From the NCBI RefSeq assembly GCF_000686525.1, contig NZ_JMKT01000010.1:124001-188000 (forward strand): 64,000 nt of DNA, read 5' to 3'. Each line of letters starts with the position of its first letter. Positions within the stretch are counted from its first letter, which is position 1. A model generated the notes under the pieces. It was not told the origin of the DNA and did no database searches. It saw only the letters and a program-made list of their open reading frames with translations. Of the stretch, positions 1-64,000 are shown in pieces. Both the position numbers and the translations under genes were made by a program. The stretch is from Desulfonatronovibrio hydrogenovorans DSM 9292 (lineage in GTDB: Bacteria; Desulfobacterota; Desulfovibrionia; Desulfovibrionales; Desulfonatronovibrionaceae).

Positions 1-2060
1 CCAGATCCGGAATCCCGGCTCCCCAGGGTGATCTCCTGGATCTGAGCCAGGTTGAGAATTATTCACCTGCCTTCCCCTTTCCCGTGGTGGTCAAGGCCCA
101 GGTCCTGTCCGGAGGCCGAGGTAAGGCCGGAGGGGTCAAACTGGCCGCAAATCCGGAAGAATTAAAAACCACTGCCCAGCAGATCCTCGGGCTGACCATC
201 AAGGAGGAAAGAGTCCCCTTTGTCCGGGTGGAACCGGCTGCAGACATCCAAAGGGAAATATATCTGTCCATTTCCCTGGTCCGGGCCACAGGCAGATTTG
301 CCCTGACCATAGGCCGGGAAGGCGGAGTTGATATTGAATCGTCAGGCCCGGACAACCTGCTGATCATGGATGTTGACCCATTAATCGGACTCTGCCAGCA
401 CCAGGTCCGCCAGGGCTTCTTCCATCTCGGCCTGGAAAAATCCCTGCTCAAGCCCTGGGCTGAACTGGTCAACAACCTCTTTCAAGCAGTATGTAAGCAT
501 CGCCTGCTCCTGGCTGAGATAAACCCCCTGATTCTGACCAGCAAAGGAGATCTGGAAGCCCTGGACGGCAAGGTGGAGATTGACGACAATTTTGCCGATC
601 TCCATCCTGATTTGAATGAATTCTTTGAGCCCAGACATTTTGGGCCGGAAGAAAACGCTGCCAGAAAGGCGGGGCTCAGCTACCACAAGCTCCATGGTTC
701 AGTGGGCCTTATGGTTAATGGCGCTGGGCTGGCCATGGCCACCATGGATCTGCTGAACTTTTCCGGTCTGCCGGTCGCCAACTTTCTGGATCTGGGCGGA
801 GGGGCCGACCAGGAAAGAATGGGCAAGGCCCTGGAGATCCTGTTTCTGGATGATTCAGCCAGGACCATATTCATTAATATCTTCGGTGGAATTTTGTCCT
901 GCGAAAAAGTGGCTCTGGCTCTTTCCGGAGCCCTGAAAGGCCAGGACCCACCCAAACCCATGGTGGTCAGATTTTCGGGATTCAAGTCCAAAGAGGCTGG
1001 AGAAATCATCCGCTCCTTGAATTCCAGGGACATCCATGCGGTGGACGACCTGACCAGTGCAGTTGATGCCCTGAAAAAGATCAGCCCTGATCAGGCTGAC
1101 CTTCCAGAATTCAAGCGCATTGAACTTTCCGGGGAGTCAAGCCCTGTTCTTACCAGAACTTTGGGCCAAGACCTGCCCTTCCCCATAAACAGGGAAACCA
1201 GGGTCCTGGTTCAGGGCATCACCGGCCGGGAAGGGAGCCTGCATACCAGGGAAATGCTGAGCTACGGAACCAGGATCGTTGCCGGAGTTACTCCATTCAA
1301 GGGCGGAACTGAGGTCCAGGGAGTGCCGGTCTACAACACGGTGAGCGCTGCCTGTGCACAACACCGGATAGAGGCCAGCATCATCTTTGTTCCAGCCGCA
1401 TTCGCTGCAGACGCCATCCTGGAGGCCGTTTCCTGCTCCATTCCCTGGATTGTCTGCATTACCGAAGGCATCCCTCAGCAGGACATGGCCAGAATTCTTC
1501 CTGCAGTAAGATGCTCAAATTCCAGACTTATCGGTCCCAACACTCCTGGTATCATTGTGCCCGGTCAGACCAAGATAGGGATCATGCCCGGGTCCGTATT
1601 CACCCCAGGACCAGTGGCTGTCCTGTCCAGGAGCGGTACCCTGACTTATGAATGCGTGCATCGGCTCAGCCGGGCCGGAATCGGCCAGAGCCTGTGCGCA
1701 GGCATTGGCGGAGACCCCTTTATCGGCCAGGACTTCATTGACATCTGCCGGTTACTTCATGACGATCCAGCCTGCAAGGCCCTGCTCATCCTGGGGGAGA
1801 TCGGAGGAACAGCAGAGGAAGACCTGGGCAGGGAACTCAAAAAATCAAGGTTCAACAGACCGGTCCTGGGTTTCATAGCCGGACAGACCGCACCTCCGGG
1901 CAAACGTCTGGGGCATGCCGGGGCCATCCTGGACCCGTCTGGCGGAGGAATCAGGACCAAGCTTGAAGCCATGCACCGTTCCGGGATGATCATCTGCCCG
2001 GATCTGGCTTCCATTCCAGAGCTGGTGAGCCGGGCCCTGGCCGACAGACAGACATTTTGA
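1..2060 (+). CDS. Fused succinyl-CoA-synthetase-like acyl-CoA ligase (beta-alpha), 5' partial
   Basis: The frame is open from base 3, so the N-terminus lies upstream of the window. The first half resembles SucC: an ATP-grasp domain, AEINPL metal-site motif near base 513, NIFGGI loop near base 876. The second half resembles SucD: CoA-binding GITGREG near base 1215, SRSGTLTYE near base 1632, and GHAGAI near base 1912 carrying the histidine that is phosphorylated in this family. SucC and SucD are separate chains in most bacteria; here they are one polypeptide in beta-then-alpha order, the reverse of the usual ADP-forming acetyl-CoA synthetase fusions. It should interconvert an acyl-CoA and ADP/phosphate with the free acid and ATP. 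Whether the acid is succinate, acetate or an aryl acid cannot be read from the sequence. Confidence 0.85.
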   Translation, partial: RSGIPAPQGDLLDLSQVENYSPAFPFPVVVKAQVLSGGRGKAGGVKLAANPEELKTTAQQILGLTIKEERVPFVRVEPAADIQREIYLSISLVRATGRFALTIGREGGVDIESSGPDNLLIMDVDPLIGLCQHQVRQGFFHLGLEKSLLKPWAELVNNLFQAVCKHRLLLAEINPLILTSKGDLEALDGKVEIDDNFADLHPDLNEFFEPRHFGPEENAARKAGLSYHKLHGSVGLMVNGAGLAMATMDLLNFSGLPVANFLDLGGGADQERMGKALEILFLDDSARTIFINIFGGILSCEKVALALSGALKGQDPPKPMVVRFSGFKSKEAGEIIRSLNSRDIHAVDDLTSAVDALKKISPDQADLPEFKRIELSGESSPVLTRTLGQDLPFPINRETRVLVQGITGREGSLHTREMLSYGTRIVAGVTPFKGGTEVQGVPVYNTVSAACAQHRIEASIIFVPAAFAADAILEAVSCSIPWIVCITEGIPQQDMARILPAVRCSNSRLIGPNTPGIIVPGQTKIGIMPGSVFTPGPVAVLSRSGTLTYECVHRLSRAGIGQSLCAGIGGDPFIGQDFIDICRLLHDDPACKALLILGEIGGTAEEDLGRELKKSRFNRPVLGFIAGQTAPPGKRLGHAGAILDPSGGGIRTKLEAMHRSGMIICPDLASIPELVSRALADRQTF

Positions 2061-2119
2061 CAACCGGGTCTTTTAAAAAATGATCCCGGATATCCCAAGT
2101 TTTTTCAGATGAGGCAGGT

Positions 2120-2584
2120 ATGCGGGGAATCAGGATAATCCAGGTGGGCAAGGTTCGAAAGGGATTTTGCAGAGAGGCCCTTGGCCACTACCTGCAAAAA
2201 ATAACGCCCTATATTCAGGTCCAACTGGTCACTGTCAAGGATGCCAGAAACGGGGACAGACATCAGAAAATGGAGACTGAAGCCAGGGCCATCCTGGACC
2301 GGCTCACCCCCCAGGACCTGTTGGTGGTCCTGGATGAACAGGGCAAGGCCATGACCTCCAGAAAATTTTCAGCCAGGCTCCAGGCCTGGGATGAAGACCC
2401 TGGGCGCCGGCCCTGCTTTGTAGTGGGCGGAGCATGGGGCCTGTCCGACACGGTCAGGTCAAAAGCCGACCAGCTCATGGGGCTGGGACCCATGACCCTG
2501 CCCCATGAGCTGGCCGCAGTAGTCCTTTTGGAACAGATCTACCGAGCCCAGACCATACTCCATGGTCATCCCTATCATCATTAA
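2120..2584 (+). CDS. rlmH: 23S rRNA pseudouridine-1915 N3-methyltransferase RlmH
   Basis: A 154-residue protein of usual RlmH length. This is an SPOUT-fold, SAM-dependent enzyme that methylates pseudouridine 1915 in helix 69 of 23S rRNA. The family signatures are present: FVVGGAWGLS near residue 100 (SAM-binding knot) and LPHELAAVVLLEQIYRA plus the C-terminal GHPYHH. The start is the ATG five bases after GAGG (GAGGCAGGTATG). It follows the acyl-CoA ligase by 59 bases on the same strand and may be co-transcribed with it. Confidence 0.93.
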   Translation: MRGIRIIQVGKVRKGFCREALGHYLQKITPYIQVQLVTVKDARNGDRHQKMETEARAILDRLTPQDLLVVLDEQGKAMTSRKFSARLQAWDEDPGRRPCFVVGGAWGLSDTVRSKADQLMGLGPMTLPHELAAVVLLEQIYRAQTILHGHPYHH

Positions 2585-2661
2585 GTTCTGTCTTGCCGGA
2601 CTGAACAGTACAGGTAAACAGCATAAACAAGCTTCGGTAAAAACAGCCCGGTCATTCAACC

Positions 2662-3405
2662 ATGCTCAATAATGATTCAACTCTGATCATCACTGGAGCC
2701 TCCATGGGCATAGGCCGGGCCCTGGCCCTTGGTCTGGCCGGACTTGGAGTCAACCTCGTTCTTAATGCCAGAACCAGAGATCTTCTTGATCAGACTGCTT
2801 TTCAATGTTCAAAACAAGGAGTAACGGCCAGGGCCGTGTGCGGGGACATTTCCCGGCCGGAAACTGCAGTCTGCTGCGTTGAAAAGGCCCGTGAGTCCGG
2901 CAGGTTGACCGGCTTTATCCATGCTGCCGGCCTGCTCAATCCAGGTCCATATATCTGGGAGCTGGGCTACCAAGAGTTCTCAGGAGTGTTTGACGTAAAT
3001 GTCCTGGCTTCTTTCACTTTGATCAGGGAGGTAGTCCCGCTGCTCATCCCGGCAGGACAGGGCCTGGCCGTGTTCATTGGTTCAGGTGCAGCTGAAATCA
3101 CCCAGCCGGGCATTGCTGCTTATTGTGCTGCCAAATCTGCCCAGGAGCATCTTGCCAGGCAGCTGGCCGCAGAAACCAGGGCAGTGACATGTTTTGTCTA
3201 CAGGCCGGGGATTGTGGAAACCAGGATGCAGGAACAGGCCAGACAGGCCCGGGGCGGCGGCGCCCGGGAACTGCACCGGGTATTCAGACCCTGGAAGGAA
3301 AAAGGACAGCTCCTGAGCCCTGAACAATCAGCTCAAGGGCTGATCAATATCCTGAAAAACAACCCTCACAAACATCATGGTAAAACCGTGACCTGGACCC
3401 CCTGA
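2662..3405 (+). CDS. Short-chain dehydrogenase/reductase family oxidoreductase
   Basis: A 247-residue classical SDR. The Rossmann nucleotide-binding motif TGASMGIG lies at residues 11-18, and the catalytic Tyr-x-x-x-Lys is YCAAK near residue 153. An Asn-Ala-Arg follows beta strand 2, which often goes with NADP preference. It is probably a cytosolic NAD(P)-dependent oxidoreductase; the substrate is not identifiable. No clear ribosome-binding site precedes the ATG. It ends 25 bases from the convergent stop of the cysteine-desulfidase-like gene, with no strong terminator between them. Confidence 0.85.
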   Translation: MLNNDSTLIITGASMGIGRALALGLAGLGVNLVLNARTRDLLDQTAFQCSKQGVTARAVCGDISRPETAVCCVEKARESGRLTGFIHAAGLLNPGPYIWELGYQEFSGVFDVNVLASFTLIREVVPLLIPAGQGLAVFIGSGAAEITQPGIAAYCAAKSAQEHLARQLAAETRAVTCFVYRPGIVETRMQEQARQARGGGARELHRVFRPWKEKGQLLSPEQSAQGLINILKNNPHKHHGKTVTWTP

Positions 3406-3430
3406 CTGCTCCAGGCCTGCAGGGTCATCC

Positions 3431-4747
3431 TCAGACATCAGAAAACTGCTTGGCCACCATTATCTCCAGGATGGTCCGGTCGGTCTCGATCATCCCCTCT
3501 GTGGCCAGTGTCCCCATGTTGCGCATGGTATCCTCGGAAGAACGCCCGATAATCCCGTCTGTGTCCTGCACATTTACCCCGTGTAAAGAAAACAGGGCCG
3601 CCTGGACCGCTGTTCCGGCTGCTGTTGCCAGCTTCAGGGCACACCCGGTTTTGGCGCCGTCGCAGATCACTCCAGCCAGATCTTCCATCAGATTCTTGAT
3701 GGAGCCGGCAATATGTCTGGCATCGCCCCCCAGCAGAAAAGTTATGCCTGCTGTGGCTCCGGAGCCGGCTGCCACGGAACAGCCGCAAATGGCGGACAGT
3801 CTGCCGGTGTGAGCCTTTACATACGCTGTAACAATATGGGACAAAGCAATGGCTTCCAGGACCGTATTCTGGGGCAGACCAGACACATAATCCTTTACCG
3901 CCCAGATAGGAAGCACTGCTGTCAACCCGTGATTACCTGAACCGGCTGAACTCATGGCTGGCAGGGGAACTCCGGACATCCGGGCATCAGCTGCAGCAGA
4001 AGTAAGAATCCGGGCAGACAGGATCATGTCCTTTTGAATCAATCCCTGGCGGAACAGACGCTCCAGGGTCTTACCCACCCCCAGGCCCAGACCGTACTTC
4101 AGGCCCTGCTGAGCCAGACGCAGATTGACATCAACTCCTTGTTGCAGAAAGTCAAAATCCTCATCATCCAGGTTGTCAGTCAGAGCCAGAAGATCGGTTA
4201 AAGAAAGTTTTTTCAGCCACTCATCCATTTGATCCAGGGGGTTATCCTTGCTGCCTGTATCTTCCCGGATCAGGGGACTTGAGACGGCTTTTCCGTTCAG
4301 CTTCAGATCAGTGATATTATCATGCAGTCCCTGGATGATGGATTCTGCCCTATCCTGCCCTCTGGTGATCATGGTCCGCACATACAGACCCCGACGGTCT
4401 TTGAGCAGGTTCACCTTTATCCGGCCAGCCTGAATCATGCGCTGGGCCTCTGCAACGTGGTCCTGGGTCAACGGCTGCAGAACTTCCAGCCCCAGATCCG
4501 GATCACCACCCAGGGCACCCAGGGAAGCAGCCATGTCCAGGCCGGACAGCCCCCCGGCCCCGGGGATGGAAACTGCCAGTCCGTTTTTATACACATTGGG
4601 GTCCAGCCATAACTCTATAGAATCAAAAAACTTGTCCGGAAGCAGGGATATGGCGGCAGCAGCACCCAAAGCAACAGCTGCCGGTTCAGTACACCCAAGG
4701 GCAGGAGAAACCTGAGCCTGGAGGACATCTTTGACTGAATAATCCAT
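3431..4747 (-). CDS. UPF0597/CyuA family protein, probable L-cysteine desulfidase
   Basis: A 438-residue member of UPF0597, related to the alpha subunit of iron-sulfur serine dehydratases. Members include archaeal L-cysteine desulfidase and E. coli CyuA, which release sulfide, ammonia and pyruvate from cysteine. Visible family features are LGCTEPAAVALG near residue 17, glycine-rich SAGSGNHGL in the middle, ICGCSVAAGSGATAG near residue 320 and GMIETDRTILEIM at the C-terminus. Conserved cysteines fit an oxygen-labile Fe-S cluster. The start follows AGAGGA by five bases. A serine or related amino-acid substrate is possible. Confidence 0.82.
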   Translation of the reverse strand: MDYSVKDVLQAQVSPALGCTEPAAVALGAAAAISLLPDKFFDSIELWLDPNVYKNGLAVSIPGAGGLSGLDMAASLGALGGDPDLGLEVLQPLTQDHVAEAQRMIQAGRIKVNLLKDRRGLYVRTMITRGQDRAESIIQGLHDNITDLKLNGKAVSSPLIREDTGSKDNPLDQMDEWLKKLSLTDLLALTDNLDDEDFDFLQQGVDVNLRLAQQGLKYGLGLGVGKTLERLFRQGLIQKDMILSARILTSAAADARMSGVPLPAMSSAGSGNHGLTAVLPIWAVKDYVSGLPQNTVLEAIALSHIVTAYVKAHTGRLSAICGCSVAAGSGATAGITFLLGGDARHIAGSIKNLMEDLAGVICDGAKTGCALKLATAAGTAVQAALFSLHGVNVQDTDGIIGRSSEDTMRNMGTLATEGMIETDRTILEIMVAKQFSDV

Positions 4748-5059
4748 GGTGGTCCTCTCTCAAAAAAAACATATTATAAAACAGGACGGTTCAAACCCAG
4801 GTAACCATCCTATCTTTTGCCCCAAAAATCAATCAGGTAATAATGACCAGGGCCCTGATTTAAAACAGCTTCCCCCTGTGATTAGACCTTGCATTCAAGG
4901 CTGCCCTGGGGCATGTTTTTATAAAAGATGGAAATACCTGAAGTTATGAATGACCTGGTCTTAACATCGCCAAATTAGCTGGCCTGATCAACTGTAAATC
5001 CAGATCCGAATATTTTTTGACCCAGCTGGTCAACCGGTTTGAACAAGGAGAAAATACCG
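4748..5059. other. Divergent intergenic region
   Basis: This 312-base gap separates the diverging desulfidase-like and dipeptidase genes. It is A+T-rich near both ends (for example TTTTTATAAAAG near 4916) and must hold both promoters. I could not find a convincing -35/-10 pair. The open frame across 4746-4949 on the plus strand has no ribosome-binding site or recognisable composition, so I do not call it. Confidence 0.5.
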
Positions 5060-6799
5060 ATGCCCAAAGTCCTGATTTTTTCTATGGTTATTGCCATGCT
5101 GGCCATTTCTTCACCCGCCCTGTGCTGCACCACTACCCTGACCGGCAAGGACGCTTCAGCCGACGGATCAGTTATGATCTCCCACACTGACGACGGACTG
5201 GTTGATGCACGGCTGGTGCATGTTCCGGCCATGGACCATCCTGAAGGTGCCCTGCGCCCTGTCTACTATGACCTGGCCGCCATGGGCTACCTGCCTGAAT
5301 GGGGAGGTTCAGAGCAGCACCGCCTGATAACCGATACCAGGGGCCCGGGGTATGACATCCAGGGAGAGCCGCCCAGCATCCCCTTGGGATATATTCCCCA
5401 GGTTGCCCATACTTATGCCTATATTGACGCCAATTATGGTGTAATGAATGAACATCAGGTGGCCATAGGGGAATGCACCAATAAGGCCAGGGTACATCCC
5501 ATGCCTGCGCCGGGCAAAAGAATTTTTTATTCAGCAGAATTGTCCAGGGTGGCTCTAGAGCGGAGCAGGACTGCCAGGGAAGCAGTGGAGCTCATGGGGC
5601 AGCTCATTGAAACCTACGGCTATTACGGAACCGGAGAAACCCTTCTGGTGGCCGATCCCAATGAAGGCTGGGTCATGGAAATGGCCGGTTATGACCTCAA
5701 CGGCACCAGCGGTGTCTGGGTGGCCAAACGGGTCCCGGATGACGGATTCTTTGTGGCTGCCAACCAGTTCAGGATCAGGGAAATCCAGGAGAATAACCCG
5801 GACATGCTCTATTCTGGCAATATTTTTACAGCTGCCCAGTCCAAAGGGTGGTGGAAACCAGAAGACGGTCCCCTGGACTGGGCCAGGGTTTATGGAGACG
5901 GTGAATTTCATCATCCATACTATTCCCTGCGCAGAGTGTGGCGGGCCCAGTCCCTGGTGGCACCATCCCTTGATCTGCCGGCATGGGTGGATGGACCCTT
6001 TACCAAAGAATATCCATTTGCAGTCAGGCCTGACCAGAAACTCACCCCCCAGGACATCATGGCCATCCACCGGGACAATTATGAAGGTACGGAGTTTGAT
6101 CTGACCAAAGGGCTGGCAGCCGGACCCTTTGGCAACCCCAACCGTTTTGAAGGCGGACCTGAAATCACTATGGACGATGAAGGTGAAGTCTCCAGGCTTG
6201 AAGGTCAGTTTGAGCGTCCTTTGAACGTATTCCGCTGTGTATACGCCTATGTGACTCAATCCAGGAACTGGCTGCCCGGTCCCATCGGGGCCAAGGTCTG
6301 GTACGGGGCTGACCGTCCGGCCACTTCAGCCATGATGCCCCTTTATCCTGGCGGTTCCTATCTGCCGGAGTCCGTCCAGAGGGCCAGCATCCTGCAGTTC
6401 GATCGGGGCAGCATGTGGATGGCATTCAACTATGTGGCCAATTATGCCATGCTCAAATACTCGTACATGATCGAGGACATCAGAAGCGAGCAGAAGCGCT
6501 TTGAAGCAAGGGTCTTTGGAGAACAGCAGTCAGTGGAGGCAGCAGCCCTGGAACTCTGGACAGCCGGTGATGAACAGGGGGCCAGAGCCCTGCTTGCTGA
6601 ATATTCCCAAACCACTGCCTGGGAAATACTTGATACCTGGTGGAGATTGTCGGAGCATCTTTATGTCAAGTACAATGACGGATACATAAATACTCCTGCG
6701 GCCATTGCCCAGCCAGTCCCCTATCCAGCCTGGTGGCTCAAGGCTGTAGGGTACGAAGACGGTCCGGTTTCATACCATAAGCCTGAAAACAGGAATTGA
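5060..6799 (+). CDS. Secreted C69-family (U34) dipeptidase
   Basis: A 579-residue protein of the C69 family, N-terminal-nucleophile hydrolases that cleave dipeptides. The first 23 residues form a signal peptide with a hydrophobic core ending in SSPALC. The Cys-Thr-Thr-Thr that follows (residues 23-27, CCTTTL) supplies the expected nucleophile, so export and maturation may be the same cleavage. The family stretch GKDASADGSVMISHTDDG follows. I chose ATG 5060 because AAGGAG lies nine bases before it; the upstream TTG at 5039 would add seven residues and has no site. It probably works in the periplasm on peptide uptake or turnover. Confidence 0.85.
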   Translation: MPKVLIFSMVIAMLAISSPALCCTTTLTGKDASADGSVMISHTDDGLVDARLVHVPAMDHPEGALRPVYYDLAAMGYLPEWGGSEQHRLITDTRGPGYDIQGEPPSIPLGYIPQVAHTYAYIDANYGVMNEHQVAIGECTNKARVHPMPAPGKRIFYSAELSRVALERSRTAREAVELMGQLIETYGYYGTGETLLVADPNEGWVMEMAGYDLNGTSGVWVAKRVPDDGFFVAANQFRIREIQENNPDMLYSGNIFTAAQSKGWWKPEDGPLDWARVYGDGEFHHPYYSLRRVWRAQSLVAPSLDLPAWVDGPFTKEYPFAVRPDQKLTPQDIMAIHRDNYEGTEFDLTKGLAAGPFGNPNRFEGGPEITMDDEGEVSRLEGQFERPLNVFRCVYAYVTQSRNWLPGPIGAKVWYGADRPATSAMMPLYPGGSYLPESVQRASILQFDRGSMWMAFNYVANYAMLKYSYMIEDIRSEQKRFEARVFGEQQSVEAAALELWTAGDEQGARALLAEYSQTTAWEILDTWWRLSEHLYVKYNDGYINTPAAIAQPVPYPAWWLKAVGYEDGPVSYHKPENRN

Positions 6800-6821
6800 A
6801 AAAGCCTGATGCTGTTTCAAG

Positions 6822-6847
6822 GCGGTTTCAGGATTTCCTGAAACCGC
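6822..6847. terminator. Long perfect hairpin between convergent genes
   Basis: Two perfectly complementary 12-base arms, GCGGTTTCAGGA and TCCTGAAACCGC, are separated by two bases. The hairpin lies between the ends of the dipeptidase (+) and murA (-). No T-run follows on either strand, so it is not a textbook intrinsic terminator. Its place suggests a bidirectional transcript end or an RNA-stabilising stem. Confidence 0.5.
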
Positions 6848-6974
6848 TGGCCAGGCAGCTGTGCTTGTTTATATTCTCAAACAGGCAGCCACAATTACGG
6901 CTGAGTCAGAAATAACGCCAAGGCCAGGAAGCACCCGGATGTCATGAACTGCCCGGCCTCCCCAAAAGGCTTTA

Positions 6975-8225
6975 TCACTCCTTTTCCCGGCTGATCCTGG
7001 CCCCGACAGCAGACAGTTTTTGCTCCATGCTTTCATAGCCCCTGTCCAGATGGTATATCCTTCTCACCTCTGTCCTGCCCCTGGCTGCCAGACCGGCCAG
7101 GACAAGGCTGGCACTGGCCCGGAGATCCGAGGCCATGACCGGGGCACCGGTCAGCCTGGCACCTCCCCGGATCATGGCCGTCTGTCCGGACAGCTTGATC
7201 CTGGCCCCCATTCGGATTAATTCCAGGGCATGCATGAACCTGTTTTCAAAAATTGTTTCCTTGATCATGCCCGAACCATCAGCCACGCACATAAGGGCCA
7301 TGATCTGGGCCTGCATGTCCGTGGGGAATCCTGGATAAGGAAGGGTGACCAGGTCAACGCAGTTCAGCTGACCATTGGGCTTGACCCTGATCCCGGACTT
7401 TTCCTTTTCAATATGAACCCCCATTTCCCTGAGTTTGGCCACCACCGCTTCCAGCTCTTCAAAGGGACAATTACTGAGAACCAGATCTCCCTGGGTAATG
7501 GCTCCGGCCACCATGTAGGTCCCGGCCTCAATCCGGTCGGACATGACCCGGTATCTGCAGCCCTTGAGGCTGGAAACCCCTTTGATGGTAATAACACTGG
7601 TTCCCTGGCCGGTGATCCGTGCGCCGCAGGCATTGAGAAAATTAGCCAGATCCACAACTTCCGGTTCCCTGGCAGAATTCTCCAGGACTGTTTCTCCATC
7701 TGCCAGGCTGGCGGCCATGAGCAGATTTTCCGTGCCCCCGACTGTTGGGAAGTCAAAGATAATATGGGCTCCTTTGAGCCGCTGGCAGGTTCCCATAATA
7801 TAGCCAGAGTCAAGATCAAACCGTGCCCCCATCTGTTCCAGGGCCCTCAAATGCAGATCCACCGGTCTGGAACCAATGGCACATCCTCCGGGCAGGGCCA
7901 CCCTGGCCCGGCCCAGCTTGGCCAGCAAGGGACCCAGGCAGAGCACTGAAGCCCGCATGGTCCGGACCAGATCATAGGGAGCTTCAGGCACCAGATCTCC
8001 GGCCCGGACCTCGACATATTCTCCCCTGAACCTGGAATCACAACCCAGAAGAGTCAGCAGCTTGAGAGTGGTATGAATATCCCGCAGGCCAGGAACGTTC
8101 TCCAGGATGACATCTCCGTCAGCCATAAGAGCGGCAAACAGAACCGGCAGGGCTGCGTTCTTTGAACCACTTATCCGGATCACACCCTTCAGGGCCTGTC
8201 CGCCGTCAATTATCAATTTGTCCAT
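6975..8225 (-). CDS. murA: UDP-N-acetylglucosamine 1-carboxyvinyltransferase MurA
   Basis: A 416-residue MurA, the first committed enzyme of peptidoglycan synthesis, which transfers enolpyruvate from PEP to UDP-GlcNAc in the cytosol. The N-terminal [18 protein letters not shown] and the active-site loop [15 protein letters not shown] are all present. The loop cysteine is the residue that fosfomycin alkylates, so this is the sensitive form. I placed the start at ATG 8225, matching the family N-terminus; a TTG four codons upstream is possible. It is transcribed alone, away from paaK. Confidence 0.96.
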
Positions 8226-8455
8226 CTGTTGTCTCAACTTGTAGTTTGTTCAGTTTTCAAGATTATTCAAGGAGCTGTCCAGGGCATTCCAGAGCCCGGC
8301 TCAAGCTTCAGTGGCCTGTATATTTTGTCCCTGGCCGGGTGTAAACCTTTTTCCCTTGACTATGTATGGGCTTTTAAGGCAAAAAATCGGATGTTGAAGT
8401 AAAATCCGTTAATTTTCAAGAGCATTCTATTCAGCCCGTTTCAGGAGATACACCT

Positions 8456-9757
8456 ATGGTCTTTGACGTTCAAAATGAAACCATGCCCCGGGATGAACTG
8501 GAAACTCTCCAGCTCAGACGACTCAAATATCTTGTCCAGAAAGTCTATCATAATGTCCCCTTTTATAAACAGAAATTTGACGAGACCAACTTCAGACCAG
8601 ATCACGTCAAATCCCTTTCTGACCTGAAGTACCTGCCCTTTACTGAAAAGCAGGATCTGCGCAACAACTATCCCTTTGGGCTTTTTGCCGTACCCAGGGA
8701 AAGCGTGGTCCGGGTCCATGCATCATCCGGAACTACAGGCAAAGCCACGGTGGTGGGTTATACCCAGCGTGACGTGGACAACTGGGCCGGACTCATGGCC
8801 AGATCTTTTGAGGCCTGCGGGGTCACCAGGGCTGACATCGTTCATAATGCTTACGGGTACGGCCTGTTCACCGGCGGCCTTGGAGCCCATTATGGAGCTG
8901 AAGCACTTGGAGCCACCATCCTGCCGGTATCCGGAGGAGCAACCAAGCGCCAGGTGATGCTCATGAAGGATTTCGGTCCCACTGTCATCTGCTGCACTCC
9001 ATCTTATGCCCTGCACCTTTACGAAACAGCCCTGGCCAATGGAATCAGCATCAACGACCTCAAACTCAGGGTGGGCATCTTCGGGGCTGAACCCTGGACC
9101 GAGGAAATGCGCCAGGACATCCAGAATAAACTGAGGATCAAAGCCCTGGATATCTACGGACTATCTGAAATCATGGGGCCTGGTGTGGGTATCGAATGCA
9201 TTGCAGCCCAGCAGGGCCTGCATATCTGGGAGGATCACTTCCTGGTGGAAATAATTGATCCTGAGACCGGTGTTCCCCTGCCCTATGGCGAGAAAGGGGA
9301 ACTGGTCATCACCACCCTGACCAAGGAAGCCCAGCCTTTAATAAGATACAGGACCAGGGATATCACCAGGATCAATTCCATCCCGTGCCGGTGCGGCCGG
9401 ACTCACTACCGGATAGAACGAATCACCGGAAGAAGCGATGACATGCTCATCATCCGGGGAGTCAATGTATTTCCTTCCCAGATTGAAAGCATTCTCCTTG
9501 AGACAGAAGGTCTCTCACCCCACTACCAGCTCATAATCGACCGTAAGGGTTCCATGGACATCCTGGAAATCCAGGTGGAGGTGGATGAAAAGATCTTTTC
9601 GGATGAAATCCGTCATCTTCAGAAGATGGAAAAGAAAATCACGTCACACATCAAAGAATTCCTCGGGGTCACTGCCAAGGTCACCCTGGTGGAGCCCAGA
9701 GGCATTGCAAGATCAGAAGGCAAGGCCCAGCGAATTTTCGATAAAAGAAAAATCTAG
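8456..9757 (+). CDS. paaK: Phenylacetate-CoA ligase family protein (PaaK-like)
   Basis: A 433-residue ATP-dependent, AMP-forming aryl-acid:CoA ligase of usual PaaK length. The P-loop-like [17 protein letters not shown] is near residue 93, [12 protein letters not shown] near residue 237, and the small C-terminal AMP-binding domain begins near residue 330. AGGAGA lies seven bases before the ATG. The ACT-domain gene follows after 30 bases, a pairing common in anaerobes that ferment or oxidise aromatic amino acids. It probably activates phenylacetate or indoleacetate-type acids. A second paralog is truncated at the right window edge. Confidence 0.9.
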
Positions 9758-9787
9758 ATTACTCAGTCAACCATCAGGAGGATGACC

Positions 9788-10219
9788 ATGAAAGTGGAAC
9801 AGATTTCAATATTTCTGGAAAACAGAGCCGGGAGACTGGCCGACGTAACCAGAACCCTGTCTGAAGCCGGGGTGAACATAAGGGCCCTTTCCCTGGCCGA
9901 TACCACTGACTTTGGAATACTCAGGCTCATTGTCACTGATCACGAAAAAGCCAAGGAAGCCCTCAAAAAGAACGGATTCACTGTTGGCAGGACCAATGTT
10001 GTGGCTGCTGAAGTAAAAGACAGGCCGGGCGGACTGCACGATATCCTGTCCATGCTCAGTGAAAACGGAATCAACGTGGAATACATGTACGCCTTTGTCC
10101 AGCAAAGCGGCAAAAACGCTGTGCTCATATTCCGTTTTGACCGGACTGATGAAGCCATTGAAACTCTGCAGAAAAACGGAGTGCGCATCATTCCGGGAAA
10201 TGAGCTTTACAATATCTGA
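9788..10219 (+). CDS. Tandem ACT-domain protein
   Basis: A 143-residue protein made of two ACT domains: residues 1-70 ([16 protein letters not shown]) and about 72-140 ([16 protein letters not shown]). Each has the ligand-site turn with a paired Gly before a helix. ACT domains bind amino acids and regulate enzymes. Its place directly after paaK suggests that it senses an aromatic or branched-chain amino acid for that pathway (inference). AGGAGG lies six bases before ATG 9788; the earlier ATG at 9782 overlaps that site, so the later start is preferred. Confidence 0.85.
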
Positions 10220-10306
10220 CCGATACAAATCAGCCATTGGTTGACTGCAGTAATATATTTGACTTGACTGCAGCCCTGAGAACATTTAAGAAATGGCTCT
10301 TTCATG

Positions 10307-10382
10307 GTGGGTGTAGCTCAGTTGGTAGAGCACCTGGTTGTGGCCCAGGTGGCCGTGGGTTCAAGTCCCATCACTCACCCCA
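10307..10382 (+). tRNA. tRNA-His (anticodon GTG)
   Basis: A complete cloverleaf. Acceptor arm GTGGGTG pairs with CACTCAC through one G-T wobble; the D stem is GCTC/GAGC; the anticodon stem CCTGG/CCAGG holds loop TTGTGGC with anticodon GTG at 10340-10342; the T arm contains GTTCAAG. A G at 10306 precedes the acceptor and faces C73, giving the extra G-1 that histidyl-tRNA synthetase requires. CCA is encoded at 10380-10382. Confidence 0.97.
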
Positions 10383-10395
10383 AAAAGAAACAAGA

Positions 10396-10423
10396 GGCCG
10401 TGTCCTGATACACGGCCTTTTTT
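10396..10423 (+). terminator. Intrinsic terminator after tRNA-His
   Basis: A perfect 8-bp stem, GGCCGTGT pairing with ACACGGCC, has a six-base loop and is followed directly by six T. It sits 14 bases after the tRNA CCA end. Confidence 0.93.
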
Positions 10424-10691
10424 GTGACGAATTTCCAGCCTGCACTTTGAATCATGGCCCGGGTTTAATGACCCTGGATAAAATTTCAGGACTCTTCCGG
10501 CATAAACAGCTTTACATATTCTGGCCATGATCTCTGGCTCATCCGCCGGTCCTGCTGCCTGCCTTTGTTATGACCTTCAGACTGACCACAATTATTCCCC
10601 CAGGGATCTTTGACCGACTCCCCCGGTCCGGCTAGCAGGCCAGGGACATCATCCGTTCAAAAGGCAAAACTTTAAATTTCGTGTGCACACC

Positions 10692-10720
10692 TTGAATTCT
10701 CACCAACAAAAGTTTATTGT
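10692..10720 (+). promoter_or_regulatory. Candidate sigma-70 promoter for the 10795 operon
   Basis: TTGAAT and TATTGT are separated by exactly 17 bases, with an A+T-rich discriminator. Transcription would start near 10727, leaving a leader of about 68 bases before ATG 10795. The rest of the gap from 10424 to 10794 shows nothing gene-like. Confidence 0.45.
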
Positions 10721-10741
10721 TACAAGTAGATATAAGAATGA

Positions 10742-10763
10742 ACGCCTGCTTTTTAACAGGCGT
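10742..10763 (+). other. Hairpin in the leader of the 10795 gene
   Basis: ACGCCTG and CAGGCGT pair around an eight-base loop, 31 bases before the start codon. There is no T-run after it, so a leader or attenuation stem is more likely than a terminator. Confidence 0.35.
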
Positions 10764-10794
10764 GAGACCATGGCTGATTAAGCCCGGAGAGTAT

Positions 10795-11016
10795 ATGGAC
10801 CCCAAGGATTTCAACCGGTTTTTTTCTGATATCAGAAAGCATTTCCATTCAGGCAAGGCCAGCCTGGAAAGGAAAATGCCCGGAATAGAAGCTGAGATTG
10901 TTCGCTATGCAGGAAAGATCGGCCTGAAAGAAAAGGACATTGAAGATGCCAAAAACAAGGTCAGAGAAAAACTTAAAGAGTTGAAGATAATTAATGATAA
11001 TCAGAAAAATAAATGA
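10795..11016 (+). CDS. Small charged protein coupled to an ATP-grasp gene
   Basis: A 73-residue, lysine- and glutamate-rich, probably all-helical protein (MDPKDFNRFF at the start). I recognise no family. GGAG lies five bases before the ATG. Its last 23 bases overlap the start of the ATP-grasp gene, implying translational coupling, so the two products are likely made in proportion. A carrier or substrate peptide, or an accessory subunit, for the ATP-grasp enzyme is one reading; nothing in the sequence proves it. Confidence 0.65.
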   Translation: MDPKDFNRFFSDIRKHFHSGKASLERKMPGIEAEIVRYAGKIGLKEKDIEDAKNKVREKLKELKIINDNQKNK

Positions 11017-11749
11017 GTTCCGGGGAAAATTTTCTCAGCTGCAAAAGGGCGACGCTTTTGTTGGCAACCTTGTGTTAAGGCCTGGGGAAGAATTCATTCC
11101 TGTGGATATCATTAACCGGGGAATCATTGTTTTCCCGCCTTTATCAGCCCAGCTCCTGAGCAGATCCAAAATTTTCCAGGCTGAGATCCTGGGCGGTTTC
11201 ATGGTTGAAGATACCTTTGTGGCTTATAAAAACAAGGATATCATGCGCAATATGCCCCGGTTTGCCGGACATACCCAGGTAGTCTGCAAAAGGGACCGCA
11301 AGCACCTGGGGCTGGGACTCAGCAGGTGGGACTCCCTGGAATCCCTGCAGAGCCTTGCAGCCATGGAAACCCTTCCCTTTCCTTTTGTTGTCCAGCCTTT
11401 TGTACCAAATGCCAGGGACATCCGGGTAGTCATCATTGAAGACTATTGTGAAGCCTATGAAAAAATCAATCCATACAGCTTTCGCAAAAATCTGGCCCAT
11501 GGCGGAACCGCCCATAAAATAAAACTCACTCCGGAACTGGACAGTTTCTGCCGCAGGGTTATGGCCAGGGGTGAATTTCCCTACGCCATTCTGGATATAC
11601 TCGTGGATGAATCTGACAGACTGTATCTGTCGGAAATCACCCTAACCGGGGGACTCACAGGCTCCAGACTGGGCCAGGAAGAATTCCGGAAAAGAAAAAA
11701 ATCCATCAACAACGCCTATGCCTCCTCGCTGGGCAAGTCTCATCTATAA
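10994..11749 (+). CDS. RimK-like ATP-grasp protein
   Basis: A 251-residue protein. The C-terminal 130 residues resemble RimK-type ATP-grasp ligases: VQPFVPNARDIRVVII near residue 134, then AYEKINPYSFRKNLAHGG, then LYLSEITLTGGLTGSRL near residue 215. The last corresponds to the usual E-V-N metal site, but reads E-I-T here. Such enzymes join a carboxylate to an amine, often glutamate or an amino acid, with ATP. The N-terminus does not show the usual pre-ATP-grasp fold. It overlaps the 73-residue gene by 23 bases. Substrate unknown. Confidence 0.75.
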   Translation: MIIRKINEFRGKFSQLQKGDAFVGNLVLRPGEEFIPVDIINRGIIVFPPLSAQLLSRSKIFQAEILGGFMVEDTFVAYKNKDIMRNMPRFAGHTQVVCKRDRKHLGLGLSRWDSLESLQSLAAMETLPFPFVVQPFVPNARDIRVVIIEDYCEAYEKINPYSFRKNLAHGGTAHKIKLTPELDSFCRRVMARGEFPYAILDILVDESDRLYLSEITLTGGLTGSRLGQEEFRKRKKSINNAYASSLGKSHL

Positions 11750-11827
11750 CGCCCTGGACTTGTTTAATTATTATTCAGGTCAATCTCATTTTACCTGATC
11801 CACGGCCTTGCTTTTTCGGCATTCCTG

Positions 11828-11849
11828 TGTTTATCTGTCTAGATAAACA
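11828..11849. promoter_or_regulatory. Palindrome upstream of the monooxygenase gene (candidate operator)
   Basis: Nine-base arms TGTTTATCT and AGATAAACA flank four bases (GTCT). It ends 21 bases before the start codon and just before the ribosome-binding site, so it could be an operator or an mRNA hairpin. Confidence 0.4.
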
Positions 11850-11869
11850 ATGTCATTCGGAGGATTATT

Positions 11870-12973
11870 ATGGACTTTCCAGAATTAAGAATAAAAGACC
11901 TAGTGGCCAAGGTTCCCATCATCCAGGGTGGAATGGGAGTGGGAATTTCCCTGTCCCGCCTTTCTTCTGCCGTGGCCAATCAGGGCGGGGTGGGGGTTAT
12001 TTCCGCAGCCATGATCGGAGTTGATGAACCGGATGTGGCCAAAAATCCGGTCCAGGCCCATATCCGGGCCTTGAAAAGGGAAATTCAGAAAGCCAGGGAG
12101 ATGACCTCAGGCATCCTGGGAGTGAATATCATGGTCGCTTTGACCAACTTTGCCGATATGGTCAAAACATCTGTCCAGGAAGGCATTGACATCATCTTTT
12201 CCGGAGCCGGGCTTCCCTTTGATCTGCCCAAGTATCTCAAAGAAGGTTCCAGGACCAGGTTGGTACCCATTGTTTCGTCGGCCCGGGCCGCCAAAATCCT
12301 GTGCAAGAAATGGATATCCAAGTTTGACTATACTCCTGACGGTTTTGTAGTGGAAGGGCCTCTGGCTGGAGGACACCTTGGCTTTAAACCCGAACAGATC
12401 AATGATCCGGCCTACCAGCTTGAAAAGCTGGTCCAGGAGGTCGTGGAAGAGGTCAAGCCCTTTGAACAGGAACGCGGACAATCCATTCCGGTCATTGCTG
12501 CCGGTGGAATCTACACTGGAGAAGACATCTGCCGCTTTCTGCGTCTTGGAGCATCCGGTGTCCAGCTTGGCACCCGTTTTGTGGCCACCCATGAATGCGA
12601 TGCTGATGACAACTTCAAACAGGCCTTCATAAATTCCAGACAAGAGGATCTCATGGTCATTAAAAGTCCGGTGGGCATGCCAGGACGGGCTCTGCGCAAC
12701 ACTTTCCTGAGTGACGTGGAGCAGGGCAAAAGAAAGCCCTTTAAATGCCCCTACCACTGCATTGTAACCTGCGACTACCAGAAAAGTCCTTACTGCATAG
12801 CTGCAGCCTTGAATAGCGCCAAAAAGGGCAAAATGCATCGGGGATTCGCTTTTGCCGGAGAAACAGCCTGGCGCATCACCGGGCTGATGTCTGTCAAAGA
12901 ACTGATGGACACGCTGAAACAGGAATACATCATGGCCTGTTCCGATCAAAAAGAACCGATTCCGGCCCTTTGA
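11870..12973 (+). CDS. Nitronate monooxygenase-like FMN protein
   Basis: A 367-residue TIM-barrel flavoprotein of the 2-nitropropane dioxygenase/nitronate monooxygenase family. Visible features are IIQGGMGVGISLSRLSSAVAN near residue 17, AGGIYTGEDICRFLRLGASGVQLGTRFVAT near residue 210 (FMN phosphate site), and a cysteine-containing C-terminal extension (CPYHCIVTCDYQKSPYC) typical of members in anaerobes. GGAGG lies seven bases before the ATG. In strict anaerobes the true reaction is unsettled; enoyl reductase-like or nitronate detoxification roles are both possible. Confidence 0.85.
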   Translation: MDFPELRIKDLVAKVPIIQGGMGVGISLSRLSSAVANQGGVGVISAAMIGVDEPDVAKNPVQAHIRALKREIQKAREMTSGILGVNIMVALTNFADMVKTSVQEGIDIIFSGAGLPFDLPKYLKEGSRTRLVPIVSSARAAKILCKKWISKFDYTPDGFVVEGPLAGGHLGFKPEQINDPAYQLEKLVQEVVEEVKPFEQERGQSIPVIAAGGIYTGEDICRFLRLGASGVQLGTRFVATHECDADDNFKQAFINSRQEDLMVIKSPVGMPGRALRNTFLSDVEQGKRKPFKCPYHCIVTCDYQKSPYCIAAALNSAKKGKMHRGFAFAGETAWRITGLMSVKELMDTLKQEYIMACSDQKEPIPAL

Positions 12974-12982
12974 TTCTGCAAC

Positions 12983-13009
12983 CGCCTCCAGGATTCTTTT
13001 CTGGAGGCG
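12983..13009 (+). other. 9-bp hairpin burying the GGAGG before the ABC permease
   Basis: CGCCTCCAG pairs perfectly with CTGGAGGCG around a nine-base loop in the 49-base gap between two genes. No T-run follows. The 3' arm contains GGAGG, the only ribosome-binding-like sequence ahead of the permease ATG (13023), so folding could limit its translation. A weak terminator for the upstream gene is the alternative. Confidence 0.45.
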
Positions 13010-13022
13010 CACCCCAGAACCC

Positions 13023-13853
13023 ATGATCCCTAGTCTTATCAGGAAGTTCCATAAAGTCATTTTATCCAGGAACCTTTGGGATATCATCAAGTTCCTGATA
13101 ATTCTGGGAATAATCTACTGGATTATTTCCACCGGGTCTGACAAGCTCAACTATAACTGGCAATGGTACAGAGTAAAACAGTTTCTGTACACTTTTGACC
13201 AGGGCAGTTTTACTGTCGGTCCACTGCTTCAGGGTTTGTGGGTCACCCTGAAGATCACCTTTTTCAGCCTGTTCCTGGCCCTGGCCCTGGGGCTGACCAC
13301 CAGCATCTTCAGGTTGTCCAATTCCATGGTGGCCGGCCTTGTTGCCAGGACTTACGTTGAAGTCATCCGCAATACTCCGCTTTTGATACAGCTTTTATTC
13401 AACTATTTTGTTTTGTCCCCTATCCTGGGCATTTCACCCTTCATGACCGCAGTGCTGACTCTCAGCCTGTTTGAAGGAGCCTATGCGTCTGAAATAATCA
13501 GGGCCGGCATCCAGTCCATTGACAAGGGACAGTGGGAAGCAGCTCAGAGTTCAGGATTAAACAGGATGCAGACTTATTTTTACATAATAATTCCACAAGC
13601 ATACAGATTTCTTGTCCCTCCTTTGACCAACCAGAGCGTATCTCTGGTCAAGGACTCTGCCCTGGTAAGCACCATAGCCATCTATGACTTGACAATGCAG
13701 GGACAGGTCATAATATCAAATACGTTTTTAACCTTTGAAATATGGTTTACCGTCGCTGCCATTTACCTGGCCGTGGCATTGATCATCACCCTGGTGGTGT
13801 CCATCCTGGAAAAGCGCCTTCAAGGAAAAAAAGTTCCGGTTAAAACCTTCTGA
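13023..13853 (+). CDS. Amino-acid ABC transporter permease
   Basis: A 276-residue HisM/GlnP-type inner-membrane permease. One N-terminal membrane segment (residues 20-37) and a periplasmic stretch with YNWQWYRV precede the transport domain from about residue 70. The EAA loop, which docks the ATPase, reads EAAQSSGLNRMQTYFYIIIPQA near residue 172. It precedes the binding-protein gene by 31 bases. No ATP-binding subunit is in the window. The second permease at 32322 shares the unusual N-terminal layout (LDYNWEWSLIFQY) and may be its partner. Confidence 0.9.
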   Translation: MIPSLIRKFHKVILSRNLWDIIKFLIILGIIYWIISTGSDKLNYNWQWYRVKQFLYTFDQGSFTVGPLLQGLWVTLKITFFSLFLALALGLTTSIFRLSNSMVAGLVARTYVEVIRNTPLLIQLLFNYFVLSPILGISPFMTAVLTLSLFEGAYASEIIRAGIQSIDKGQWEAAQSSGLNRMQTYFYIIIPQAYRFLVPPLTNQSVSLVKDSALVSTIAIYDLTMQGQVIISNTFLTFEIWFTVAAIYLAVALIITLVVSILEKRLQGKKVPVKTF

Positions 13854-13884
13854 ATTTTCCACATCCCCAAACCAAGGAGTCAAC

Positions 13885-14709
13885 ATGTCAGTTTATAAAA
13901 AGATCATGATTGCCCTGCTCATGGTTATGTTCATGGCCCCGGCAGCCCATTCATCCCAGATCCGCTCCCAGCTGACCCAGGAGAGCACACTCGAACAGAT
14001 CCTTAAGCGAGGCGTGATCAGGGTGGGCATGTCCACCTTTGTGCCTTGGGCAATGCAAAACAAAGAAGGGGAATTCATTGGATTTGAAATTGATGTAGCC
14101 ACAAGACTGGCCCAGGACATGGGTGTCCGAGTTGAGTTCATACCCACCAGGTGGTCTGGGATCATCCCGGCCCTGCTCACCGGTAAATTTGATGTCATTA
14201 TCGGAGGGATGGGTATCAGGCCTGACCGGAACCTTAAAGTCAACTTTTCTATCCCTTATGATCATACAGGCATGTCCATGGTTGCCCATCAAGAAAAAGC
14301 CAAGGGCTTTTCCTCCCTGGAAGACTTTAACCGTTCCGATGTGACTGTAGCAGCCAGACTCGGGACCACAGCTGCCGCTGCAGCCGGCGATTTCTTACCC
14401 AAGGCCTCTTTAAGACTTTTTGATGATGAGGCCCAGGCAGTCCAGGAACTCCTCAACGGAAGGGTTCATGCTGTAGTGGCCTCAGCCCCTCTTCCGGCCT
14501 TCCAGGCACTGATGCACCCCAACAGACTGTTCGTTCCGTTTGAGGGCACCTTCACCAAGGAGCCCATCGGTTTTGCAGTCAGGAAGGGCGACCCTGATAC
14601 ATTGAATTTTTTTGACAACTGGATAAGATTTGTCCAGGCTGATGGCTGGCTGGAAAAAAGAAAAAAATACTGGTTCGAGACCCGGGACTGGGAAGACCAG
14701 ATCAAGTAA
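13885..14709 (+). CDS. Amino-acid ABC transporter substrate-binding protein
   Basis: A 274-residue family-3 periplasmic binding protein. Residues 1-23 are a signal peptide ending AAHSS. The family motif GEFIGFEIDVATRLAQDMG lies near residue 61, and GGMGIRPDRNLKVNFSIPY near residue 108 marks the ligand cleft. The Arg of the second motif normally binds the carboxylate of the amino acid. AAGGAG lies five bases before the ATG. With the upstream permease it forms two thirds of a polar amino-acid importer; the solute cannot be predicted. Confidence 0.9.
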   Translation: MSVYKKIMIALLMVMFMAPAAHSSQIRSQLTQESTLEQILKRGVIRVGMSTFVPWAMQNKEGEFIGFEIDVATRLAQDMGVRVEFIPTRWSGIIPALLTGKFDVIIGGMGIRPDRNLKVNFSIPYDHTGMSMVAHQEKAKGFSSLEDFNRSDVTVAARLGTTAAAAAGDFLPKASLRLFDDEAQAVQELLNGRVHAVVASAPLPAFQALMHPNRLFVPFEGTFTKEPIGFAVRKGDPDTLNFFDNWIRFVQADGWLEKRKKYWFETRDWEDQIK

Positions 14710-14783
14710 TGGACCGGATATATCTTTAAAGGCCTTTTTTTGACCCCATTGCTTTATTAATAATTCTACCCAAAGAGCGACCA

Positions 14784-15425
14784 ATGATTGCAATCCTGGA
14801 CTACCGGGCTGGAAACCTGACCAGTGTCAAAAGAGCCCTGGATCACCTGGATATCCCCAACCAGATCACCAGTGATCCTGAAATAATAGACAAAGCCCCG
14901 GGCATAATCTTTCCTGGAGTGGGCGCAGCCGGCTCAGCCATGCGCAACCTCAAAGAGAGCGGCCTGGACAGCTCCCTGATGAGTGCCATCCGATCAGGTA
15001 AGCCCATGCTCGGCATCTGCCTGGGATGCCAGATCATTCTGGACAAAAGCCTTGAAAACAATGCCCGGACCCTGGGAATTGTTCCTGGAGAATGCAGAAT
15101 ATTTTCACCTGATCTGAAGGATGAATCCGGAAGACCCATCAATATCCCTCACATGGGCTGGAACAGGGTCCGGCTTGTCCAGGACTGCCCTCTTTTCAAG
15201 GGCATCCCGGATGATGCTGAATTTTATTTTGTCCACAGCTACTATCCTGTTCCAGACCCTGGGATGGTAATAGGCATGACCACCTACGGGCTGGACTTCT
15301 GCTCGGTCTTTGGTCGGCCTGGACTGTGGGCCATGCAGTTTCATCCGGAAAAAAGCGGCAGACCGGGCCTCAAGATCCTTTCCAATTTTTACGCTTACTG
15401 CCTGGAGAACAGCAATGCTCAGTAA
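14784..15425 (+). CDS. hisH: Imidazole glycerol phosphate synthase, glutaminase subunit HisH
   Basis: A 213-residue class I glutamine amidotransferase. The nucleophile elbow is GICLGCQ near residue 78, and the His-Glu pair of the triad lies in QFHPEKSG near residue 185. It supplies ammonia to HisF for the fifth-from-last chemical stage of histidine synthesis in the cytosol. Its last 11 bases overlap hisF, which indicates translational coupling of the heterodimer. The rest of the histidine pathway is not nearby. Confidence 0.95.
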
Positions 15426-16194
15426 AAGAATCATCCCCTGCCTTGATGTCAGGGACGGGCGCCTGACCAAAGGAGTCAAATTCAAAGGTAATGTAGATAT
15501 CGGTGATCCAGTGGAAACTGCAAGGCTCTATTATGAGCAGGGGGCCGATGAAATAGTATTCTATGATATTACGGCTTCAGCCGAAGGCAGAGGTATTATG
15601 CTTCGGGTCGTGGAAAAAGTTGCTGCAACCATCTTTATTCCATTTTCTGTCGGCGGAGGCATAAGTACCCTTGAAGATATGCGGGCAGTGCTTCTGGCTG
15701 GGGCTGAAAAAGTCTCTGTAAACTCGGCAGCAGTAAAAAATCCAGGAATTATCTCCCAGGGGGCTGAAGCTTTTGGATCTCAGTGTATCGTGGTGGGAAT
15801 GGACGTCTTGCAGGTGGAAAAAACTGAATCCATTCCTTCAGGATATGAAATAGTTATCCACGGAGGCAGGAAACACATGGGGCTGGACGCCCTGTGGTGG
15901 GCCAGGGAAGTGGAAAAGCTGGGAGCCGGAGAAATATGCCTCAACTCCATTGATGCCGACGGGACCAGGGATGGTTATGAACTCCAACTGACAAGGCTCA
16001 TTTCCGAACATGTCCGTATCCCGGTAATTGCTTCCGGGGGAGCTGGAAATCCCCTGCACATGGCCGAAGCAGTAACCAAAGGCGGAGCATCAGCCGCCCT
16101 GATAGCATCCATTGTTCACTACGGGGAGTACACTATTCTGGAAATAAAGGAGTACATGGACCAAGCCGGGATCAAGGTCAGGATGAACTGGTAA
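15415..16194 (+). CDS. hisF: Imidazole glycerol phosphate synthase, cyclase subunit HisF
   Basis: A 259-residue TIM barrel. [17 protein letters not shown] at the N-terminus holds the first catalytic Asp, and [12 protein letters not shown] near residue 177 holds the second. Phosphate loops VGGG and ASGG are present. It forms imidazole glycerol phosphate and AICAR from PRFAR and the ammonia channelled from HisH. The start is ATG 15415 inside the hisH end, matching the family N-terminus; the longer frame from 15310 is only hisH shadow. Confidence 0.96.
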
Positions 16195-16250
16195 AACAGC
16201 TTGAAAAGACTGGGATGATGCTCAAGGGGCCAGGATAATTCTACACAGCC

Positions 16251-16733
16251 TTAAGGAGTATCGTAGGTCCCGCTCCGGCCTCCGCTCTTATGGATCAGCC
16301 GGCACTGGTCAATAACAATATCCTTCTGAACAGCCTTGCACATGTCATAGATGGTCAGGCAGGCCACCTGGGCAGCCACCAGGGCCTCCATTTCAACCCC
16401 GGTGGATGAATTAGTGCGGGCTTCAGCCTCCACCATGATGCAGCAGTTGTGCTCATCCAGGCTGAAACGAACGTCTGCAAAACTCAAGGGGACCGGGTGG
16501 CAAAGAGGTATGAGTCTGCTGGTCTCCTTGGCAGCCATGATTCCGGCTATCTTGGCTGCTACCAGGACGTCGCCTTTGGGAAGGGCCTTGTCTCTGAGCA
16601 GGGAAAAGGTTTCAGAAGAAAGTCTGACTCTGCTCTGAACCACGGCCTTTCTTCTGGTATCCGGCTTGCCGCCAACATCCACCATTAAAACCTGTCCGTC
16701 CCTGTCCAGGTGGGTCAGTTCTTTCCCGCTCAT
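16251..16733 (-). CDS. moaC: Cyclic pyranopterin monophosphate synthase MoaC
   Basis: A 160-residue MoaC. It converts 3',8-cyclo-7,8-dihydro-GTP to cyclic pyranopterin phosphate in molybdopterin synthesis. Conserved stretches are [10 protein letters not shown] near residue 75, [17 protein letters not shown] near residue 104, and YDMCKAV near residue 128. AGGAAGG lies four bases before ATG 16733. The gene is third in the rpoZ-dnaJ-moaC run, nine bases after dnaJ. Molybdenum or tungsten enzymes such as formate dehydrogenase fit the anaerobic lifestyle. Confidence 0.95.
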
Positions 16734-16742
16734 CAAACCTTC

Positions 16743-17846
16743 CTATTCGCCCATAACCTTTTTAAAAAAACTTTTTACCTTCTGACCAGTCTTCTGATTT
16801 TCCAGGCGTTCGAATTCGCGCAGCAGTTCAGCCTGCTTTTTGGAAATCCTGGTGGGAGTCTGCACATGAACCTGGACCAGCAGGTCTCCCTTGTGATGAC
16901 TGCCCGGATGAGGCAGGCCCAGCCCTTTAAGCTGCAGAACCTTTCCGCTCTGGGTTCCCTTGGGAATCTCCATGGGCACAGGTTCATCAAGGGTGGGGAC
17001 CTCAATCTTGGCTCCAAGGGCAGCCTGAACAAAGCTGATTTCCACGTTGGTTATGAGATCCTGGCCCTGTCTTTTGAAGATCTTGTCCTCGTCAACATAC
17101 AAGACAACGTACAAATCTCCCGGAGGTCCTCCGTGTTCCCCTGGTTCACCTTCAGCTCTGAGACGCAGTCTACTCCCGTTGTCCACGCCGGCCGGGATCC
17201 TGACCTTAATCTTTTTATTAACAGTTACCACCCCTCTTCCCCGACACTCAGCACAGGGATGAGGAATTATGGTGCCCTGTCCCCGACACACCGAGCAGGG
17301 CATGGAAACCCGGAAAAAACCTTGAGAACGGTAAACCTGGCCCGCCCCCTGGCAATGGGCACAGGTTTCAACTGAATAGCCCGGTTCAGAACCATCTCCG
17401 CTGCAGCGTTCGCAAATGGTCTTTTTGGGAAGCTCCAGGTCGACCTCAGTTCCCTTGGCTGCATCTCGAAAAGATATATTCAGGTTATACCGCAGATCAG
17501 CCCCTGACCTGGGCCTGGGTCCGGACTGGCGGGTGCCGAAACCGAAAAATTCACCAAAAATATCAGAAAAAGAACTGAATATATCTTCAGTTGAATTGAA
17601 TCCCTCAAAACCGTTGTTATTCAGGCCTGCATGGCCCAGATGATCGTAGCGTCTCCTTTTATCCGGATCCCTGAGCACCTCGTAGGCTTCGGCAGCCTCC
17701 TTGAACATGGTCTCAGCATGGGGGTCATCAGGATTACGGTCAGGATGGTACTTAAAGGCCAGCTTGCGATAGGCCTTTTTTATCTCTTCATCATCTGCCT
17801 GCCTGGAGACACCTAGAATCTCGTAATAATCCCTTTTATCGGACAT
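16743..17846 (-). CDS. dnaJ: Chaperone protein DnaJ
   Basis: A 367-residue type I J-protein that stimulates DnaK ATPase. The J domain occupies residues 5-70 with the HPD motif (KYHPDRNP). A Gly/Phe-rich linker (residues 75-115) follows, then four zinc motifs [24 protein letters not shown] and CAECRGRG between about residues 145 and 205, then the C-terminal substrate-binding beta domains. It starts two bases after the rpoZ stop, an odd partner that suggests shared control rather than a dnaK operon; no dnaK or grpE is seen. Confidence 0.95.
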
Positions 17847-17848
17847 TC

Positions 17849-18064
17849 CTAATCGACCCTGATTCCGGCTTTCTGAATGGACTTGGAAGGTATGACCTTG
17901 CCTGCGGCTATTTCACGCAGGGCAGTGACTATATCCTTGTTTTTACTTTCAACCAGCGGACTGTAACCGTCCCGGTACTGCTTGATCCGCCTGACAGTCA
18001 TCTGAACAAGAAGAAATCTGTTGTTAACCTGCTGCAGACAATCTTCAACGGTAATCCTGGCCAT
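17849..18064 (-). CDS. rpoZ: RNA polymerase omega subunit RpoZ
   Basis: A 71-residue omega subunit (MARITVEDC at the start, [16 protein letters not shown] in the core), which binds beta-prime and helps RNA polymerase assemble. I placed the start at ATG 18064, with GAGG five bases upstream; the GTG six bases earlier overlaps that site. It heads the rpoZ-dnaJ-moaC operon. Confidence 0.92.
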
Positions 18065-18098
18065 ATACACCTCGTCAAATTAATTAAGATTGAAAAAC

Positions 18099-18113
18099 AC
18101 GGCTTTCTGCCGT
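18099..18113 (-). other. Hairpin in the rpoZ leader
   Basis: Read on the minus strand, ACGGC-agaaa-GCCGT is followed by G and five T, between the candidate promoter and rpoZ. This resembles a weak attenuator or leader terminator; the stem is only five to six pairs. Confidence 0.35.
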
Positions 18114-18126
18114 AGCAAAATATATT

Positions 18127-18156
18127 TTTATAGCTGACCTTTAAATCACAGGTCAA
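18127..18156 (-). promoter_or_regulatory. Candidate sigma-70 promoter for rpoZ-dnaJ-moaC
   Basis: On the minus strand TTGACC and TATAAA are separated by 18 bases. The inverted repeat TGACC...GGTCA spans the -35 and spacer, so a regulator could bind on top of it. Transcription would begin near 18120, about 56 bases before the start codon. Confidence 0.5.
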
Positions 18157-18212
18157 GAAGAAAATCAGGGCAGAATTTAACTTCTGGCCAAACTAATCGG
18201 TCCGCCTGCAGC

Positions 18213-18232
18213 AAGTTGAAATAAATCAACTT
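18213..18232. other. Small hairpin upstream of the ttcA-like gene
   Basis: AAGTTGA and TCAACTT flank six A/T-rich bases; two further G-C pairs form outside it across a one-base bulge. It lies in the 283-base gap between rpoZ and the TtcA-like gene. Function unknown. Confidence 0.3.
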
Positions 18233-18347
18233 TGCCAGACGTACCCCCGGGGAAACACTCGGCCAGGGGTCTTGAGGGTTTGTCCAATTCCGTATAAAAT
18301 CAAATTTTCTGCTGTCAATAGCTCAAAAGCCTTGTTCAAGGATTGCC

Positions 18348-19094
18348 ATGGGATTCAGAAAACAACTCAACTACGCTCAAAAAACCTGCCTGGGCCGGTG
18401 CGGCAAGCTCATGCAGCAAACATCAATGATCCACCCTGGTGCCAGAATCGGCGTGGCCCTGTCCGGTGGAGTGGACAGCTGGGTGATGACCATGGTCCTC
18501 ATGCTCAGGCAAAGGATCGTGCCCTTTGATTTTGAACTGATGATCCTCCACGTCAATCCCGGTTTTGATCCCCGGAACCACCACCCCTTGAGGTCCTGGC
18601 TCAGAGACAATCCTGTTGCTGCCCATGTGGAAGTCACTCAAACAGGCCCCAGATCACACGATCCGGGCCACACCAAATCCCCCTGTTTTCTCTGTTCCTG
18701 GGAAAGAAGAAAAATCCTCTTTAACTTATGCCGAAAATACAGGCTCACTCACCTGGCCCTGGGCCACAATTCCGATGATCTTGCTGCAACCTTTTTCATG
18801 AACCTGATGCAGACCGGAAGGGTTGAGGGTCTCTCAGCCAGGGAATCTTTTTTTGAGGGCAGGTTAACTGTGATTCGGCCGCTGCTCATGGTTGAAAAAA
18901 AATATATCCGGAATGCAGCCTCCCGGTGGAGCCTTCCAGTCTGGGCCAATCCCTGTCCATCTGCTCAAACAGCCAAAAGAGCCCAGATGGAAGAAATATT
19001 GAACTCACTCTATAGAAAAGACAGGATCTACCGAAAAAATATAATCAACGCCCTTAAAAGATGGCAGCTTGACTTGAACCTGCAGTTTAATTAA
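18348..19094 (+). CDS. TtcA-like tRNA thiolation ATPase
   Basis: A 248-residue PP-loop ATP pyrophosphatase of the TtcA/TilS superfamily. The PP motif is SGGVDS near residue 41. PCFLCSWERRKIL near residue 104 provides the C-x-x-C pair and ANPCPS near residue 204 the third cysteine, the arrangement that holds a 4Fe-4S cluster in TtcA. Family TtcA makes 2-thiocytidine at tRNA position 32. The start codon has no strong ribosome-binding site. Because the family also thiolates other positions, the exact tRNA site is uncertain. Confidence 0.8.
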   Translation: MGFRKQLNYAQKTCLGRCGKLMQQTSMIHPGARIGVALSGGVDSWVMTMVLMLRQRIVPFDFELMILHVNPGFDPRNHHPLRSWLRDNPVAAHVEVTQTGPRSHDPGHTKSPCFLCSWERRKILFNLCRKYRLTHLALGHNSDDLAATFFMNLMQTGRVEGLSARESFFEGRLTVIRPLLMVEKKYIRNAASRWSLPVWANPCPSAQTAKRAQMEEILNSLYRKDRIYRKNIINALKRWQLDLNLQFN

Positions 19095-19108
19095 TCAAAC
19101 TGAAATAT

Positions 19109-19277
19109 CTTGGTTGACCCAGTATCTTGCCCTGACCCAAAAACCCGGATAACAGTCCCGAGAAAGAGGCAGGATCAGTTTCGGCTTCCTGGTGCTTCAC
19201 GGAACTGGCCCTGAACCCGGTTCTTTCCCGTATCCAGAGGTCCGGGCCGAAAAATAATTTAGATCCAGTCAACCAAG
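19109..19277 (+). ncRNA. Candidate rod-like structured RNA (or small inverted-repeat element)
   Basis: The 201-base gap between the TtcA-like and M23 genes folds by inspection into one long rod. A perfect 10-bp closing stem pairs 19109-19118 (CTTGGTTGAC) with 19268-19277. Inside it are stems 19129-19137/19239-19247 (8 of 9), 19147-19151/19231-19235 (5 of 5), 19159-19168/19221-19230 (9 of 10 with one G-T) and 19170-19183/19200-19213 (13 of 14 with two G-T). Seven-base bulges sit on alternate sides and the apical loop is 16 bases. The shape recalls 6S-type RNAs, but I cannot assign a family. A mobile inverted-repeat element is the alternative. Strand is assumed. Confidence 0.42.
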
Positions 19278-19295
19278 CAGTGGAGATGACTTTTC

Positions 19296-20198
19296 ATGCT
19301 TTTTAGAAAATACCAGTTTGTAATATTCAAAGAAAGACACGGCAGCTGTTCCAAAGTCTGCATTCCAGGCTGGACCTTTCTTCTGGCTGGCGTGCTGTTT
19401 ATCGCCCTTATAGGAACCAACATCTTTTTCTGGGATTATTACAGAAACTTCAAGTCAGTCAGTCAGCAGCTGGAACAGGCTGAAAAAAAGGGCCAGTCCC
19501 AGAATATCCAGCTGACTTCTTTTTATCATAAAATTAAAGAGCTTGAACAGGATCTGGACCGGGTCAGAGAATTTGATGACCGGCTCAGGGTGATGCTCAA
19601 TATCGACCCGGAGCATCCAGCCAGCAGCTTTCCAGCCGGAGGGACTCCGGAAAACAGCCTGTCCAACTCTTACCCGTTCTACCGTCAGGAGATGCTGGCC
19701 AGGAAAATGCACAGCTTCATTGAGCAGCTGAGCACTCAGGCCCGGCTGGAGGAAATCAGGCAGCAGGAAATAATCCAGGCCATCAAGAACCAGAACGATT
19801 TACTGTCCAGCACCCCCTCCATCTGGCCCACCCAGGGCTGGGTGTCTTCGGAATTCGGTTATCGGAACTCGCCTTTTACCGGACGCAGGGAATTTCATCG
19901 GGGACTGGATATTTCAGCTCCCATCGGAACCCCCATCTATGCCCCGGCTGATGGAAAGGTCTCTTTTTCCGGCAATGACGGAGCCTACGGCATATCCCTG
20001 GTCATAAATCATGGAAGGGGGATAACAACAAGGTATGCTCACCTGCAAAGATATGTTGCCCAGAGAAATCAGGAGGTTTCCAGAGGGCAGCTCATTGGAT
20101 ACGTCGGCAACACCGGGCGCAGCACCGGGCCTCACCTGCACTACGAAGTCCGGGTCAACAACATGCCGGTCAATCCCATGAGGTACATCCTGAACTGA
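19296..20198 (+). CDS. M23 (LytM-type) zinc metallopeptidase, membrane-anchored
   Basis: A 300-residue envelope protein. A short cytosolic N-terminus is followed by one membrane segment (residues 27-50), a coiled coil (about 55-95), a spacer, and a C-terminal peptidase M23 domain from about residue 185. Both zinc motifs are intact: HRGLD (H-x-x-x-D) and HLHYE (H-x-H), so catalysis is expected. It likely cuts peptidoglycan cross-links or activates amidases in the periplasm, in cell shape or division. GGAG lies ten bases before the ATG. Confidence 0.9.
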   Translation: MLFRKYQFVIFKERHGSCSKVCIPGWTFLLAGVLFIALIGTNIFFWDYYRNFKSVSQQLEQAEKKGQSQNIQLTSFYHKIKELEQDLDRVREFDDRLRVMLNIDPEHPASSFPAGGTPENSLSNSYPFYRQEMLARKMHSFIEQLSTQARLEEIRQQEIIQAIKNQNDLLSSTPSIWPTQGWVSSEFGYRNSPFTGRREFHRGLDISAPIGTPIYAPADGKVSFSGNDGAYGISLVINHGRGITTRYAHLQRYVAQRNQEVSRGQLIGYVGNTGRSTGPHLHYEVRVNNMPVNPMRYILN

Positions 20199-20226
20199 TT
20201 CTCACCCTTTATCCAGCTATTCCCAA

Positions 20227-20255
20227 GGCAGGCTCCACAGCCTGCCTTTTTCTTT
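20227..20255 (+). terminator. Intrinsic terminator after the M23 gene
   Basis: GGCAGGCT and AGCCTGCC form a perfect 8-bp stem with a four-base loop, followed by TTTTTCTTT. It separates the M23 gene from the flagellar operon. Confidence 0.9.
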
Positions 20256-20336
20256 GCAGACAGGTCCACTTCCATTTCGCCTCTCTTCCCATTCAGATCC
20301 TTTTCCTCTTCTCCAGCACCATCCTGTCGGTAGTCA

Positions 20337-20352
20337 TGGCGCAACTTTTGCT
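20337..20352 (+). promoter_or_regulatory. Candidate sigma-54 promoter of the flagellar operon
   Basis: TGGCGC-aactt-TTGCT matches the sigma-54 consensus TGGCAC-N5-TTGCW with one change and the exact GG-to-GC spacing. It lies after the terminator and 13 bases before the fliR ATG. Transcription would begin around 20362, giving an almost leaderless fliR message, consistent with the lack of any ribosome-binding site there. Confidence 0.5.
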
Positions 20353-20364
20353 AAAGCCAAATCC

Positions 20365-21153
20365 ATGGATCTCTATAACTTTAATCCTGAAACCATACTC
20401 AGCTTCATCCTTACCCTCTTCAGAATAAGCCTGGTGGTCTTTTTGCTGCCCTTTCTGGGAGGCGAAGCCATTCCCAGAATCATCAAGGCAGCCCTGTGCA
20501 TTGTGCTGTCACTGGGACTCTGGCCTTACCTGGCCTTTGAAGGAAGCTACATGCCCGACCATCCCATCCAGATCGCCATCTGGCTTTTTGGAGAACTGCT
20601 CCTGGGGCTGGTCCTGGGCATGGTGGTCAGATTCCTCATTGCAGCCATTCAGACTGGAGGCCAGATCATTGGATTTCAGATGGGCTTTGCCATGGTCAAT
20701 GTTGTTGACCCCATAACCGGTGTTTCTGAAGCTGTAACTGCCCATTTTTTATATATGACCTCAATGCTGACTTTCCTGGCCCTGAACGGTCATCTGTACA
20801 TGCTCAGGGGTTTGACTCAAAGCTTCGAGCTGGTTCCACCGGGCGGACTGCTCATAACCCCTGAACTCGTCAACCAGGTGCTCTTTTTCTCGGGTCAAAT
20901 TTTTGTTCTGGCTGTAAAAATTGCAGCTCCCATCATAACAGCTGTGTTCCTGGTCAACCTTGGCCTGGCCTTTATATCCAGGGCTGCTCCCCAAATGAAT
21001 GTGCTGCTCATCGGCTTTCCCTTGAAAATCGCCATCGGCTTCCTGTTTCTGGGCATGGTCTTTGAAATAATGTCCATCTACGTAGCCGAATTCATCACCA
21101 CCCTTGGCGCAAACCTGTATAATCTGCTCAAGGCTGGCAGCCCGGCTTTGTGA
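20365..21153 (+). CDS. fliR: Flagellar export protein FliR
   Basis: A 262-residue inner-membrane protein of the flagellar type III export gate, with about six hydrophobic segments. The start MDLYNFNPETILSF matches the FliR N-terminus of related bacteria. With FliP and FliQ, absent here, it forms the export pore. No ribosome-binding site precedes the ATG. It is first of a long plus-strand flagellar operon; flhB begins 24 bases later. Confidence 0.94.
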   Translation: MDLYNFNPETILSFILTLFRISLVVFLLPFLGGEAIPRIIKAALCIVLSLGLWPYLAFEGSYMPDHPIQIAIWLFGELLLGLVLGMVVRFLIAAIQTGGQIIGFQMGFAMVNVVDPITGVSEAVTAHFLYMTSMLTFLALNGHLYMLRGLTQSFELVPPGGLLITPELVNQVLFFSGQIFVLAVKIAAPIITAVFLVNLGLAFISRAAPQMNVLLIGFPLKIAIGFLFLGMVFEIMSIYVAEFITTLGANLYNLLKAGSPAL

Positions 21154-21176
21154 TATTTTTTTAACCGGACAAGAGC

Positions 21177-22238
21177 ATGCCCCAAAAAGATCCAAGTCGC
21201 ACTGAAGATGCCACCCCGAAACGGCGAAAAAAAGCCAGGCAAGAGGGTAATGTCCCTAAAAGCCAGGAATTGCCAAAGGTGGTGGGACTCCTTGGCGGAA
21301 TCATTGCTCTTCGCTTTGCCTTTCCGCACATCAGGGATAACGTGACCCACAGTGTGCAGTGGTTTCTGAGTCAGGCCACCCTGTTTCAGTTCAACCAGGA
21401 AAATATCTATCATCTCTTTATCTTCTGTGCCTCCATCATTGGCAAAATCGTCCTGCCGATCATGTTCTTCATCCTGTTTTTCACCATCACCATCATGTAC
21501 ATCCAGATCGGACCGCTCTGGACTACCAAACCTCTCAAGCCAAAACTCAAGGTCTTTAACATTGTCGAAGGCCTGAAAAAAAAATTCATGGATGTCAAAA
21601 CGCTGGTCAGGTTGGTCAGGAACGTCTGCCAGGCCCTGGCTGTTGCGGTTGCTCCATATATCGTTCTCAAAATGGAATTCTCCAACCTGGTCCCCCTTTT
21701 CTATGAATCCCCGGCCATGATCGGAAGCTACATCCTGAACGCCGGATTCAAAATGGCCCTTTTCGCTCTTGTGCCCCTGCTTATCATAGCCATTGCTGAT
21801 GTGGTCTACACCAGATGGGATTACAACGAAAACCTCAAAATGACCAAAGACGAAGTTAAGGACGAAAGAAAACAGGCAGAAGGAGATCCCAAGATCAAAA
21901 GCAAACAGCGTCAGAAAATGATGGCCGCTGTCCAGCAGCGCATGATGCAGGACGTGCCCAAGGCCGATGTGGTCATCACCAACCCGACCCATATTGCCGT
22001 AGCCATAAAGTACGATCCAGCCAAGGCCCCGGCCCCCATGGTCCTGGCCAAGGGAGTCAATCACCTGGCAGAAAAAATCAAAGATGTCGCTAGGAAGAAT
22101 AACGTGCCCATCCGGGAAAACAAACCCTTGGCACAGGCCTTGTATAAGAGTGTTGAGATCGGCCAGACCATACCTGAAGACCTGTATAAGGCAGTGGCTG
22201 CGGTTCTGGCGGAAATATACAAGATGAAAGGCAGATGA
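21177..22238 (+). CDS. flhB: Flagellar export protein FlhB
   Basis: A 353-residue export-gate protein with four membrane segments (about residues 30-210) and a cytosolic C-terminal domain. The autocleavage motif NPTH (VVITNPTHIAVAIKYDP) lies near residue 266. Cleavage between Asn and Pro switches export from rod/hook to filament substrates. The basic N-terminus (TPKRRKKARQEG) is typical. The family's full length is present. Confidence 0.96.
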   Translation: MPQKDPSRTEDATPKRRKKARQEGNVPKSQELPKVVGLLGGIIALRFAFPHIRDNVTHSVQWFLSQATLFQFNQENIYHLFIFCASIIGKIVLPIMFFILFFTITIMYIQIGPLWTTKPLKPKLKVFNIVEGLKKKFMDVKTLVRLVRNVCQALAVAVAPYIVLKMEFSNLVPLFYESPAMIGSYILNAGFKMALFALVPLLIIAIADVVYTRWDYNENLKMTKDEVKDERKQAEGDPKIKSKQRQKMMAAVQQRMMQDVPKADVVITNPTHIAVAIKYDPAKAPAPMVLAKGVNHLAEKIKDVARKNNVPIRENKPLAQALYKSVEIGQTIPEDLYKAVAAVLAEIYKMKGR

Positions 22239-22335
22239 TCAGGTCCGTCCTGAACTTCAGCCCATCCGGAACAAACCAGCAGGTGGTTCTGGCAGGCTAA
22301 AAAGGTCCGAAACAAACATTCCAGGTGTCAAATAT

Positions 22336-24438
22336 ATGTCAGTAAAATCATCAGTGGCCAATCTGGATTACTCCAAGTTCACCAGACAGGGCGATATCCT
22401 CCTGGCTTCGGGAGTTGTAATCATACTGTTCGTCATGCTTGTGCCTCTGCCCACCATCATCCTGGACATCATGCTGACCTTCAATCTGTCCTTTGCCTTT
22501 GTGATCCTGATGACCGCCATGTTCATCAAGACTCCTCTGGAATTCACCATCTTTCCCTCACTGCTCCTGGTCACTACCCTCATGCGTCTGGCCATCAACG
22601 TGGCCACAACCAGGTTGATCCTGCTCCACGGCGATACCGGGACCAATGCTGCAGGCAAGGTGGTGGAGTCATTCGGAAGCTTTGTGGTGGGCGGTAATTA
22701 CCTTATAGGTATTGTCATATTTCTGATTCTTTTCGCCCTGAACAAAATGGTCATTGCTACTGGAACCACCAGGATCGCTGAAGTAGCCGCCAGGTTCACC
22801 CTGGATTCACTGCCTGGCAAACAGATGTCCATTGAAGCCGACCTGAATGCCGGGCTCATCGATGAAAACGAAGCCAAGAGACAAAGAGAAGCCATCCGCA
22901 AGGAATCGGATTTCTACGGAGCCATGGATGGTGCAGGCAAGTTCGTATCCGGTGACGTCAAAGCCGGGATGCTCATAACCGTGATCAATATTGTCGGGGG
23001 GCTACTCATAGGCATTTTTCAACAAGGCATGAGCTGGAACGAGGCTGCCCAGACCTACACCCTGCTGACCATAGGGGACGGACTGGTGGCTACCATCCCT
23101 TCCATCATCATCTCTACATCAGCCGGCATCATTGTCAGCCGGGCAGCGGCAGAAGCCCAGATGGGAGAGGAATTCATCGCCCAGCTGACCAATCACCCCA
23201 GGGCCCTGCGTCTGGTAGCCGGAGTCCTGTTTTTGTTCGGCATGGTCCCAGGGATGCCTACTTTTGTTTTCCTCCTTCTGTCAGGCTTTCTGTTCACTGT
23301 CTCCTTCCTGGCCCAGGGCCAGAAAGACCGGGAAGAAGAAAAGAGGGGTCCCAAGAGGCAGGACAAGAAGCCCTCCCTGGAAACCCCTGAAGAAGTCCAC
23401 GCCCTTCTGCCTCTGGACATTCTGGAACTTGAAGTTGGTTACGGACTGATCCCTCTGGTGGACGAGGAACAAAGCGGCAATCTTCTGGCCAGGATCAGGT
23501 CCATCCGCAGGCAGTTCGCTGTGGACATGGGCGTGGTCATTCCTTCCCTTCACCTGCGGGACAACCTGCAGCTCAAACCAGGTGAATACGCAGTCCTGAT
23601 CAAGGGCAACCAGGTGGCCAGAGCAGAAATCATGATCGATCACTTTCTGGCAATGGACCCCGGGGATGCCAAACATCGGATCAAAGGCATTGAAACCCTT
23701 GAACCGGCCTTTAATCTTCCAGCCCTGTGGATTCCAGAAAACAAAAAGGAAGAAGCAGCCATGGCCGGATATACTGTAGTTGATCCGTCAACTGTAATTG
23801 CTACTCACCTGACAGAAATATTCAAGCATAATCTGCATGAATTTCTGGGTAGGCAGGAAACCCAGGCCCTTCTGGACAATCTGGGCCAGAGAGCTCCCAA
23901 AGCTGTAGAAGAACTGGTTCCAGGCACCCTGAGCCTTGGAGTTGTCCAGAAAGTTCTCCAGAACCTGGTAAAAGAGAAAGTTTCCATCCGGGATCTCCTG
24001 ACCATAATTGAAACCTTGTCCGACTATGGACAGCAGACCAAGGACCCTGAACAATTGACCGAATTCGTCCGGCAGAAAATGGGCCGGACCATTGTCAAAC
24101 CATTTTTAGGAGAGGAAGGGACCCTGTCCGTGATTTCAATGGAAGACAAAATCGAGGCAGCCTTTCAGGATGGTTTAAGGCAGACCGACCATGGCACCTA
24201 TCTGGCCATGGAACCCAAGCTGGCCCAGAAAATCATCCAGGCAATCAGCAGAATAATGGAAAAGACAGTGGTCAGCGACGGCCAGCCGGTTCTTTTGACC
24301 ACGCCGGTCATCAGGCCGCATCTGGCTCAGCTCCTGCTCCGCTTTGTCCCGAATCTTCCAGTTATTTCCCAGACCGAGATCCCTTCCAACATCCGTCTGG
24401 AATCAGCCAACATTGTGAGCCTGAAAAATGCAGATTAA
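22336..24438 (+). CDS. flhA: Flagellar export protein FlhA
   Basis: A 700-residue protein with about eight membrane segments in the first 330 residues and a cytosolic domain that docks chaperone-substrate complexes. The FHIPEP-family region (FALNKMVIATGTTRIAEVAARFTLD and SIEADLNAGLIDENEAKRQR) is fully conserved. AGGTG lies eight bases before the ATG. flhF begins inside the last 11 bases, so the two are translationally coupled. Confidence 0.96.
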   Translation: MSVKSSVANLDYSKFTRQGDILLASGVVIILFVMLVPLPTIILDIMLTFNLSFAFVILMTAMFIKTPLEFTIFPSLLLVTTLMRLAINVATTRLILLHGDTGTNAAGKVVESFGSFVVGGNYLIGIVIFLILFALNKMVIATGTTRIAEVAARFTLDSLPGKQMSIEADLNAGLIDENEAKRQREAIRKESDFYGAMDGAGKFVSGDVKAGMLITVINIVGGLLIGIFQQGMSWNEAAQTYTLLTIGDGLVATIPSIIISTSAGIIVSRAAAEAQMGEEFIAQLTNHPRALRLVAGVLFLFGMVPGMPTFVFLLLSGFLFTVSFLAQGQKDREEEKRGPKRQDKKPSLETPEEVHALLPLDILELEVGYGLIPLVDEEQSGNLLARIRSIRRQFAVDMGVVIPSLHLRDNLQLKPGEYAVLIKGNQVARAEIMIDHFLAMDPGDAKHRIKGIETLEPAFNLPALWIPENKKEEAAMAGYTVVDPSTVIATHLTEIFKHNLHEFLGRQETQALLDNLGQRAPKAVEELVPGTLSLGVVQKVLQNLVKEKVSIRDLLTIIETLSDYGQQTKDPEQLTEFVRQKMGRTIVKPFLGEEGTLSVISMEDKIEAAFQDGLRQTDHGTYLAMEPKLAQKIIQAISRIMEKTVVSDGQPVLLTTPVIRPHLAQLLLRFVPNLPVISQTEIPSNIRLESANIVSLKNAD

Positions 24439-25495
24439 GACCTACCGCGGCACCTCATACTCATCACTGATCCGAAAAATAAAGGGAGAGCTGGGGACTG
24501 ACGCAGTTATTCTGAGCAGCGACTGCATCAGCTCCAATGGCAACAAATGTTACGAAGTTGTGGCTGCCCTGGAAAACGGCACTGACAATACGGCCCAGGA
24601 AACCTGTCCCTCTGTGAATCCCAAGCTGGATCAGCGCATGGATATGGACTGGAGAATGGAATGGGAAAACTTCAAGAACAGCTTTTTCAAGATCATCAAG
24701 AGCAATATTCCTGGGCCCAGCATAACCAAGAGGCAGAAGCAGATCCTGGAATACCTGGAAAAGCAGGGGGTTCATCCTGAGGTAATCATGGACCTTTGGT
24801 CCTCCATGGCTGAGAACATCCACCTTCCGACCCTTAAGGTTCTAGGAGATGTTGTTCCTACGATCTCCTGGGACAAATGTCTGTCCAGTTCAAGAATACA
24901 TGCCTTGGTTGGACCAAGTGGCGCAGGAAAAACCACCACCATACTTAGGCTGGCTCTGGACGCCAGACGTAAAGGGCCGGACAAAAGAATCTGTCTGGTC
25001 AACACTGACACCAATCACGCCGGTGGAAGACTGTACCTCAAGCACTATGCCGACCTCTCAGGACTTGACTACATGGAAGTAAAATCTACTTCACACTGGC
25101 AGGATCTGGCAGCCAAAAAATCATCATATGACCTTATTTTTGTTGACACCCCAGGGCTTGGCGATGACACTGAACCCTTAAGCCGCGAAATCAGGGAGCT
25201 GCTTTCCATGCATTGCCATCTGGTCATGAGTCCGGTCTATGGGTCAGCCCAGATTGACCATTACCTTGCCGGACTGCCTTGCACAGATGGCCTGAAAAGT
25301 ATCATCTGGACCAAGATCGACGAGGCCTGCAATCATGGGGTGCTGATCAATACATCCTGGAAAACCAGACTGCCGGTTTCATATTTTTCATTCGGGAAAA
25401 GTCTCAGACAATGCTCGTCACCAGCTACTCAGGAAAGTCTGTGGATGCTAATCTTCAAAAAGCAGCTGCCCAAAGGCAGCCCTGCAGCTGACTGA
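24428..25495 (+). CDS. flhF: Flagellar SRP-type GTPase FlhF
   Basis: A 355-residue GTPase that sets flagellar position and number at the cell pole. An N-terminal B domain starts MQIKTYRG; the GTPase NG domain has P-loop GPSGAGKTTT near residue 160, DTPGLGDD near residue 238 and TKIDEA near residue 295. It is shorter than many FlhF proteins because its B domain is brief. FlhG, its partner ATPase, is next downstream. Confidence 0.93.
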   Translation: MQIKTYRGTSYSSLIRKIKGELGTDAVILSSDCISSNGNKCYEVVAALENGTDNTAQETCPSVNPKLDQRMDMDWRMEWENFKNSFFKIIKSNIPGPSITKRQKQILEYLEKQGVHPEVIMDLWSSMAENIHLPTLKVLGDVVPTISWDKCLSSSRIHALVGPSGAGKTTTILRLALDARRKGPDKRICLVNTDTNHAGGRLYLKHYADLSGLDYMEVKSTSHWQDLAAKKSSYDLIFVDTPGLGDDTEPLSREIRELLSMHCHLVMSPVYGSAQIDHYLAGLPCTDGLKSIIWTKIDEACNHGVLINTSWKTRLPVSYFSFGKSLRQCSSPATQESLWMLIFKKQLPKGSPAAD

Positions 25496-25543
25496 CCGGT
25501 GATAAACCGCCAAAACAATCGACCAGTATTAACAGGCAACAAA

Positions 25544-26362
25544 ATGAAAGACAGCAAGCTACCCATGGTATTTTCAGTAACCTCCGGCAAAGGTGGGGTC
25601 GGCAAGACAAATATTTCAGTCAACCTGGCCTGCTCCCTGGCTGATATGGGCAAAAAAGTGCTCGTCCTGGATGCCGACCTCGGGCTGGCTAATGTGGACG
25701 TGCTTTTGGGAATTGCTCCAAAACTCAATCTGTTTCACCTCTTTCATCAGCAAGAACCCCTGGAAAACATTGTTGTAGATACCCCCTACGGATTCCAGGT
25801 CCTCCCGGCAGCATCCGGGGTCAGCGAGATGCTGTCCCTGTCCACGGGACAGAAGCTTGAACTTTTGGAAGCCATGGATTCTCTGGAGGACAAGATTGAC
25901 TACCTGATAGTGGACACTGGAGCCGGAATAAATGAAAATGTTGTCTATTTCAATCTGGCTGTGCAGCAAAGGCTCCTGGTGCTGACTCCTGAACCCACCT
26001 CCTTGACCGATGCCTATGCCCTGATCAAGGTACTGAAAACCAGGCACGACATTGACAAATACAAGGTCGTGGTCAACTGGGCCAGATCCAGGGAAGAGGC
26101 CAGAAATGTATTCAAAAAACTTTATAACGCCTGCGACCACTTTCTGAGCGGAGTTTCCCTGGATCTGGCCGGGATCATCCCCCTGGACGCCAAAGTTAAA
26201 AAAGGTGTTGCCAGCCAGATACCCTTTTGCCATTATGATGCCGACTCACCAGCTTCCAGGGCAATAAAGGACCTTTCCAAAACAGTAGTCAACTGGGAAC
26301 CGGACAAAAACCTTGATGGCAATATCAAATTCTTCTGGAAAAAGCTGCTCTTCCAGGAATAA
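25544..26362 (+). CDS. flhG: Flagellar number regulator FlhG (MinD/ParA ATPase)
   Basis: A 272-residue MinD-type ATPase with the deviant Walker A motif SGKGGVGKTN near residue 14 and Walker B DADLGLANVDVLLG near residue 44. With FlhF it limits flagella to one per pole. I chose ATG 25544, which gives the family N-terminus; GTG 25499, just after flhF, would add 15 residues. The C-terminal end overlaps the start of fliA. Confidence 0.92.
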   Translation: MKDSKLPMVFSVTSGKGGVGKTNISVNLACSLADMGKKVLVLDADLGLANVDVLLGIAPKLNLFHLFHQQEPLENIVVDTPYGFQVLPAASGVSEMLSLSTGQKLELLEAMDSLEDKIDYLIVDTGAGINENVVYFNLAVQQRLLVLTPEPTSLTDAYALIKVLKTRHDIDKYKVVVNWARSREEARNVFKKLYNACDHFLSGVSLDLAGIIPLDAKVKKGVASQIPFCHYDADSPASRAIKDLSKTVVNWEPDKNLDGNIKFFWKKLLFQE

Positions 26363-27104
26363 TCCTTGGCAAGTCCTTGAAAACAGGGATGTTTCCTTTG
26401 GCGAGCTTTCACCCGGTGAAAAAGACGAGATCGTCAGGGCCTACGCCCATAAGATAAAAATCAGCGCGGCCAGGCTCAAACACAGACTGCCCCGGCATGT
26501 GGAGATAAACGAACTCATCAGCGCTGGGACCCTGGGCCTGATGGAAGCTCTGGGTAATTTCGATTCCAGCTTTGGAATCAAGTTTGAGACTTTTGCCGAC
26601 AACCGGATCAAAGGTGCCATGCTGGACGAACTTCGGAAAATGGACTGGTTTTCCCGGGGGCTTCGGAAAAAGGTAAAACGGCTGGAGGAATGTATCAGAG
26701 ACTTTGAACAGAATTCCGGGACCAGGCCAACCAACCAGGAACTGAAAAAAATAACCGGTTTTTCTCTGGGTGAAGTCGAAGAGGGACTGGTGGCCCTGCA
26801 AAACCAGATCTGCCTGAGCCTTGAAGCTGTGCAGGAAAACTTTACTCTTGCCGGAGAACAGGATATTACTTCCGAACCCCAGTTGAGCACGGTATTCAAC
26901 GACCTTGTGGATAAAGTCGCCAGAATCATCGACAGGCTCACTGAAAAGGAACGCCTTGTTCTTTCTTTGTATTATGAAGAAGAGCTGACAATGAAAGAGG
27001 TGGCCCGGGTACTTGAGGTCACGGAAGGGAGGGTTTCACAGCTCCACTCCCAGGCCATAGGAAAAATTCAGAAAAAATTTTCGGAAGAGCACGAAGAAAT
27101 TTAG
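26316..27104 (+). CDS. fliA: Flagellar sigma factor FliA (sigma-28)
   Basis: A 262-residue group 3 sigma factor with region 2 (AGTLGLMEALGNFDSSFGIKFETFA) near residue 70, region 3 near 130 and region 4 (LSLYYEEELTMKEVARVLEVTEGRVSQLHSQ) near 215. It transcribes late flagellar and chemotaxis genes. The start is uncertain: ATG 26316 lies 47 bases inside flhG and the next 20 residues are unlike other FliA proteins, but no later start codon fits. Confidence 0.93.
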   Translation: MAISNSSGKSCSSRNNPWQVLENRDVSFGELSPGEKDEIVRAYAHKIKISAARLKHRLPRHVEINELISAGTLGLMEALGNFDSSFGIKFETFADNRIKGAMLDELRKMDWFSRGLRKKVKRLEECIRDFEQNSGTRPTNQELKKITGFSLGEVEEGLVALQNQICLSLEAVQENFTLAGEQDITSEPQLSTVFNDLVDKVARIIDRLTEKERLVLSLYYEEELTMKEVARVLEVTEGRVSQLHSQAIGKIQKKFSEEHEEI

Positions 27105-27113
27105 GAGGAACCT

Positions 27114-27497
27114 ATGCCCACCAACATGCAAATGCGGATTCTGGTAGTTGACGACTTTTCAACTATGCGCAGAATAATCAAAAATATCCTCAGACAGCTG
27201 GGTTTCAATAATATAGTTGAAGCCGACGACGGCACCACGGCCTGGGAAGTCCTGAACAAAGACAAGATCGACTTTATTGTCAGCGACTGGAACATGCCCA
27301 AGATGACCGGAATTGAACTTCTGCGCAAGGTCAGGGCCAGTGAAGAATTTGCGGACCTGCCCTTTTTAATGGTTACTGCCGAAGCACAGCAGGAGAACAT
27401 CATTGAAGCGGTCCAGGCCAAGGTTTCCAACTATATTGTAAAACCCTTCACAGCCGACACCCTGAGTCAAAAAATTGAAAAAATCTTTGAAAAATAG
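27114..27497 (+). CDS. cheY: Chemotaxis response regulator CheY
   Basis: A 127-residue single receiver domain. The acidic pair is VVDDF near residue 12, the phospho-acceptor Asp is in SDWNMP near residue 59, the switch Thr is in VTAEA near residue 87, and Lys is in VKPF near residue 109. Phosphorylated CheY binds the motor switch and changes rotation. AGGAGG lies five bases before the ATG. A Trp after the acceptor Asp is typical of the CheY3 type. Confidence 0.95.
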   Translation: MPTNMQMRILVVDDFSTMRRIIKNILRQLGFNNIVEADDGTTAWEVLNKDKIDFIVSDWNMPKMTGIELLRKVRASEEFADLPFLMVTAEAQQENIIEAVQAKVSNYIVKPFTADTLSQKIEKIFEK

Positions 27498-27532
27498 GCT
27501 CCACTCCTGAACTGGAGATAACAGAATAAGGC

Positions 27533-28222
27533 ATGGCGGAAAAAGATCCCTCACAGAAGGACAAGGTTACTCTGGACAAGAGTGAGCTGGATATTGACCG
27601 GGCCAAGGACAAGGTTGAACTGGATCTTGATGACGCTCCCTTTCTGGAGGAAGAAGAGGAATTCCAGGAGCCCAGCCACCAGGAACCCCTGGAGGAAGAC
27701 ACTGAGTCTCTGTCCGTGTCTGAGGAGCAGCCCCGGGAACCGGGCTGGAAAAATAGAAAGAACCTGACCATAGCTGGCATCGTTCTTCTGATTCTAGTTG
27801 CTCTTGCTGTTGTGCTGCTTTTTATTTCCTCTGGAAAGCCGCCGCCGCCCCCCTCTGGTGAGCAGCATGATCAGGTGATCCGGGATGATGTTCCAGGGCC
27901 AGAACCGCCCGAAGAAATATTTGAAGAAGTGGTGAATTTGAAGCCTTTCATGGTGGAACTTCGGGAAGGGGAAAATATCCAGTTCCTGTTCGCCAGGTTT
28001 TCACTTCCAGCCAAGAGTGAACAGATGGCAGGAGAAATCCGGGATAAAACCATAATCATCCGGGATGCGGTTTATTATTACCTGCGCAACAAAGAAACAA
28101 TCTTTCTCAAAGACAAGGATAACTCCGACGCAATAAAAAAAGATCTTCTTTCAGTGATCAACCAGTACCTGGGTACCGGTCGCCTGGAAGACATTCTCAT
28201 TGAGGAATACCTGGTGAAATAA
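27533..28222 (+). CDS. fliL: Flagellar basal body-associated protein FliL
   Basis: A 229-residue single-pass membrane protein. A long, very acidic cytosolic tail (residues 1-75, DDAPFLEEEEEFQEP) precedes a membrane segment (about 80-100), a proline run and the periplasmic FliL domain (FMVELREGENIQFLFARFSL near 140). FliL supports stator function. The acidic tail is longer than in most FliL proteins. Confidence 0.9.
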   Translation: MAEKDPSQKDKVTLDKSELDIDRAKDKVELDLDDAPFLEEEEEFQEPSHQEPLEEDTESLSVSEEQPREPGWKNRKNLTIAGIVLLILVALAVVLLFISSGKPPPPPSGEQHDQVIRDDVPGPEPPEEIFEEVVNLKPFMVELREGENIQFLFARFSLPAKSEQMAGEIRDKTIIIRDAVYYYLRNKETIFLKDKDNSDAIKKDLLSVINQYLGTGRLEDILIEEYLVK

Positions 28223-28528
28223 ATGATCAGGCCCATTGACCTGCCTGTTGTGCTGTCCCAGACCCCTCTGGCCCAGCAACTTCAATTTGCGGCCCAGAAC
28301 GCTCCCGGGGCCCATCAGGCCTTTTTGAGCCAACTGGTGATTCAAAAACAACAACGGGAGATGGAGCAGGTGGCCAAGACTGAAAAGACCCAGGCCTTTA
28401 ACAATTCAGTCAAAGACAGAGAAGGACAGGGAGGGGACCTCCAGCAGGAGGCTGACCGGAATAATGACGCAGAGCAAGACCAAGAAACCTTTGAGCATAG
28501 TGAACATATCGTGGACATCAAGGTCTGA
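28223..28528 (+). CDS. Unknown small protein of the flagellar operon
   Basis: A 101-residue, glutamine- and acid-rich, soluble protein; I do not recognise a family. Its ATG directly follows the fliL stop (TAAATG), so it is coupled to fliL. Residues 1-50 are helical and amphipathic; residues 60-100 are very polar and probably disordered. Location argues for a flagellar accessory role. Confidence 0.7.
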   Translation: MIRPIDLPVVLSQTPLAQQLQFAAQNAPGAHQAFLSQLVIQKQQREMEQVAKTEKTQAFNNSVKDREGQGGDLQQEADRNNDAEQDQETFEHSEHIVDIKV

Positions 28529-28548
28529 GGGAACCGATCCAGCTTAAA

Positions 28549-28962
28549 ATGAACTCTTTTGAATGGATAATCCTCGTTGTCAGTGGAGTGGAAATAATCC
28601 TTCTGATACTGGTCTTTCTTTTTTTTTATCGCTTGCGAAAATCAGAAAACCTGCTGGCTGCCATGCAGAAAAACCAGCATGCTTTCATTGAAAAGCTCAA
28701 CTTCAATTCCCAGCTTGAACAGGAACTTGTTTCCACCTTTGAGCAGCGACAAAAAGAACTCATCAATCTAGAGGCCAAAATGGATGAGAGGATCAGGGAA
28801 CTGAACAGGCTTGTCAGACAGGCTGAAAAATTCACCGCCTCTCCCCAGTTCATGAGAAACATCATTATAAGTGGATACAAGAATGGCCGGTCCATTGAAG
28901 ATCTTACCAAAGCCACCGGACTTTCCAGGGACGAGATAGAGCTGATCATCGACGGCCATTGA
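28549..28962 (+). CDS. DUF2802-like membrane-anchored coiled-coil protein
   Basis: A 137-residue protein. One N-terminal membrane segment (residues 6-27) is followed by a coiled coil (about 45-95), then GRSIEDLTKATGLSRDEIELII, which looks like the DUF2802 C-terminal helix-turn-helix often found in flagellar operons. No biochemical role is known for such proteins. It is probably inserted in the inner membrane with a cytosolic coiled coil. Confidence 0.7.
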   Translation: MNSFEWIILVVSGVEIILLILVFLFFYRLRKSENLLAAMQKNQHAFIEKLNFNSQLEQELVSTFEQRQKELINLEAKMDERIRELNRLVRQAEKFTASPQFMRNIIISGYKNGRSIEDLTKATGLSRDEIELIIDGH

Positions 28963-29043
28963 ACATAAGCTTGGAAAACCCTTCATCGGCCCTGGAAAGG
29001 ACCTGCCTGGCACAGCTGCACCTTGAGCAGCGGACATAAGCAG

Positions 29044-29349
29044 ATGCGCATATTCAACAGCGGATCAGACGAAGAATTCGTCTACCTGGCCATGGACAAC
29101 CCCAGAGTCAGGAAATTCAGAAGGAAATACAAGCAGGGAGATGTTGTACCGGGTATAATCCTGGAATACGATTCCCCTGGACTGGCCTGGGTCCTGGTGG
29201 ACGATCTGCGCCTGCTGGCCTGGGTGGCCAGGAACTACTTTCGTGGGCAGCGCCTGCACCTGGCTGTGGAAAACCTCTATCCGGAAATCATTCTCAGGGA
29301 AATCGACCTGACCTCCGACAACAGTGACGGACTGAGCATAATCGTCTGA
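29044..29349 (+). CDS. Unknown small beta-rich protein
   Basis: A 101-residue protein with alternating hydrophobic strands (GDVVPGIILEYDSPGLAW, then LAVENLYPEIILREID) that suggest a small beta barrel of OB or S1-like type. No family recognised. ATG 29044 is assumed; a TTG at 29023 would add seven residues. It sits between the flagellar genes and the tRNA dihydrouridine synthase, six bases from the latter. Confidence 0.6.
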   Translation: MRIFNSGSDEEFVYLAMDNPRVRKFRRKYKQGDVVPGIILEYDSPGLAWVLVDDLRLLAWVARNYFRGQRLHLAVENLYPEIILREIDLTSDNSDGLSIIV

Positions 29350-29354
29350 TATTC

Positions 29355-30341
29355 ATGTACCAGCCAACTCCACCAGACCTGAACATTCATCCTGACCATC
29401 CCTGGCTTGCCCCTCTGGCCGGGTTTTCCGATCTTCCTTTCAGACTGCTTTGCAGGCACTATGGCTGTTCTGCCGCCTTCACTGAAATGGTCAGTGCCAA
29501 AGGGCTGATATATCAGACCAGAAACACTTTGGAACTCTTGAAGAGCTGTCCTGAGGATTCCCCCCTTATTGTCCAGCTTTACGGAAATTCCCCCCAGATC
29601 ATTCAGCAGGCCGTGTCAATTCTCATGGACCAGGGTTATCATTATTTTGACTTGAATTGCGGTTGCTCAGTGAAAAAAGTGGTTAAGACCGGGGCTGGAG
29701 CGGCCCTGCTTAAAGATACCTCACTTTTGGTGGAAACCGCCCTGGCCATGATTGAAAAAGCCGGCCAGGGAAAAGCAGGGATCAAAATCAGGCTGGGCTG
29801 GAGCAATCAAAGCCTGGTATACCTTGACCTGGCCCGGGCATTGGAAAGAAGCGGGCTGGGCTGGATAACCCTTCATCCCAGAACCGCAGTCCAGCTTTTT
29901 TCCGGCCAGGCCGACCATGACGCTCTTAAAAAACTGAAACAAAACACCAGGATTCCGGTCATTGCCAGCGGAGACTTATTCACTGCTGCCGACGCAGCAG
30001 ACTGTGTCCGCCGGACCGGGGTGGATAATATCATGTTTGCCAGAGGAGCCCTGAACAATCCATTTATCTTCAGTCAGTACAAACTGCTCAGGATGAAAAA
30101 ACCAATTCCTCCGGTTGGTCCTGATTTTCTGGCAAAAATATGCTGTGAAACAGTTTCGTTTTACCGTCAGCACTGCAGCTCTCCAAGGGCCGTCCTCAAG
30201 ATGCGCACCATCCTTCCCCGGATGATCAAAAACGTTCCCGGTGCAAAAGAGTTGCGCAAAGAACTCATTATGGGTAGGAATTGGGATGATATTCAAAGGG
30301 CCTTGTCCAGAATAACCAGCCTCAAGCCCAACAGCCCCTGA
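29355..30341 (+). CDS. dus: tRNA-dihydrouridine synthase
   Basis: A 328-residue FMN enzyme of the Dus family, which reduces uridines in the tRNA D loop. The barrel starts LAPLAGFSDLPFR; DLNCGCSVKKVVKTGAGAALL near residue 100 holds the cysteine that protonates the base; HPRTAVQLFSGQADH near residue 175 and IASGDLFTAADA near residue 200 bind FMN. Closest in look to DusB, though subtype cannot be fixed. It follows the preceding gene by five bases, without a ribosome-binding site. Confidence 0.92.
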   Translation: MYQPTPPDLNIHPDHPWLAPLAGFSDLPFRLLCRHYGCSAAFTEMVSAKGLIYQTRNTLELLKSCPEDSPLIVQLYGNSPQIIQQAVSILMDQGYHYFDLNCGCSVKKVVKTGAGAALLKDTSLLVETALAMIEKAGQGKAGIKIRLGWSNQSLVYLDLARALERSGLGWITLHPRTAVQLFSGQADHDALKKLKQNTRIPVIASGDLFTAADAADCVRRTGVDNIMFARGALNNPFIFSQYKLLRMKKPIPPVGPDFLAKICCETVSFYRQHCSSPRAVLKMRTILPRMIKNVPGAKELRKELIMGRNWDDIQRALSRITSLKPNSP

Positions 30342-30367
30342 TTAAAATGACCAGTCCAGGAGGATCA

Positions 30368-31237
30368 ATGGTACCGGAAATCATGCTTGCTGACAGTGCC
30401 GGATTCTGTATGGGGGTAAGTCTGGCCTTGAACAAGCTGGATAAAGCCCTGGAGGAAAAAAACAGCAGGAAGATCTTCACCTTGGGCCCCATCATTCATA
30501 ACCCCCAGGTCCTTGCCCATTACCAGGAAAAAGGGGTGAAAATCACTGAAAACCCTGATGAACCGTCAACCGGCGATACCGTCCTGATCAGGGCTCACGG
30601 GGTTCCACTGGCAGTTGAAAGAAGACTCCAGGGAAAACAGGTCCATATCATTGATGCCACATGTCCCAAGGTCAAAAGAGCCCAGCTTTTGATCCGCAAA
30701 AACAGCCGGAAAGCTGACTACACCTTACTGTATGGAGAGCCGGAACACCCTGAAGTAAAAGGACTCCTCAGTTACGCCCATTCAAGGGCTTATCTTTTCG
30801 AAGACCTGGATGCCCTGACCGGCATCCCCCTTGACCCGGAGAAAAATTACTGTCTGGCTGCCCAGACCACCCAGGACCGGCAACAGTTCAAAGCCATCAG
30901 CCGGTATTTATGCAGCAGATTAAAAAATGATCCTGTGATCCTTGACACCATTTGCGATGCCACTAAAAACAGACAGATAGAAACCATTGAAATCGCAAAA
31001 AAAGTGGATTGCCTGATTGTTGTGGGCGGAAAAAACAGCGGCAACACCAGAAGACTCTGCAAGGTGGCCACGGAGCACTGTCCCACCTGCATCCATATCG
31101 AAACTCAGGATGAGCTGGATATTGAAATGATTTCTGGATACACTAAATTCGGACTCACTGCCGGGGCCTCAACCCCGGACGACACCATAAACAAGGTTTA
31201 TCATCTTCTCAAATCCATGATTGCCCAGAGCCCCTGA
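30368..31237 (+). CDS. ispH: 4-hydroxy-3-methylbut-2-enyl diphosphate reductase IspH
   Basis: A 289-residue LytB/IspH, the last enzyme of the MEP isoprenoid pathway, which makes IPP and DMAPP. The three cluster cysteines are in GFCMGV, DATCPKV and TICDATKNRQ, and the active-site glutamate is expected near GEPEHPEV. AGGAGG lies four bases before ATG 30368, so the earlier ATG at 30347 is rejected. Oxygen-sensitive 4Fe-4S chemistry fits an anaerobe. Confidence 0.96.
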   Translation: MVPEIMLADSAGFCMGVSLALNKLDKALEEKNSRKIFTLGPIIHNPQVLAHYQEKGVKITENPDEPSTGDTVLIRAHGVPLAVERRLQGKQVHIIDATCPKVKRAQLLIRKNSRKADYTLLYGEPEHPEVKGLLSYAHSRAYLFEDLDALTGIPLDPEKNYCLAAQTTQDRQQFKAISRYLCSRLKNDPVILDTICDATKNRQIETIEIAKKVDCLIVVGGKNSGNTRRLCKVATEHCPTCIHIETQDELDIEMISGYTKFGLTAGASTPDDTINKVYHLLKSMIAQSP

Positions 31238-31355
31238 GGATCTGGCTCAAAATAATCAATCCCGGGCAGTTGAAAATTTTTCCAGATAGCTGCCCTGGGT
31301 CTCAGGCCCGGGCCGGACTGTCAGGCTGCCTTCAAACTTTAAAACGGGGTTTATC

Positions 31356-32303
31356 ATGTCACAAACAGGCATTCTCCTGGAATCAGGAACCAATGAACTG
31401 GAAATTGTAGAATTTTTTCTCAATGAAAACCTTCCGGACGGCAAGGAATACAAAGGGTATTACGGGGTGAATGTTTCCAAGGTCTTGAGCATCATCAACC
31501 GCCCTGAAGTTACTGAACTACCCAATGCTCCCCACCCGTGCGTCCTGGGCGCCTTTAATCAGCGGTCAAGAATCATCCCCCTGGTGGACCTGGCCCTGTG
31601 GATGGGCAAACAGAGGATAAAAGGCCAGGATACAAAGGTGATTATCACTGAATTCAACAGGCTGATCAACGGATTCCTGGTTTCCGGGGTAACCAGGATT
31701 CATCGGCTGAGCTGGGAAGAGATAGAAGCTCCAGATTCATATACTGACAAGTACAGCTCCAACAGCATCACCGGTGTGGTTAAAATTGAAGACAGGATCG
31801 TATTTCTCATCGACCTGGAAAAGATCATTGCTGAACTCAATCCCGGTGCAGGCCTGAAGCTGGATGAAGAACTGGATTGGGGCACGGAAAAAAAATATAC
31901 TGCCCTGGTGGCTGATGATTCAACCCTGATCAGGAACATGCTGGGTGATCTTTTGGAAAAAGCCGGATTCAATGTCCTGAAAGTCAAAAATGGAAAAGAA
32001 GCCTGGGATGAACTCGAAAGATTCAAGACCGTGGCCGGAGAAAAAGGGGAATCCATCTCTTCCATCCTCCAGATAGTCATCTCGGATATTGAAATGCCCA
32101 TGGTGGACGGGCTGAACCTGACCAAAAGGATAAAGACTGATCCTGAATTAAAGAGCCTTCCAGTGATCCTTTTTTCCTCCCTCATCAGTGAACGGCTGCG
32201 GCACAAGGGGGAATCTGTCGGAGCAGATGATCAGATATCAAAGCCAGAAGTCTCCCTGCTGGCCCAGAAGGCCAAGAGCCTCATTGAAGAATCCCTGACC
32301 TAA
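31356..32303 (+). CDS. cheV: Chemotaxis coupling protein CheV
   Basis: A 315-residue CheW-receiver fusion. The CheW-like domain covers residues 15-165 (GYYGVNVSKVLSIINRP). The receiver covers about 185-315, with acidic pair VADDS, phospho-acceptor Asp in ISDIEMP, and Lys in ISKPE. CheV couples chemoreceptors to CheA and adapts the signal. Location beside the flagellar operon and an amino-acid ABC permease hints at a link to amino-acid sensing, which is only inference. Confidence 0.93.
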   Translation: MSQTGILLESGTNELEIVEFFLNENLPDGKEYKGYYGVNVSKVLSIINRPEVTELPNAPHPCVLGAFNQRSRIIPLVDLALWMGKQRIKGQDTKVIITEFNRLINGFLVSGVTRIHRLSWEEIEAPDSYTDKYSSNSITGVVKIEDRIVFLIDLEKIIAELNPGAGLKLDEELDWGTEKKYTALVADDSTLIRNMLGDLLEKAGFNVLKVKNGKEAWDELERFKTVAGEKGESISSILQIVISDIEMPMVDGLNLTKRIKTDPELKSLPVILFSSLISERLRHKGESVGADDQISKPEVSLLAQKAKSLIEESLT

Positions 32304-32321
32304 CCTCATCAGGAAGCTGAT

Positions 32322-33203
32322 TTGAATTCTCAACGCCCCAGGATAACGGTTCTGGATATTGTGGTTATTGCCCTGCTGGCTGCTGCCGGGGGATTATTGT
32401 ACTTAAGGATTGTCAGCCAGCTGGACTACAACTGGGAATGGTCCCTGATATTTCAGTATATCTACCGCTATGACGAGGCCAGCGGGACCTGGGTCCCGGG
32501 CATGCTGGCCAGGGGCTTCTTCACAACCATCAGGTTGAGCATTTGGGCGACTCTACTGGCCATCATCCTTGGAACCATCATCGGTCTTTTCAGAACCAGC
32601 AGGAGCCTTCTGCAGAAACTCCTGGGCTTCAGCTATGTCCAGACTATAAGAAACATCCCCCCTCTGGTCCTGATCTTCATTTTTTACTTTTTTGTCAGTG
32701 ATCAAATCATGCCCATTCTGGGAGTGGATGAATTCTTCAGGAGCCGGTCCGAGGAAACCCAAAAGGTCCTGGCCTTTTTATTTGCTCCAGCTGCCCAGTT
32801 CTCCTCCTTTCTGGCCGCTGTAATCACCCTGGCCATCTATGAGGCAGCCTATATTGCCGAAATAATCCGGGGGGGAATCAACTCCGTTAACCGGGGACAG
32901 TGGGAGGCTTCAGCTGCCCTGGGATTCAACCGGGGGCAGCAGATGCGGCTGATCATCCTGCCCCAGGCTTTCCAGCGTACTCTTCCCCCTCTGGCCGGGC
33001 AGTTCATTTCCACCATCAAAGATTCGGCCATTGTTTCTGTAATTTCCATCCAGGAACTGACTTTCCAGGGAATGGAGCTGATGGCAGCCACCTACAAAAC
33101 CTTTGAAATCTGGATAACCATAACCATCCTGTACTTTTCACTTACTTTCACCTGCTCCAAGATCATAGGTCGGCTGGAGCACAGACTGGCCAGAAAATAC
33201 TGA
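32322..33203 (+). CDS. Second amino-acid ABC transporter permease
   Basis: A 293-residue permease of the same subfamily as the one at 13023: an N-terminal membrane segment, then QLDYNWEWSLIFQYIYRYDE, then the transport domain from about residue 65. The EAA loop is WEASAALGFNRGQQMRLIILPQA near residue 190. A longer periplasmic loop (DEFFRSRSEETQKV) separates two segments. The start is a TTG with AGGAAG five bases upstream and no in-frame ATG nearby. It lies 18 bases after cheV. Confidence 0.88.
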   Translation: MNSQRPRITVLDIVVIALLAAAGGLLYLRIVSQLDYNWEWSLIFQYIYRYDEASGTWVPGMLARGFFTTIRLSIWATLLAIILGTIIGLFRTSRSLLQKLLGFSYVQTIRNIPPLVLIFIFYFFVSDQIMPILGVDEFFRSRSEETQKVLAFLFAPAAQFSSFLAAVITLAIYEAAYIAEIIRGGINSVNRGQWEASAALGFNRGQQMRLIILPQAFQRTLPPLAGQFISTIKDSAIVSVISIQELTFQGMELMAATYKTFEIWITITILYFSLTFTCSKIIGRLEHRLARKY

Positions 33204-33320
33204 CACTGATCCCTTACCCAGGACCATTTTTATCTTAACGAATTCAGGAAACTCTCATCAGAAGTAGCCATGACCGACTCAGCCCTAACAGCGAAAAATG
33301 GCTTGTTCTCAAGATGGTAT

Positions 33321-34511
33321 TCAGCCTGACCGCATAGCTTCAGCATCATTTTCTTTGTCTGAAAGGAATCCAACAGCCCAGGCACTTATGGTGATGACTC
33401 CTCCCAGAAGCACGAACCCAGCTCCAAACATATCCCTGTCCCCAAAATAACCGAGTATGGTGGGGATCAGTCCGCCTCCGGCCAGAACTGCTGTCGGCAC
33501 AATCAAGGATATGGCTATAGGCCTTTCTTTTCGGGAAAAAACCCGGGAAAGGGCGGCAAATCCAGCCGGGAAATAACAACAGGCCATGGTCGGCTGAATA
33601 AGTATTGCAACAATCAGCCAGCCCCCAGAAAACACTCCCAGCAAAGCAGTAGACAGACCAGTCAGTCCCATGAAAATGAACAGGGAACGCCTGATTCCCA
33701 GCCGGTCCACCATAACTCCAGCCCAGAAAACCAGAAAAATCCCGGAAATCCTGGAAATGGACAGCAGGTAATTAACCCGGCCATGATCATAATCATGAGT
33801 ACTTACCAGATACAAAGGAGTCTGGGCAAAAACGCCCTGGGTTGATCCTACCGCCAGGATAAAAAACAGAAGCAGCACCCAGAATGACGGCCTGGTAATG
33901 ATCTCCTGATAAGCACCTGGATTCGGGGCCTGACTTTTCTCCCTGCCTGAGCCGCAATAGCGGACAAACAGGATACATACGACCACCGCATAGACAGCTA
34001 CGGATACCAGCATCCATCTCCATCCCAGTCCTGTCCTGATAAATACCTCTGCCACCAGGGGAGCAGCCACAAAGCTCAAATTCGGAGCAATTTCATGTAT
34101 GGCAATGGCCTTTCCCCAATGGGCAGGGGAGACCATTGAGGTCAGCATGGCAAACCCGGATGGGAAATAAAGTCCGCCGAAAAGTCCGGCCACCAGCAGA
34201 GAAACGCGCAGCCATAGCCCTGAAGGACTCAATCCAGCCAGGCACAGGGCTCCACCTATTCCCAGAGCAGATATCATGACCACCTTATGATGCTCCATCC
34301 TGGACGATACCAAGGTTGAGCCCAAGAGGCCGATACTGTATCCTAGAGAAAGGACAAGAAAAAGCTCCCCTGCCTGGGCCTTGGTCAGGTCAAAGTCTTC
34401 ACGAATATATATCAGAAATGGGGCCAGGATTATCCTGGTGATGAAATTCAGGAAAAAAATCCCGGTCAGGGTGAGAATTGACGGAACTGCGTTTCGGAAC
34501 TCCATGACCAA
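33321..34511 (-). CDS. MFS transporter
   Basis: A 396-residue inner-membrane carrier with about 12 hydrophobic segments. The loop between segments 2 and 3 reads GSTLVSSRMEHHKV in place of the usual G-x-x-x-D-R-x-G-R-R/K signature; the matching repeat between segments 8 and 9 reads AGVMVDRLGIRRS. The class suggests a sugar-phosphate, nitrate or organic-anion carrier; the substrate is unknown. The start is TTG 34511 (GGAAG five bases upstream) or ATG 34505. Confidence 0.85.
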   Translation of the reverse strand: MVMEFRNAVPSILTLTGIFFLNFITRIILAPFLIYIREDFDLTKAQAGELFLVLSLGYSIGLLGSTLVSSRMEHHKVVMISALGIGGALCLAGLSPSGLWLRVSLLVAGLFGGLYFPSGFAMLTSMVSPAHWGKAIAIHEIAPNLSFVAAPLVAEVFIRTGLGWRWMLVSVAVYAVVVCILFVRYCGSGREKSQAPNPGAYQEIITRPSFWVLLLFFILAVGSTQGVFAQTPLYLVSTHDYDHGRVNYLLSISRISGIFLVFWAGVMVDRLGIRRSLFIFMGLTGLSTALLGVFSGGWLIVAILIQPTMACCYFPAGFAALSRVFSRKERPIAISLIVPTAVLAGGGLIPTILGYFGDRDMFGAGFVLLGGVITISAWAVGFLSDKENDAEAMRSG

Positions 34512-34675
34512 ATATTCTTCCGGCTCCTGGTTGTGGGCAGGATGTCTGCCACACTATAAGAGGGTAAGCATGTTTATTCCGGGATCAGGCCGGCAGGCAG
34601 CCCAAAGATGGAAAAGGAAAGTATGGGAAAAAACCTGGAGTGAACTCTGTTTTCCTGCAAAAAAAGCCAGGCCAT

Positions 34676-35827
34676 TTAAAGACCCAGAACTTCGGACAGA
34701 AGGTTGTCCCGGTGAATGGCTTCAGAATACAGGCACTCACCCAGAAGTTCTTCTATTTCAGAAGATTTCTTGCCCATAATCAGCGCAAGGTCTGAGGAAC
34801 TATAGTTGGACAGGCCCACAGCAGGTTTTTCCGCTCCCCCCCGGACAATGACCTTCACCAGATCACCCTTGCCAAATTCCCCTTTGACAGCCACTATGCC
34901 GGCCGGCAAAAGGCTTTTACCCTGCAGGAACACGGCCCGGGCAGCTCCCTGATCAATGACGACCTCGCCGCAGGGCTCAAGGTTGTAGGCCAGCCAGAAT
35001 TTCCGGCTGGAAATAACCTTCTGGCAGGGCATGATCCAGGTTCCAAGATCTTCTCCTTCAAAGGCCTTTTCCAGGCAGAAGCGGTCCTTTCCGGAAAGAA
35101 TCAGGGTGGGGACACCTATCTGAGCGGCTTTTCTGGCGGCCATCAGTTTACTGTACATGCCGCCGCTGCCCTGCTTGGTCTTGCCTTTGCACATCTCCTG
35201 AATGGGCATGGCATTGATGTCCCGGATGCAGGCTATCCTCTCTGCCTGGGAGTTTTCCAGGGGATTATCGCTGAAAACCCCGTCTGCAGAGGTCAAATTG
35301 ATGAACAGATCGGCTTCAGCCAAATTCAGGATTAATGCGGCTAAAGCGTCATTATCCCCGAACTTGAGTTCCTGGACCGCCACTGTATCGTTTTCATTGA
35401 TAATCGGTATAACCCGCCACCTCAGGAGTTGAAGCATGGTGTTGCGGGCATTGATAAACCGTTCCCGGTTGTTAAGGTCATCTCTGGTCAAAAGGATCTG
35501 GGCTGTAATTTTCTTATACCTTCCAAAGACCTCGTCATAGGCATGCATAAGCCTGCTTTGACCCACCGCAGAAGTAGCCTGTTTAAAGACCAGGTCGCTT
35601 TTGGCCCGGCAGGATGACAGGACTTTACATCCGGCAGCCACTGCTCCGGATGAAACCAAGATCACATCCACTCCCCTGTCATGAATCAGGGCAATCTGAT
35701 CAACCAGCCTGTTCACTACCCTCAGGTCAAGACCGTCTTCAGAAGTAAGCACTGCACTTCCGATTTTGATGACAACCCGTCCCACTTTTTCCAGGGCCTT
35801 GAGTCGTTCTTTAGTGGCATCCTTCAT
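34676..35827 (-). CDS. proB: Glutamate 5-kinase ProB with PUA domain
   Basis: A 383-residue amino-acid kinase, the first step of proline synthesis, which phosphorylates the gamma-carboxyl of glutamate. The kinase domain covers residues 15-265 (VIKIGSAVLTS, VSSGAVAAG, INENDTVAV) and a PUA domain follows from about 285. The C-terminal PUA domain is present as in the E. coli enzyme. AAGGA lies nine bases before the ATG. It follows obgE by 20 bases in a common neighbourhood, rplU-rpmA-obgE-proB. Confidence 0.95.
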   Translation of the reverse strand: MKDATKERLKALEKVGRVVIKIGSAVLTSEDGLDLRVVNRLVDQIALIHDRGVDVILVSSGAVAAGCKVLSSCRAKSDLVFKQATSAVGQSRLMHAYDEVFGRYKKITAQILLTRDDLNNRERFINARNTMLQLLRWRVIPIINENDTVAVQELKFGDNDALAALILNLAEADLFINLTSADGVFSDNPLENSQAERIACIRDINAMPIQEMCKGKTKQGSGGMYSKLMAARKAAQIGVPTLILSGKDRFCLEKAFEGEDLGTWIMPCQKVISSRKFWLAYNLEPCGEVVIDQGAARAVFLQGKSLLPAGIVAVKGEFGKGDLVKVIVRGGAEKPAVGLSNYSSSDLALIMGKKSSEIEELLGECLYSEAIHRDNLLSEVLGL

Positions 35828-35847
35828 GGAAAATAGTCCTTATATCA

Positions 35848-36879
<1,032 letters not shown>

Positions 36880-36881
36880 CT

Positions 36882-36914
36882 AAAAAAAAAGCCGTCCGGA
36901 AGACCAGACGGCTT
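36882..36914 (-). terminator. Intrinsic terminator between rpmA and obgE
   Basis: On the minus strand AAGCCGTC and GACGGCTT form an 8-bp stem, with extra pairing of TCTGG/CCGGA-like bases inside the loop, followed by a T-run of eight to nine. It lies 22 bases after rpmA, so part of the transcription of obgE and proB must come from read-through or another promoter. Confidence 0.85.
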
Positions 36915-36936
36915 ACAATCAAAAAAACAAAGTAAA

Positions 36937-37206
36937 TCAGACAGCAACCGGGACAATGCTGACCCTGGTTTTGACCCTTTTCTGGCGGGCGTACTTCTCA
37001 TATTTGACCTGCCCGTCAATCAGGGCAAACAGAGTGTAATCTCTGCCCATACCTACGTTTTCACCTGGATGGACCTTGGTTCCCAGCTGTCTGACCAGTA
37101 TGTTTCCGGCTTTAACCGCCTGACCGCCGTATTTTTTAATTCCTCTTCTCTGCCCCTGGCTGTCCCTGCCGTTTCTGGAGCTTCCACCGGCTTTTTTATG
37201 TGCCAT
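36937..37206 (-). CDS. rpmA: 50S ribosomal protein L27
   Basis: An 89-residue L27 with the N-terminus [20 protein letters not shown], whose first residues reach the peptidyl-transferase centre. It carries no N-terminal extension, unlike the processed L27 of Firmicutes. GGGAGGA lies seven bases before the ATG. It is 18 bases after rplU. Confidence 0.97.
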
Positions 37207-37224
37207 TATCCAATCCTCCCGGAA

Positions 37225-37536
37225 CTAGGCCTCAATGCTCTTCACCCGCAATCTGGTGAAGTCCTGGCGATGTCCCTGTTTTTTGCTGTAACCCTTGCGC
37301 CTTTTTTTCTTAAAGACAATGACCTTTTTGTCCCGCTCATGGCTGAGAACATCGCAGACCACTTTGGCCCCATCAACATAAGGCTGACCGAATTTAACTT
37401 CGGACTGACCGCCTGCAGCCAGAATTTTGTCCAGCACAATCTCGGATCCTGCCTCGTCAGCCAGTTTGGCCACCTTAATCTGCTGTCCTTCCTTGACACG
37501 GAACTGTTTTCCACCAGTCTCTATAATCGCAAACAT
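37225..37536 (-). CDS. rplU: 50S ribosomal protein L21
   Basis: A 103-residue L21 (MFAIIETGGKQFRVKEGQQI at the start, KKRRKGYSKKQGHRQ near the end). It binds 23S rRNA in the large subunit. GGGAGG lies five bases before ATG 37536; the longer frame upstream is not protein-like. It is first of the rplU-rpmA unit. Confidence 0.97.
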   Translation of the reverse strand: MFAIIETGGKQFRVKEGQQIKVAKLADEAGSEIVLDKILAAGGQSEVKFGQPYVDGAKVVCDVLSHERDKKVIVFKKKRRKGYSKKQGHRQDFTRLRVKSIEA

Positions 37537-37562
37537 TTTTACCTCCCAAATGGAAAAGAAGC

Positions 37563-37592
37563 TTATTACACACAAACCATGGATATAGTCAA
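37563..37592 (-). promoter_or_regulatory. Candidate sigma-70 promoter for rplU-rpmA
   Basis: On the minus strand TTGACT and TAATAA are separated by 18 bases, placing transcription start near 37556, about 20 bases before the rplU ATG. The position and short leader suit a ribosomal-protein promoter. Confidence 0.5.
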
Positions 37593-37617
37593 GAAATATC
37601 CAGACAAAAAAATAAAG

Positions 37618-38370
37618 TCAGACCGCTCTGGCCAGAACCACCACCCGGACCTGAGAGGCCCCGGAACCCAGGAGAACCCTTGTACATTCCTCTAAAGTGG
37701 AACCAGTAGTCATTATATCATCCACCAGAAGGATTTTTTTATCCTTGACCTTTTCCTTGCCTGCCTGAAAAGCACCCTTCTGAGCCTTAAGTCTGTGTTT
37801 ACGGTCCAGGGCGCTCTGAGGAGGAGTATTCCTGGTCTTGACCAGGGCATCCTTAGACCATGGCAGTCTGATCCTGCCAGCCAGAATCCTGGACAGTTCC
37901 TGGCTCTGGTTGAAACCTCTGCTGGCCAGCTTTGCCCGGTGCAGAGGAACAGGCACTATCAGATCAAGATACTCGTAGGGGTGAAAAGAGGTTGCAGAAA
38001 AGAGAAGATTTCCCAGCACATTGCCCAGCCCCAGATCCGCCCGGAACTTGTACCTTATGATCATTTCCTTGAGCAGGCCGTTGTAGACTGAATAAAAAGA
38101 TATGCCCTGCCAGGAAAAAGGTTTGGTTCTGCAACTCAGACAGAGGTGGGTGGACTCATCCTCCAGGGCATAGATCCTGGCGCACAGGCCGCAGAACCCT
38201 CCGGTCCTGGGTCTGAGTTCCCAGGAGCATGCCGGGCAAAGGATAACGCCCGGCCCTGCTTGATCAAACACTGATCCGCATACGGAACATCTTTTCCCCA
38301 GCACCTGGCGGAATCCGCTGGAGAGTATGCTGTAGGTCTTTTGCCAGAAAAAAGAAAGTTGGGGATCCAT
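37618..38370 (-). CDS. ComF family phosphoribosyltransferase-like protein
   Basis: A 250-residue ComF protein. Paired cysteines at the N-terminus (CSVCG, CPAC, CGLC, CLSC; residues 28-85) look like zinc sites. The type I phosphoribosyltransferase domain has LIVPVPLHRAKLASRGFNQS near residue 135 and the PRPP loop ILLVDDIMTTGST near residue 215. ComF aids DNA uptake in competent bacteria, perhaps handling nucleotides. No other competence gene is in view. AGGA lies seven bases before the ATG. Confidence 0.9.
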   Translation of the reverse strand: MDPQLSFFWQKTYSILSSGFRQVLGKRCSVCGSVFDQAGPGVILCPACSWELRPRTGGFCGLCARIYALEDESTHLCLSCRTKPFSWQGISFYSVYNGLLKEMIIRYKFRADLGLGNVLGNLLFSATSFHPYEYLDLIVPVPLHRAKLASRGFNQSQELSRILAGRIRLPWSKDALVKTRNTPPQSALDRKHRLKAQKGAFQAGKEKVKDKKILLVDDIMTTGSTLEECTRVLLGSGASQVRVVVLARAV

Positions 38371-38427
38371 GGTCAGTTCCTGCCTGCAGCATAGGAAGCA
38401 GTCAAAAGCCCTCAGGGCAGTCCGGCA

Positions 38428-39006
38428 TCATTTCAGCCCAGCCTCTACAAAGCTCCTGATCCTGGCCCTAAGCTGGGGAAGATTTTCAAGATCGCTCTTT
38501 TGATCCACTCCGCGCAGACAAAGATCATTCAGATCGTAGCCGAATGGTGTCAGAAAATACCTCATGGTCAAAAGGCTTCCCTGAAAAAGCGACCTCCCCC
38601 TGCTTCGTCCGGCCACCAGTACACATAAAGCCTTTTTGCCCCTGGGAGAAGAAGCCGGATTGGCAACCCACCTTTCGTAGTAACTCTGACTCCGGTCAAT
38701 AAGTCCCTTGAACCCGGCTGGCAAATGATAAAAATAAATGGGCGAACAGAAACAGACTGTCCCGGCCAGATCAATCCGCTCCAGCAGCATGGCACAGTCG
38801 TCTCTGTCCTTGAAAAGGCATTCAAAGTCCTGGGATTCTGCACAACCGTGACACCCCACACAGGGCATGACCCGGTAATTGCGCAGATAAACCAATTGCG
38901 CACTGCAGCCGGCCCTTTGGGCTGCCTCCAAAGCTTCATGGGCAGCCAGATCAGTATTTCCCCCTTTCCTCGGGCTGCAGGCAAATATGGTCAGGTCATT
39001 CTTCAT
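38428..39006 (-). CDS. Iron-sulfur flavoprotein (NADPH-dependent FMN reductase fold)
   Basis: A 192-residue flavodoxin-fold protein starting NDLTIFACSPRKGGNT, the FMN phosphate loop. The compact cysteine motif C-x2-C-x2-C-x7-C (CVGCHGC then C) near residue 50 matches the 4Fe-4S site of archaeal and clostridial iron-sulfur flavoproteins. CSPIYFYHLPAGFKGLIDR follows. It likely carries electrons or reduces quinone-like or oxygen species in an anaerobe. I chose ATG 39006; a TTG start at 39039 is possible. The 59-residue ORF upstream overlaps this start. Confidence 0.88.
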   Translation of the reverse strand: MKNDLTIFACSPRKGGNTDLAAHEALEAAQRAGCSAQLVYLRNYRVMPCVGCHGCAESQDFECLFKDRDDCAMLLERIDLAGTVCFCSPIYFYHLPAGFKGLIDRSQSYYERWVANPASSPRGKKALCVLVAGRSRGRSLFQGSLLTMRYFLTPFGYDLNDLCLRGVDQKSDLENLPQLRARIRSFVEAGLK

Positions 39007-39175
39007 ACGGGCTGGCCTTTCTGGTAAAATCAGCTTCAATATGATCGTTTTTTTCTGAAACAGTCAATTTCCATCCAGGATGCAGGTGCAGCACGTTTTC
39101 AAGCTGCCCCCTGGACTCTTTAAGGGCCAGAACCCGGACATTGTTCCCTTTGCTGAAACGGAGATGCCAACCCAC
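38996..39175 (-). CDS. Possible 59-residue protein coupled to the flavoprotein gene
   Basis: An open frame of 59 codons (GTG start, GWHLRFSKGNNVRVLALKES after the start, ending SPYEE) fills the gap between the glycosyltransferase and the flavoprotein. Its stop overlaps the flavoprotein start (ATGAAGAATGA). Composition is protein-like: amphipathic strands, no rare residue runs. The start is weak; GTG 39175 has only GGA a few bases ahead, and the open frame continues a few codons back to a TGA. No family recognised. It may instead be a remnant. Confidence 0.4.
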   Translation of the reverse strand: MGWHLRFSKGNNVRVLALKESRGQLENVLHLHPGWKLTVSEKNDHIEADFTRKASPYEE

Positions 39176-39231
39176 CTCCAGTCCAAGGCCTCAGCATTTG
39201 CTTCGCATATCAAGCCAGATCAGATCCCTGC

Positions 39232-40326
39232 TCACTTTTCCTCCTTTTTGGCTGCAAGATCCTGATAAATATCCCCATACTCATCAATCATTCTTGGGGA
39301 AGTGAACCTGTCCATTGCCACACCATAAGCTTGCTCAGCCATGGCCCTGGCCTGTCTGGGATGCATAAGCAGTCCTGCGGCAGACTCGGCCATGGCCTGA
39401 TAGTCACCCGGCCTGATCAGAATCCCAGTGCTCCCGGATTTGATCTGCTCCGGGATGCCCCCCACACCAAAGGAAACAACTGGCAGCCTGCTCATCATGG
39501 CTTCCAGAATCACCAGCGGATGGTTGTCAGCTATTGAAGGATAAATCAGGATGCTGGCCCGCTCCATGATGGACCGTACCGCATGGTTGGGCAAATACGG
39601 AAGATGAAACACATCAGCTGTTCTGTCCTGTACTTTATTGCCCACAAACAAAGCTCTGGCCCTTGGCCGGGTCTTTTTTATCAGTTTCCAGATCCGCATC
39701 CACTGGCCACCGCTTTTATAACCGGCCTCAACCCCACCATGAGCAACAAACAGTACAAGCTCACCCTGAAAATCCGGGATGTGCCCCTGGTCATCCTTCA
39801 GGGCAGAGGCCTGTTCTATTCCATTGGCAATAACCCTGACCTTCAAGCCCGGAAAAGCCCTTTCTGCCATCTCCGCGAGCCAGGCTGAAGGACTGACCAG
39901 GACCGGTTTGACCAGAGCAGCCGCATCCTGCCTGCGCTGCCAGTCCTCATGGGAATCACTGTATCCCCTTTGGCATTCATGACATCCTGCAAGCCATTTG
40001 CGACATTCCAGGGGATAGACGCAGCCCCCTGTAAAAAGGGAGGCATCATGCATGGTCACCACTGGTCTTTGCTTCAGGCCGAGGCAGGATAAAAGGGTTT
40101 TTGGCCAGTTCTGGGTGGAATGGATATGGACCAGCACGTCCTGATCTCGCCCCTTGAGGTCAGGACTCGGCCTGCCATTTGTCCCGCAGATTTCGCTTTC
40201 AACCCGACTGTCCCATCCCCTGGAGCACATCCCCAGGCTGAGCAGCCCGGCAATCATGGCTGTGCCACCCTGATCTCTGAGGATGGTATGGTGGACCATG
40301 CGCAATCTAGATAAATTTGTGCTCAT
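39232..40326 (-). CDS. Glycosyltransferase family 4 protein
   Basis: A 364-residue GT-B glycosyltransferase. The N-terminal domain holds GGTAMIAG (acceptor loop) and the cysteine cluster CVYPLECRKWLAGCHECQ near residue 120, common in GT4 enzymes of polysaccharide synthesis. The C-terminal donor domain has VIANGIE, then YPSIADNHPLVILEAMMSRLPVVS, with the usual E-x7-E pair near residue 290. Probably cytosolic, adding a hexose to a lipid-linked glycan. The start is uncertain: ATG 40326 overlaps the next gene by 20 bases, ATG 40299 does not. Confidence 0.85.
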   Translation of the reverse strand: MSTNLSRLRMVHHTILRDQGGTAMIAGLLSLGMCSRGWDSRVESEICGTNGRPSPDLKGRDQDVLVHIHSTQNWPKTLLSCLGLKQRPVVTMHDASLFTGGCVYPLECRKWLAGCHECQRGYSDSHEDWQRRQDAAALVKPVLVSPSAWLAEMAERAFPGLKVRVIANGIEQASALKDDQGHIPDFQGELVLFVAHGGVEAGYKSGGQWMRIWKLIKKTRPRARALFVGNKVQDRTADVFHLPYLPNHAVRSIMERASILIYPSIADNHPLVILEAMMSRLPVVSFGVGGIPEQIKSGSTGILIRPGDYQAMAESAAGLLMHPRQARAMAEQAYGVAMDRFTSPRMIDEYGDIYQDLAAKKEEK

Positions 40327-40939
40327 GGAAAAAGGGATTGTGGAGTCTTTCATCCAGAACCCTGCTTTCCGGGCCATGACCTGAATAGATTGTGGTATTG
40401 TCCGGAAGGGTGAATATCTGTTTCTGGGCTGACTCTTTTAAAACTTCGGGATCTCCTCCTGGAAAGTCTGTCCGGCCAACAGAACGGAAAAACAACAGGT
40501 CTCCTACAAAAACCGCATTCAATTCAGGAAAGTAAAATGACAGGCTGCCCGGGGTATGTCCCGGAGTCCCAAGGACATGGCAGGGGCTGTCCAGAAATAC
40601 TGTCTGACCCGGTTCCAGGTTGATGAAGTCAAATGCAGGTGTCTCTGGAAATCCCATGAAGCCCCCTCCGCCCACCTCTGTCTGGAGGAGAAAACTGTCC
40701 TTTTGGGGAGCCATAATCTCCGCCCCGGTCCTGGATGACAAGGACTGATTTCCCTGGATGTGGTCAAAATGAAGATGAGTGTTGAGAATGGTCTGGAGGT
40801 TAAGTTCCTGAGTCTGAAGAAAGTCTATTACAGCCTCGGGATCACCGCCTGGATCCACAGCCAGGGCTTGCTTGTCATTGTAAATAAGGTAACAGTTTGT
40901 TTCCAGAGGACCAAGATTGAATTGTTTTAATTTGAGCAT
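40307..40939 (-). CDS. Metallo-beta-lactamase-fold hydrolase
   Basis: A 210-residue MBL protein. The metal motif is THLHFDHIQGN (H-x-H-x-D-H) near residue 55, then HTPGSLSFYFPE, and DLLFFRSVGRTDFPGGD near residue 150 resembles glyoxalase II-type hydrolases, as does SGHGPES at the end. It probably hydrolyses thioesters such as S-lactoylglutathione or a persulfide. I placed the start at ATG 40939; the longer frame upstream is shadow of the nitroreductase gene. Confidence 0.9.
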   Translation of the reverse strand: MLKLKQFNLGPLETNCYLIYNDKQALAVDPGGDPEAVIDFLQTQELNLQTILNTHLHFDHIQGNQSLSSRTGAEIMAPQKDSFLLQTEVGGGGFMGFPETPAFDFINLEPGQTVFLDSPCHVLGTPGHTPGSLSFYFPELNAVFVGDLLFFRSVGRTDFPGGDPEVLKESAQKQIFTLPDNTTIYSGHGPESRVLDERLHNPFFHEHKFI

Positions 40940-40980
40940 GATATACCCATAAGTTAAATGTGGCCTGCCTGTTGAGGCAG

Positions 40981-41487
40981 TTAAAAAGGTTCCACCATCA
41001 GCTGGGAAAGTTCCCTCCGTGAAGATGACCCCCCAGATGCAGGATGACCCAGAGCAACTACAGCCATGAGTTCCAGGTGTTCGGCATCTGTTCCCAGAAC
41101 CTGATGTACCTCCTTCTCCTGATTGATGATTTCTCCCAGCCAGACCCCGCCAAGACCGAGTCCGTGTATGGCCAGAAGCATGTTCTGGATACAGGCCCCA
41201 GCGCCCTGACAATCTTTTTCATGGTGGTATTTGGCCTTTCTGTCCAGAAAAACCACAATAAGCACCTGTGCCCCCCGGACAACATGGGCATACTTGGTAC
41301 AGCCTTCCAGGGCCTGTTTTCTGGAGTCCCTTGCATTCAGCACCAGAAATCTCCACGGCTGATTGTTGAGGCCGCTGGGAGCCCACCTGCCAGCCTCCAG
41401 CACCGCAAGAACATGCTCTTTGGTAACCGGTTCATCTGTAAACTTCCGGATGCTCCGTCTGGTGGTTATTGTTTCCATTATCCTCAT
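40981..41487 (-). CDS. Nitroreductase-family flavoprotein
   Basis: A 168-residue FMN nitroreductase, close to the minimum size for the family. The FMN site shows RRSIRKF near residue 11 and APSGLNNQPW near residue 37, then GACIQNMLLAIHGLGLGGVWLGE near residue 97. Substrate unknown; it likely reduces a quinone, nitro-compound or enone with NAD(P)H. AAGGAG lies five bases before the ATG. The metallo-hydrolase follows after 41 bases. Confidence 0.9.
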   Translation of the reverse strand: MRIMETITTRRSIRKFTDEPVTKEHVLAVLEAGRWAPSGLNNQPWRFLVLNARDSRKQALEGCTKYAHVVRGAQVLIVVFLDRKAKYHHEKDCQGAGACIQNMLLAIHGLGLGGVWLGEIINQEKEVHQVLGTDAEHLELMAVVALGHPASGGSSSRRELSQLMVEPF

Positions 41488-41646
41488 TCCTGCTCCTTTG
41501 TTTCATCAGTACTTAAACCCATCCTACCCTCTCATTCACCGGGAATCAACCTTATCCGGCCCGGATCATTAATATAAGGACTGGACAGCATGGTGTCATT
41601 TATATAACTTAAAAACTTTGCTTTTAACTGTAAACCCGGCCACCAC

Positions 41647-44037
41647 ATGTACCTGAACCTTGATAAAAGCGATCTCATCCGGTTTGAGTCCATTCTCAAA
41701 AACTCCCTGGCGTCACTTATCTCTTTTACCTCCTACAGCCTTTACTTTCCCAGAGAAATTCCTCTGGCAATGCAGGAGGGAAAAAAACTTGTTCCGATCA
41801 TTGAAAAAGACCGGACCCTGTTGCCTCTAAGCCTGAACAACAACTTCCTGGGCATTTTCCTGGCCAAAGGCACTGATTATAACCAGCTGATCTCCCTTAA
41901 AGATCACCTTGGGTCATTCACCTCCCTGAGCCTGGACAAACTCTTCCTGCACAAACAGTGCATGCTGGACGAACTAACCGGTCTGAGTAACCGGGAACAG
42001 TTCACCAGAATGGTGGAAAGGGAGATTGAATCAGTACTGTCCAGCATCACCCCGGGTCCGGCAGCCACCATGGATAACGGCCCGGAACGCCACAGCGCTT
42101 CATTCTGGATCATGATCTTCAACCTGGACCGGTTCAGACGGATAAACAACACTTACGGTTACATGTTCGGCGATCAGGTACTTGAAGGGCTGGCTGCTGA
42201 ACTTAAAAGGGTGATCCCTGAGCAGGCCGCCCTGGCCAGGCTCTGGGGGGATACCTTCGGCCTTTTTCAGCCTCAAAGCTCTCCTTCCAAATGCCAGGAA
42301 CTGGCCAAGTCCATCCTTGAAAAAATATCAGAAACCGTTTTTGAATACGCTGTTTCAGGAGAAAAGGTGTCCCTGACTGCCAGTGCCGGTTCATCTTTTT
42401 TTCCTCAAGACATCAAAGGCCATCAGTTCAGAAAGACTCCCTACGAACTGGCCAGGATAGCCATTCAAAAAGCCCAGCAGGCCCTGGATATAGCCAAGGA
42501 AAACGGCAGAGGCAGGTCCTATTTTTTTGGCCAACTCCTGTCCCGGGGGGGAGTGATCATGGAGAACCTGCCCCTGAACCGGATGATAATCAACCTGGGA
42601 AAAAATGTAGATGCCTGCGAAGGGCAGAAGTTCATGGTCTGGTCCAGAAAATTCAATGGGCATTCCCAGATCATTCAGGAGCCGGATAAAAAATCCCTTG
42701 GCCATTACCCACCCATCCACAAGGGCGAAATCACCCTCCAGGAGGTCCAGGAGCGCATATCCATTGCCGAAGTCCTGTACCTGAATGATCCGTCCTGGGA
42801 AATCGAGCCTGGAGACAAGCTGAGCCTTTTGCCTGAAAAAGACAGCCTCCTGGAAAATAACGGTATCGTGGAAAACACCCTCCCCAAAAAAGATATCATG
42901 ACCGGGCTTTATTCTTACAGGGACTTTGTCTCCCTGTGGAGCAAAAACCGCAATTGTGTTGACTCATTTTCCATGGTCATGATCAGAATCCATGACCATG
43001 GAAAAAATGACAGTGAACAGGGTATCGGAGGGGAAAACCTGATCCTCGAGCTGATGAGTTCCCTTAAGGCAGTTCTGGCAGAGGAACCCCTTGGGGGCAG
43101 GTACAGCTCCACCTGTCTCATCTTCTATTTCCCGGGTCAAAGTCCGCAAGACCTGTACCCGGCACTCTGTCAGCTGAGCTCTTCAATCCGGGACTCCTGC
43201 CAGGCCTCTATATTTACCGGTATTGCCTGTTTTCCATATCTTAATTACTCCCGCATCAACACCCTTGAAAACTGCCGCAAGAGTCTTGAGCACGCTGACT
43301 TGATCGAGTTTCCCCATGTGGCCTGTTTTGACAGCTTGACCCTTACTGTGAGTGCGGACAGGTTGTTTACCCGTGGCGATACCTTTGCCGCTCTGGAAGA
43401 GTATAAACTGGCCCTGGCAGCAGATGAAGCCAACACCCTGGCCCGCAACTCACTGGCCATCTGCTACGCAAGGCTGGGCAGGATGGAAATGGCCGCCAAA
43501 CAATTCCAGGAAATCATCGGTCTTGAAGATCAGAACATCATGGCCTGGTATAATCTGGGCTGTGCCCACCTCAAGCAAGGCGACCTGCCTGATGCTGAAA
43601 AGGCCTTTGAAAAATGTCTTGAAATTGAGCGGGATCACGCATTCAGCCTGTTTCGTCTGGGGCAGCTGGCAGAAAACTCCGGTGACCTGGATAAGGCAGA
43701 CAAATATTACAACCAGGCCAGAGAAACCAGCAGCGGGAAAAACCTTGCGCCCAGACATCTGGCCAGGCTCGCCTGGAAAAAAGGAGACCGGGAGCAGGCC
43801 AGGGAGCATCTGCATCAGGCCCTGATAAACAATCCAAGGGACGCCTTCTCCCTGAACCTGATGGCCAGGATATATCTGGAAAACAACGACGATCCCCAGA
43901 TAGCTGAATCTCTGGCCAGACAAAGTGTTGTGCTCAGGCCGGACGTGGCCGGATTCTGGAATGACCTGGCTGAAACCCTCAAGGCTCAGGGAAAAGAAGA
44001 CCAGGCTGCTCAGGCCAAGGCCAGGGCCTTTGCCTGA
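41647..44037 (+). CDS. Protein with two degenerate GGDEF domains and C-terminal TPR
   Basis: A 796-residue protein. An N-terminal alpha/beta region (1-100) is followed by a GGDEF-type domain (107-295, DELTGLSN at its start) whose active-site motif reads LARLWGDTFGLF instead of R-x-GGDEF. A middle segment (303-400, NLGKN...GQKFMVWSR...GEITLQEV...GDKLSLL) resembles the beta domain of FlgT-C type. A second GGDEF-like domain (413-560, DIMTGLYS) has GGRYSSTC at the site. TPR repeats fill 568-796. The loss of catalytic residues suggests c-di-GMP binding or a structural role, not synthesis. Confidence 0.8.
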   Translation: MYLNLDKSDLIRFESILKNSLASLISFTSYSLYFPREIPLAMQEGKKLVPIIEKDRTLLPLSLNNNFLGIFLAKGTDYNQLISLKDHLGSFTSLSLDKLFLHKQCMLDELTGLSNREQFTRMVEREIESVLSSITPGPAATMDNGPERHSASFWIMIFNLDRFRRINNTYGYMFGDQVLEGLAAELKRVIPEQAALARLWGDTFGLFQPQSSPSKCQELAKSILEKISETVFEYAVSGEKVSLTASAGSSFFPQDIKGHQFRKTPYELARIAIQKAQQALDIAKENGRGRSYFFGQLLSRGGVIMENLPLNRMIINLGKNVDACEGQKFMVWSRKFNGHSQIIQEPDKKSLGHYPPIHKGEITLQEVQERISIAEVLYLNDPSWEIEPGDKLSLLPEKDSLLENNGIVENTLPKKDIMTGLYSYRDFVSLWSKNRNCVDSFSMVMIRIHDHGKNDSEQGIGGENLILELMSSLKAVLAEEPLGGRYSSTCLIFYFPGQSPQDLYPALCQLSSSIRDSCQASIFTGIACFPYLNYSRINTLENCRKSLEHADLIEFPHVACFDSLTLTVSADRLFTRGDTFAALEEYKLALAADEANTLARNSLAICYARLGRMEMAAKQFQEIIGLEDQNIMAWYNLGCAHLKQGDLPDAEKAFEKCLEIERDHAFSLFRLGQLAENSGDLDKADKYYNQARETSSGKNLAPRHLARLAWKKGDREQAREHLHQALINNPRDAFSLNLMARIYLENNDDPQIAESLARQSVVLRPDVAGFWNDLAETLKAQGKEDQAAQAKARAFA

Positions 44038-44077
44038 TATGATAGAGAAGACTTCTGGGCATCCTAAGTGGCAGGCA

Positions 44078-44092
44078 TGATATCAGATATCA
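44078..44092. promoter_or_regulatory. Palindrome upstream of the thioesterase gene (candidate operator)
   Basis: TGATATC-A-GATATCA, a perfect 15-base palindrome, 49 bases before the start codon. No clear promoter elements are visible beside it. Confidence 0.3.
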
Positions 44093-44141
44093 GCACAGCA
44101 AAGACAAGCATTACCAACATTTAAATCAATATGCAGCAGTT

Positions 44142-44552
44142 ATGAATCCTGAACAGACCTATCAGATCAACATTAAGGCGACACCATCAGACATTGACGA
44201 GCTGGGCCATGTTAACAATATAGTCTATCTTCGCTGGGTCCAGGATGCTGCTGTTGCCCACTGGCAGGCCCTTGCCCCGCTAAAGGAACAGGAAAAAACA
44301 CTTTGGGTGGTCCTCCGCCATGAAATAGACTACAAAGCTCCAGCAGTGGAAGGAGACGAAATCACCGCCAGGACCTGGATCGGCCGGGCCAAAAGACTGA
44401 GCTTTGAACGCAACACAGAGATCATTCGAAAAAAAGATCAGATCCTTCTGGCCAGGGCCAGGACAATCTGGTGCCCGGTCAACCCGGAAACAGGCAAACC
44501 TCAACGGGTCAGCCAGGAAATCCGGGGACTTTTTTCAGTTGAGGAAGTATAG
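44142..44552 (+). CDS. Acyl-CoA thioesterase (hotdog fold, YbgC/FadM type)
   Basis: A 136-residue 4HBT-like protein. DIDELGHVNNIVYLRWVQDA near residue 17 holds the catalytic Asp and the N-N that begin the central helix. It hydrolyses an acyl-CoA, here of unknown chain. The start has no strong ribosome-binding site. It converges on the M20 peptidase gene with 96 bases between. Confidence 0.88.
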   Translation: MNPEQTYQINIKATPSDIDELGHVNNIVYLRWVQDAAVAHWQALAPLKEQEKTLWVVLRHEIDYKAPAVEGDEITARTWIGRAKRLSFERNTEIIRKKDQILLARARTIWCPVNPETGKPQRVSQEIRGLFSVEEV

Positions 44553-44648
44553 CCATCAATTTTTCCGGGGCAGACCTGCAACCAGGCCCATACTGAGCCG
44601 CAGGACATAAAGGACTCTCATCCAGAGGACTGACTAAACTCTCTGTTG

Positions 44649-45806
44649 TCAGACTTGCTCAGACATGACCTCCAGGATGGACTGGGCCACCAGGGCGGCC
44701 CGCTGGGGCAAGGTTTTTTTTATGATGAACTCCTGGTCGCTGTGGTCCAGATCTCCACAGGGACCCAGTCCGTCCAGGACCGGAGTCCCCGTGGCTGCAA
44801 TAAAATTGGCGTCAGACACTCCCCCTCTGATCTCCCTGGCAATGGGGACCCCGACCTTTTGGGCTGCCCCCTCAACCAGCTGATAAAGCCTTTCCATGTT
44901 CCTGCTGGTCGGCATGGCCGGGCGGCTGGAAATGACTCTCATCTCTGTCCTGGTCCCGGGAACTCTTGTCTGCCCGGCTATCTTCCGGATCTCCTCCAGA
45001 ATGGCATCATGATTTTTCTGATCAGCAAAGCGGGCGTCAACTCCAAGGACAGCCTCCCGGGCAATGGTGTTGGGTCCGATGCCCCCCTGGACCAGACCGA
45101 CATTGACCAGGACATCCGGCGGGTGGTTCAGGGCTTCCAGGGCAATAGTCTTATGGGCCGCCTCAAGCACGGCGCTGGGCTTGTCAAGACCTGCCACTCC
45201 AGCATGTCCGGCCCTTCCAGTAACCTTGAGATCAAGACCGATCTTTCCCTTGCGACCAACAGCCACCTGCCCGTCAACTCCCCCTCCTTCAAGGACAAAT
45301 GCAGCCCTGCTTTTCCTGGCCTGCTCCTCAATAAGCACCCTGGAAAAAGGAGAACCGATTTCTTCCTCTGAATTGCAGATAAAGGTTATTGGAATATCTT
45401 CCAGCAACCCCAGCCTGGACAGGGCTTTTAAAGCAAAAAAACCCACTACCAGGCCGCCTTTCATATCCATGACCCCCGGGCCATATATCTTTTCCCGGTC
45501 CTGGCGGAAAAAATTAAAATCAGTATCCTGGGGGAAAACTGTGTCCATATGGCCAACCAGGAGAATCGGCTTACAGGTGCGGGCTTCATTATTCCAGGCC
45601 AGGACCATATTGCCGCACTCCTGCATGGAAATAATCTCCACCTGGGGAAGTATCCCGGACAGGGCCCGGAAAACAGTCCGGGCCATCCTGTCCAGCCCAG
45701 TTTTATTCATGGTGCCGCTCTGGATCAGGACCAGCTCTTCCAGCAGTTCAAGCATCTCCCCTTTCAGGAAGCTGACCTGTTCAACAATCCTTTCCCCTGA
45801 ACCCAT
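44649..45806 (-). CDS. M20-family metallopeptidase (carboxypeptidase G2-like)
   Basis: A 385-residue M20 peptidase or amidohydrolase. Zinc ligands appear in VGHMDTVFP near residue 85 and GVMDMKGGL near residue 113; the general-base Glu is in CNSEEEIGS near residue 147, and the dimerisation domain covers about 180-300. Family members remove a C-terminal glutamate or split acylated amino acids. It lies 11 bases after the aminomutase-like gene, last of the three-gene operon, and may deprotect or degrade that pathway's product. Confidence 0.88.
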   Translation of the reverse strand: MGSGERIVEQVSFLKGEMLELLEELVLIQSGTMNKTGLDRMARTVFRALSGILPQVEIISMQECGNMVLAWNNEARTCKPILLVGHMDTVFPQDTDFNFFRQDREKIYGPGVMDMKGGLVVGFFALKALSRLGLLEDIPITFICNSEEEIGSPFSRVLIEEQARKSRAAFVLEGGGVDGQVAVGRKGKIGLDLKVTGRAGHAGVAGLDKPSAVLEAAHKTIALEALNHPPDVLVNVGLVQGGIGPNTIAREAVLGVDARFADQKNHDAILEEIRKIAGQTRVPGTRTEMRVISSRPAMPTSRNMERLYQLVEGAAQKVGVPIAREIRGGVSDANFIAATGTPVLDGLGPCGDLDHSDQEFIIKKTLPQRAALVAQSILEVMSEQV

Positions 45807-45817
45807 CCTGGCCGCCT

Positions 45818-47383
45818 CTATTTATGCTTTCCCAAGGCAAAGGACTTATCAGAATATTCACCCGGATCAGCATCCGGATAGGCCACCTCTTCTCCGCTCC
45901 ATGGCTTTGTCAGTGTCAGCTCATTTCCCTTTTTTCCGGAAACATTGGAGCGATGCAGAGGAATCTTGCCACCGGCTGTAGCGATATACCTTGGAATGGC
46001 ATCCCCGGATATGTTGCCATACATGCTCTCCACAATATCCCTGCCCTTTTCCACAGGCACCCGCAGATGTGCGAACTGGGGATTCCGGTAACTGCAGTTG
46101 AACAGGTAATAAGGACGCACATAGGCCTCGTGGATGGTTTCACACAGCTTCCACATCTTGACCCTGGTATCATTGATTCCCTTTAACAGCACAGCCTGGT
46201 TCATAACCGCGCTGACTCTTTTGGATATCTGCTTGAAGGCGTCCCTGGAGACCGGAGTAATTTCCTGGGCTGTATTAATCTGAGTGACCACCCTGACCGG
46301 TTTTTTATCATTACTTTCCTCAAGAATATCCAGCAGCTCGGAATTGATCCTCTGGGGAGTGGTCACCGGAATCCTGGTGCCCAGCCGCTTCATGCGCACG
46401 TGGTCTATGGAGTCAAGCTCAACCAGCAGCTTCCTGAGCATGGTGTTGGGCAGCATAAAAGAGTCACCGCCAGTGATCAGCACATCCCGAATCCTTGAAT
46501 CCTTTCTTATGTAATCCAGGGCCTCATCATAAGCCTCATTTGAATAAATACGGTCTTTTTTGCCGATATGGGCAATGCGCAGACAATGGGTGCAGTACAT
46601 GGCGCACATGTTGGTGGCCTTGATGGTCACCACCCTGGGATAGAACTGGTCAATGAGCCGGGCCGGAGAATGATCTGCTGCCACAGGCGGAATTTCCACG
46701 CCTGTGTTGTCCACCATCTCCCCGGTGGGTACTGCCTGAAGAAGAACTGGATCTTCCAGGTTCCCGGGAATGATCAGGCCGGCATAATAAGGAGTAAGGC
46801 GCATCCGATAGTTCTTGGTCACCCGGCCCACCTCCTCCAGGGCACTGGCCGGAAGATTCAAGATCCCTCCCAGCATGTCCAGAGATTCAATGGCGAATTT
46901 CAACTGGCCTGAAAATGAATTCCAGTCATCCTCGGTCATGCCCAGGACCTGCCTGATTCTGGAATGATTCTCCCTGATTCTGTCCCAGAGCTGAATACCG
47001 CTGGGCGCTTCCAGGTCTTTCTGTTCCAGGTATCTGGCCACCCTTTCTCCAGCCTGCTCAACAATGGACAAGGCCTGATCCAGCCTGCCCCCTACACTTA
47101 CCTGGTGCTCGTCAATATCTTGGTGTCTGACAGCCAGTTTTTCCAGGTCAGGCCGGGCAATGTCAAAGTCTGCAGGCGTTAGGCCGTGGGAATCCTTGAC
47201 CTGTTTCAGCACCCTGAAAAGCTCAATAATATTTCCGGTCAAATTTTCTGCAGAGCTTTTATCAAAAAGGTCCCTGATCTTATCTGTCTCTTTTTCAGTC
47301 AACCTTCCCCTGGAACCGGTTTTTAAGTAAAGATTGTCCAGAAGCCTGTTGGTAAATTGGTCAATCATGTTTGATCCATCCAT
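45818..47383 (-). CDS. Radical-SAM aminomutase-like protein (KamA family)
   Basis: A 521-residue KamA-family protein, longer than lysine 2,3-aminomutase by a 200-residue helical N-terminus. The 4Fe-4S/SAM cysteines are C260, C264 and C267 (NMCAMYCTHC), GGD follows near 305. TAGGK near 473 takes the place of the PGGGGK motif, so K473 can carry PLP. Lysine 2,3-aminomutase holds its substrate with two Asp (293 and 330); the aligned places look like S431 and T469, so lysine is an unlikely substrate. It starts five bases after the ATP-grasp gene. Probable product: a beta-amino acid. Confidence 0.8.
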   Translation of the reverse strand: MDGSNMIDQFTNRLLDNLYLKTGSRGRLTEKETDKIRDLFDKSSAENLTGNIIELFRVLKQVKDSHGLTPADFDIARPDLEKLAVRHQDIDEHQVSVGGRLDQALSIVEQAGERVARYLEQKDLEAPSGIQLWDRIRENHSRIRQVLGMTEDDWNSFSGQLKFAIESLDMLGGILNLPASALEEVGRVTKNYRMRLTPYYAGLIIPGNLEDPVLLQAVPTGEMVDNTGVEIPPVAADHSPARLIDQFYPRVVTIKATNMCAMYCTHCLRIAHIGKKDRIYSNEAYDEALDYIRKDSRIRDVLITGGDSFMLPNTMLRKLLVELDSIDHVRMKRLGTRIPVTTPQRINSELLDILEESNDKKPVRVVTQINTAQEITPVSRDAFKQISKRVSAVMNQAVLLKGINDTRVKMWKLCETIHEAYVRPYYLFNCSYRNPQFAHLRVPVEKGRDIVESMYGNISGDAIPRYIATAGGKIPLHRSNVSGKKGNELTLTKPWSGEEVAYPDADPGEYSDKSFALGKHK

Positions 47384-47388
47384 TGTTC

Positions 47389-48783
47389 TTATTCCATGCT
47401 GGTTATAGATTCTTCAAGCAACTGCTTGCCCATCTTGATTTCCCTGTCCAGGATCTCTCTCTTCCTGGATACGGCAACCACCCTGCCCAGAAATGTTCCT
47501 GGTTTGACCGGACAGCCATGCCCCACGTGCTCCATAATGATCATTTTATACTCAACTCCATTCCGCTTGACCTGGCGAAAGAGCTCCCGCTCGTCTTCAT
47601 CTGCAGGCAGAAAGTATTTGGTCACAACCTCCCGGTCCACCTTGAAGTTGTATGTTCTCCAGTAGAGATCACTAATGGCCTCCTGGATCTCCATCTTATT
47701 TTCGGGCAGTCTGTTTTCTGTGACCGCAAAATATTCCAGTTCCATCAGAGTAGGAGCATCCTGGGGCAGCAGATTCTCCAGTGTGCAGCACATTTCCATG
47801 GTAGTCCCCTGCTTGCGGGCATTAACCTCCACAAAATAGATCCGACCGGAGTTGCTGACGATATAGTCACATCCGAAAATTCCCCTGTATCCGCTTCTGC
47901 CCAGGACACGGCCCACCATCCTGGTATGCTCTTTTATCTCCAGCTGATCCTTGTACGGCAGGACCGAAGGAAAGGTCGAGCCCCTGAACATGTTTCCGCC
48001 TTCTATTTCCTGGTCGGCAATGGCCGCAATAAAGACATCGTCCTCGTTACCCACCACTCCCAGGACCGTGGGATCATGTTCATGAGGGACGTATCTGCTG
48101 ATGAAATAAGTGGACTGAGGCAGGGGCAGCCTTGAATTCAAATCAGACATGGACCGGACAATAAAACTGTTGGTACCAGCCGCTGAATAGGGCTGGGAAA
48201 CAAAAACACCTTCGGTCCACTCTGCCAGGGCTGATGTGGTTCCCTGAACCATCTCCCCGACCCCGCTGCAGACCTTGTAGTCTATGACCGGCACAGCATC
48301 CTTAAGCATCTGCAGCTGGTAAAGCTTGTTATTCCACATGCTGGCCACCTGTCCACCCGGACCCAGAAGCACCACCCCTGGCATCCTGGTAAAGGAAAGT
48401 TCAGGCAGGGACTCAAAAACATGCACATACAGCCTGCCCTGCTTACGGACCAGCATCCGAACCAGTTCCAGGACTGTTGATGAATAGGATACCACACCGG
48501 CAAAATCTCCGGCTGACATCCTGCAGCTGAATTTCTTGCTGGTCTGAGCATAAAGGCTCCTGGCCAGGGGGTTAATGACCAGGACATTCTTATGCGGATA
48601 TGATTCCATCACATCAGGGAGGATGGAAATATAATCAAATTTCTTGTTGTGGATTCTGGCGAGATTCTCTTTGACAAACTGATTGAGAGCGTCGGTCTTG
48701 ATTTCTCCGATGTACAGAAAATAATTCGTATCATCTTCCAGCTTGAGGTCCGAAAAAAGAACATCTTCTTCATCAGAAAACAT
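47389..48783 (-). CDS. ATP-grasp ligase of the aminomutase operon
   Basis: A 464-residue protein with a biotin-carboxylase-type ATP-grasp domain at about 145-340: the pre-ATP segment KLYQLQMLKD, glycine-rich VSQPYSAAGTNSF near 195, YFISRYVPHE near 226, and IYFVEVNARKQG near 315 with Glu-x-Asn for Mg2+. The N-terminal 140 residues and C-terminal 120 residues have no clear relatives to my eye. Such enzymes form amides or peptides through an acyl phosphate. GGAGGG lies six bases before ATG 48783; a TTG eight codons earlier is less likely. First of the three-gene operon. Confidence 0.82.
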   Translation of the reverse strand: MFSDEEDVLFSDLKLEDDTNYFLYIGEIKTDALNQFVKENLARIHNKKFDYISILPDVMESYPHKNVLVINPLARSLYAQTSKKFSCRMSAGDFAGVVSYSSTVLELVRMLVRKQGRLYVHVFESLPELSFTRMPGVVLLGPGGQVASMWNNKLYQLQMLKDAVPVIDYKVCSGVGEMVQGTTSALAEWTEGVFVSQPYSAAGTNSFIVRSMSDLNSRLPLPQSTYFISRYVPHEHDPTVLGVVGNEDDVFIAAIADQEIEGGNMFRGSTFPSVLPYKDQLEIKEHTRMVGRVLGRSGYRGIFGCDYIVSNSGRIYFVEVNARKQGTTMEMCCTLENLLPQDAPTLMELEYFAVTENRLPENKMEIQEAISDLYWRTYNFKVDREVVTKYFLPADEDERELFRQVKRNGVEYKMIIMEHVGHGCPVKPGTFLGRVVAVSRKREILDREIKMGKQLLEESITSME

Positions 48784-48946
48784 GCCCAACCCTCCGGGGA
48801 TTGACAATTTTGCAAAATCCCAGCATGACGATCATACAATTTCGTCTAATGGATATGCTGAACCTGACCATCCATTCTGACATCGCTGCAATAACAAAAC
48901 AAATTCAAGCGCTTACCTTAAAAATCTACCTGTTTATCCGGCCTGC

Positions 48947-48975
48947 ATAATACCTGCAACTTAGAACCCCATCAA
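48947..48975 (-). promoter_or_regulatory. Candidate sigma-70 promoter for the ATP-grasp operon
   Basis: On the minus strand TTGATG and TATTAT are separated by exactly 17 bases. Transcription would begin near 48940. The palindrome lies five bases upstream of the -35 element. Confidence 0.5.
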
Positions 48976-48980
48976 CCATT

Positions 48981-49005
48981 CTTAAGGAGGTGACCGCTCC
49001 TTAAG
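48981..49005. promoter_or_regulatory. Perfect 25-base palindrome (candidate operator)
   Basis: CTTAAGGAG and CTCCTTAAG flank seven bases (GTGACCG). It is centred about 20 bases upstream of the -35 of the ATP-grasp promoter, where an activator commonly binds. On the plus strand it contains AAGGAGGTGA, identical to an ideal ribosome-binding site, but no usable start codon follows. Confidence 0.5.
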
Positions 49006-49162
49006 CCAGCCTCATCCCAAGCCCCTCCCCCCGTCCTGCCAGCAGGTGCAGAGCTGATTTTGCAGGACTTTTCTAAAAGACATCCTGAAATGTCAATGAA
49101 AAAAACTGCCAGCATCTCCAGTGGGACTCCTGATAGTTTCAACCCAGGCTCCTGGCCATGGT

Positions 49163-49190
49163 TTGACATGAATGAATAATTATCTATAAT
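49163..49190 (+). promoter_or_regulatory. Consensus sigma-70 promoter for the second aminomutase-like gene
   Basis: Perfect TTGACA and perfect TATAAT separated by 16 bases. This is the best sigma-70 match in the window. Start would be near 49197, giving a leader of about 220 bases. Confidence 0.75.
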
Positions 49191-49267
49191 TTACTCTGTT
49201 TATTTGCCACACCTTCAATTTTCGAGCCAGCTTCAGTTGGGAGTCGGCCAGCATGGCCGCAACACTT

Positions 49268-49286
49268 CTGGTACCAATCTGGTACC
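49268..49286. repeat. Two CTGGTACC repeats in the leader of the second aminomutase-like gene
   Basis: CTGGTACC occurs at 49268-49275 and 49279-49286, three bases apart. As GGTACC is itself palindromic, the pair reads as both direct and inverted repeat. It could bind a dimeric regulator or form a short stem in the leader. Confidence 0.5.
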
Positions 49287-49417
49287 CGGCTAAAACAGAT
49301 TAATCAGGCCATTGGTGCCATTCAAAGAAAACCAGGCAGGACCCGGAGTCTGCCCTGACTGGGACCAGGATCCTGTTCAGGCCAGCAGTCCTTAACACCT
49401 TATAATGGAGGAAAACC

Positions 49418-50536
49418 ATGAACCGTCCCAAGTACATAAATGAGATCTCCAAGGTCGGACAAATACCTGAAAAAGAACTGGAGGACCTTGCTCCGGTCAT
49501 GCAGAAATTCGAGTTCAGGTCCAATGATTATTACCTGTCCCTGATCAATTGGGATGATCCCAATGACCCCATTAAAAGAATCATTATCCCCTGCCAGGAG
49601 GAGCTCGATCAGTGGGGAAAACTGGACCCGTCCAATGAGAAAAAATATTCCAAAATGCCCGGACTTCAGCATAAATATCTGAGCACAGCCGTATTTCTGG
49701 CCAGTGACACCTGCGGGGGCTACTGCAGGTACTGCTTCCGCAAAAGGCTTTTCATTTACCCTGAACAAAGAGAAGTCCTGACTGATTACCAGGCAGCCCT
49801 AGACTATGTCCGCTCCCACCCCGAAATCAACAACGTCCTCATAACCGGGGGTGACGGACTCATGCTGTCCACAGCCAGACTGGAAGAGCTGATAAGCAGT
49901 CTGCGCACCATTAAGCATGTCAAAATCATCAGAATAGGAACCAAGCTTTTATCCTATGATCCCTACCGGGTCATCAATGATCCCGGACTGATAAAACTGG
50001 TGGAGGAATACAGTCTGCCCCACAAAAGAATCTATTTCATGCTCCATTTTTCTCATCCCAGGGAAATCACCCAGGTCAGTCTGGAAGCCTGCAACCGGCT
50101 GATCAAGGCCGGCGGTATTCTCTGCAACCAGACCCCCATGCTCCGGGGGGTAAACGACGATCCCCAGGTAATGGGAGAACTCTTCAACCAGCTTTCGTAC
50201 ATGGGAATTGCACCTTATTACATCTTTTTATGCAGACCTACAGTGGGCAACCTAACCTACGCCGTCCCAGTGGAAGAAGCCTTTCATGTCTTTCAAACGG
50301 CCAGAGGAATGTGCTCAGGGCTTGGAAAAAGAGCCAAACTGGCCATGTCCCATGCCGAGGGCAAGATTGAAGTAGTGGCCATGACTGATGAAAACATAAT
50401 TTTTCGAATCCACCGGGCCGCTGATCCCGATGACAGCGGAAAAGTTTTTATCTGCAGACGGAATCCCAGTGCCTACTGGTTTGACGACTACAGAGAAATC
50501 CTGGAAACCATCCATCATCAGGACCTGGGGTATTGA
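49418..50536 (+). CDS. Radical-SAM aminomutase-like protein, short KamA paralog
   Basis: A 372-residue KamA-family protein. Radical-SAM cysteines are C99, C103 and C106 (DTCGGYCRYCFRKR), ITGGDG lies near 143, and the PLP lysine candidate is K316 in SHAEGK, where lysine 2,3-aminomutase has PGGGGK. The two substrate-binding Asp of that enzyme align with R273 and about A309. An arginine there would favour an acidic substrate such as glutamate or aspartate; glutamate 2,3-aminomutase is known to carry a basic residue at that place. The ribosome-binding site is GGAGG seven bases ahead. Confidence 0.8.
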   Translation: MNRPKYINEISKVGQIPEKELEDLAPVMQKFEFRSNDYYLSLINWDDPNDPIKRIIIPCQEELDQWGKLDPSNEKKYSKMPGLQHKYLSTAVFLASDTCGGYCRYCFRKRLFIYPEQREVLTDYQAALDYVRSHPEINNVLITGGDGLMLSTARLEELISSLRTIKHVKIIRIGTKLLSYDPYRVINDPGLIKLVEEYSLPHKRIYFMLHFSHPREITQVSLEACNRLIKAGGILCNQTPMLRGVNDDPQVMGELFNQLSYMGIAPYYIFLCRPTVGNLTYAVPVEEAFHVFQTARGMCSGLGKRAKLAMSHAEGKIEVVAMTDENIIFRIHRAADPDDSGKVFICRRNPSAYWFDDYREILETIHHQDLGY

Positions 50537-50539
50537 CCT

Positions 50540-50573
50540 AAAAAAACCCGGTCCTCCAAGCTTAAGGACCGGG
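50540..50573 (-). terminator. Intrinsic terminator of the DsbC-like gene
   Basis: CCCGGTCC and GGACCGGG form a perfect 8-bp stem; on the minus strand it is followed by seven T, placing the terminator 36 bases beyond the end of the DsbC-like gene. On the plus strand no T-run follows, although the stem may still help end the convergent transcript. Confidence 0.85.
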
Positions 50574-50608
50574 TAACAACTATCAACCGCAGCTGACAGA
50601 AATCATTC

Positions 50609-51502
50609 TCAATTCTGCTTCAGCAGTCTCTCCATTCGATCTCTGTTGAACCCGTTTATCCTCATCCCATTGATGATCACCACCGGTGTTCCAGTCAAAC
50701 CCATATCCCTCATGATCTTCATCTGGCGGGCCAGCTCATCCTGGTGTCTGGTCTGAAGGAGAAACAGCACCTCTTCAGGGGAATCGGTAAAGACATTGAA
50801 TTGCTGATTAAAAAGGGAAATAACATCCAGGTCGGGGTTGCCAATAATCTGGTCCCTGTCCATCATATAGGCGAAATCAACCACATCCTGATAAAGGTCT
50901 TCATCTTTGTATTCCATCATAAGCAAAGTCAAAGCCATTGAACCTGAGTCGGGATCAATGGGAAAGTGGGCAATCCTGAATTCGTCAATCCAGTCTTTCT
51001 GGTCCAGGAGATGGGTATAAGCATGCCGGCAATAGGGGCAGAACGGATCGCTCAGAAAAAGCACCTGGGCAGTTCCAGAACCTTTAAAAAGAAGGTCTCC
51101 CACTCCGGGGTCCCCTTCGATTCTGTCCAGTTCATCCAATGCGTCCTGATGCAAAGACTCTCCAGTTCCCAGATCAACAAAAGATCCATCCAGCTGAACA
51201 GTTCCGGTCTCATCAACAATCAGGTCCACAAGCTGCTTTCGGCCGGTTTCCGGCTCAAACAAGGCCATTCTCACTGCATATAGGGGCAGGACCTGACCAC
51301 TGACCACTAGCTCGAACCGGATCTTGCGTTCCAGAGTCATATTTTTCACACTAATGGCCTCAGGATCTCCTCCTCTCTCAACAATGATTCCCTGAAATCT
51401 GTCAAGCACATTGGTAATCAGCACGTCTTCCTGCAGCCCGGCATTAAGCTTGGAGCCAAGTCCAAGGATTATGCAAAAAGCAAAAAATAAAATCTTTTTC
51501 AT
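50609..51502 (-). CDS. Periplasmic thiol:disulfide interchange protein (DsbC/DsbG-like)
   Basis: A 297-residue exported thioredoxin-fold protein. A signal peptide covers residues 1-21 (ending KLNA). A dimerisation-like N-terminal domain precedes the catalytic CPYC (DPFCPYC near residue 155) and the cis-proline loop GTPVVIING near residue 275. It probably isomerises or reduces disulfides in the periplasm. The N-terminal domain is larger than in E. coli DsbC. Confidence 0.87.
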   Translation of the reverse strand: MKKILFFAFCIILGLGSKLNAGLQEDVLITNVLDRFQGIIVERGGDPEAISVKNMTLERKIRFELVVSGQVLPLYAVRMALFEPETGRKQLVDLIVDETGTVQLDGSFVDLGTGESLHQDALDELDRIEGDPGVGDLLFKGSGTAQVLFLSDPFCPYCRHAYTHLLDQKDWIDEFRIAHFPIDPDSGSMALTLLMMEYKDEDLYQDVVDFAYMMDRDQIIGNPDLDVISLFNQQFNVFTDSPEEVLFLLQTRHQDELARQMKIMRDMGLTGTPVVIINGMRINGFNRDRMERLLKQN

Positions 51503-51566
51503 CTGACCTCCATGATCATATTCATCACTGATTTTCTTCAGGACAAGGATTGCAATTAACTGCCCT

Positions 51567-52109
51567 CTACCAGCAGTATGGACTCCAGGGATGGGGACTC
51601 CAGGGATGGAAATGCCGGTCCTGGCAAAAGGGACCAGGGCCGCAGGAATCGTAACAGGACGTAACGGCTTTCCTCATATCCCACAGGCGAAGATGCTGCA
51701 CCTGGATAAGCGGATACACATAAGTCCGCTCCCCAACCAAGCCCTCTTTTTGACCGGATATGTTTCCAATAACTGTTAACTCACGCCCTTGGCCATAAAT
51801 TGCCGGGTCCATGAAACCCGAATGCCTTATCATGAACCGGCCAAGAGATCTATCCAGATCTCTTGGCCTCTTCTGAAAGTCAAGCTCTGTCTGCCTGACA
51901 ATGATCAGGGTGTCCCCTGGTTTGACAATAGCCTCAACAATCACCCCGCCCAGGATAACAGTTTTTCCCACAAATCGTCCCGGGTCTTCCAGCACATGCT
52001 TGAACCTGATCTCTCTTTGCACCTCATCCATGGCCTGCCGGGAAAAGGGTGAGCATCCAACAGCACAGACCAGCAACAAAAAAAGAAGATAAAAAAATCG
52101 CTGGCTCAT
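51567..52109 (-). CDS. Slp-family outer-membrane lipoprotein 1
   Basis: A 180-residue lipoprotein. A signal peptide ends in the lipobox VCAVGC, with the lipid-bearing Cys at residue 18. The Slp signature follows: FKHVLEDPGRFVGKTVILGGVI near residue 37. It ends with a Cys/His/Pro/Trp-rich tail (HPWSPHPWSPYCW). Slp is induced in starvation and acid in E. coli. ATG 52109 starts at the signal peptide; the frame upstream of it is shadow of the neighbouring gene. Confidence 0.85.
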   Translation of the reverse strand: MSQRFFYLLFLLLVCAVGCSPFSRQAMDEVQREIRFKHVLEDPGRFVGKTVILGGVIVEAIVKPGDTLIIVRQTELDFQKRPRDLDRSLGRFMIRHSGFMDPAIYGQGRELTVIGNISGQKEGLVGERTYVYPLIQVQHLRLWDMRKAVTSCYDSCGPGPFCQDRHFHPWSPHPWSPYCW

Positions 52110-52110
52110 C

Positions 52111-52632
52111 TTAGAATCCCACCCCAACACCTGCACCCACACCACCGCTTCCACCGCCAACTCCAATCCCCAGCCGGGGACTTCTGGACAAGCTGCTGAT
52201 CTGCCACAGGTGGTGTTCCACCGCCATAATCACTGGATAAACATATTCCATTTCACCCAGGGGCCGGACTTCTTTCCCTTCCACCTGTCCGGCCACAGTC
52301 ACCAGTCTGCCCGGAGCGTAGACCGATGGATCCAGGAATCCGGGGAAAAAGACCAGAAAGCGACCACCTGACTCATCCCCGGTCAACGGCCTTTGTCGGA
52401 TATCCAGGGGATGCTCCAGGATCTCCACCCAGGTCTCCCTCTCCAAGGGGACTGTATTGAGGATCCTTCCCCCTAAAACCAGAGTCTTGCCCTTCATGAC
52501 GCTGATATTCTGCCGGAGGTCAGCAAAGGATACACTTTGATCAACAGTTTTCATAACCGGCCCGGATATGACCGGGGCACAGGAAGGCAGCAGCAAAAAA
52601 AGGCCCATCAAGACAAGCATCATCCTGATCAT
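52111..52632 (-). CDS. Slp-family outer-membrane lipoprotein 2
   Basis: A 173-residue lipoprotein: signal peptide with lipobox LLPSC (Cys at residue 18), then the Slp domain (MKGKTLVLGGRILNTVPLE near residue 46; YVYPVI near residue 130) and a C-terminal tail of glycine and valine (GIGVGGGSGGVGAGVGVGF). It ends one base before the first Slp gene, so both are co-transcribed. AGGAGG lies six bases before the ATG. The pair looks like a tandem duplication with different tails. Confidence 0.85.
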   Translation of the reverse strand: MIRMMLVLMGLFLLLPSCAPVISGPVMKTVDQSVSFADLRQNISVMKGKTLVLGGRILNTVPLERETWVEILEHPLDIRQRPLTGDESGGRFLVFFPGFLDPSVYAPGRLVTVAGQVEGKEVRPLGEMEYVYPVIMAVEHHLWQISSLSRSPRLGIGVGGGSGGVGAGVGVGF

Positions 52633-52731
52633 CTCCGTCCTCCTTGTGCAGATCTACTTTGCGATCCGGACCAGACTTTAGCAGGCAATAATCACAAACA
52701 ATAAGCCTGCCAAAGACCTTGCCCGGACTTA

Positions 52732-54558
52732 TTATTCCCTGGGCCTTGAACTGTGTCTCTTGGAAGCGGAAAGCTCAGCCTTCCGGAGGCGGATGGACTT
52801 GGGAGTAACCTCCACCATTTCATCCGCCCGGATAAAGTGGAGGGCCCTCTCCAGGGTCATGGGCAGAACCGGGGGCAGCACAATGGCATCATCCTTGCCG
52901 GAGGCCCTGATGTTGGTAAGCTTTTTTTCCTTGGAGGCATTAACATTCAGATCACTCTCCCGGTTGTGCTCTCCTATGATCATTCCCTCATAAACCGGTT
53001 CACCCGGGGAGATAAACAGGTTTCCCCTGGCCTTGAGATTGGAGAGAGCATAAGGTACAGCCGCTCCTGCCCGATCAGCCACCAGGGATCCCATGAACCG
53101 GGTAGGGAAATCTCCTCTGAATTCATCATATCCGCTGAAATAGGAATTCATGATCCCTGTTCCCTTGGTATCTGTCAGAAATTCATCCCTGTAGCCGATA
53201 AGGCCGCGGGATGGGATACTGAACTCCAGCCTGACCCGGCCGGTATCGTGGTTGACAAGATTGATCATGCGTCCCTTGCGCAGGGACAATTTTTCCGTAA
53301 CCACCCCCACAAAGGTTTCGTCGCAATCCACGAACAAATGTTCCATGGGTTCCAGCTTTTTTCCACCCTCAAACTTGTAGATCACTTCCGGCCGGCCCAC
53401 ACTGAGTTCAAACCCCTCCCTGCGCATGGTCTCAATGAGAATGGCCATCTGAAACTCACCCCGCCCCTTGACCAGAAAGCTGTCCCTGTCTCTGGTTTCC
53501 TCAACCTGGATAGCCACGTTTCTCAACGTCTCCCTGACCAGCCTTTCCCAAATTTTCCTGGACTGGACATGCTTTCCCTCTTTTCCAGACAGGGGAGAAG
53601 TATTGATGGAAAACTTCATGGCCACTGTGGGCTCGTCAACTGTGATTCTTTTCAAAGGCACAGGATTGTCTCTGGTGCAGATGGTATCACCAATATGTAC
53701 GTTCTCGATACCTGAAATAACTGCAATGTCACCAGGCAGGACTTCATCGGTTTCCTTCAGCTCCAGGCCGATGTAGGTCTGCAGCTTGGTTACCCGCAGC
53801 AGATCCTGTCTCTCCCCCTGCCCCAGGCAGACAAGCTGGTCGCTTTGCCTGGCCCGGCCATTGAAAACTTTGCCCACAGCCAGCCTTCCCAGATAATCTG
53901 AATAACCCAGATCCGAGACCAGCATCTGAAAAGGTTTATCCGGATCATAGGCCGGGGCAGGAACCATCTCCAGGATGGAGTTGAAAAGAATGTCCAGGTT
54001 TTCACCTCTTTCCTCGAGAGAACCCTTGGCTATTCCCTGAACAGCAATGGCATAGATCACCGGAAAATCCAGCTGGTCCTCGGTGGCATCAAGATCAATG
54101 AACAGATCGTATATCTCATCCAGCACTTCAGCCACCCTGGCATCCTTGCGGTCGATCTTATTGATGAGCACAATGATTTTGAGCCCGGCCTCCATGGTCT
54201 TCTTCAAAACAAACCTGGTCTGGGGCAGGGGGCCTTCCGAGGCATCCACCAGCAGAACTGCTCCGTCGGCCATGGAAAGAGAGCGTTCCACTTCTCCGCC
54301 AAAGTCGGCGTGACCAGGGGTATCAATGATATTAATCTTGACTCCATTCCACATGACTGCACAATTTTTGGCTGCAATGGTGATGCCGCGTTCGCGCTCC
54401 AGGTCCATGGAATCCATGACCCTTTCTTCAACTTCCAGACCCTGACGAAACACTCCGCTCTGTTTAAACATTGCGTCCACCAGGGTGGTCTTTCCGTGGT
54501 CCACATGGGCTATTATGGCCACATTACGGACCAGTTCATTTCTTTCTGTTTTCTTCAT
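52732..54558 (-). CDS. typA: Ribosome-binding GTPase TypA/BipA
   Basis: A 608-residue translational GTPase. P-loop AHVDHGKTTL near residue 16, RGITIAAKN switch I, DTPGHADFGGEVER near residue 76 and NKIDR near residue 130 are all present, and the C-terminal BipA-specific domain follows from about residue 480. It acts on ribosome assembly and stress responses. I placed the start at ATG 54558 (MKKTERNELVRNVAII), 22 bases inside ybeY; the frame upstream is ybeY shadow. Confidence 0.95.
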   Translation of the reverse strand: MKKTERNELVRNVAIIAHVDHGKTTLVDAMFKQSGVFRQGLEVEERVMDSMDLERERGITIAAKNCAVMWNGVKINIIDTPGHADFGGEVERSLSMADGAVLLVDASEGPLPQTRFVLKKTMEAGLKIIVLINKIDRKDARVAEVLDEIYDLFIDLDATEDQLDFPVIYAIAVQGIAKGSLEERGENLDILFNSILEMVPAPAYDPDKPFQMLVSDLGYSDYLGRLAVGKVFNGRARQSDQLVCLGQGERQDLLRVTKLQTYIGLELKETDEVLPGDIAVISGIENVHIGDTICTRDNPVPLKRITVDEPTVAMKFSINTSPLSGKEGKHVQSRKIWERLVRETLRNVAIQVEETRDRDSFLVKGRGEFQMAILIETMRREGFELSVGRPEVIYKFEGGKKLEPMEHLFVDCDETFVGVVTEKLSLRKGRMINLVNHDTGRVRLEFSIPSRGLIGYRDEFLTDTKGTGIMNSYFSGYDEFRGDFPTRFMGSLVADRAGAAVPYALSNLKARGNLFISPGEPVYEGMIIGEHNRESDLNVNASKEKKLTNIRASGKDDAIVLPPVLPMTLERALHFIRADEMVEVTPKSIRLRKAELSASKRHSSRPRE

Positions 54559-54988
54559 AGTTATCCAACTGGCTAATAATTTCAGAACTTGTGGCATCCA
54601 TGAGCGGACCATGCTCAAAGCCGGCCAGGTGCAGAATGCCGTGGACCATGAGCCGCACAAGATAGGAATAGGGATCCTGACCGTACAGAAAGGATTCCCG
54701 CTCAATCCCATCAATATTGATGATCAGCTGGGCTGGATCAGCAGGACTATCTCCAGGAAAGCTCAAGACATTGGTTGGACCTTTAAGATCCAGAAATTTC
54801 TTATTGAAACCGGCCATACCGGGATCATCGGTAAAAAGCATCTCCAGGCGGATTTCATCCAGGCCGGGACCAGAGCATATTCTATGGGCCATCGTCCTGA
54901 TTTCTCTGGGACTGGTGACAACAACCCGGCTCAATCCGGCCTCGAATCTGACACTTATCCTGGATGACCGCCTGCCCGGGTCATTCAT
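54536..54988 (-). CDS. ybeY: Endoribonuclease YbeY
   Basis: A 150-residue zinc endoribonuclease used in 16S rRNA maturation and ribosome quality control. The zinc motif H-x3-H-x5-H is HGILHLAGFEH near residue 114. TNVLSFP lies near residue 73. ATG 54988 overlaps the phoH stop by 8 bases, and its 3' end overlaps typA by 23, so phoH-ybeY-typA form a translationally linked chain. Confidence 0.93.
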   Translation of the reverse strand: MNDPGRRSSRISVRFEAGLSRVVVTSPREIRTMAHRICSGPGLDEIRLEMLFTDDPGMAGFNKKFLDLKGPTNVLSFPGDSPADPAQLIINIDGIERESFLYGQDPYSYLVRLMVHGILHLAGFEHGPLMDATSSEIISQLDNYEENRKK

Positions 54989-55976
54989 CAGACTGTTTCC
55001 GGGCCTCGACTCTTTCCCGGTCAAAACGGTCATAAGCCCGGACAATGCGTCCCACAAGGCTGTGCCTGATCACGTCTTTTTCATTAAAATAGACAAATTC
55101 GATCTCATCTATTCCTGCCAGGACTTTCTGAGTCTGGATAAGCCCGGAAACAGACGTCCCCGGCAAATCAACCTGGGTTACATCTCCGGTTACCACAGCC
55201 TTGGAACCCAGGCCCATCCTGGTCAAAAACATCTTCATCTGCTCTGGAGTGGTGTTCTGAGCTTCATCCAGGATAATGAAAGATTCGTTCAGAGTCCTGC
55301 CCCGCATAAAAGCCAGAGGAGCAACCTCGATCATGCCTGTTTCAAGCATTTCCTGGACTTTGCGGAAATCCAGCATGTCGTGCAGAGCGTCATACAGCGG
55401 CCGCAGATAAGGATTCACCTTTTCCAGAATATCCCCGGGCAGAAAGCCGAGTTTTTCCCCTGCTTCCACCGCAGGTCTGGCCAGGATAATCCTCTTGACC
55501 GTTTTCTGCATCAGATGCGATACAGCCACGGCTACAGCCAGGTATGTCTTTCCAGTGCCGGCAGGACCAACTCCAAAGACCAGATCCCTGGTCTTGATGG
55601 CCTGCAGGTATCTGCGCTGGGTGGCGCTTTTGGGGACTATGGTCTTTTTATTGGAAACAATAAAAATTTCCTTTTTAAAGACCTTCCTCAAGTCAGCACC
55701 GGGATCATTTTCAAGGATCCGCAAGGCAGCCTCCACGTCCTGAGGGCTTGTCCTGTAACCGGACTTAATCAGGGCGTAGAGCTGGACCAGACAATTTTCT
55801 GCCAGCTCAAGATTCTCCTGGGAACGTCCTTTAAGTCGAATTTTATTTCCCCTGCTTTCAATCAGAACCTCGGTCCAGGCATGGATGACCTGTAACGAAT
55901 TCCCCTGGGGACCAAAAAGTTCCTGGATGGATTGGGTATCGTCAAAATCGATCTGTTTTTCAAAAAAATCAGGCAT
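54981..55976 (-). CDS. phoH: PhoH-family ATPase
   Basis: A 331-residue PhoH-like protein. A short N-terminal KH-like region (residues 1-100) precedes the ATPase core: P-loop GPAGTGKTYLA near residue 138, ILARPAVEAGEKLGFLPGD, and Walker B FIILDEAQNTT near residue 235. Bacterial PhoH proteins sit beside ybeY and are thought to act on RNA. It is the first gene of the phoH-ybeY-typA chain. Confidence 0.93.
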   Translation of the reverse strand: MPDFFEKQIDFDDTQSIQELFGPQGNSLQVIHAWTEVLIESRGNKIRLKGRSQENLELAENCLVQLYALIKSGYRTSPQDVEAALRILENDPGADLRKVFKKEIFIVSNKKTIVPKSATQRRYLQAIKTRDLVFGVGPAGTGKTYLAVAVAVSHLMQKTVKRIILARPAVEAGEKLGFLPGDILEKVNPYLRPLYDALHDMLDFRKVQEMLETGMIEVAPLAFMRGRTLNESFIILDEAQNTTPEQMKMFLTRMGLGSKAVVTGDVTQVDLPGTSVSGLIQTQKVLAGIDEIEFVYFNEKDVIRHSLVGRIVRAYDRFDRERVEARKQSDE

Positions 55977-56204
55977 GGTTATTCTTGGAAGGAACCTTTA
56001 GATAGCCGTTGATCCGGGTTTTGTCTGAACTTTAGCCAAACCGGCTTTTTAACCATTGAGCCCTGGATCATGTTAGGTTATGGTTCTTGGGTTTTATGGA
56101 TACACCTGTTGTTCCGGAATTTCTAGAAAGCATTACTGAATAAGTCATAATATCTCTATTTATTTTAAAACACAAGCCGGACCACTCCTGCTGGAGCATG
56201 ATAC

Positions 56205-56477
56205 ATGGATATCAAACTGTTCTTCACTACATTCGGCATCATTTTTCTGGCTGAACTCGGTGACAAGACTCAGATGGCCTCAGTTCTTATGGCCGCCCAG
56301 AGCCAGAAACCATGGACAGTCTTCATTGGTGCCTCCCTGGCACTGGTAAGCATCACCCTTCTGGCAGTGATCTTTGCCAACATAATCTGCAACTACATCC
56401 CAGGGGAAGCCATTAAAAAATTTGCAGCCATTGGTTTTCTGGTCATTGGTACTCTCATGCTCGTTGATAAAATATAG
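56205..56477 (+). CDS. Half-size GDT1/TMEM165-family cation transporter
   Basis: A 90-residue membrane protein with three hydrophobic segments. The family motif E-x-G-D-K-T (LAELGDKTQMAS) lies at residues 16-27. Most members have two such repeats in one chain; here a single repeat is encoded and must pair with itself or another protein. Known relatives move Mn2+ or Ca2+. GGAG lies eight bases before the ATG. It lies 39 bases before lptD. Confidence 0.85.
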   Translation: MDIKLFFTTFGIIFLAELGDKTQMASVLMAAQSQKPWTVFIGASLALVSITLLAVIFANIICNYIPGEAIKKFAAIGFLVIGTLMLVDKI

Positions 56478-56516
56478 TCCAGTCTCAGCCGTAACCTTAA
56501 GCAGAAGTTATTCCAA

Positions 56517-58826
56517 GTGACAAATAAGACAATTCCGGTTCTCCTTTTTCTGCTCTTAATCCTGATTATGGTCACTCCAGCCCGGGCCACAAACCCCTGG
56601 AACCTGGAGGCTGACCGCATCCTTTCCAGGGAGGATGAAAATATTATTGAAGCCTTTGGCAATATCCATCTCACCAGGCTCAATGATTACCTCCAGGCCG
56701 ACTATGCCAAGCTGTACACAGATACCAACTGGCTCTATCTCAAGGGAAATGTACGATCCTACTGGGATGGAGACTATCTTCAGGGTGACGAGGCAGAACT
56801 GGATCTGGACAACAAGGTCGGATGGGTCAAGAACGGACAGGTTTTCATGGCTGAAGAGCACATGTATTTTACAGGGGAGCATCTGGAAAAGACCGGTCAG
56901 CACACCTATACCTTTATCCAGGGAACTGTGACCTCCTGCGACGACGAAGTTCCGCCCTGGTCAATAATGTCCAGCCAGGGCAAGATTACTGTGGATGGTT
57001 ATGCAAGGCTGTGGCATCCCAGGTTCAGGGTAAAGGACAGGTCTGTTCTATACTCACCCTACATGATAGTCCCGGTCAAGACCAGACGCCAGAGTGGTTT
57101 TCTCATTCCGGACATAGGTCATGGGTCTGAGTACGGCACCAACATCAACCTGCCCTATTACCAGGTGATTGATGACCAGCGCGACGCCACCCTCTACACC
57201 AACTACTATTCCAAGAGAGGAGTCATGCTGGGCCTGGAATACCGCCATACCCCAGGCCTGCTGAACAAAGGGCTGTGGAGGGCCGACTGGCTGAGCGACC
57301 GGGACAGACACGATAAAGCAGAATCAATGCCCTCCAGACTTTCCAGAAGGGAGAAGGGACAGGATCTATTCAGACCGAACCGGGACAGATACTGGCTGAG
57401 GGGCAAATATGACGGCCATGATCCGCAATCAGGCTGGTCCTGGAAAATTGACCTGGACTACGTATCCGATCACACCTACCTCAAAGAATTCAAGTCAGGA
57501 CAATCCGGATTTGACAACTCCCGGGATCAGTTCCTCGAGCAATTCGGCCGGGATATCCAGGATCATGACCGGCTGATCCGGGCCAACATCATCAGTGCAG
57601 CCAGAAACTGGAGCAATATAGGTCTGGATGCCCGCATGGTCTATTCCGACAACCTGATCTACAAGAATCAAAATCTTCCTTCAGGCGAGAATCCCACCAT
57701 CCAGAGACTGCCTGAAGTAAATTTGGATCTGTACAGAACCAGACTGGGAGCTTCTCCCTTTGAAATCCAGGCCTCCAACCAGGCTGTATACTTCTGGAGG
57801 GAATATGGCACCCGGGCGGCCAGAATAAACCTGCATCCCAGGATAAGCCTTCCCTTGAGAAATGCGCTGGGTACTGTCACCCCCAGAATCGGGTGGAGGC
57901 AGGCTATTTATATGGTGGATGAATTTGAAAACGAGGCTTCAGCTGTCAACACCAAAGACAGGTTTCAGACCAGAGGCCTTTATGATTTCAATCTTAACTC
58001 TTACACGGAACTGTTCCGGATCTTCAACCTTAACCCCCTGCCCGGACCTGATCCGGACCAAGCAGGAAAAAGCAGCTGGACCAGAATCAAACATACTCTC
58101 AAACCGGAAATCAACTATGACTTTGTACAGAACAAGGACCAGGCCGAGTATCCCAGATTTGACTCCCTGGACCGGATAAATCCCAGGGATGAACTGACCT
58201 ATTCCATCAGCAACATCTTCACCAGGAGAAAAGATAGCCTGGTCCAGGCCGGACCAGATCAAGAACCTTCCATCAGCAGCTCTTACCTGGATTTTTTTCG
58301 TTTAAAATTCGAACAGTCCTATGATTTCAGAGAGGCACGGAGACGACAGGAGTTCAAATCAATCTCCAGAAAACATCCTTTTTCAGACCTGCTGACCGAA
58401 ACACAGGTCAGCCCTTCACGCCAGGTATCCTTCAGAAACAGGACCTGGTATTCACTATATGAAAACACCATCACTGAGCACGAACACTCCCTGATCCTGA
58501 CCTGGCCCCAAATCATGTCCGCCTGGGTCAGCCTGGATTTTCTAAGGGAAAACGTGGTTCACAAACGTCCCAATAGAAGACCGGAGATCTTTGACGAAAA
58601 AGTCAACATCCTGGAGCTGGGTTCCAGCTTTGATTTCATCAGGAACTGGCAGTTCACCTTTGTTTATCGAAGAGACCTGGACACCGGGAAAGACCTGGAA
58701 AGAGGAGTGGGTATCCTCTACCGTCACCAGTGCTACAGCCTGGAGTTCAATTTCAAGGAATCAGACTATGACCGGAAATACGAAATCCGGTTCAACCTAT
58801 TAAACCTGGGTTCATTCGGCGGCTAG
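56517..58826 (+). CDS. lptD: LPS-assembly outer-membrane protein LptD
   Basis: A 769-residue outer-membrane protein. A signal peptide (residues 1-24, ending ARA) precedes the periplasmic OstA-type beta-jellyroll domain (residues 30-155; EAFGNIHLTR, LKGNVRSYWDGDYLQGDEAEL) and a long C-terminal beta barrel. Few cysteines are visible, so the disulfide arrangement of E. coli LptD may not be kept. It inserts LPS into the outer leaflet with LptE. The start is GTG 56517, without a strong ribosome-binding site. Confidence 0.9.
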   Translation: MTNKTIPVLLFLLLILIMVTPARATNPWNLEADRILSREDENIIEAFGNIHLTRLNDYLQADYAKLYTDTNWLYLKGNVRSYWDGDYLQGDEAELDLDNKVGWVKNGQVFMAEEHMYFTGEHLEKTGQHTYTFIQGTVTSCDDEVPPWSIMSSQGKITVDGYARLWHPRFRVKDRSVLYSPYMIVPVKTRRQSGFLIPDIGHGSEYGTNINLPYYQVIDDQRDATLYTNYYSKRGVMLGLEYRHTPGLLNKGLWRADWLSDRDRHDKAESMPSRLSRREKGQDLFRPNRDRYWLRGKYDGHDPQSGWSWKIDLDYVSDHTYLKEFKSGQSGFDNSRDQFLEQFGRDIQDHDRLIRANIISAARNWSNIGLDARMVYSDNLIYKNQNLPSGENPTIQRLPEVNLDLYRTRLGASPFEIQASNQAVYFWREYGTRAARINLHPRISLPLRNALGTVTPRIGWRQAIYMVDEFENEASAVNTKDRFQTRGLYDFNLNSYTELFRIFNLNPLPGPDPDQAGKSSWTRIKHTLKPEINYDFVQNKDQAEYPRFDSLDRINPRDELTYSISNIFTRRKDSLVQAGPDQEPSISSSYLDFFRLKFEQSYDFREARRRQEFKSISRKHPFSDLLTETQVSPSRQVSFRNRTWYSLYENTITEHEHSLILTWPQIMSAWVSLDFLRENVVHKRPNRRPEIFDEKVNILELGSSFDFIRNWQFTFVYRRDLDTGKDLERGVGILYRHQCYSLEFNFKESDYDRKYEIRFNLLNLGSFGG

Positions 58827-58830
58827 ACCC

Positions 58831-60555
58831 ATGTCCAGAATCAGCATACTCCCTCCAGAGCTGCAGAACCAGATCGCTGCAGGTGAAGTGGTGGAACGCC
58901 CGGCATCAGTGGTCAAGGAACTCATGGAAAACAGCATTGATGCCGACGCCTCGGACATACAGGTGCATCTTGAATCCGGCGGTCAAAGCCGGATCATGAT
59001 TGTTGACAACGGCTCCGGGATGAGTAGTCAGGATTTGTCCCTGGCCCTGACCAGGCATGCCACCAGTAAGATTTCCAGTCTGGAAGAATTGTCTTCTGTA
59101 ACCAGTTTCGGTTTCAGGGGGGAGGCCCTGCCAAGCATCGCCTCCATATCCCAGTTTACTGTTTCCTCCTGCCCCCGAAATCAGGACCAGGGTTATTTCC
59201 TGAAATTGATTTACGGCAATATCGTGGATCAAGGCCCTGAAGCCATGGTGCCCGGGACAAAAATTATTGTGGAGAACCTTCTGGCCAATGTTCCGGCCAG
59301 GCTGAAATTTTTAAAAACCAGGGCCACTGAAAGCAGAAAATGCCATGAAGCCTTTATCCGCCACGTTCTGGCTAACCTGAAGATTGACTTTGAACTCTTT
59401 TCCGAGTCCAGGTCAGTTTACAGGTTTTATCCTGGACAGCCTCTCCTGGAACGGCTGCGGGTCATCTGGCCTTCCCAGGTCTGTGACAGCCTGAGGGATT
59501 TTTCCCTGGATAAAAACGGCTTCCGCCTGTCCGGACTGGCCTCTGGACCTGAAAGCGCCCAGGCCAGGGCTGACCGAATCCTTTTCTATGTTAACCAGCG
59601 ACCGGTCAATGACCGAATGCTTCTCTCCGCTGTCCGCCAGGCATACAAAGGCAGACTTCTTTCCCGGGAATACCCCCAGGTGGTTCTATTCATTGACCTT
59701 CCACCTGATCTGATAGACGTAAACGTCCATCCGGCCAAAAACGAAATCCGTTTCCGCAATGAAAAGGAAGTTTTTTCTCTGGTGGTTAACGCCCTGAAAT
59801 CCTGTTTTCAAGCTGATATCTACCAGTCCCCGGACCTTTCTGAATCAGATTGGAAAGAGCCGGGCCGGGCCTATTTACCTGAGGAGCAGGAAAAGACTTT
59901 TCAAAGACTGAAAGAAAAACAGGCCCACTTTGATATCCAGCCCAAGTACACAGAAAAAACAGGTACCCCAAACCCCGCCATCGGATTCGGAAGCAGGCCA
60001 CTTGCCATTCATGGGCTGACCTACCTGGGTCAGGTGGATTGTTCATTTCTGCTTTTTCTTAAAAAACCCGGGACCCTTTTAATAGTTGACCAGCATGCAG
60101 CCCATGAGCGGATAGTGCTGGAACAGATCAAAAAAGCGTACCGAAACCCGGTGGTAAAAAAACTGGTTATTCCGGAAAAGCTTTCCATCCATCCGTCCCA
60201 GAGAACTCTTCTGGAAAACATATGGAAGGACCTCAAGGCCATGGGATTTATTTTGGAGTTTGATCCGGCCAAGAACCTGTCCGTGGCCGGAGTACCGGAT
60301 TTTCTTTCCATAAAAGAGGCTGTTGCGGCCCTGGAAGATATCCTGGCTGCCAAAAAAACCGGACTGCAGGACATGTTCATATCCATGGCCTGCAAAGGAG
60401 CTGTCAAGGCCGGGGCCGTGATCACCCCGGACGAGGCTGTGGAACTCATGAAAAAACTTCTGGGCTGTCCTGACAACCTCTTCTGCCCTCATGGACGTCC
60501 CATATCCAGGGAACTGGCAGGAAAAGACCTGGAGAGAATGTTTAAAAGAAGATAG
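58831..60555 (+). CDS. mutL: DNA mismatch repair protein MutL (endonuclease type)
   Basis: A 574-residue MutL. The N-terminal GHKL ATPase shows ELMENSIDA, DNGSGM and GFRGEAL. The C-terminal domain carries DQHA-x2-E-x4-E (DQHAAHERIVLE near residue 420) and CPHGRP near residue 552, motifs of MutL proteins with their own nicking endonuclease, as in bacteria lacking MutH. Strand choice therefore probably does not depend on Dam methylation. It begins four bases after lptD and ends ten bases before purD. Confidence 0.95.
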   Translation: MSRISILPPELQNQIAAGEVVERPASVVKELMENSIDADASDIQVHLESGGQSRIMIVDNGSGMSSQDLSLALTRHATSKISSLEELSSVTSFGFRGEALPSIASISQFTVSSCPRNQDQGYFLKLIYGNIVDQGPEAMVPGTKIIVENLLANVPARLKFLKTRATESRKCHEAFIRHVLANLKIDFELFSESRSVYRFYPGQPLLERLRVIWPSQVCDSLRDFSLDKNGFRLSGLASGPESAQARADRILFYVNQRPVNDRMLLSAVRQAYKGRLLSREYPQVVLFIDLPPDLIDVNVHPAKNEIRFRNEKEVFSLVVNALKSCFQADIYQSPDLSESDWKEPGRAYLPEEQEKTFQRLKEKQAHFDIQPKYTEKTGTPNPAIGFGSRPLAIHGLTYLGQVDCSFLLFLKKPGTLLIVDQHAAHERIVLEQIKKAYRNPVVKKLVIPEKLSIHPSQRTLLENIWKDLKAMGFILEFDPAKNLSVAGVPDFLSIKEAVAALEDILAAKKTGLQDMFISMACKGAVKAGAVITPDEAVELMKKLLGCPDNLFCPHGRPISRELAGKDLERMFKRR

Positions 60556-60564
60556 GAGGTTATT

Positions 60565-61839
60565 ATGAATATACTTATAGTTGGCTCTGGTGGAAGGGAA
60601 CACTCCCTGGCCTGGAAAATAAAGCAGAGCCCAAAAGTCAAAGAAATTTACATTGCACCGGGCAACGGTGGCACAGCTTCCCTGGGGCAAAATATACCGG
60701 TCAGTGTAGACGACATCCCTGGCCTGGTGGCCCTGGCCAGGGAAAAAAACATCGGGCTTGTTGTTGTCGGGCCAGAGCTTCCTCTGGTTCTGGGACTCTC
60801 TGATGCGCTGGACCGGGAAAATATCCCCTGTTTTGGCCCTGGCGCATATGCTGCCCAGCTGGAAGGGAGCAAGGCCTTTTCCAAATTCCTCATGGCCGAG
60901 GCTGAGGTCCCCACTGCTGGATTCAAGGTCTTTGAAGACTTTGCTCTGGCCGAAGAATACCTCAAAGCCAGAGACTACCCCTTGGTAGTCAAGGCCGACG
61001 GTCTGGCCGCAGGCAAAGGGGTTGTGGTGGCCACTGATTTTGCAGAAGCCAGGGAGGCCCTGCATGACATGATGGTCAAGCAGGTATTCGGCAAGGCAGG
61101 CGAGACAGTGGTCATAGAAGACGCTCTTCAGGGCGAAGAAGCTTCATTCCTGGCCTTTTGTGATGGCCATGATTACCTCCTTCTGCCCTCTTCCCAGGAT
61201 CACAAAAGAATCGGGGAAAATGACACCGGTCCAAACACCGGGGGCATGGGAGCCTACAGCCCGGCCCCGGTTTTGCCCCAAGAAAAATATGAGGAAACCG
61301 CTCACCAGGTAATCAGGCCCATTATCCAGCATCTGGCTGAAATGGGCCGACCCTTTAAAGGCATACTGTACGCAGGACTTATGTTTACCCAATACGGGCC
61401 CAAGGTCCTTGAGTACAACGTCAGGTTCGGTGACCCGGAGTGCCAGCCTCTGCTCATGCGTCTGGAATCTGATCTTGTTGAGATCATGCTGGCCTGTGTT
61501 GAACAGAGACTTAAGGATGTAACTCTGAAGATCAGGCCGGAAGCTGGCGTGTGCGTAGTCCTGTCCGCTGATGGCTATCCCAAGCAGTATAAAAAAGGAC
61601 ATGTCATAACCGGCATTGACGAAGCTGAAAAAGATTCCCTGGTCAAGGTGTTTCATGCCGGAACAAGCTTTGACGGATCAAATATCCTGACCAGCGGCGG
61701 CCGGGTCCTGGGGGTTACGGCCCTGGGTCAGAACCTGCAGGAGGCCATTTCCAGGTGCTACACAGCAGCAGACAGGATCAATTTTCAAGGCATGTATATG
61801 CGCCGGGATATCGGGCAGAAGGGACTGGAAAAAACCTGA
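60565..61839 (+). CDS. purD: Phosphoribosylamine-glycine ligase PurD
   Basis: A 424-residue GARS, the second step of purine synthesis, joining glycine to phosphoribosylamine. The N-terminus MNILIVGSGGREHSLAWKI and the ATP-grasp core (VVKADGLAAGKGVVVA near residue 142, NTGGMGAYSP near residue 225, YNVRFGDPECQ near residue 287) are intact. AGGAGG lies five bases before the ATG. purE lies just beyond on the other strand. Confidence 0.96.
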   Translation: MNILIVGSGGREHSLAWKIKQSPKVKEIYIAPGNGGTASLGQNIPVSVDDIPGLVALAREKNIGLVVVGPELPLVLGLSDALDRENIPCFGPGAYAAQLEGSKAFSKFLMAEAEVPTAGFKVFEDFALAEEYLKARDYPLVVKADGLAAGKGVVVATDFAEAREALHDMMVKQVFGKAGETVVIEDALQGEEASFLAFCDGHDYLLLPSSQDHKRIGENDTGPNTGGMGAYSPAPVLPQEKYEETAHQVIRPIIQHLAEMGRPFKGILYAGLMFTQYGPKVLEYNVRFGDPECQPLLMRLESDLVEIMLACVEQRLKDVTLKIRPEAGVCVVLSADGYPKQYKKGHVITGIDEAEKDSLVKVFHAGTSFDGSNILTSGGRVLGVTALGQNLQEAISRCYTAADRINFQGMYMRRDIGQKGLEKT

Positions 61840-61853
61840 GCCTGTTTTTTCCC

Positions 61854-61904
61854 AAAAAAAACATGATTCCGGGCACGGACTCCAATTTTGTCCATGCCCG
61901 GAAT
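61854..61904 (-). terminator. Intrinsic terminator after the queuosine-transporter gene
   Basis: ATTCCGGGCA and TGCCCGGAAT form a perfect 10-bp stem; GGAC and GTCC extend it inside after one mismatch. On the minus strand eight T follow at 61861-61854. It lies between the convergent ends of purD and the transporter gene. Confidence 0.88.
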
Positions 61905-61928
61905 GCGCAATATCAACTAAGGTACAGG

Positions 61929-62567
61929 TCAGGAACAGTCGGCCAGCCCCTGTCTGCCTGGACGCCTGATGACCCAGACCAGAAAGTAAACCACTGGAGT
62001 GTCCATAAAGGCGATCAGCAGCTTTATGAGCACCTGCCCAACGATCAAAGGTAAAATAGGCATGATCCCATAAAAGGCTATGCTGATGAAAATCACACTG
62101 TCTATGACCTGAGAAGATCCCGTGGACAGGTTGTTCCTGATCCAGAGATGTCTGCCCCGGAATATCTTTTTCCAGAAGTGAAAAGCCCAAACATCATGGT
62201 TCTGGCTGATTACATAAGCAATCAAAGAGGCCAGGATGATCCTGGGAGCAGCCCCCAAAACTGATCCGTAGGCTTCCTGATTGTCCCAGAAGGAAGCTCC
62301 AGGCCAGGCCAGGGCCAGATGAATAAGCCCGAGACTGACCACCAGGGCGGCAAAACCACCCAAAACCACCTGCTTGGCCTTTTCCTTACCCCAGATTTCA
62401 CTGATGACATCCGAAGCAACAAAGGTGATGCAATAGGCCAGGATCCCTGCCGGAAGCACCACACTGCCGATGGTAATAATCTTTGAAGAAATAACTGATG
62501 CCACCACCAGGCTTCCGGAAAATACCGTGGCAAGCAAAATAAACGCCAGGCTGTTGTCCCGATCCAC
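61929..62567 (-). CDS. Queuosine-precursor transporter (YhhQ family)
   Basis: A 212-residue membrane protein with about six hydrophobic segments, of the YhhQ/DUF165 family that imports preQ0 or preQ1 for tRNA queuosine. The family motif FVASDVISEIWGKEKAKQV lies near residue 50, and NLSTGSSQVIDSVIFISIAF near residue 145. The start is GTG 62567, sharing its G with the purE stop (TAGTG), with GAGGAG five bases ahead, so it is translationally coupled to purE. Confidence 0.9.
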   Translation of the reverse strand: MDRDNSLAFILLATVFSGSLVVASVISSKIITIGSVVLPAGILAYCITFVASDVISEIWGKEKAKQVVLGGFAALVVSLGLIHLALAWPGASFWDNQEAYGSVLGAAPRIILASLIAYVISQNHDVWAFHFWKKIFRGRHLWIRNNLSTGSSQVIDSVIFISIAFYGIMPILPLIVGQVLIKLLIAFMDTPVVYFLVWVIRRPGRQGLADCS

Positions 62568-63049
62568 TAGATCTCCTCTGAGGCCTTTTCTACATCGTCA
62601 CGCATCTTCTGTCTGGCAGCCTCGATTTTCCGGGCCAGTTCCTGATCATCCAGGGCCAGGATCTGGGCCGCCATCCAGGCTGCATTTCTGGCCCCGGCCT
62701 TATCCAAGGCCACGGTGGAAACAGGAAAACCCGGAGGCATCTGGACAGTAGCCAGCAGTGCATCCATTCCCCCAAGGCTGGAAGCGGACAGAGGAATTCC
62801 TATGACCGGCTTGATAGTGGACGCAGCCACAGCCCCGGCCAGGTGCGCAGCCATGCCGGCGGCACAGACAAATACCTTGCATCCCTTTTCCTCCATTTCC
62901 CGGATCAACTTTCTGGTCCTCTCCGGTGTCCTGTGGGCAGAGGTAATGGTCATGAAATGTTCAATACCCAGCTTATCCAGAACTTCTGAACAGGGCCTGA
63001 CCTTTTCCAGATCAGACTTGCTTCCCATGAAAATAGCAACCTTTACCAT
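62567..63049 (-). CDS. purE: N5-carboxyaminoimidazole ribonucleotide mutase PurE
   Basis: A 160-residue PurE with MGSKSDLEKVRP at the start, ITSAHRTPERTRKL near residue 35 and GMAAHLAGAVAASTIKPVIGIPLSASSLGGMDALLATVQMP across 65-105. It works in purine synthesis on (carboxy)aminoimidazole ribonucleotide. Class I or class II (direct CO2) cannot be told apart by eye; no purK is seen in the window. AGGAG lies six bases before the ATG. Confidence 0.96.
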   Translation of the reverse strand: MVKVAIFMGSKSDLEKVRPCSEVLDKLGIEHFMTITSAHRTPERTRKLIREMEEKGCKVFVCAAGMAAHLAGAVAASTIKPVIGIPLSASSLGGMDALLATVQMPPGFPVSTVALDKAGARNAAWMAAQILALDDQELARKIEAARQKMRDDVEKASEEI

Positions 63050-63236
63050 ATGATACTCCTGTATTTATCTAAAAACATGCTTCCTGATAGGAATTGCCAC
63101 ATCCACGCATCTTCAAGTTATCCTGACGGACATGGCTGAAAAATGATTCGCCCGCAGCAGCCAGGATCTTAGTATCATTGCAGCCCTTCACCGTCCTGAT
63201 CACCAGGTGATTTTAAAGGACAGAATCAAGCCCGCT

Positions 63237-64000
63237 TTATCTTTTGTCCACCACCCTCACGGCCTTGCCCTGGTTTTTGGGCAGGCTTCCGTGCTCCACC
63301 AGATCGACCTTGGCAGTAATAAGGATCTCTTCCCTCAAAAGGCCGGCTATTTTCTGCTGCAAAGCCTGAAGAGTCCGCATGTCCTCCACGAAAAATTCAT
63401 CCCGGATCTCCACTTTGACCCGCATCTGATCCAGGTATCCTTTTCGTTCCAGTTCAATTACATAGTTCTGACCAACTTCCGGGATGGACATAAGTACTTT
63501 CTCCACCTGCATGGGATAAATGTTCACTCCCTTGAGAACGATCATGTCGTCGGACCGGCCGGTTATCCGGTCAATTCTTTTGTGGATGCGGCCACACGGA
63601 CAGTCACCCGGAATAAATCTGGTCAGATCCCTGGTCCTGTATCTGATGATGGGCATTCCTTCCCGACAAAGAGTTGTCAGGACCAGCTCGCCCACTTCTC
63701 CATCCGGCACAGGCTCAAGGGTCTTGGGATCAACTATCTCGGCCAGGTATGAATCCTCCCACAGATGCATCCCAGACTGGGCCTCACACTCAAAAGCCAC
63801 CCCCGGACCGTTCATTTCAGACAGTCCATAGGAGTTATAAGCCTTAACCCCGTAAATGGCTTCGATTCTCCGACGCACCTCTTCTGAATGAGGCTCAGCT
63901 CCGATGAGCATGATCTTCAGCTGCAAAGACCTGGGATTAATTCCCAGATCGTCAAACACCGAGCCAAGGTGCAGGGCATAGGACGGAATAATGTGAGCCA
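63237..64000 (-). CDS. Second phenylacetate-CoA ligase-like protein, 5' partial
   Basis: The frame is open to the right edge of the window, so this is the C-terminal 253 residues of a PaaK-family AMP-forming ligase. It reads SYALHLG before the first internal GTG, which confirms that the gene continues. YGLSEMNGPGVAFECE, the hinge RDLTRFIPG and the C-terminal domain (GRSDDMIVLKGVNIYP) are intact. It resembles, but is not identical to, the enzyme at 8456. It is 187 bases downstream of purE on the same strand. Confidence 0.9.
   Translation of the reverse strand, partial: AHIIPSYALHLGSVFDDLGINPRSLQLKIMLIGAEPHSEEVRRRIEAIYGVKAYNSYGLSEMNGPGVAFECEAQSGMHLWEDSYLAEIVDPKTLEPVPDGEVGELVLTTLCREGMPIIRYRTRDLTRFIPGDCPCGRIHKRIDRITGRSDDMIVLKGVNIYPMQVEKVLMSIPEVGQNYVIELERKGYLDQMRVKVEIRDEFFVEDMRTLQALQQKIAGLLREEILITAKVDLVEHGSLPKNQGKAVRVVDKR

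Follow-up and report, generated by a model that had tools for sequence, protein, structure and literature searches.

A conserved ATP-grasp ligase, KamA and M20 hydrolase operon in Desulfonatronovibrio hydrogenovorans and its candidate role in beta-amino-acid metabolism

Gene content and organisation of the locus

The locus lies within a 64,000-nucleotide stretch of DNA from Desulfonatronovibrio hydrogenovorans DSM 9292 (contig NZ_JMKT01000010.1), referred to here as the window, and consists of three minus-strand genes facing a fourth on the plus strand (Table 1). The positions, lengths and protein families originally proposed for the four open reading frames were borne out by an open reading frame check and by Pfam and NCBIfam searches, and the spacings of 5 and 11 bases within the minus-strand trio were confirmed on the sequence. 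The ligase length in Table 1 is counted from ATG; a start at an upstream TTG gives 472 aa. Together the ligase, KamA1 and M20 genes (44649-48783, minus strand) form a conserved three-gene operon. The intergenic region between ligase and KamA2 is poorly conserved, with 39% mean column identity across relatives and no Rfam match, and no regulatory RNA turned up near the operon when the window and six loci were scanned against Rfam.

Table 1. Features of the locus, in window coordinates
Feature	Position	Strand	Basis and remarks
M20 metallohydrolase, 385 aa	44649-45806	-	ORF, Pfam and NCBIfam; last gene of the operon
KamA1, radical-SAM/PLP 2,3-aminomutase-type protein, 521 aa	45818-47383	-	ORF and NCBIfam; middle gene
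ATP-grasp ligase-like protein, 464 aa	47389-48783	-	ORF and Pfam; first gene of the operon
Ligase/KamA2 divergent intergenic region	48784-49162		Presumed site of the operon promoter
Sigma-70-type promoter match, TTGACA-16-TATAAT	49163-49190	+	Upstream of KamA2; 12/12 matches
KamA2, 372 aa, divergent neighbour	49418-50536	+	Judged to lie outside the module

Conservation of the trio and placement of KamA2

Ligase, KamA and M20 genes occur in identical order and on the same strand in 26 analysed loci, and because the order recurs in this way the arrangement is not a product of chance. The gaps between the three genes mostly fall between -20 and +65 bases; values of about -80 or lower reflect start codons placed too far upstream and were not counted as overlaps. 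This arrangement extends over five families of the order to which the host belongs and reaches more distant lineages within the phylum. Among 150 genomes of the order, counted by hand, 32 carry both the ligase and the long KamA (the KamA1 type), five the ligase only and one the KamA only, a co-occurrence with a Fisher p of approximately 3e-26 that is not corrected for phylogeny. In two genomes (G135 and G685) ligase and KamA are fused into a single polypeptide of 918–922 aa, followed by M20, and ligase and M20 are co-inherited with a distance correlation of 0.92. A diverged ligase homologue with neither KamA nor M20 is present in three genomes of one genus. The proposal in the original prediction that the three genes act as one module is thus upheld by co-occurrence, fixed order and fusion: the homologues do occur together, contrary to one outcome that the prediction had weighed against itself, and no other conserved partner pathway for the ligase was found, contrary to a second. 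No ligase homologue was present in viral contigs, and among plasmids the ligase had no matches beyond Streptantibioticus cattleyicolor BesA and some distant ATP-grasp proteins. No relevant description of this gene combination was found in the literature searched.

The original prediction had also counted KamA2 as a component, so that both KamA proteins would serve one pathway. Within the family, at least six genomes do have KamA2 facing the operon. In two further genomes of that family (G395 and G420), however, it adjoins the GGDEF gene without the operon alongside, and in family f111 it is located away from the operon; some genomes carry KamA2 without the ligase, and those of f110 carry the ligase without KamA2. 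Given its own promoter match, of which a TTTGACA-type box is also present in several relatives in the intergenic alignment, its other locations in relatives and its position in a distant KamA lineage of the tree, KamA2 probably has no part in the pathway. Membership of KamA2 was rejected, and a four-gene system is considered very unlikely.

Catalytic residues and nearest relatives of the encoded proteins

Both KamA1 and KamA2 scored above the cut-offs of the Radical_SAM and KamA-family (TIGR00238) models. KamA1 retains the CxxxCxxC motif (equivalents of C125, C129 and C132), R134, the GGD motif and the PLP-binding K337, whereas the lysine-binding residues D293 and D330 are replaced by Ser and Thr. 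Lysine was rejected as the substrate on the loss of both Asp residues and the presence of a separate canonical AblA/AblB pair in the genome (G000:C11:32112-34182). Consistent with this, KamA1 is not a member of the AblA model TIGR03820, on which it scored 270 bits against a cut-off of 525.4; the true AblA of the genome scored 749.6. The separate pair implies that beta-lysine is handled apart from the operon and explains the absence of an acetyltransferase there.

The highest-scoring NCBIfam model for KamA1 was that of glutamate 2,3-aminomutase (TIGR04368, represented by Eam of Clostridioides difficile), at 324.5 bits against a cut-off of 650, compared with 232.6 for KamA2. The operon KamA proteins of two relatives approach this cut-off, with 632.5 bits at locus L026 and 604.7 for the fused KamA (L025), and in the tree the long KamA proteins cluster with the glutamate 2,3-aminomutase type (support 92/90), apart from the lysine aminomutases and KamA2. 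The signature of this enzyme, in which Lys and Asn occupy the positions of D293 and D330 of lysine 2,3-aminomutase, is missing from KamA1 with its Ser/Thr pair; L026-type proteins have Lys at the first position and Thr, not Asn, at the second. KamA1 further differs from Eam in an additional N-terminal stretch of approximately 100 aa. Because of these substitutions and a score of only half the cut-off, KamA1 in the window may act on a substrate other than glutamate or lysine.

The KamA family also takes in EpmB, and some ATP-grasp enzymes modify proteins, so a beta-amino acid made by KamA1 could in principle be destined for a protein or a RiPP-like peptide. On the EpmB model TIGR03821, however, KamA1 and KamA2 scored 175.9 and 187.8 bits, far below the cut-off of 369.3, and comparison of neighbourhoods found no conserved precursor-peptide or elongation-factor gene near the operon. 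An EpmB function, the remaining outcome set against the original prediction, was therefore rejected, and modification of a protein or peptide is regarded as the most improbable of the readings considered.

The ligase passed the gathering cut-off of ATP-grasp_3 (PF02655; 29.7 bits against 23.2), as did its L026 homologue (34.9 bits), and residues D306, E319, N321, R323 and G326 are invariant among 12 homologues. Its nearest solved relative is the glutamate ligase BesA (L-propargylglycine--L-glutamate ligase, 8yi6), with which it shares a core around GYRGIFGCDYIV and VEVNARKQG at roughly 30% identity limited to about 100 residues. It is not a member of the BesA equivalog NF042917 (29.8 bits against 750). 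The canonical ATP-binding residues of ATP-grasp ligases are an A-loop Lys, an adenine-side Glu and Mg-binding Glu/Asn. Compared by eye, the A-loop Lys and adenine-side Glu do not lie where BesA has them, so ligase activity is not certain, and structure prediction with five close homologues was too poor (pLDDT 50) to decide the matter. PGM1 is also among the closest solved ligases, and both it and BesA are enzymes of Streptomyces natural-product pathways, which would agree with a beta-amino-acid dipeptide that is exported or directed against competitors as a specialised metabolite or antimetabolite rather than retained as an osmolyte. Conservation of the trio across families and the co-inheritance of ligase and M20 argue against this, as do neighbouring genes for uptake rather than export and the lack, in the neighbourhood comparison, of any conserved resistance or regulator gene beside the operon; such a product is thus considered unlikely.

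M20 passed the Pfam cut-offs for the peptidase (98.6 bits against 24.6) and dimerisation (57.7 against 21) domains. Residues H86, D88, D114, E148, E149, E173, H355, R295 and R327 are invariant among 13 homologues, and with the di-metal ligands H86, D114, E149, E173 and H355 all retained the protein qualifies as an M20 peptidase. The closest solved relative is carboxypeptidase G2, a glutamate carboxypeptidase (profile E 2e-60), which M20 matches over its full length with the catalytic and metal residues invariant; M20 nonetheless fell below every NCBIfam cut-off among the matches listed, which include a weak match to the [LysW]-lysine hydrolase model.

This last match bears on an alternative in which M20 is biosynthetic rather than a recycler: the ligase would add a carrier or protecting group, such as a gamma-glutamyl amide, KamA1 would rearrange the protected compound, and M20 would free the beta-amino acid. 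[LysW]-lysine hydrolases follow the same logic and belong to the M20 family, the invariant order of ligase, KamA and hydrolase genes is that of the proposed reactions, BesA links glutamate to an unusual amino acid, and the altered pocket of the long KamA would be expected for a larger substrate. However, the nearly bona fide glutamate aminomutase of L026-type clusters should take free glutamate, and no carrier protein was found near the operon. This scheme is rated improbable, though less so than the other alternatives.

A candidate glutamate-based pathway

The reading we prefer, which we hold to have about an even chance of being correct, is a glutamate-based pathway that would yield a beta-amino-acid amide or dipeptide recycled by M20, and whose product would most likely be a compatible solute. 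KamA1 would act on L-glutamate, or on a glutamate substituted at the gamma position, and shift its amino group from C2 to C3. The ligase would use ATP to couple the resulting beta-amino acid to a partner, either an amine or an amino acid, and M20, as a relative of carboxypeptidase G2, would split the product for recycling. Such an amide or dipeptide with its hydrolase, as originally predicted, is consistent with the protein families, and this idea and the three-gene module are the parts of that prediction that stand, without KamA2.

Of the loci examined, 16 have a TAXI-type TRAP transporter next to the operon or close to it; the arrangement varies among them, and two lineages of binding protein are represented. 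In the genome of the window itself, the transporter is not linked to the operon. The TAXI protein VcGluP is specific for glutamate (PMC11574862), and the linked transporters of many relatives could import glutamate or the finished solute. Hosts of the operon include Desulfonatronovibrio and Desulfonatronospira, which are soda-lake genera (PMC4158274), and AblB is present in 22/37 ligase-positive genomes compared with 27/113 others (p 1e-4, uncorrected). The haloalkaliphilic nature of hosts, the TAXI-TRAP/USP genes linked to the operon and the enrichment of AblB make an osmolyte role in saline or haloalkaline habitats plausible. More tentatively, and with less confidence than the general pathway, the module may represent a new osmolyte pathway that combines a beta-glutamate dipeptide or amide, a dedicated hydrolase and TAXI-TRAP uptake, widespread in saline-adapted relatives.

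Bacterial routes to beta-glutamate and its derivatives are poorly defined. A 2005 review (PMC1224877) counted the enzymes that make beta-glutamate and neutral dipeptide osmolytes among those still unexplored. It also cited NMR evidence that excluded an aminomutase route to beta-glutamate, which weighs against the preferred reading, though the organisms were methanogens. The module offers a directly testable candidate, in which a glutamate-type aminomutase is joined to a ligase, in two genomes as one polypeptide; it would also provide a radical-SAM aminomutase with an altered substrate pocket and give a function to one group of TAXI-TRAP transporters.

Two osmolyte systems invite comparison with the operon. 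The N-acetylglutaminylglutamine amide (NAGGN) system likewise places a ligase and a peptidase around a dipeptide osmolyte; it is not known to include an aminomutase and its enzymes come from other families. The parallel is one of analogy only. The AblA/AblB pathway to N-epsilon-acetyl-beta-lysine, as in the operon, pairs a KamA-type aminomutase with a second enzyme to give a beta-amino-acid osmolyte derivative, but there the second enzyme is an acetyltransferase, whereas the operon instead has an ATP-grasp ligase and an M20 hydrolase.

Conservation of the ligase, aminomutase and hydrolase operon

The ATP-grasp ligase, KamA1 (521 aa) and M20 hydrolase genes are separated by gaps of 5 and 11 bases and face a divergent second KamA gene, KamA2 (372 aa). 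All four lie exactly at the positions, strands and spacings of the original prediction, which had joined them in one beta-amino-acid pathway, and domain searches backed their families.

Genes of the operon and its divergent neighbour within the window
Gene	Coordinates	Strand	Domain searches
ATP-grasp	48783-47389	minus	agree
KamA1	47383-45818	minus	agree
M20	45806-44649	minus	agree
KamA2	49418-50536	plus	agree

The trio is a real, operon-like module. A ligase-profile search recovered the ligase in 42 of 297 Desulfovibrionales genomes. The ligases closest to the window's own (81–84% identity) come from Desulfonatronovibrio and Desulfonatronospira MAGs, both genera of lithotrophic sulfate reducers from soda lakes (PMC4158274). 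Across 150 shared genomes, 32 possessed both ligase and long KamA (the KamA1 type), five the ligase only (fragmentary in two), one KamA only and 112 neither (Fisher p = 3e-26, shared ancestry ignored), by a hand count that takes in one genome with a split KamA and one with KamA cut at a contig end. The order ligase, KamA, M20 on a single strand was found in all retrieved loci that hold the complete trio, mostly with gaps of -20 to +65 bases. Conservation extends over five families of the order and to more distant Desulfobacterota, comprising genome G058, the class of G135, and G012 and G315, which hold ligase and KamA only. Fusion of the ligase and KamA into a single protein of 918–922 aa is seen in G135 and G685, with M20 next downstream. 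Over 26 loci, pairwise distances of the ligase correlated with those of M20 at 0.92 and of KamA at 0.68.

In G483, KamA1 is present as two adjacent ORFs of 354 and 180 aa (L101:6508-8111), reflecting either a frameshift or a sequencing error. Solitary ligase homologues with neither KamA nor M20 nearby occur in three genomes of one genus (L022:8977-10413, L023:9532-10959 and L024:7970-9397); their YSAAG loop is altered, and they have perhaps acquired a new function.

KamA2 was detected at the chosen threshold in 25 of 150 genomes of the order, faces the operon within the window's family only, and is preceded by its own perfect promoter match (49163-49190). In G395 and G420, KamA2 adjoins the GGDEF-TPR gene that in the window borders the operon at its opposite end, and the operon therefore probably ended up between these two older neighbours.

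Catalytic residues and substrate class

The best PDB match of the ligase profile was BesA (E = 9e-9), followed by PGM1 and then a peptide ligase. Invariant residues include D306, E319, N321 and R323; however, the A-loop Lys and adenine-side Glu usual in such enzymes were not found at the BesA-equivalent places, and the protein is therefore treated as a putative ligase. The M20 hydrolase matched carboxypeptidase G2 over its whole length, and its catalytic and metal residues did not vary among 13 homologues.

When aligned with lysine 2,3-aminomutase (2a5h), KamA1 retains the cluster cysteines 125, 129 and 132, Arg134 and the PLP-binding Lys337. A lysine aminomutase was rejected given that, in direct alignment, the lysine-binding Asp293 and Asp330 are replaced by Ser and Thr. 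In a second set of clusters (L026, L025, L129, L130, L133 and L134; the L026 type), the partner KamA carries Lys at position 293 and Thr at 330; two of these proteins, compared with the TIGR04368 model of glutamate 2,3-aminomutase, reached 632.5 and 604.7 bits (cut-off 650). In the Clostridioides difficile glutamate enzyme these positions hold Lys and Asn. In a tree of 30 KamA proteins, a local sample that makes the placements provisional, the long and L026 types grouped together (92/90) and were joined next by a glutamine-synthetase-adjacent KamA of the window's genome (95/95), separate from lysine aminomutases and from KamA2.

The glutamine-synthetase-adjacent KamA (357 aa), which falls in the glutamate-aminomutase part of the tree, is encoded co-directionally with the synthetase (L029:5474-8127, contig C12), a possible beta-glutamine route. 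L026-type clusters in two genomes of one genus (L025:11374-13999 and L130:1489-5438) have genes for glutamine synthetase and ammonium transporters in their vicinity. The window's genome also encodes an 827-aa protein with two tandem KamA-like radical-SAM regions (L030:6746-9229, C13) and, about 12 kb beyond the window end, a second KamA and ATP-grasp cluster (L027:8032-11903, C10) in which genes for a lysine-aminomutase-like KamA, two D-Ala-D-Ala-ligase-like ATP-grasps and a GNAT overlap or nearly so.

Linkage to a TAXI-TRAP transporter

Genes for a TRAP binding protein of the TAXI type and for a fused TRAP permease are beside or near the operon in 16 loci. They follow M20 co-directionally in families f110 and f111, with a universal stress protein (USP) gene next, are divergent from the ligase in f2, lie downstream in f109, and are about 4 kb off in L026. 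The linked binding proteins are of two kinds, 42–44% versus 65–73% identical to that of L026, and the link was therefore probably made or rebuilt more than once. VcGluP, a TAXI protein, prefers L-glutamate (PMC11574862). The closest solved relatives of the L026 binding protein are other TAXI proteins.

Elsewhere in the window's genome is a separate TAXI-TRAP-USP set, whose permease shares 73% identity with the operon-linked permease of G433. On contig C9 (L115:7541-16939), this set has GAK-system genes a few kb away, among them the gene for the GAK ATP-grasp enzyme (461 bits).

Proposed pathway and osmolyte precedents

From the family relationships of the proteins we infer a pathway in which the aminomutase would work on a glutamate-type substrate, the ligase would form an amide or peptide bond, and the hydrolase would recycle the product by hydrolysis. 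The enzyme families are known, but a literature search of partial coverage found no description of their combination, which is apparently undescribed; conservation of the trio is sufficient to merit testing.

The acetyltransferase noted as missing at the locus is accounted for by AblA and AblB, each above cut-off, on contig C11 of the window's genome. AblB is enriched with the ligase (22 of 37 genomes versus 27 of 113; uncorrected). This enrichment, the haloalkaliphilic hosts, the transporter and USP neighbours and known beta-amino-acid osmolytes prompt the speculation that the module has an osmolyte role, for which beta-glutamate, beta-glutamine and N-epsilon-acetyl-beta-lysine are the precedents (PMC1224877).
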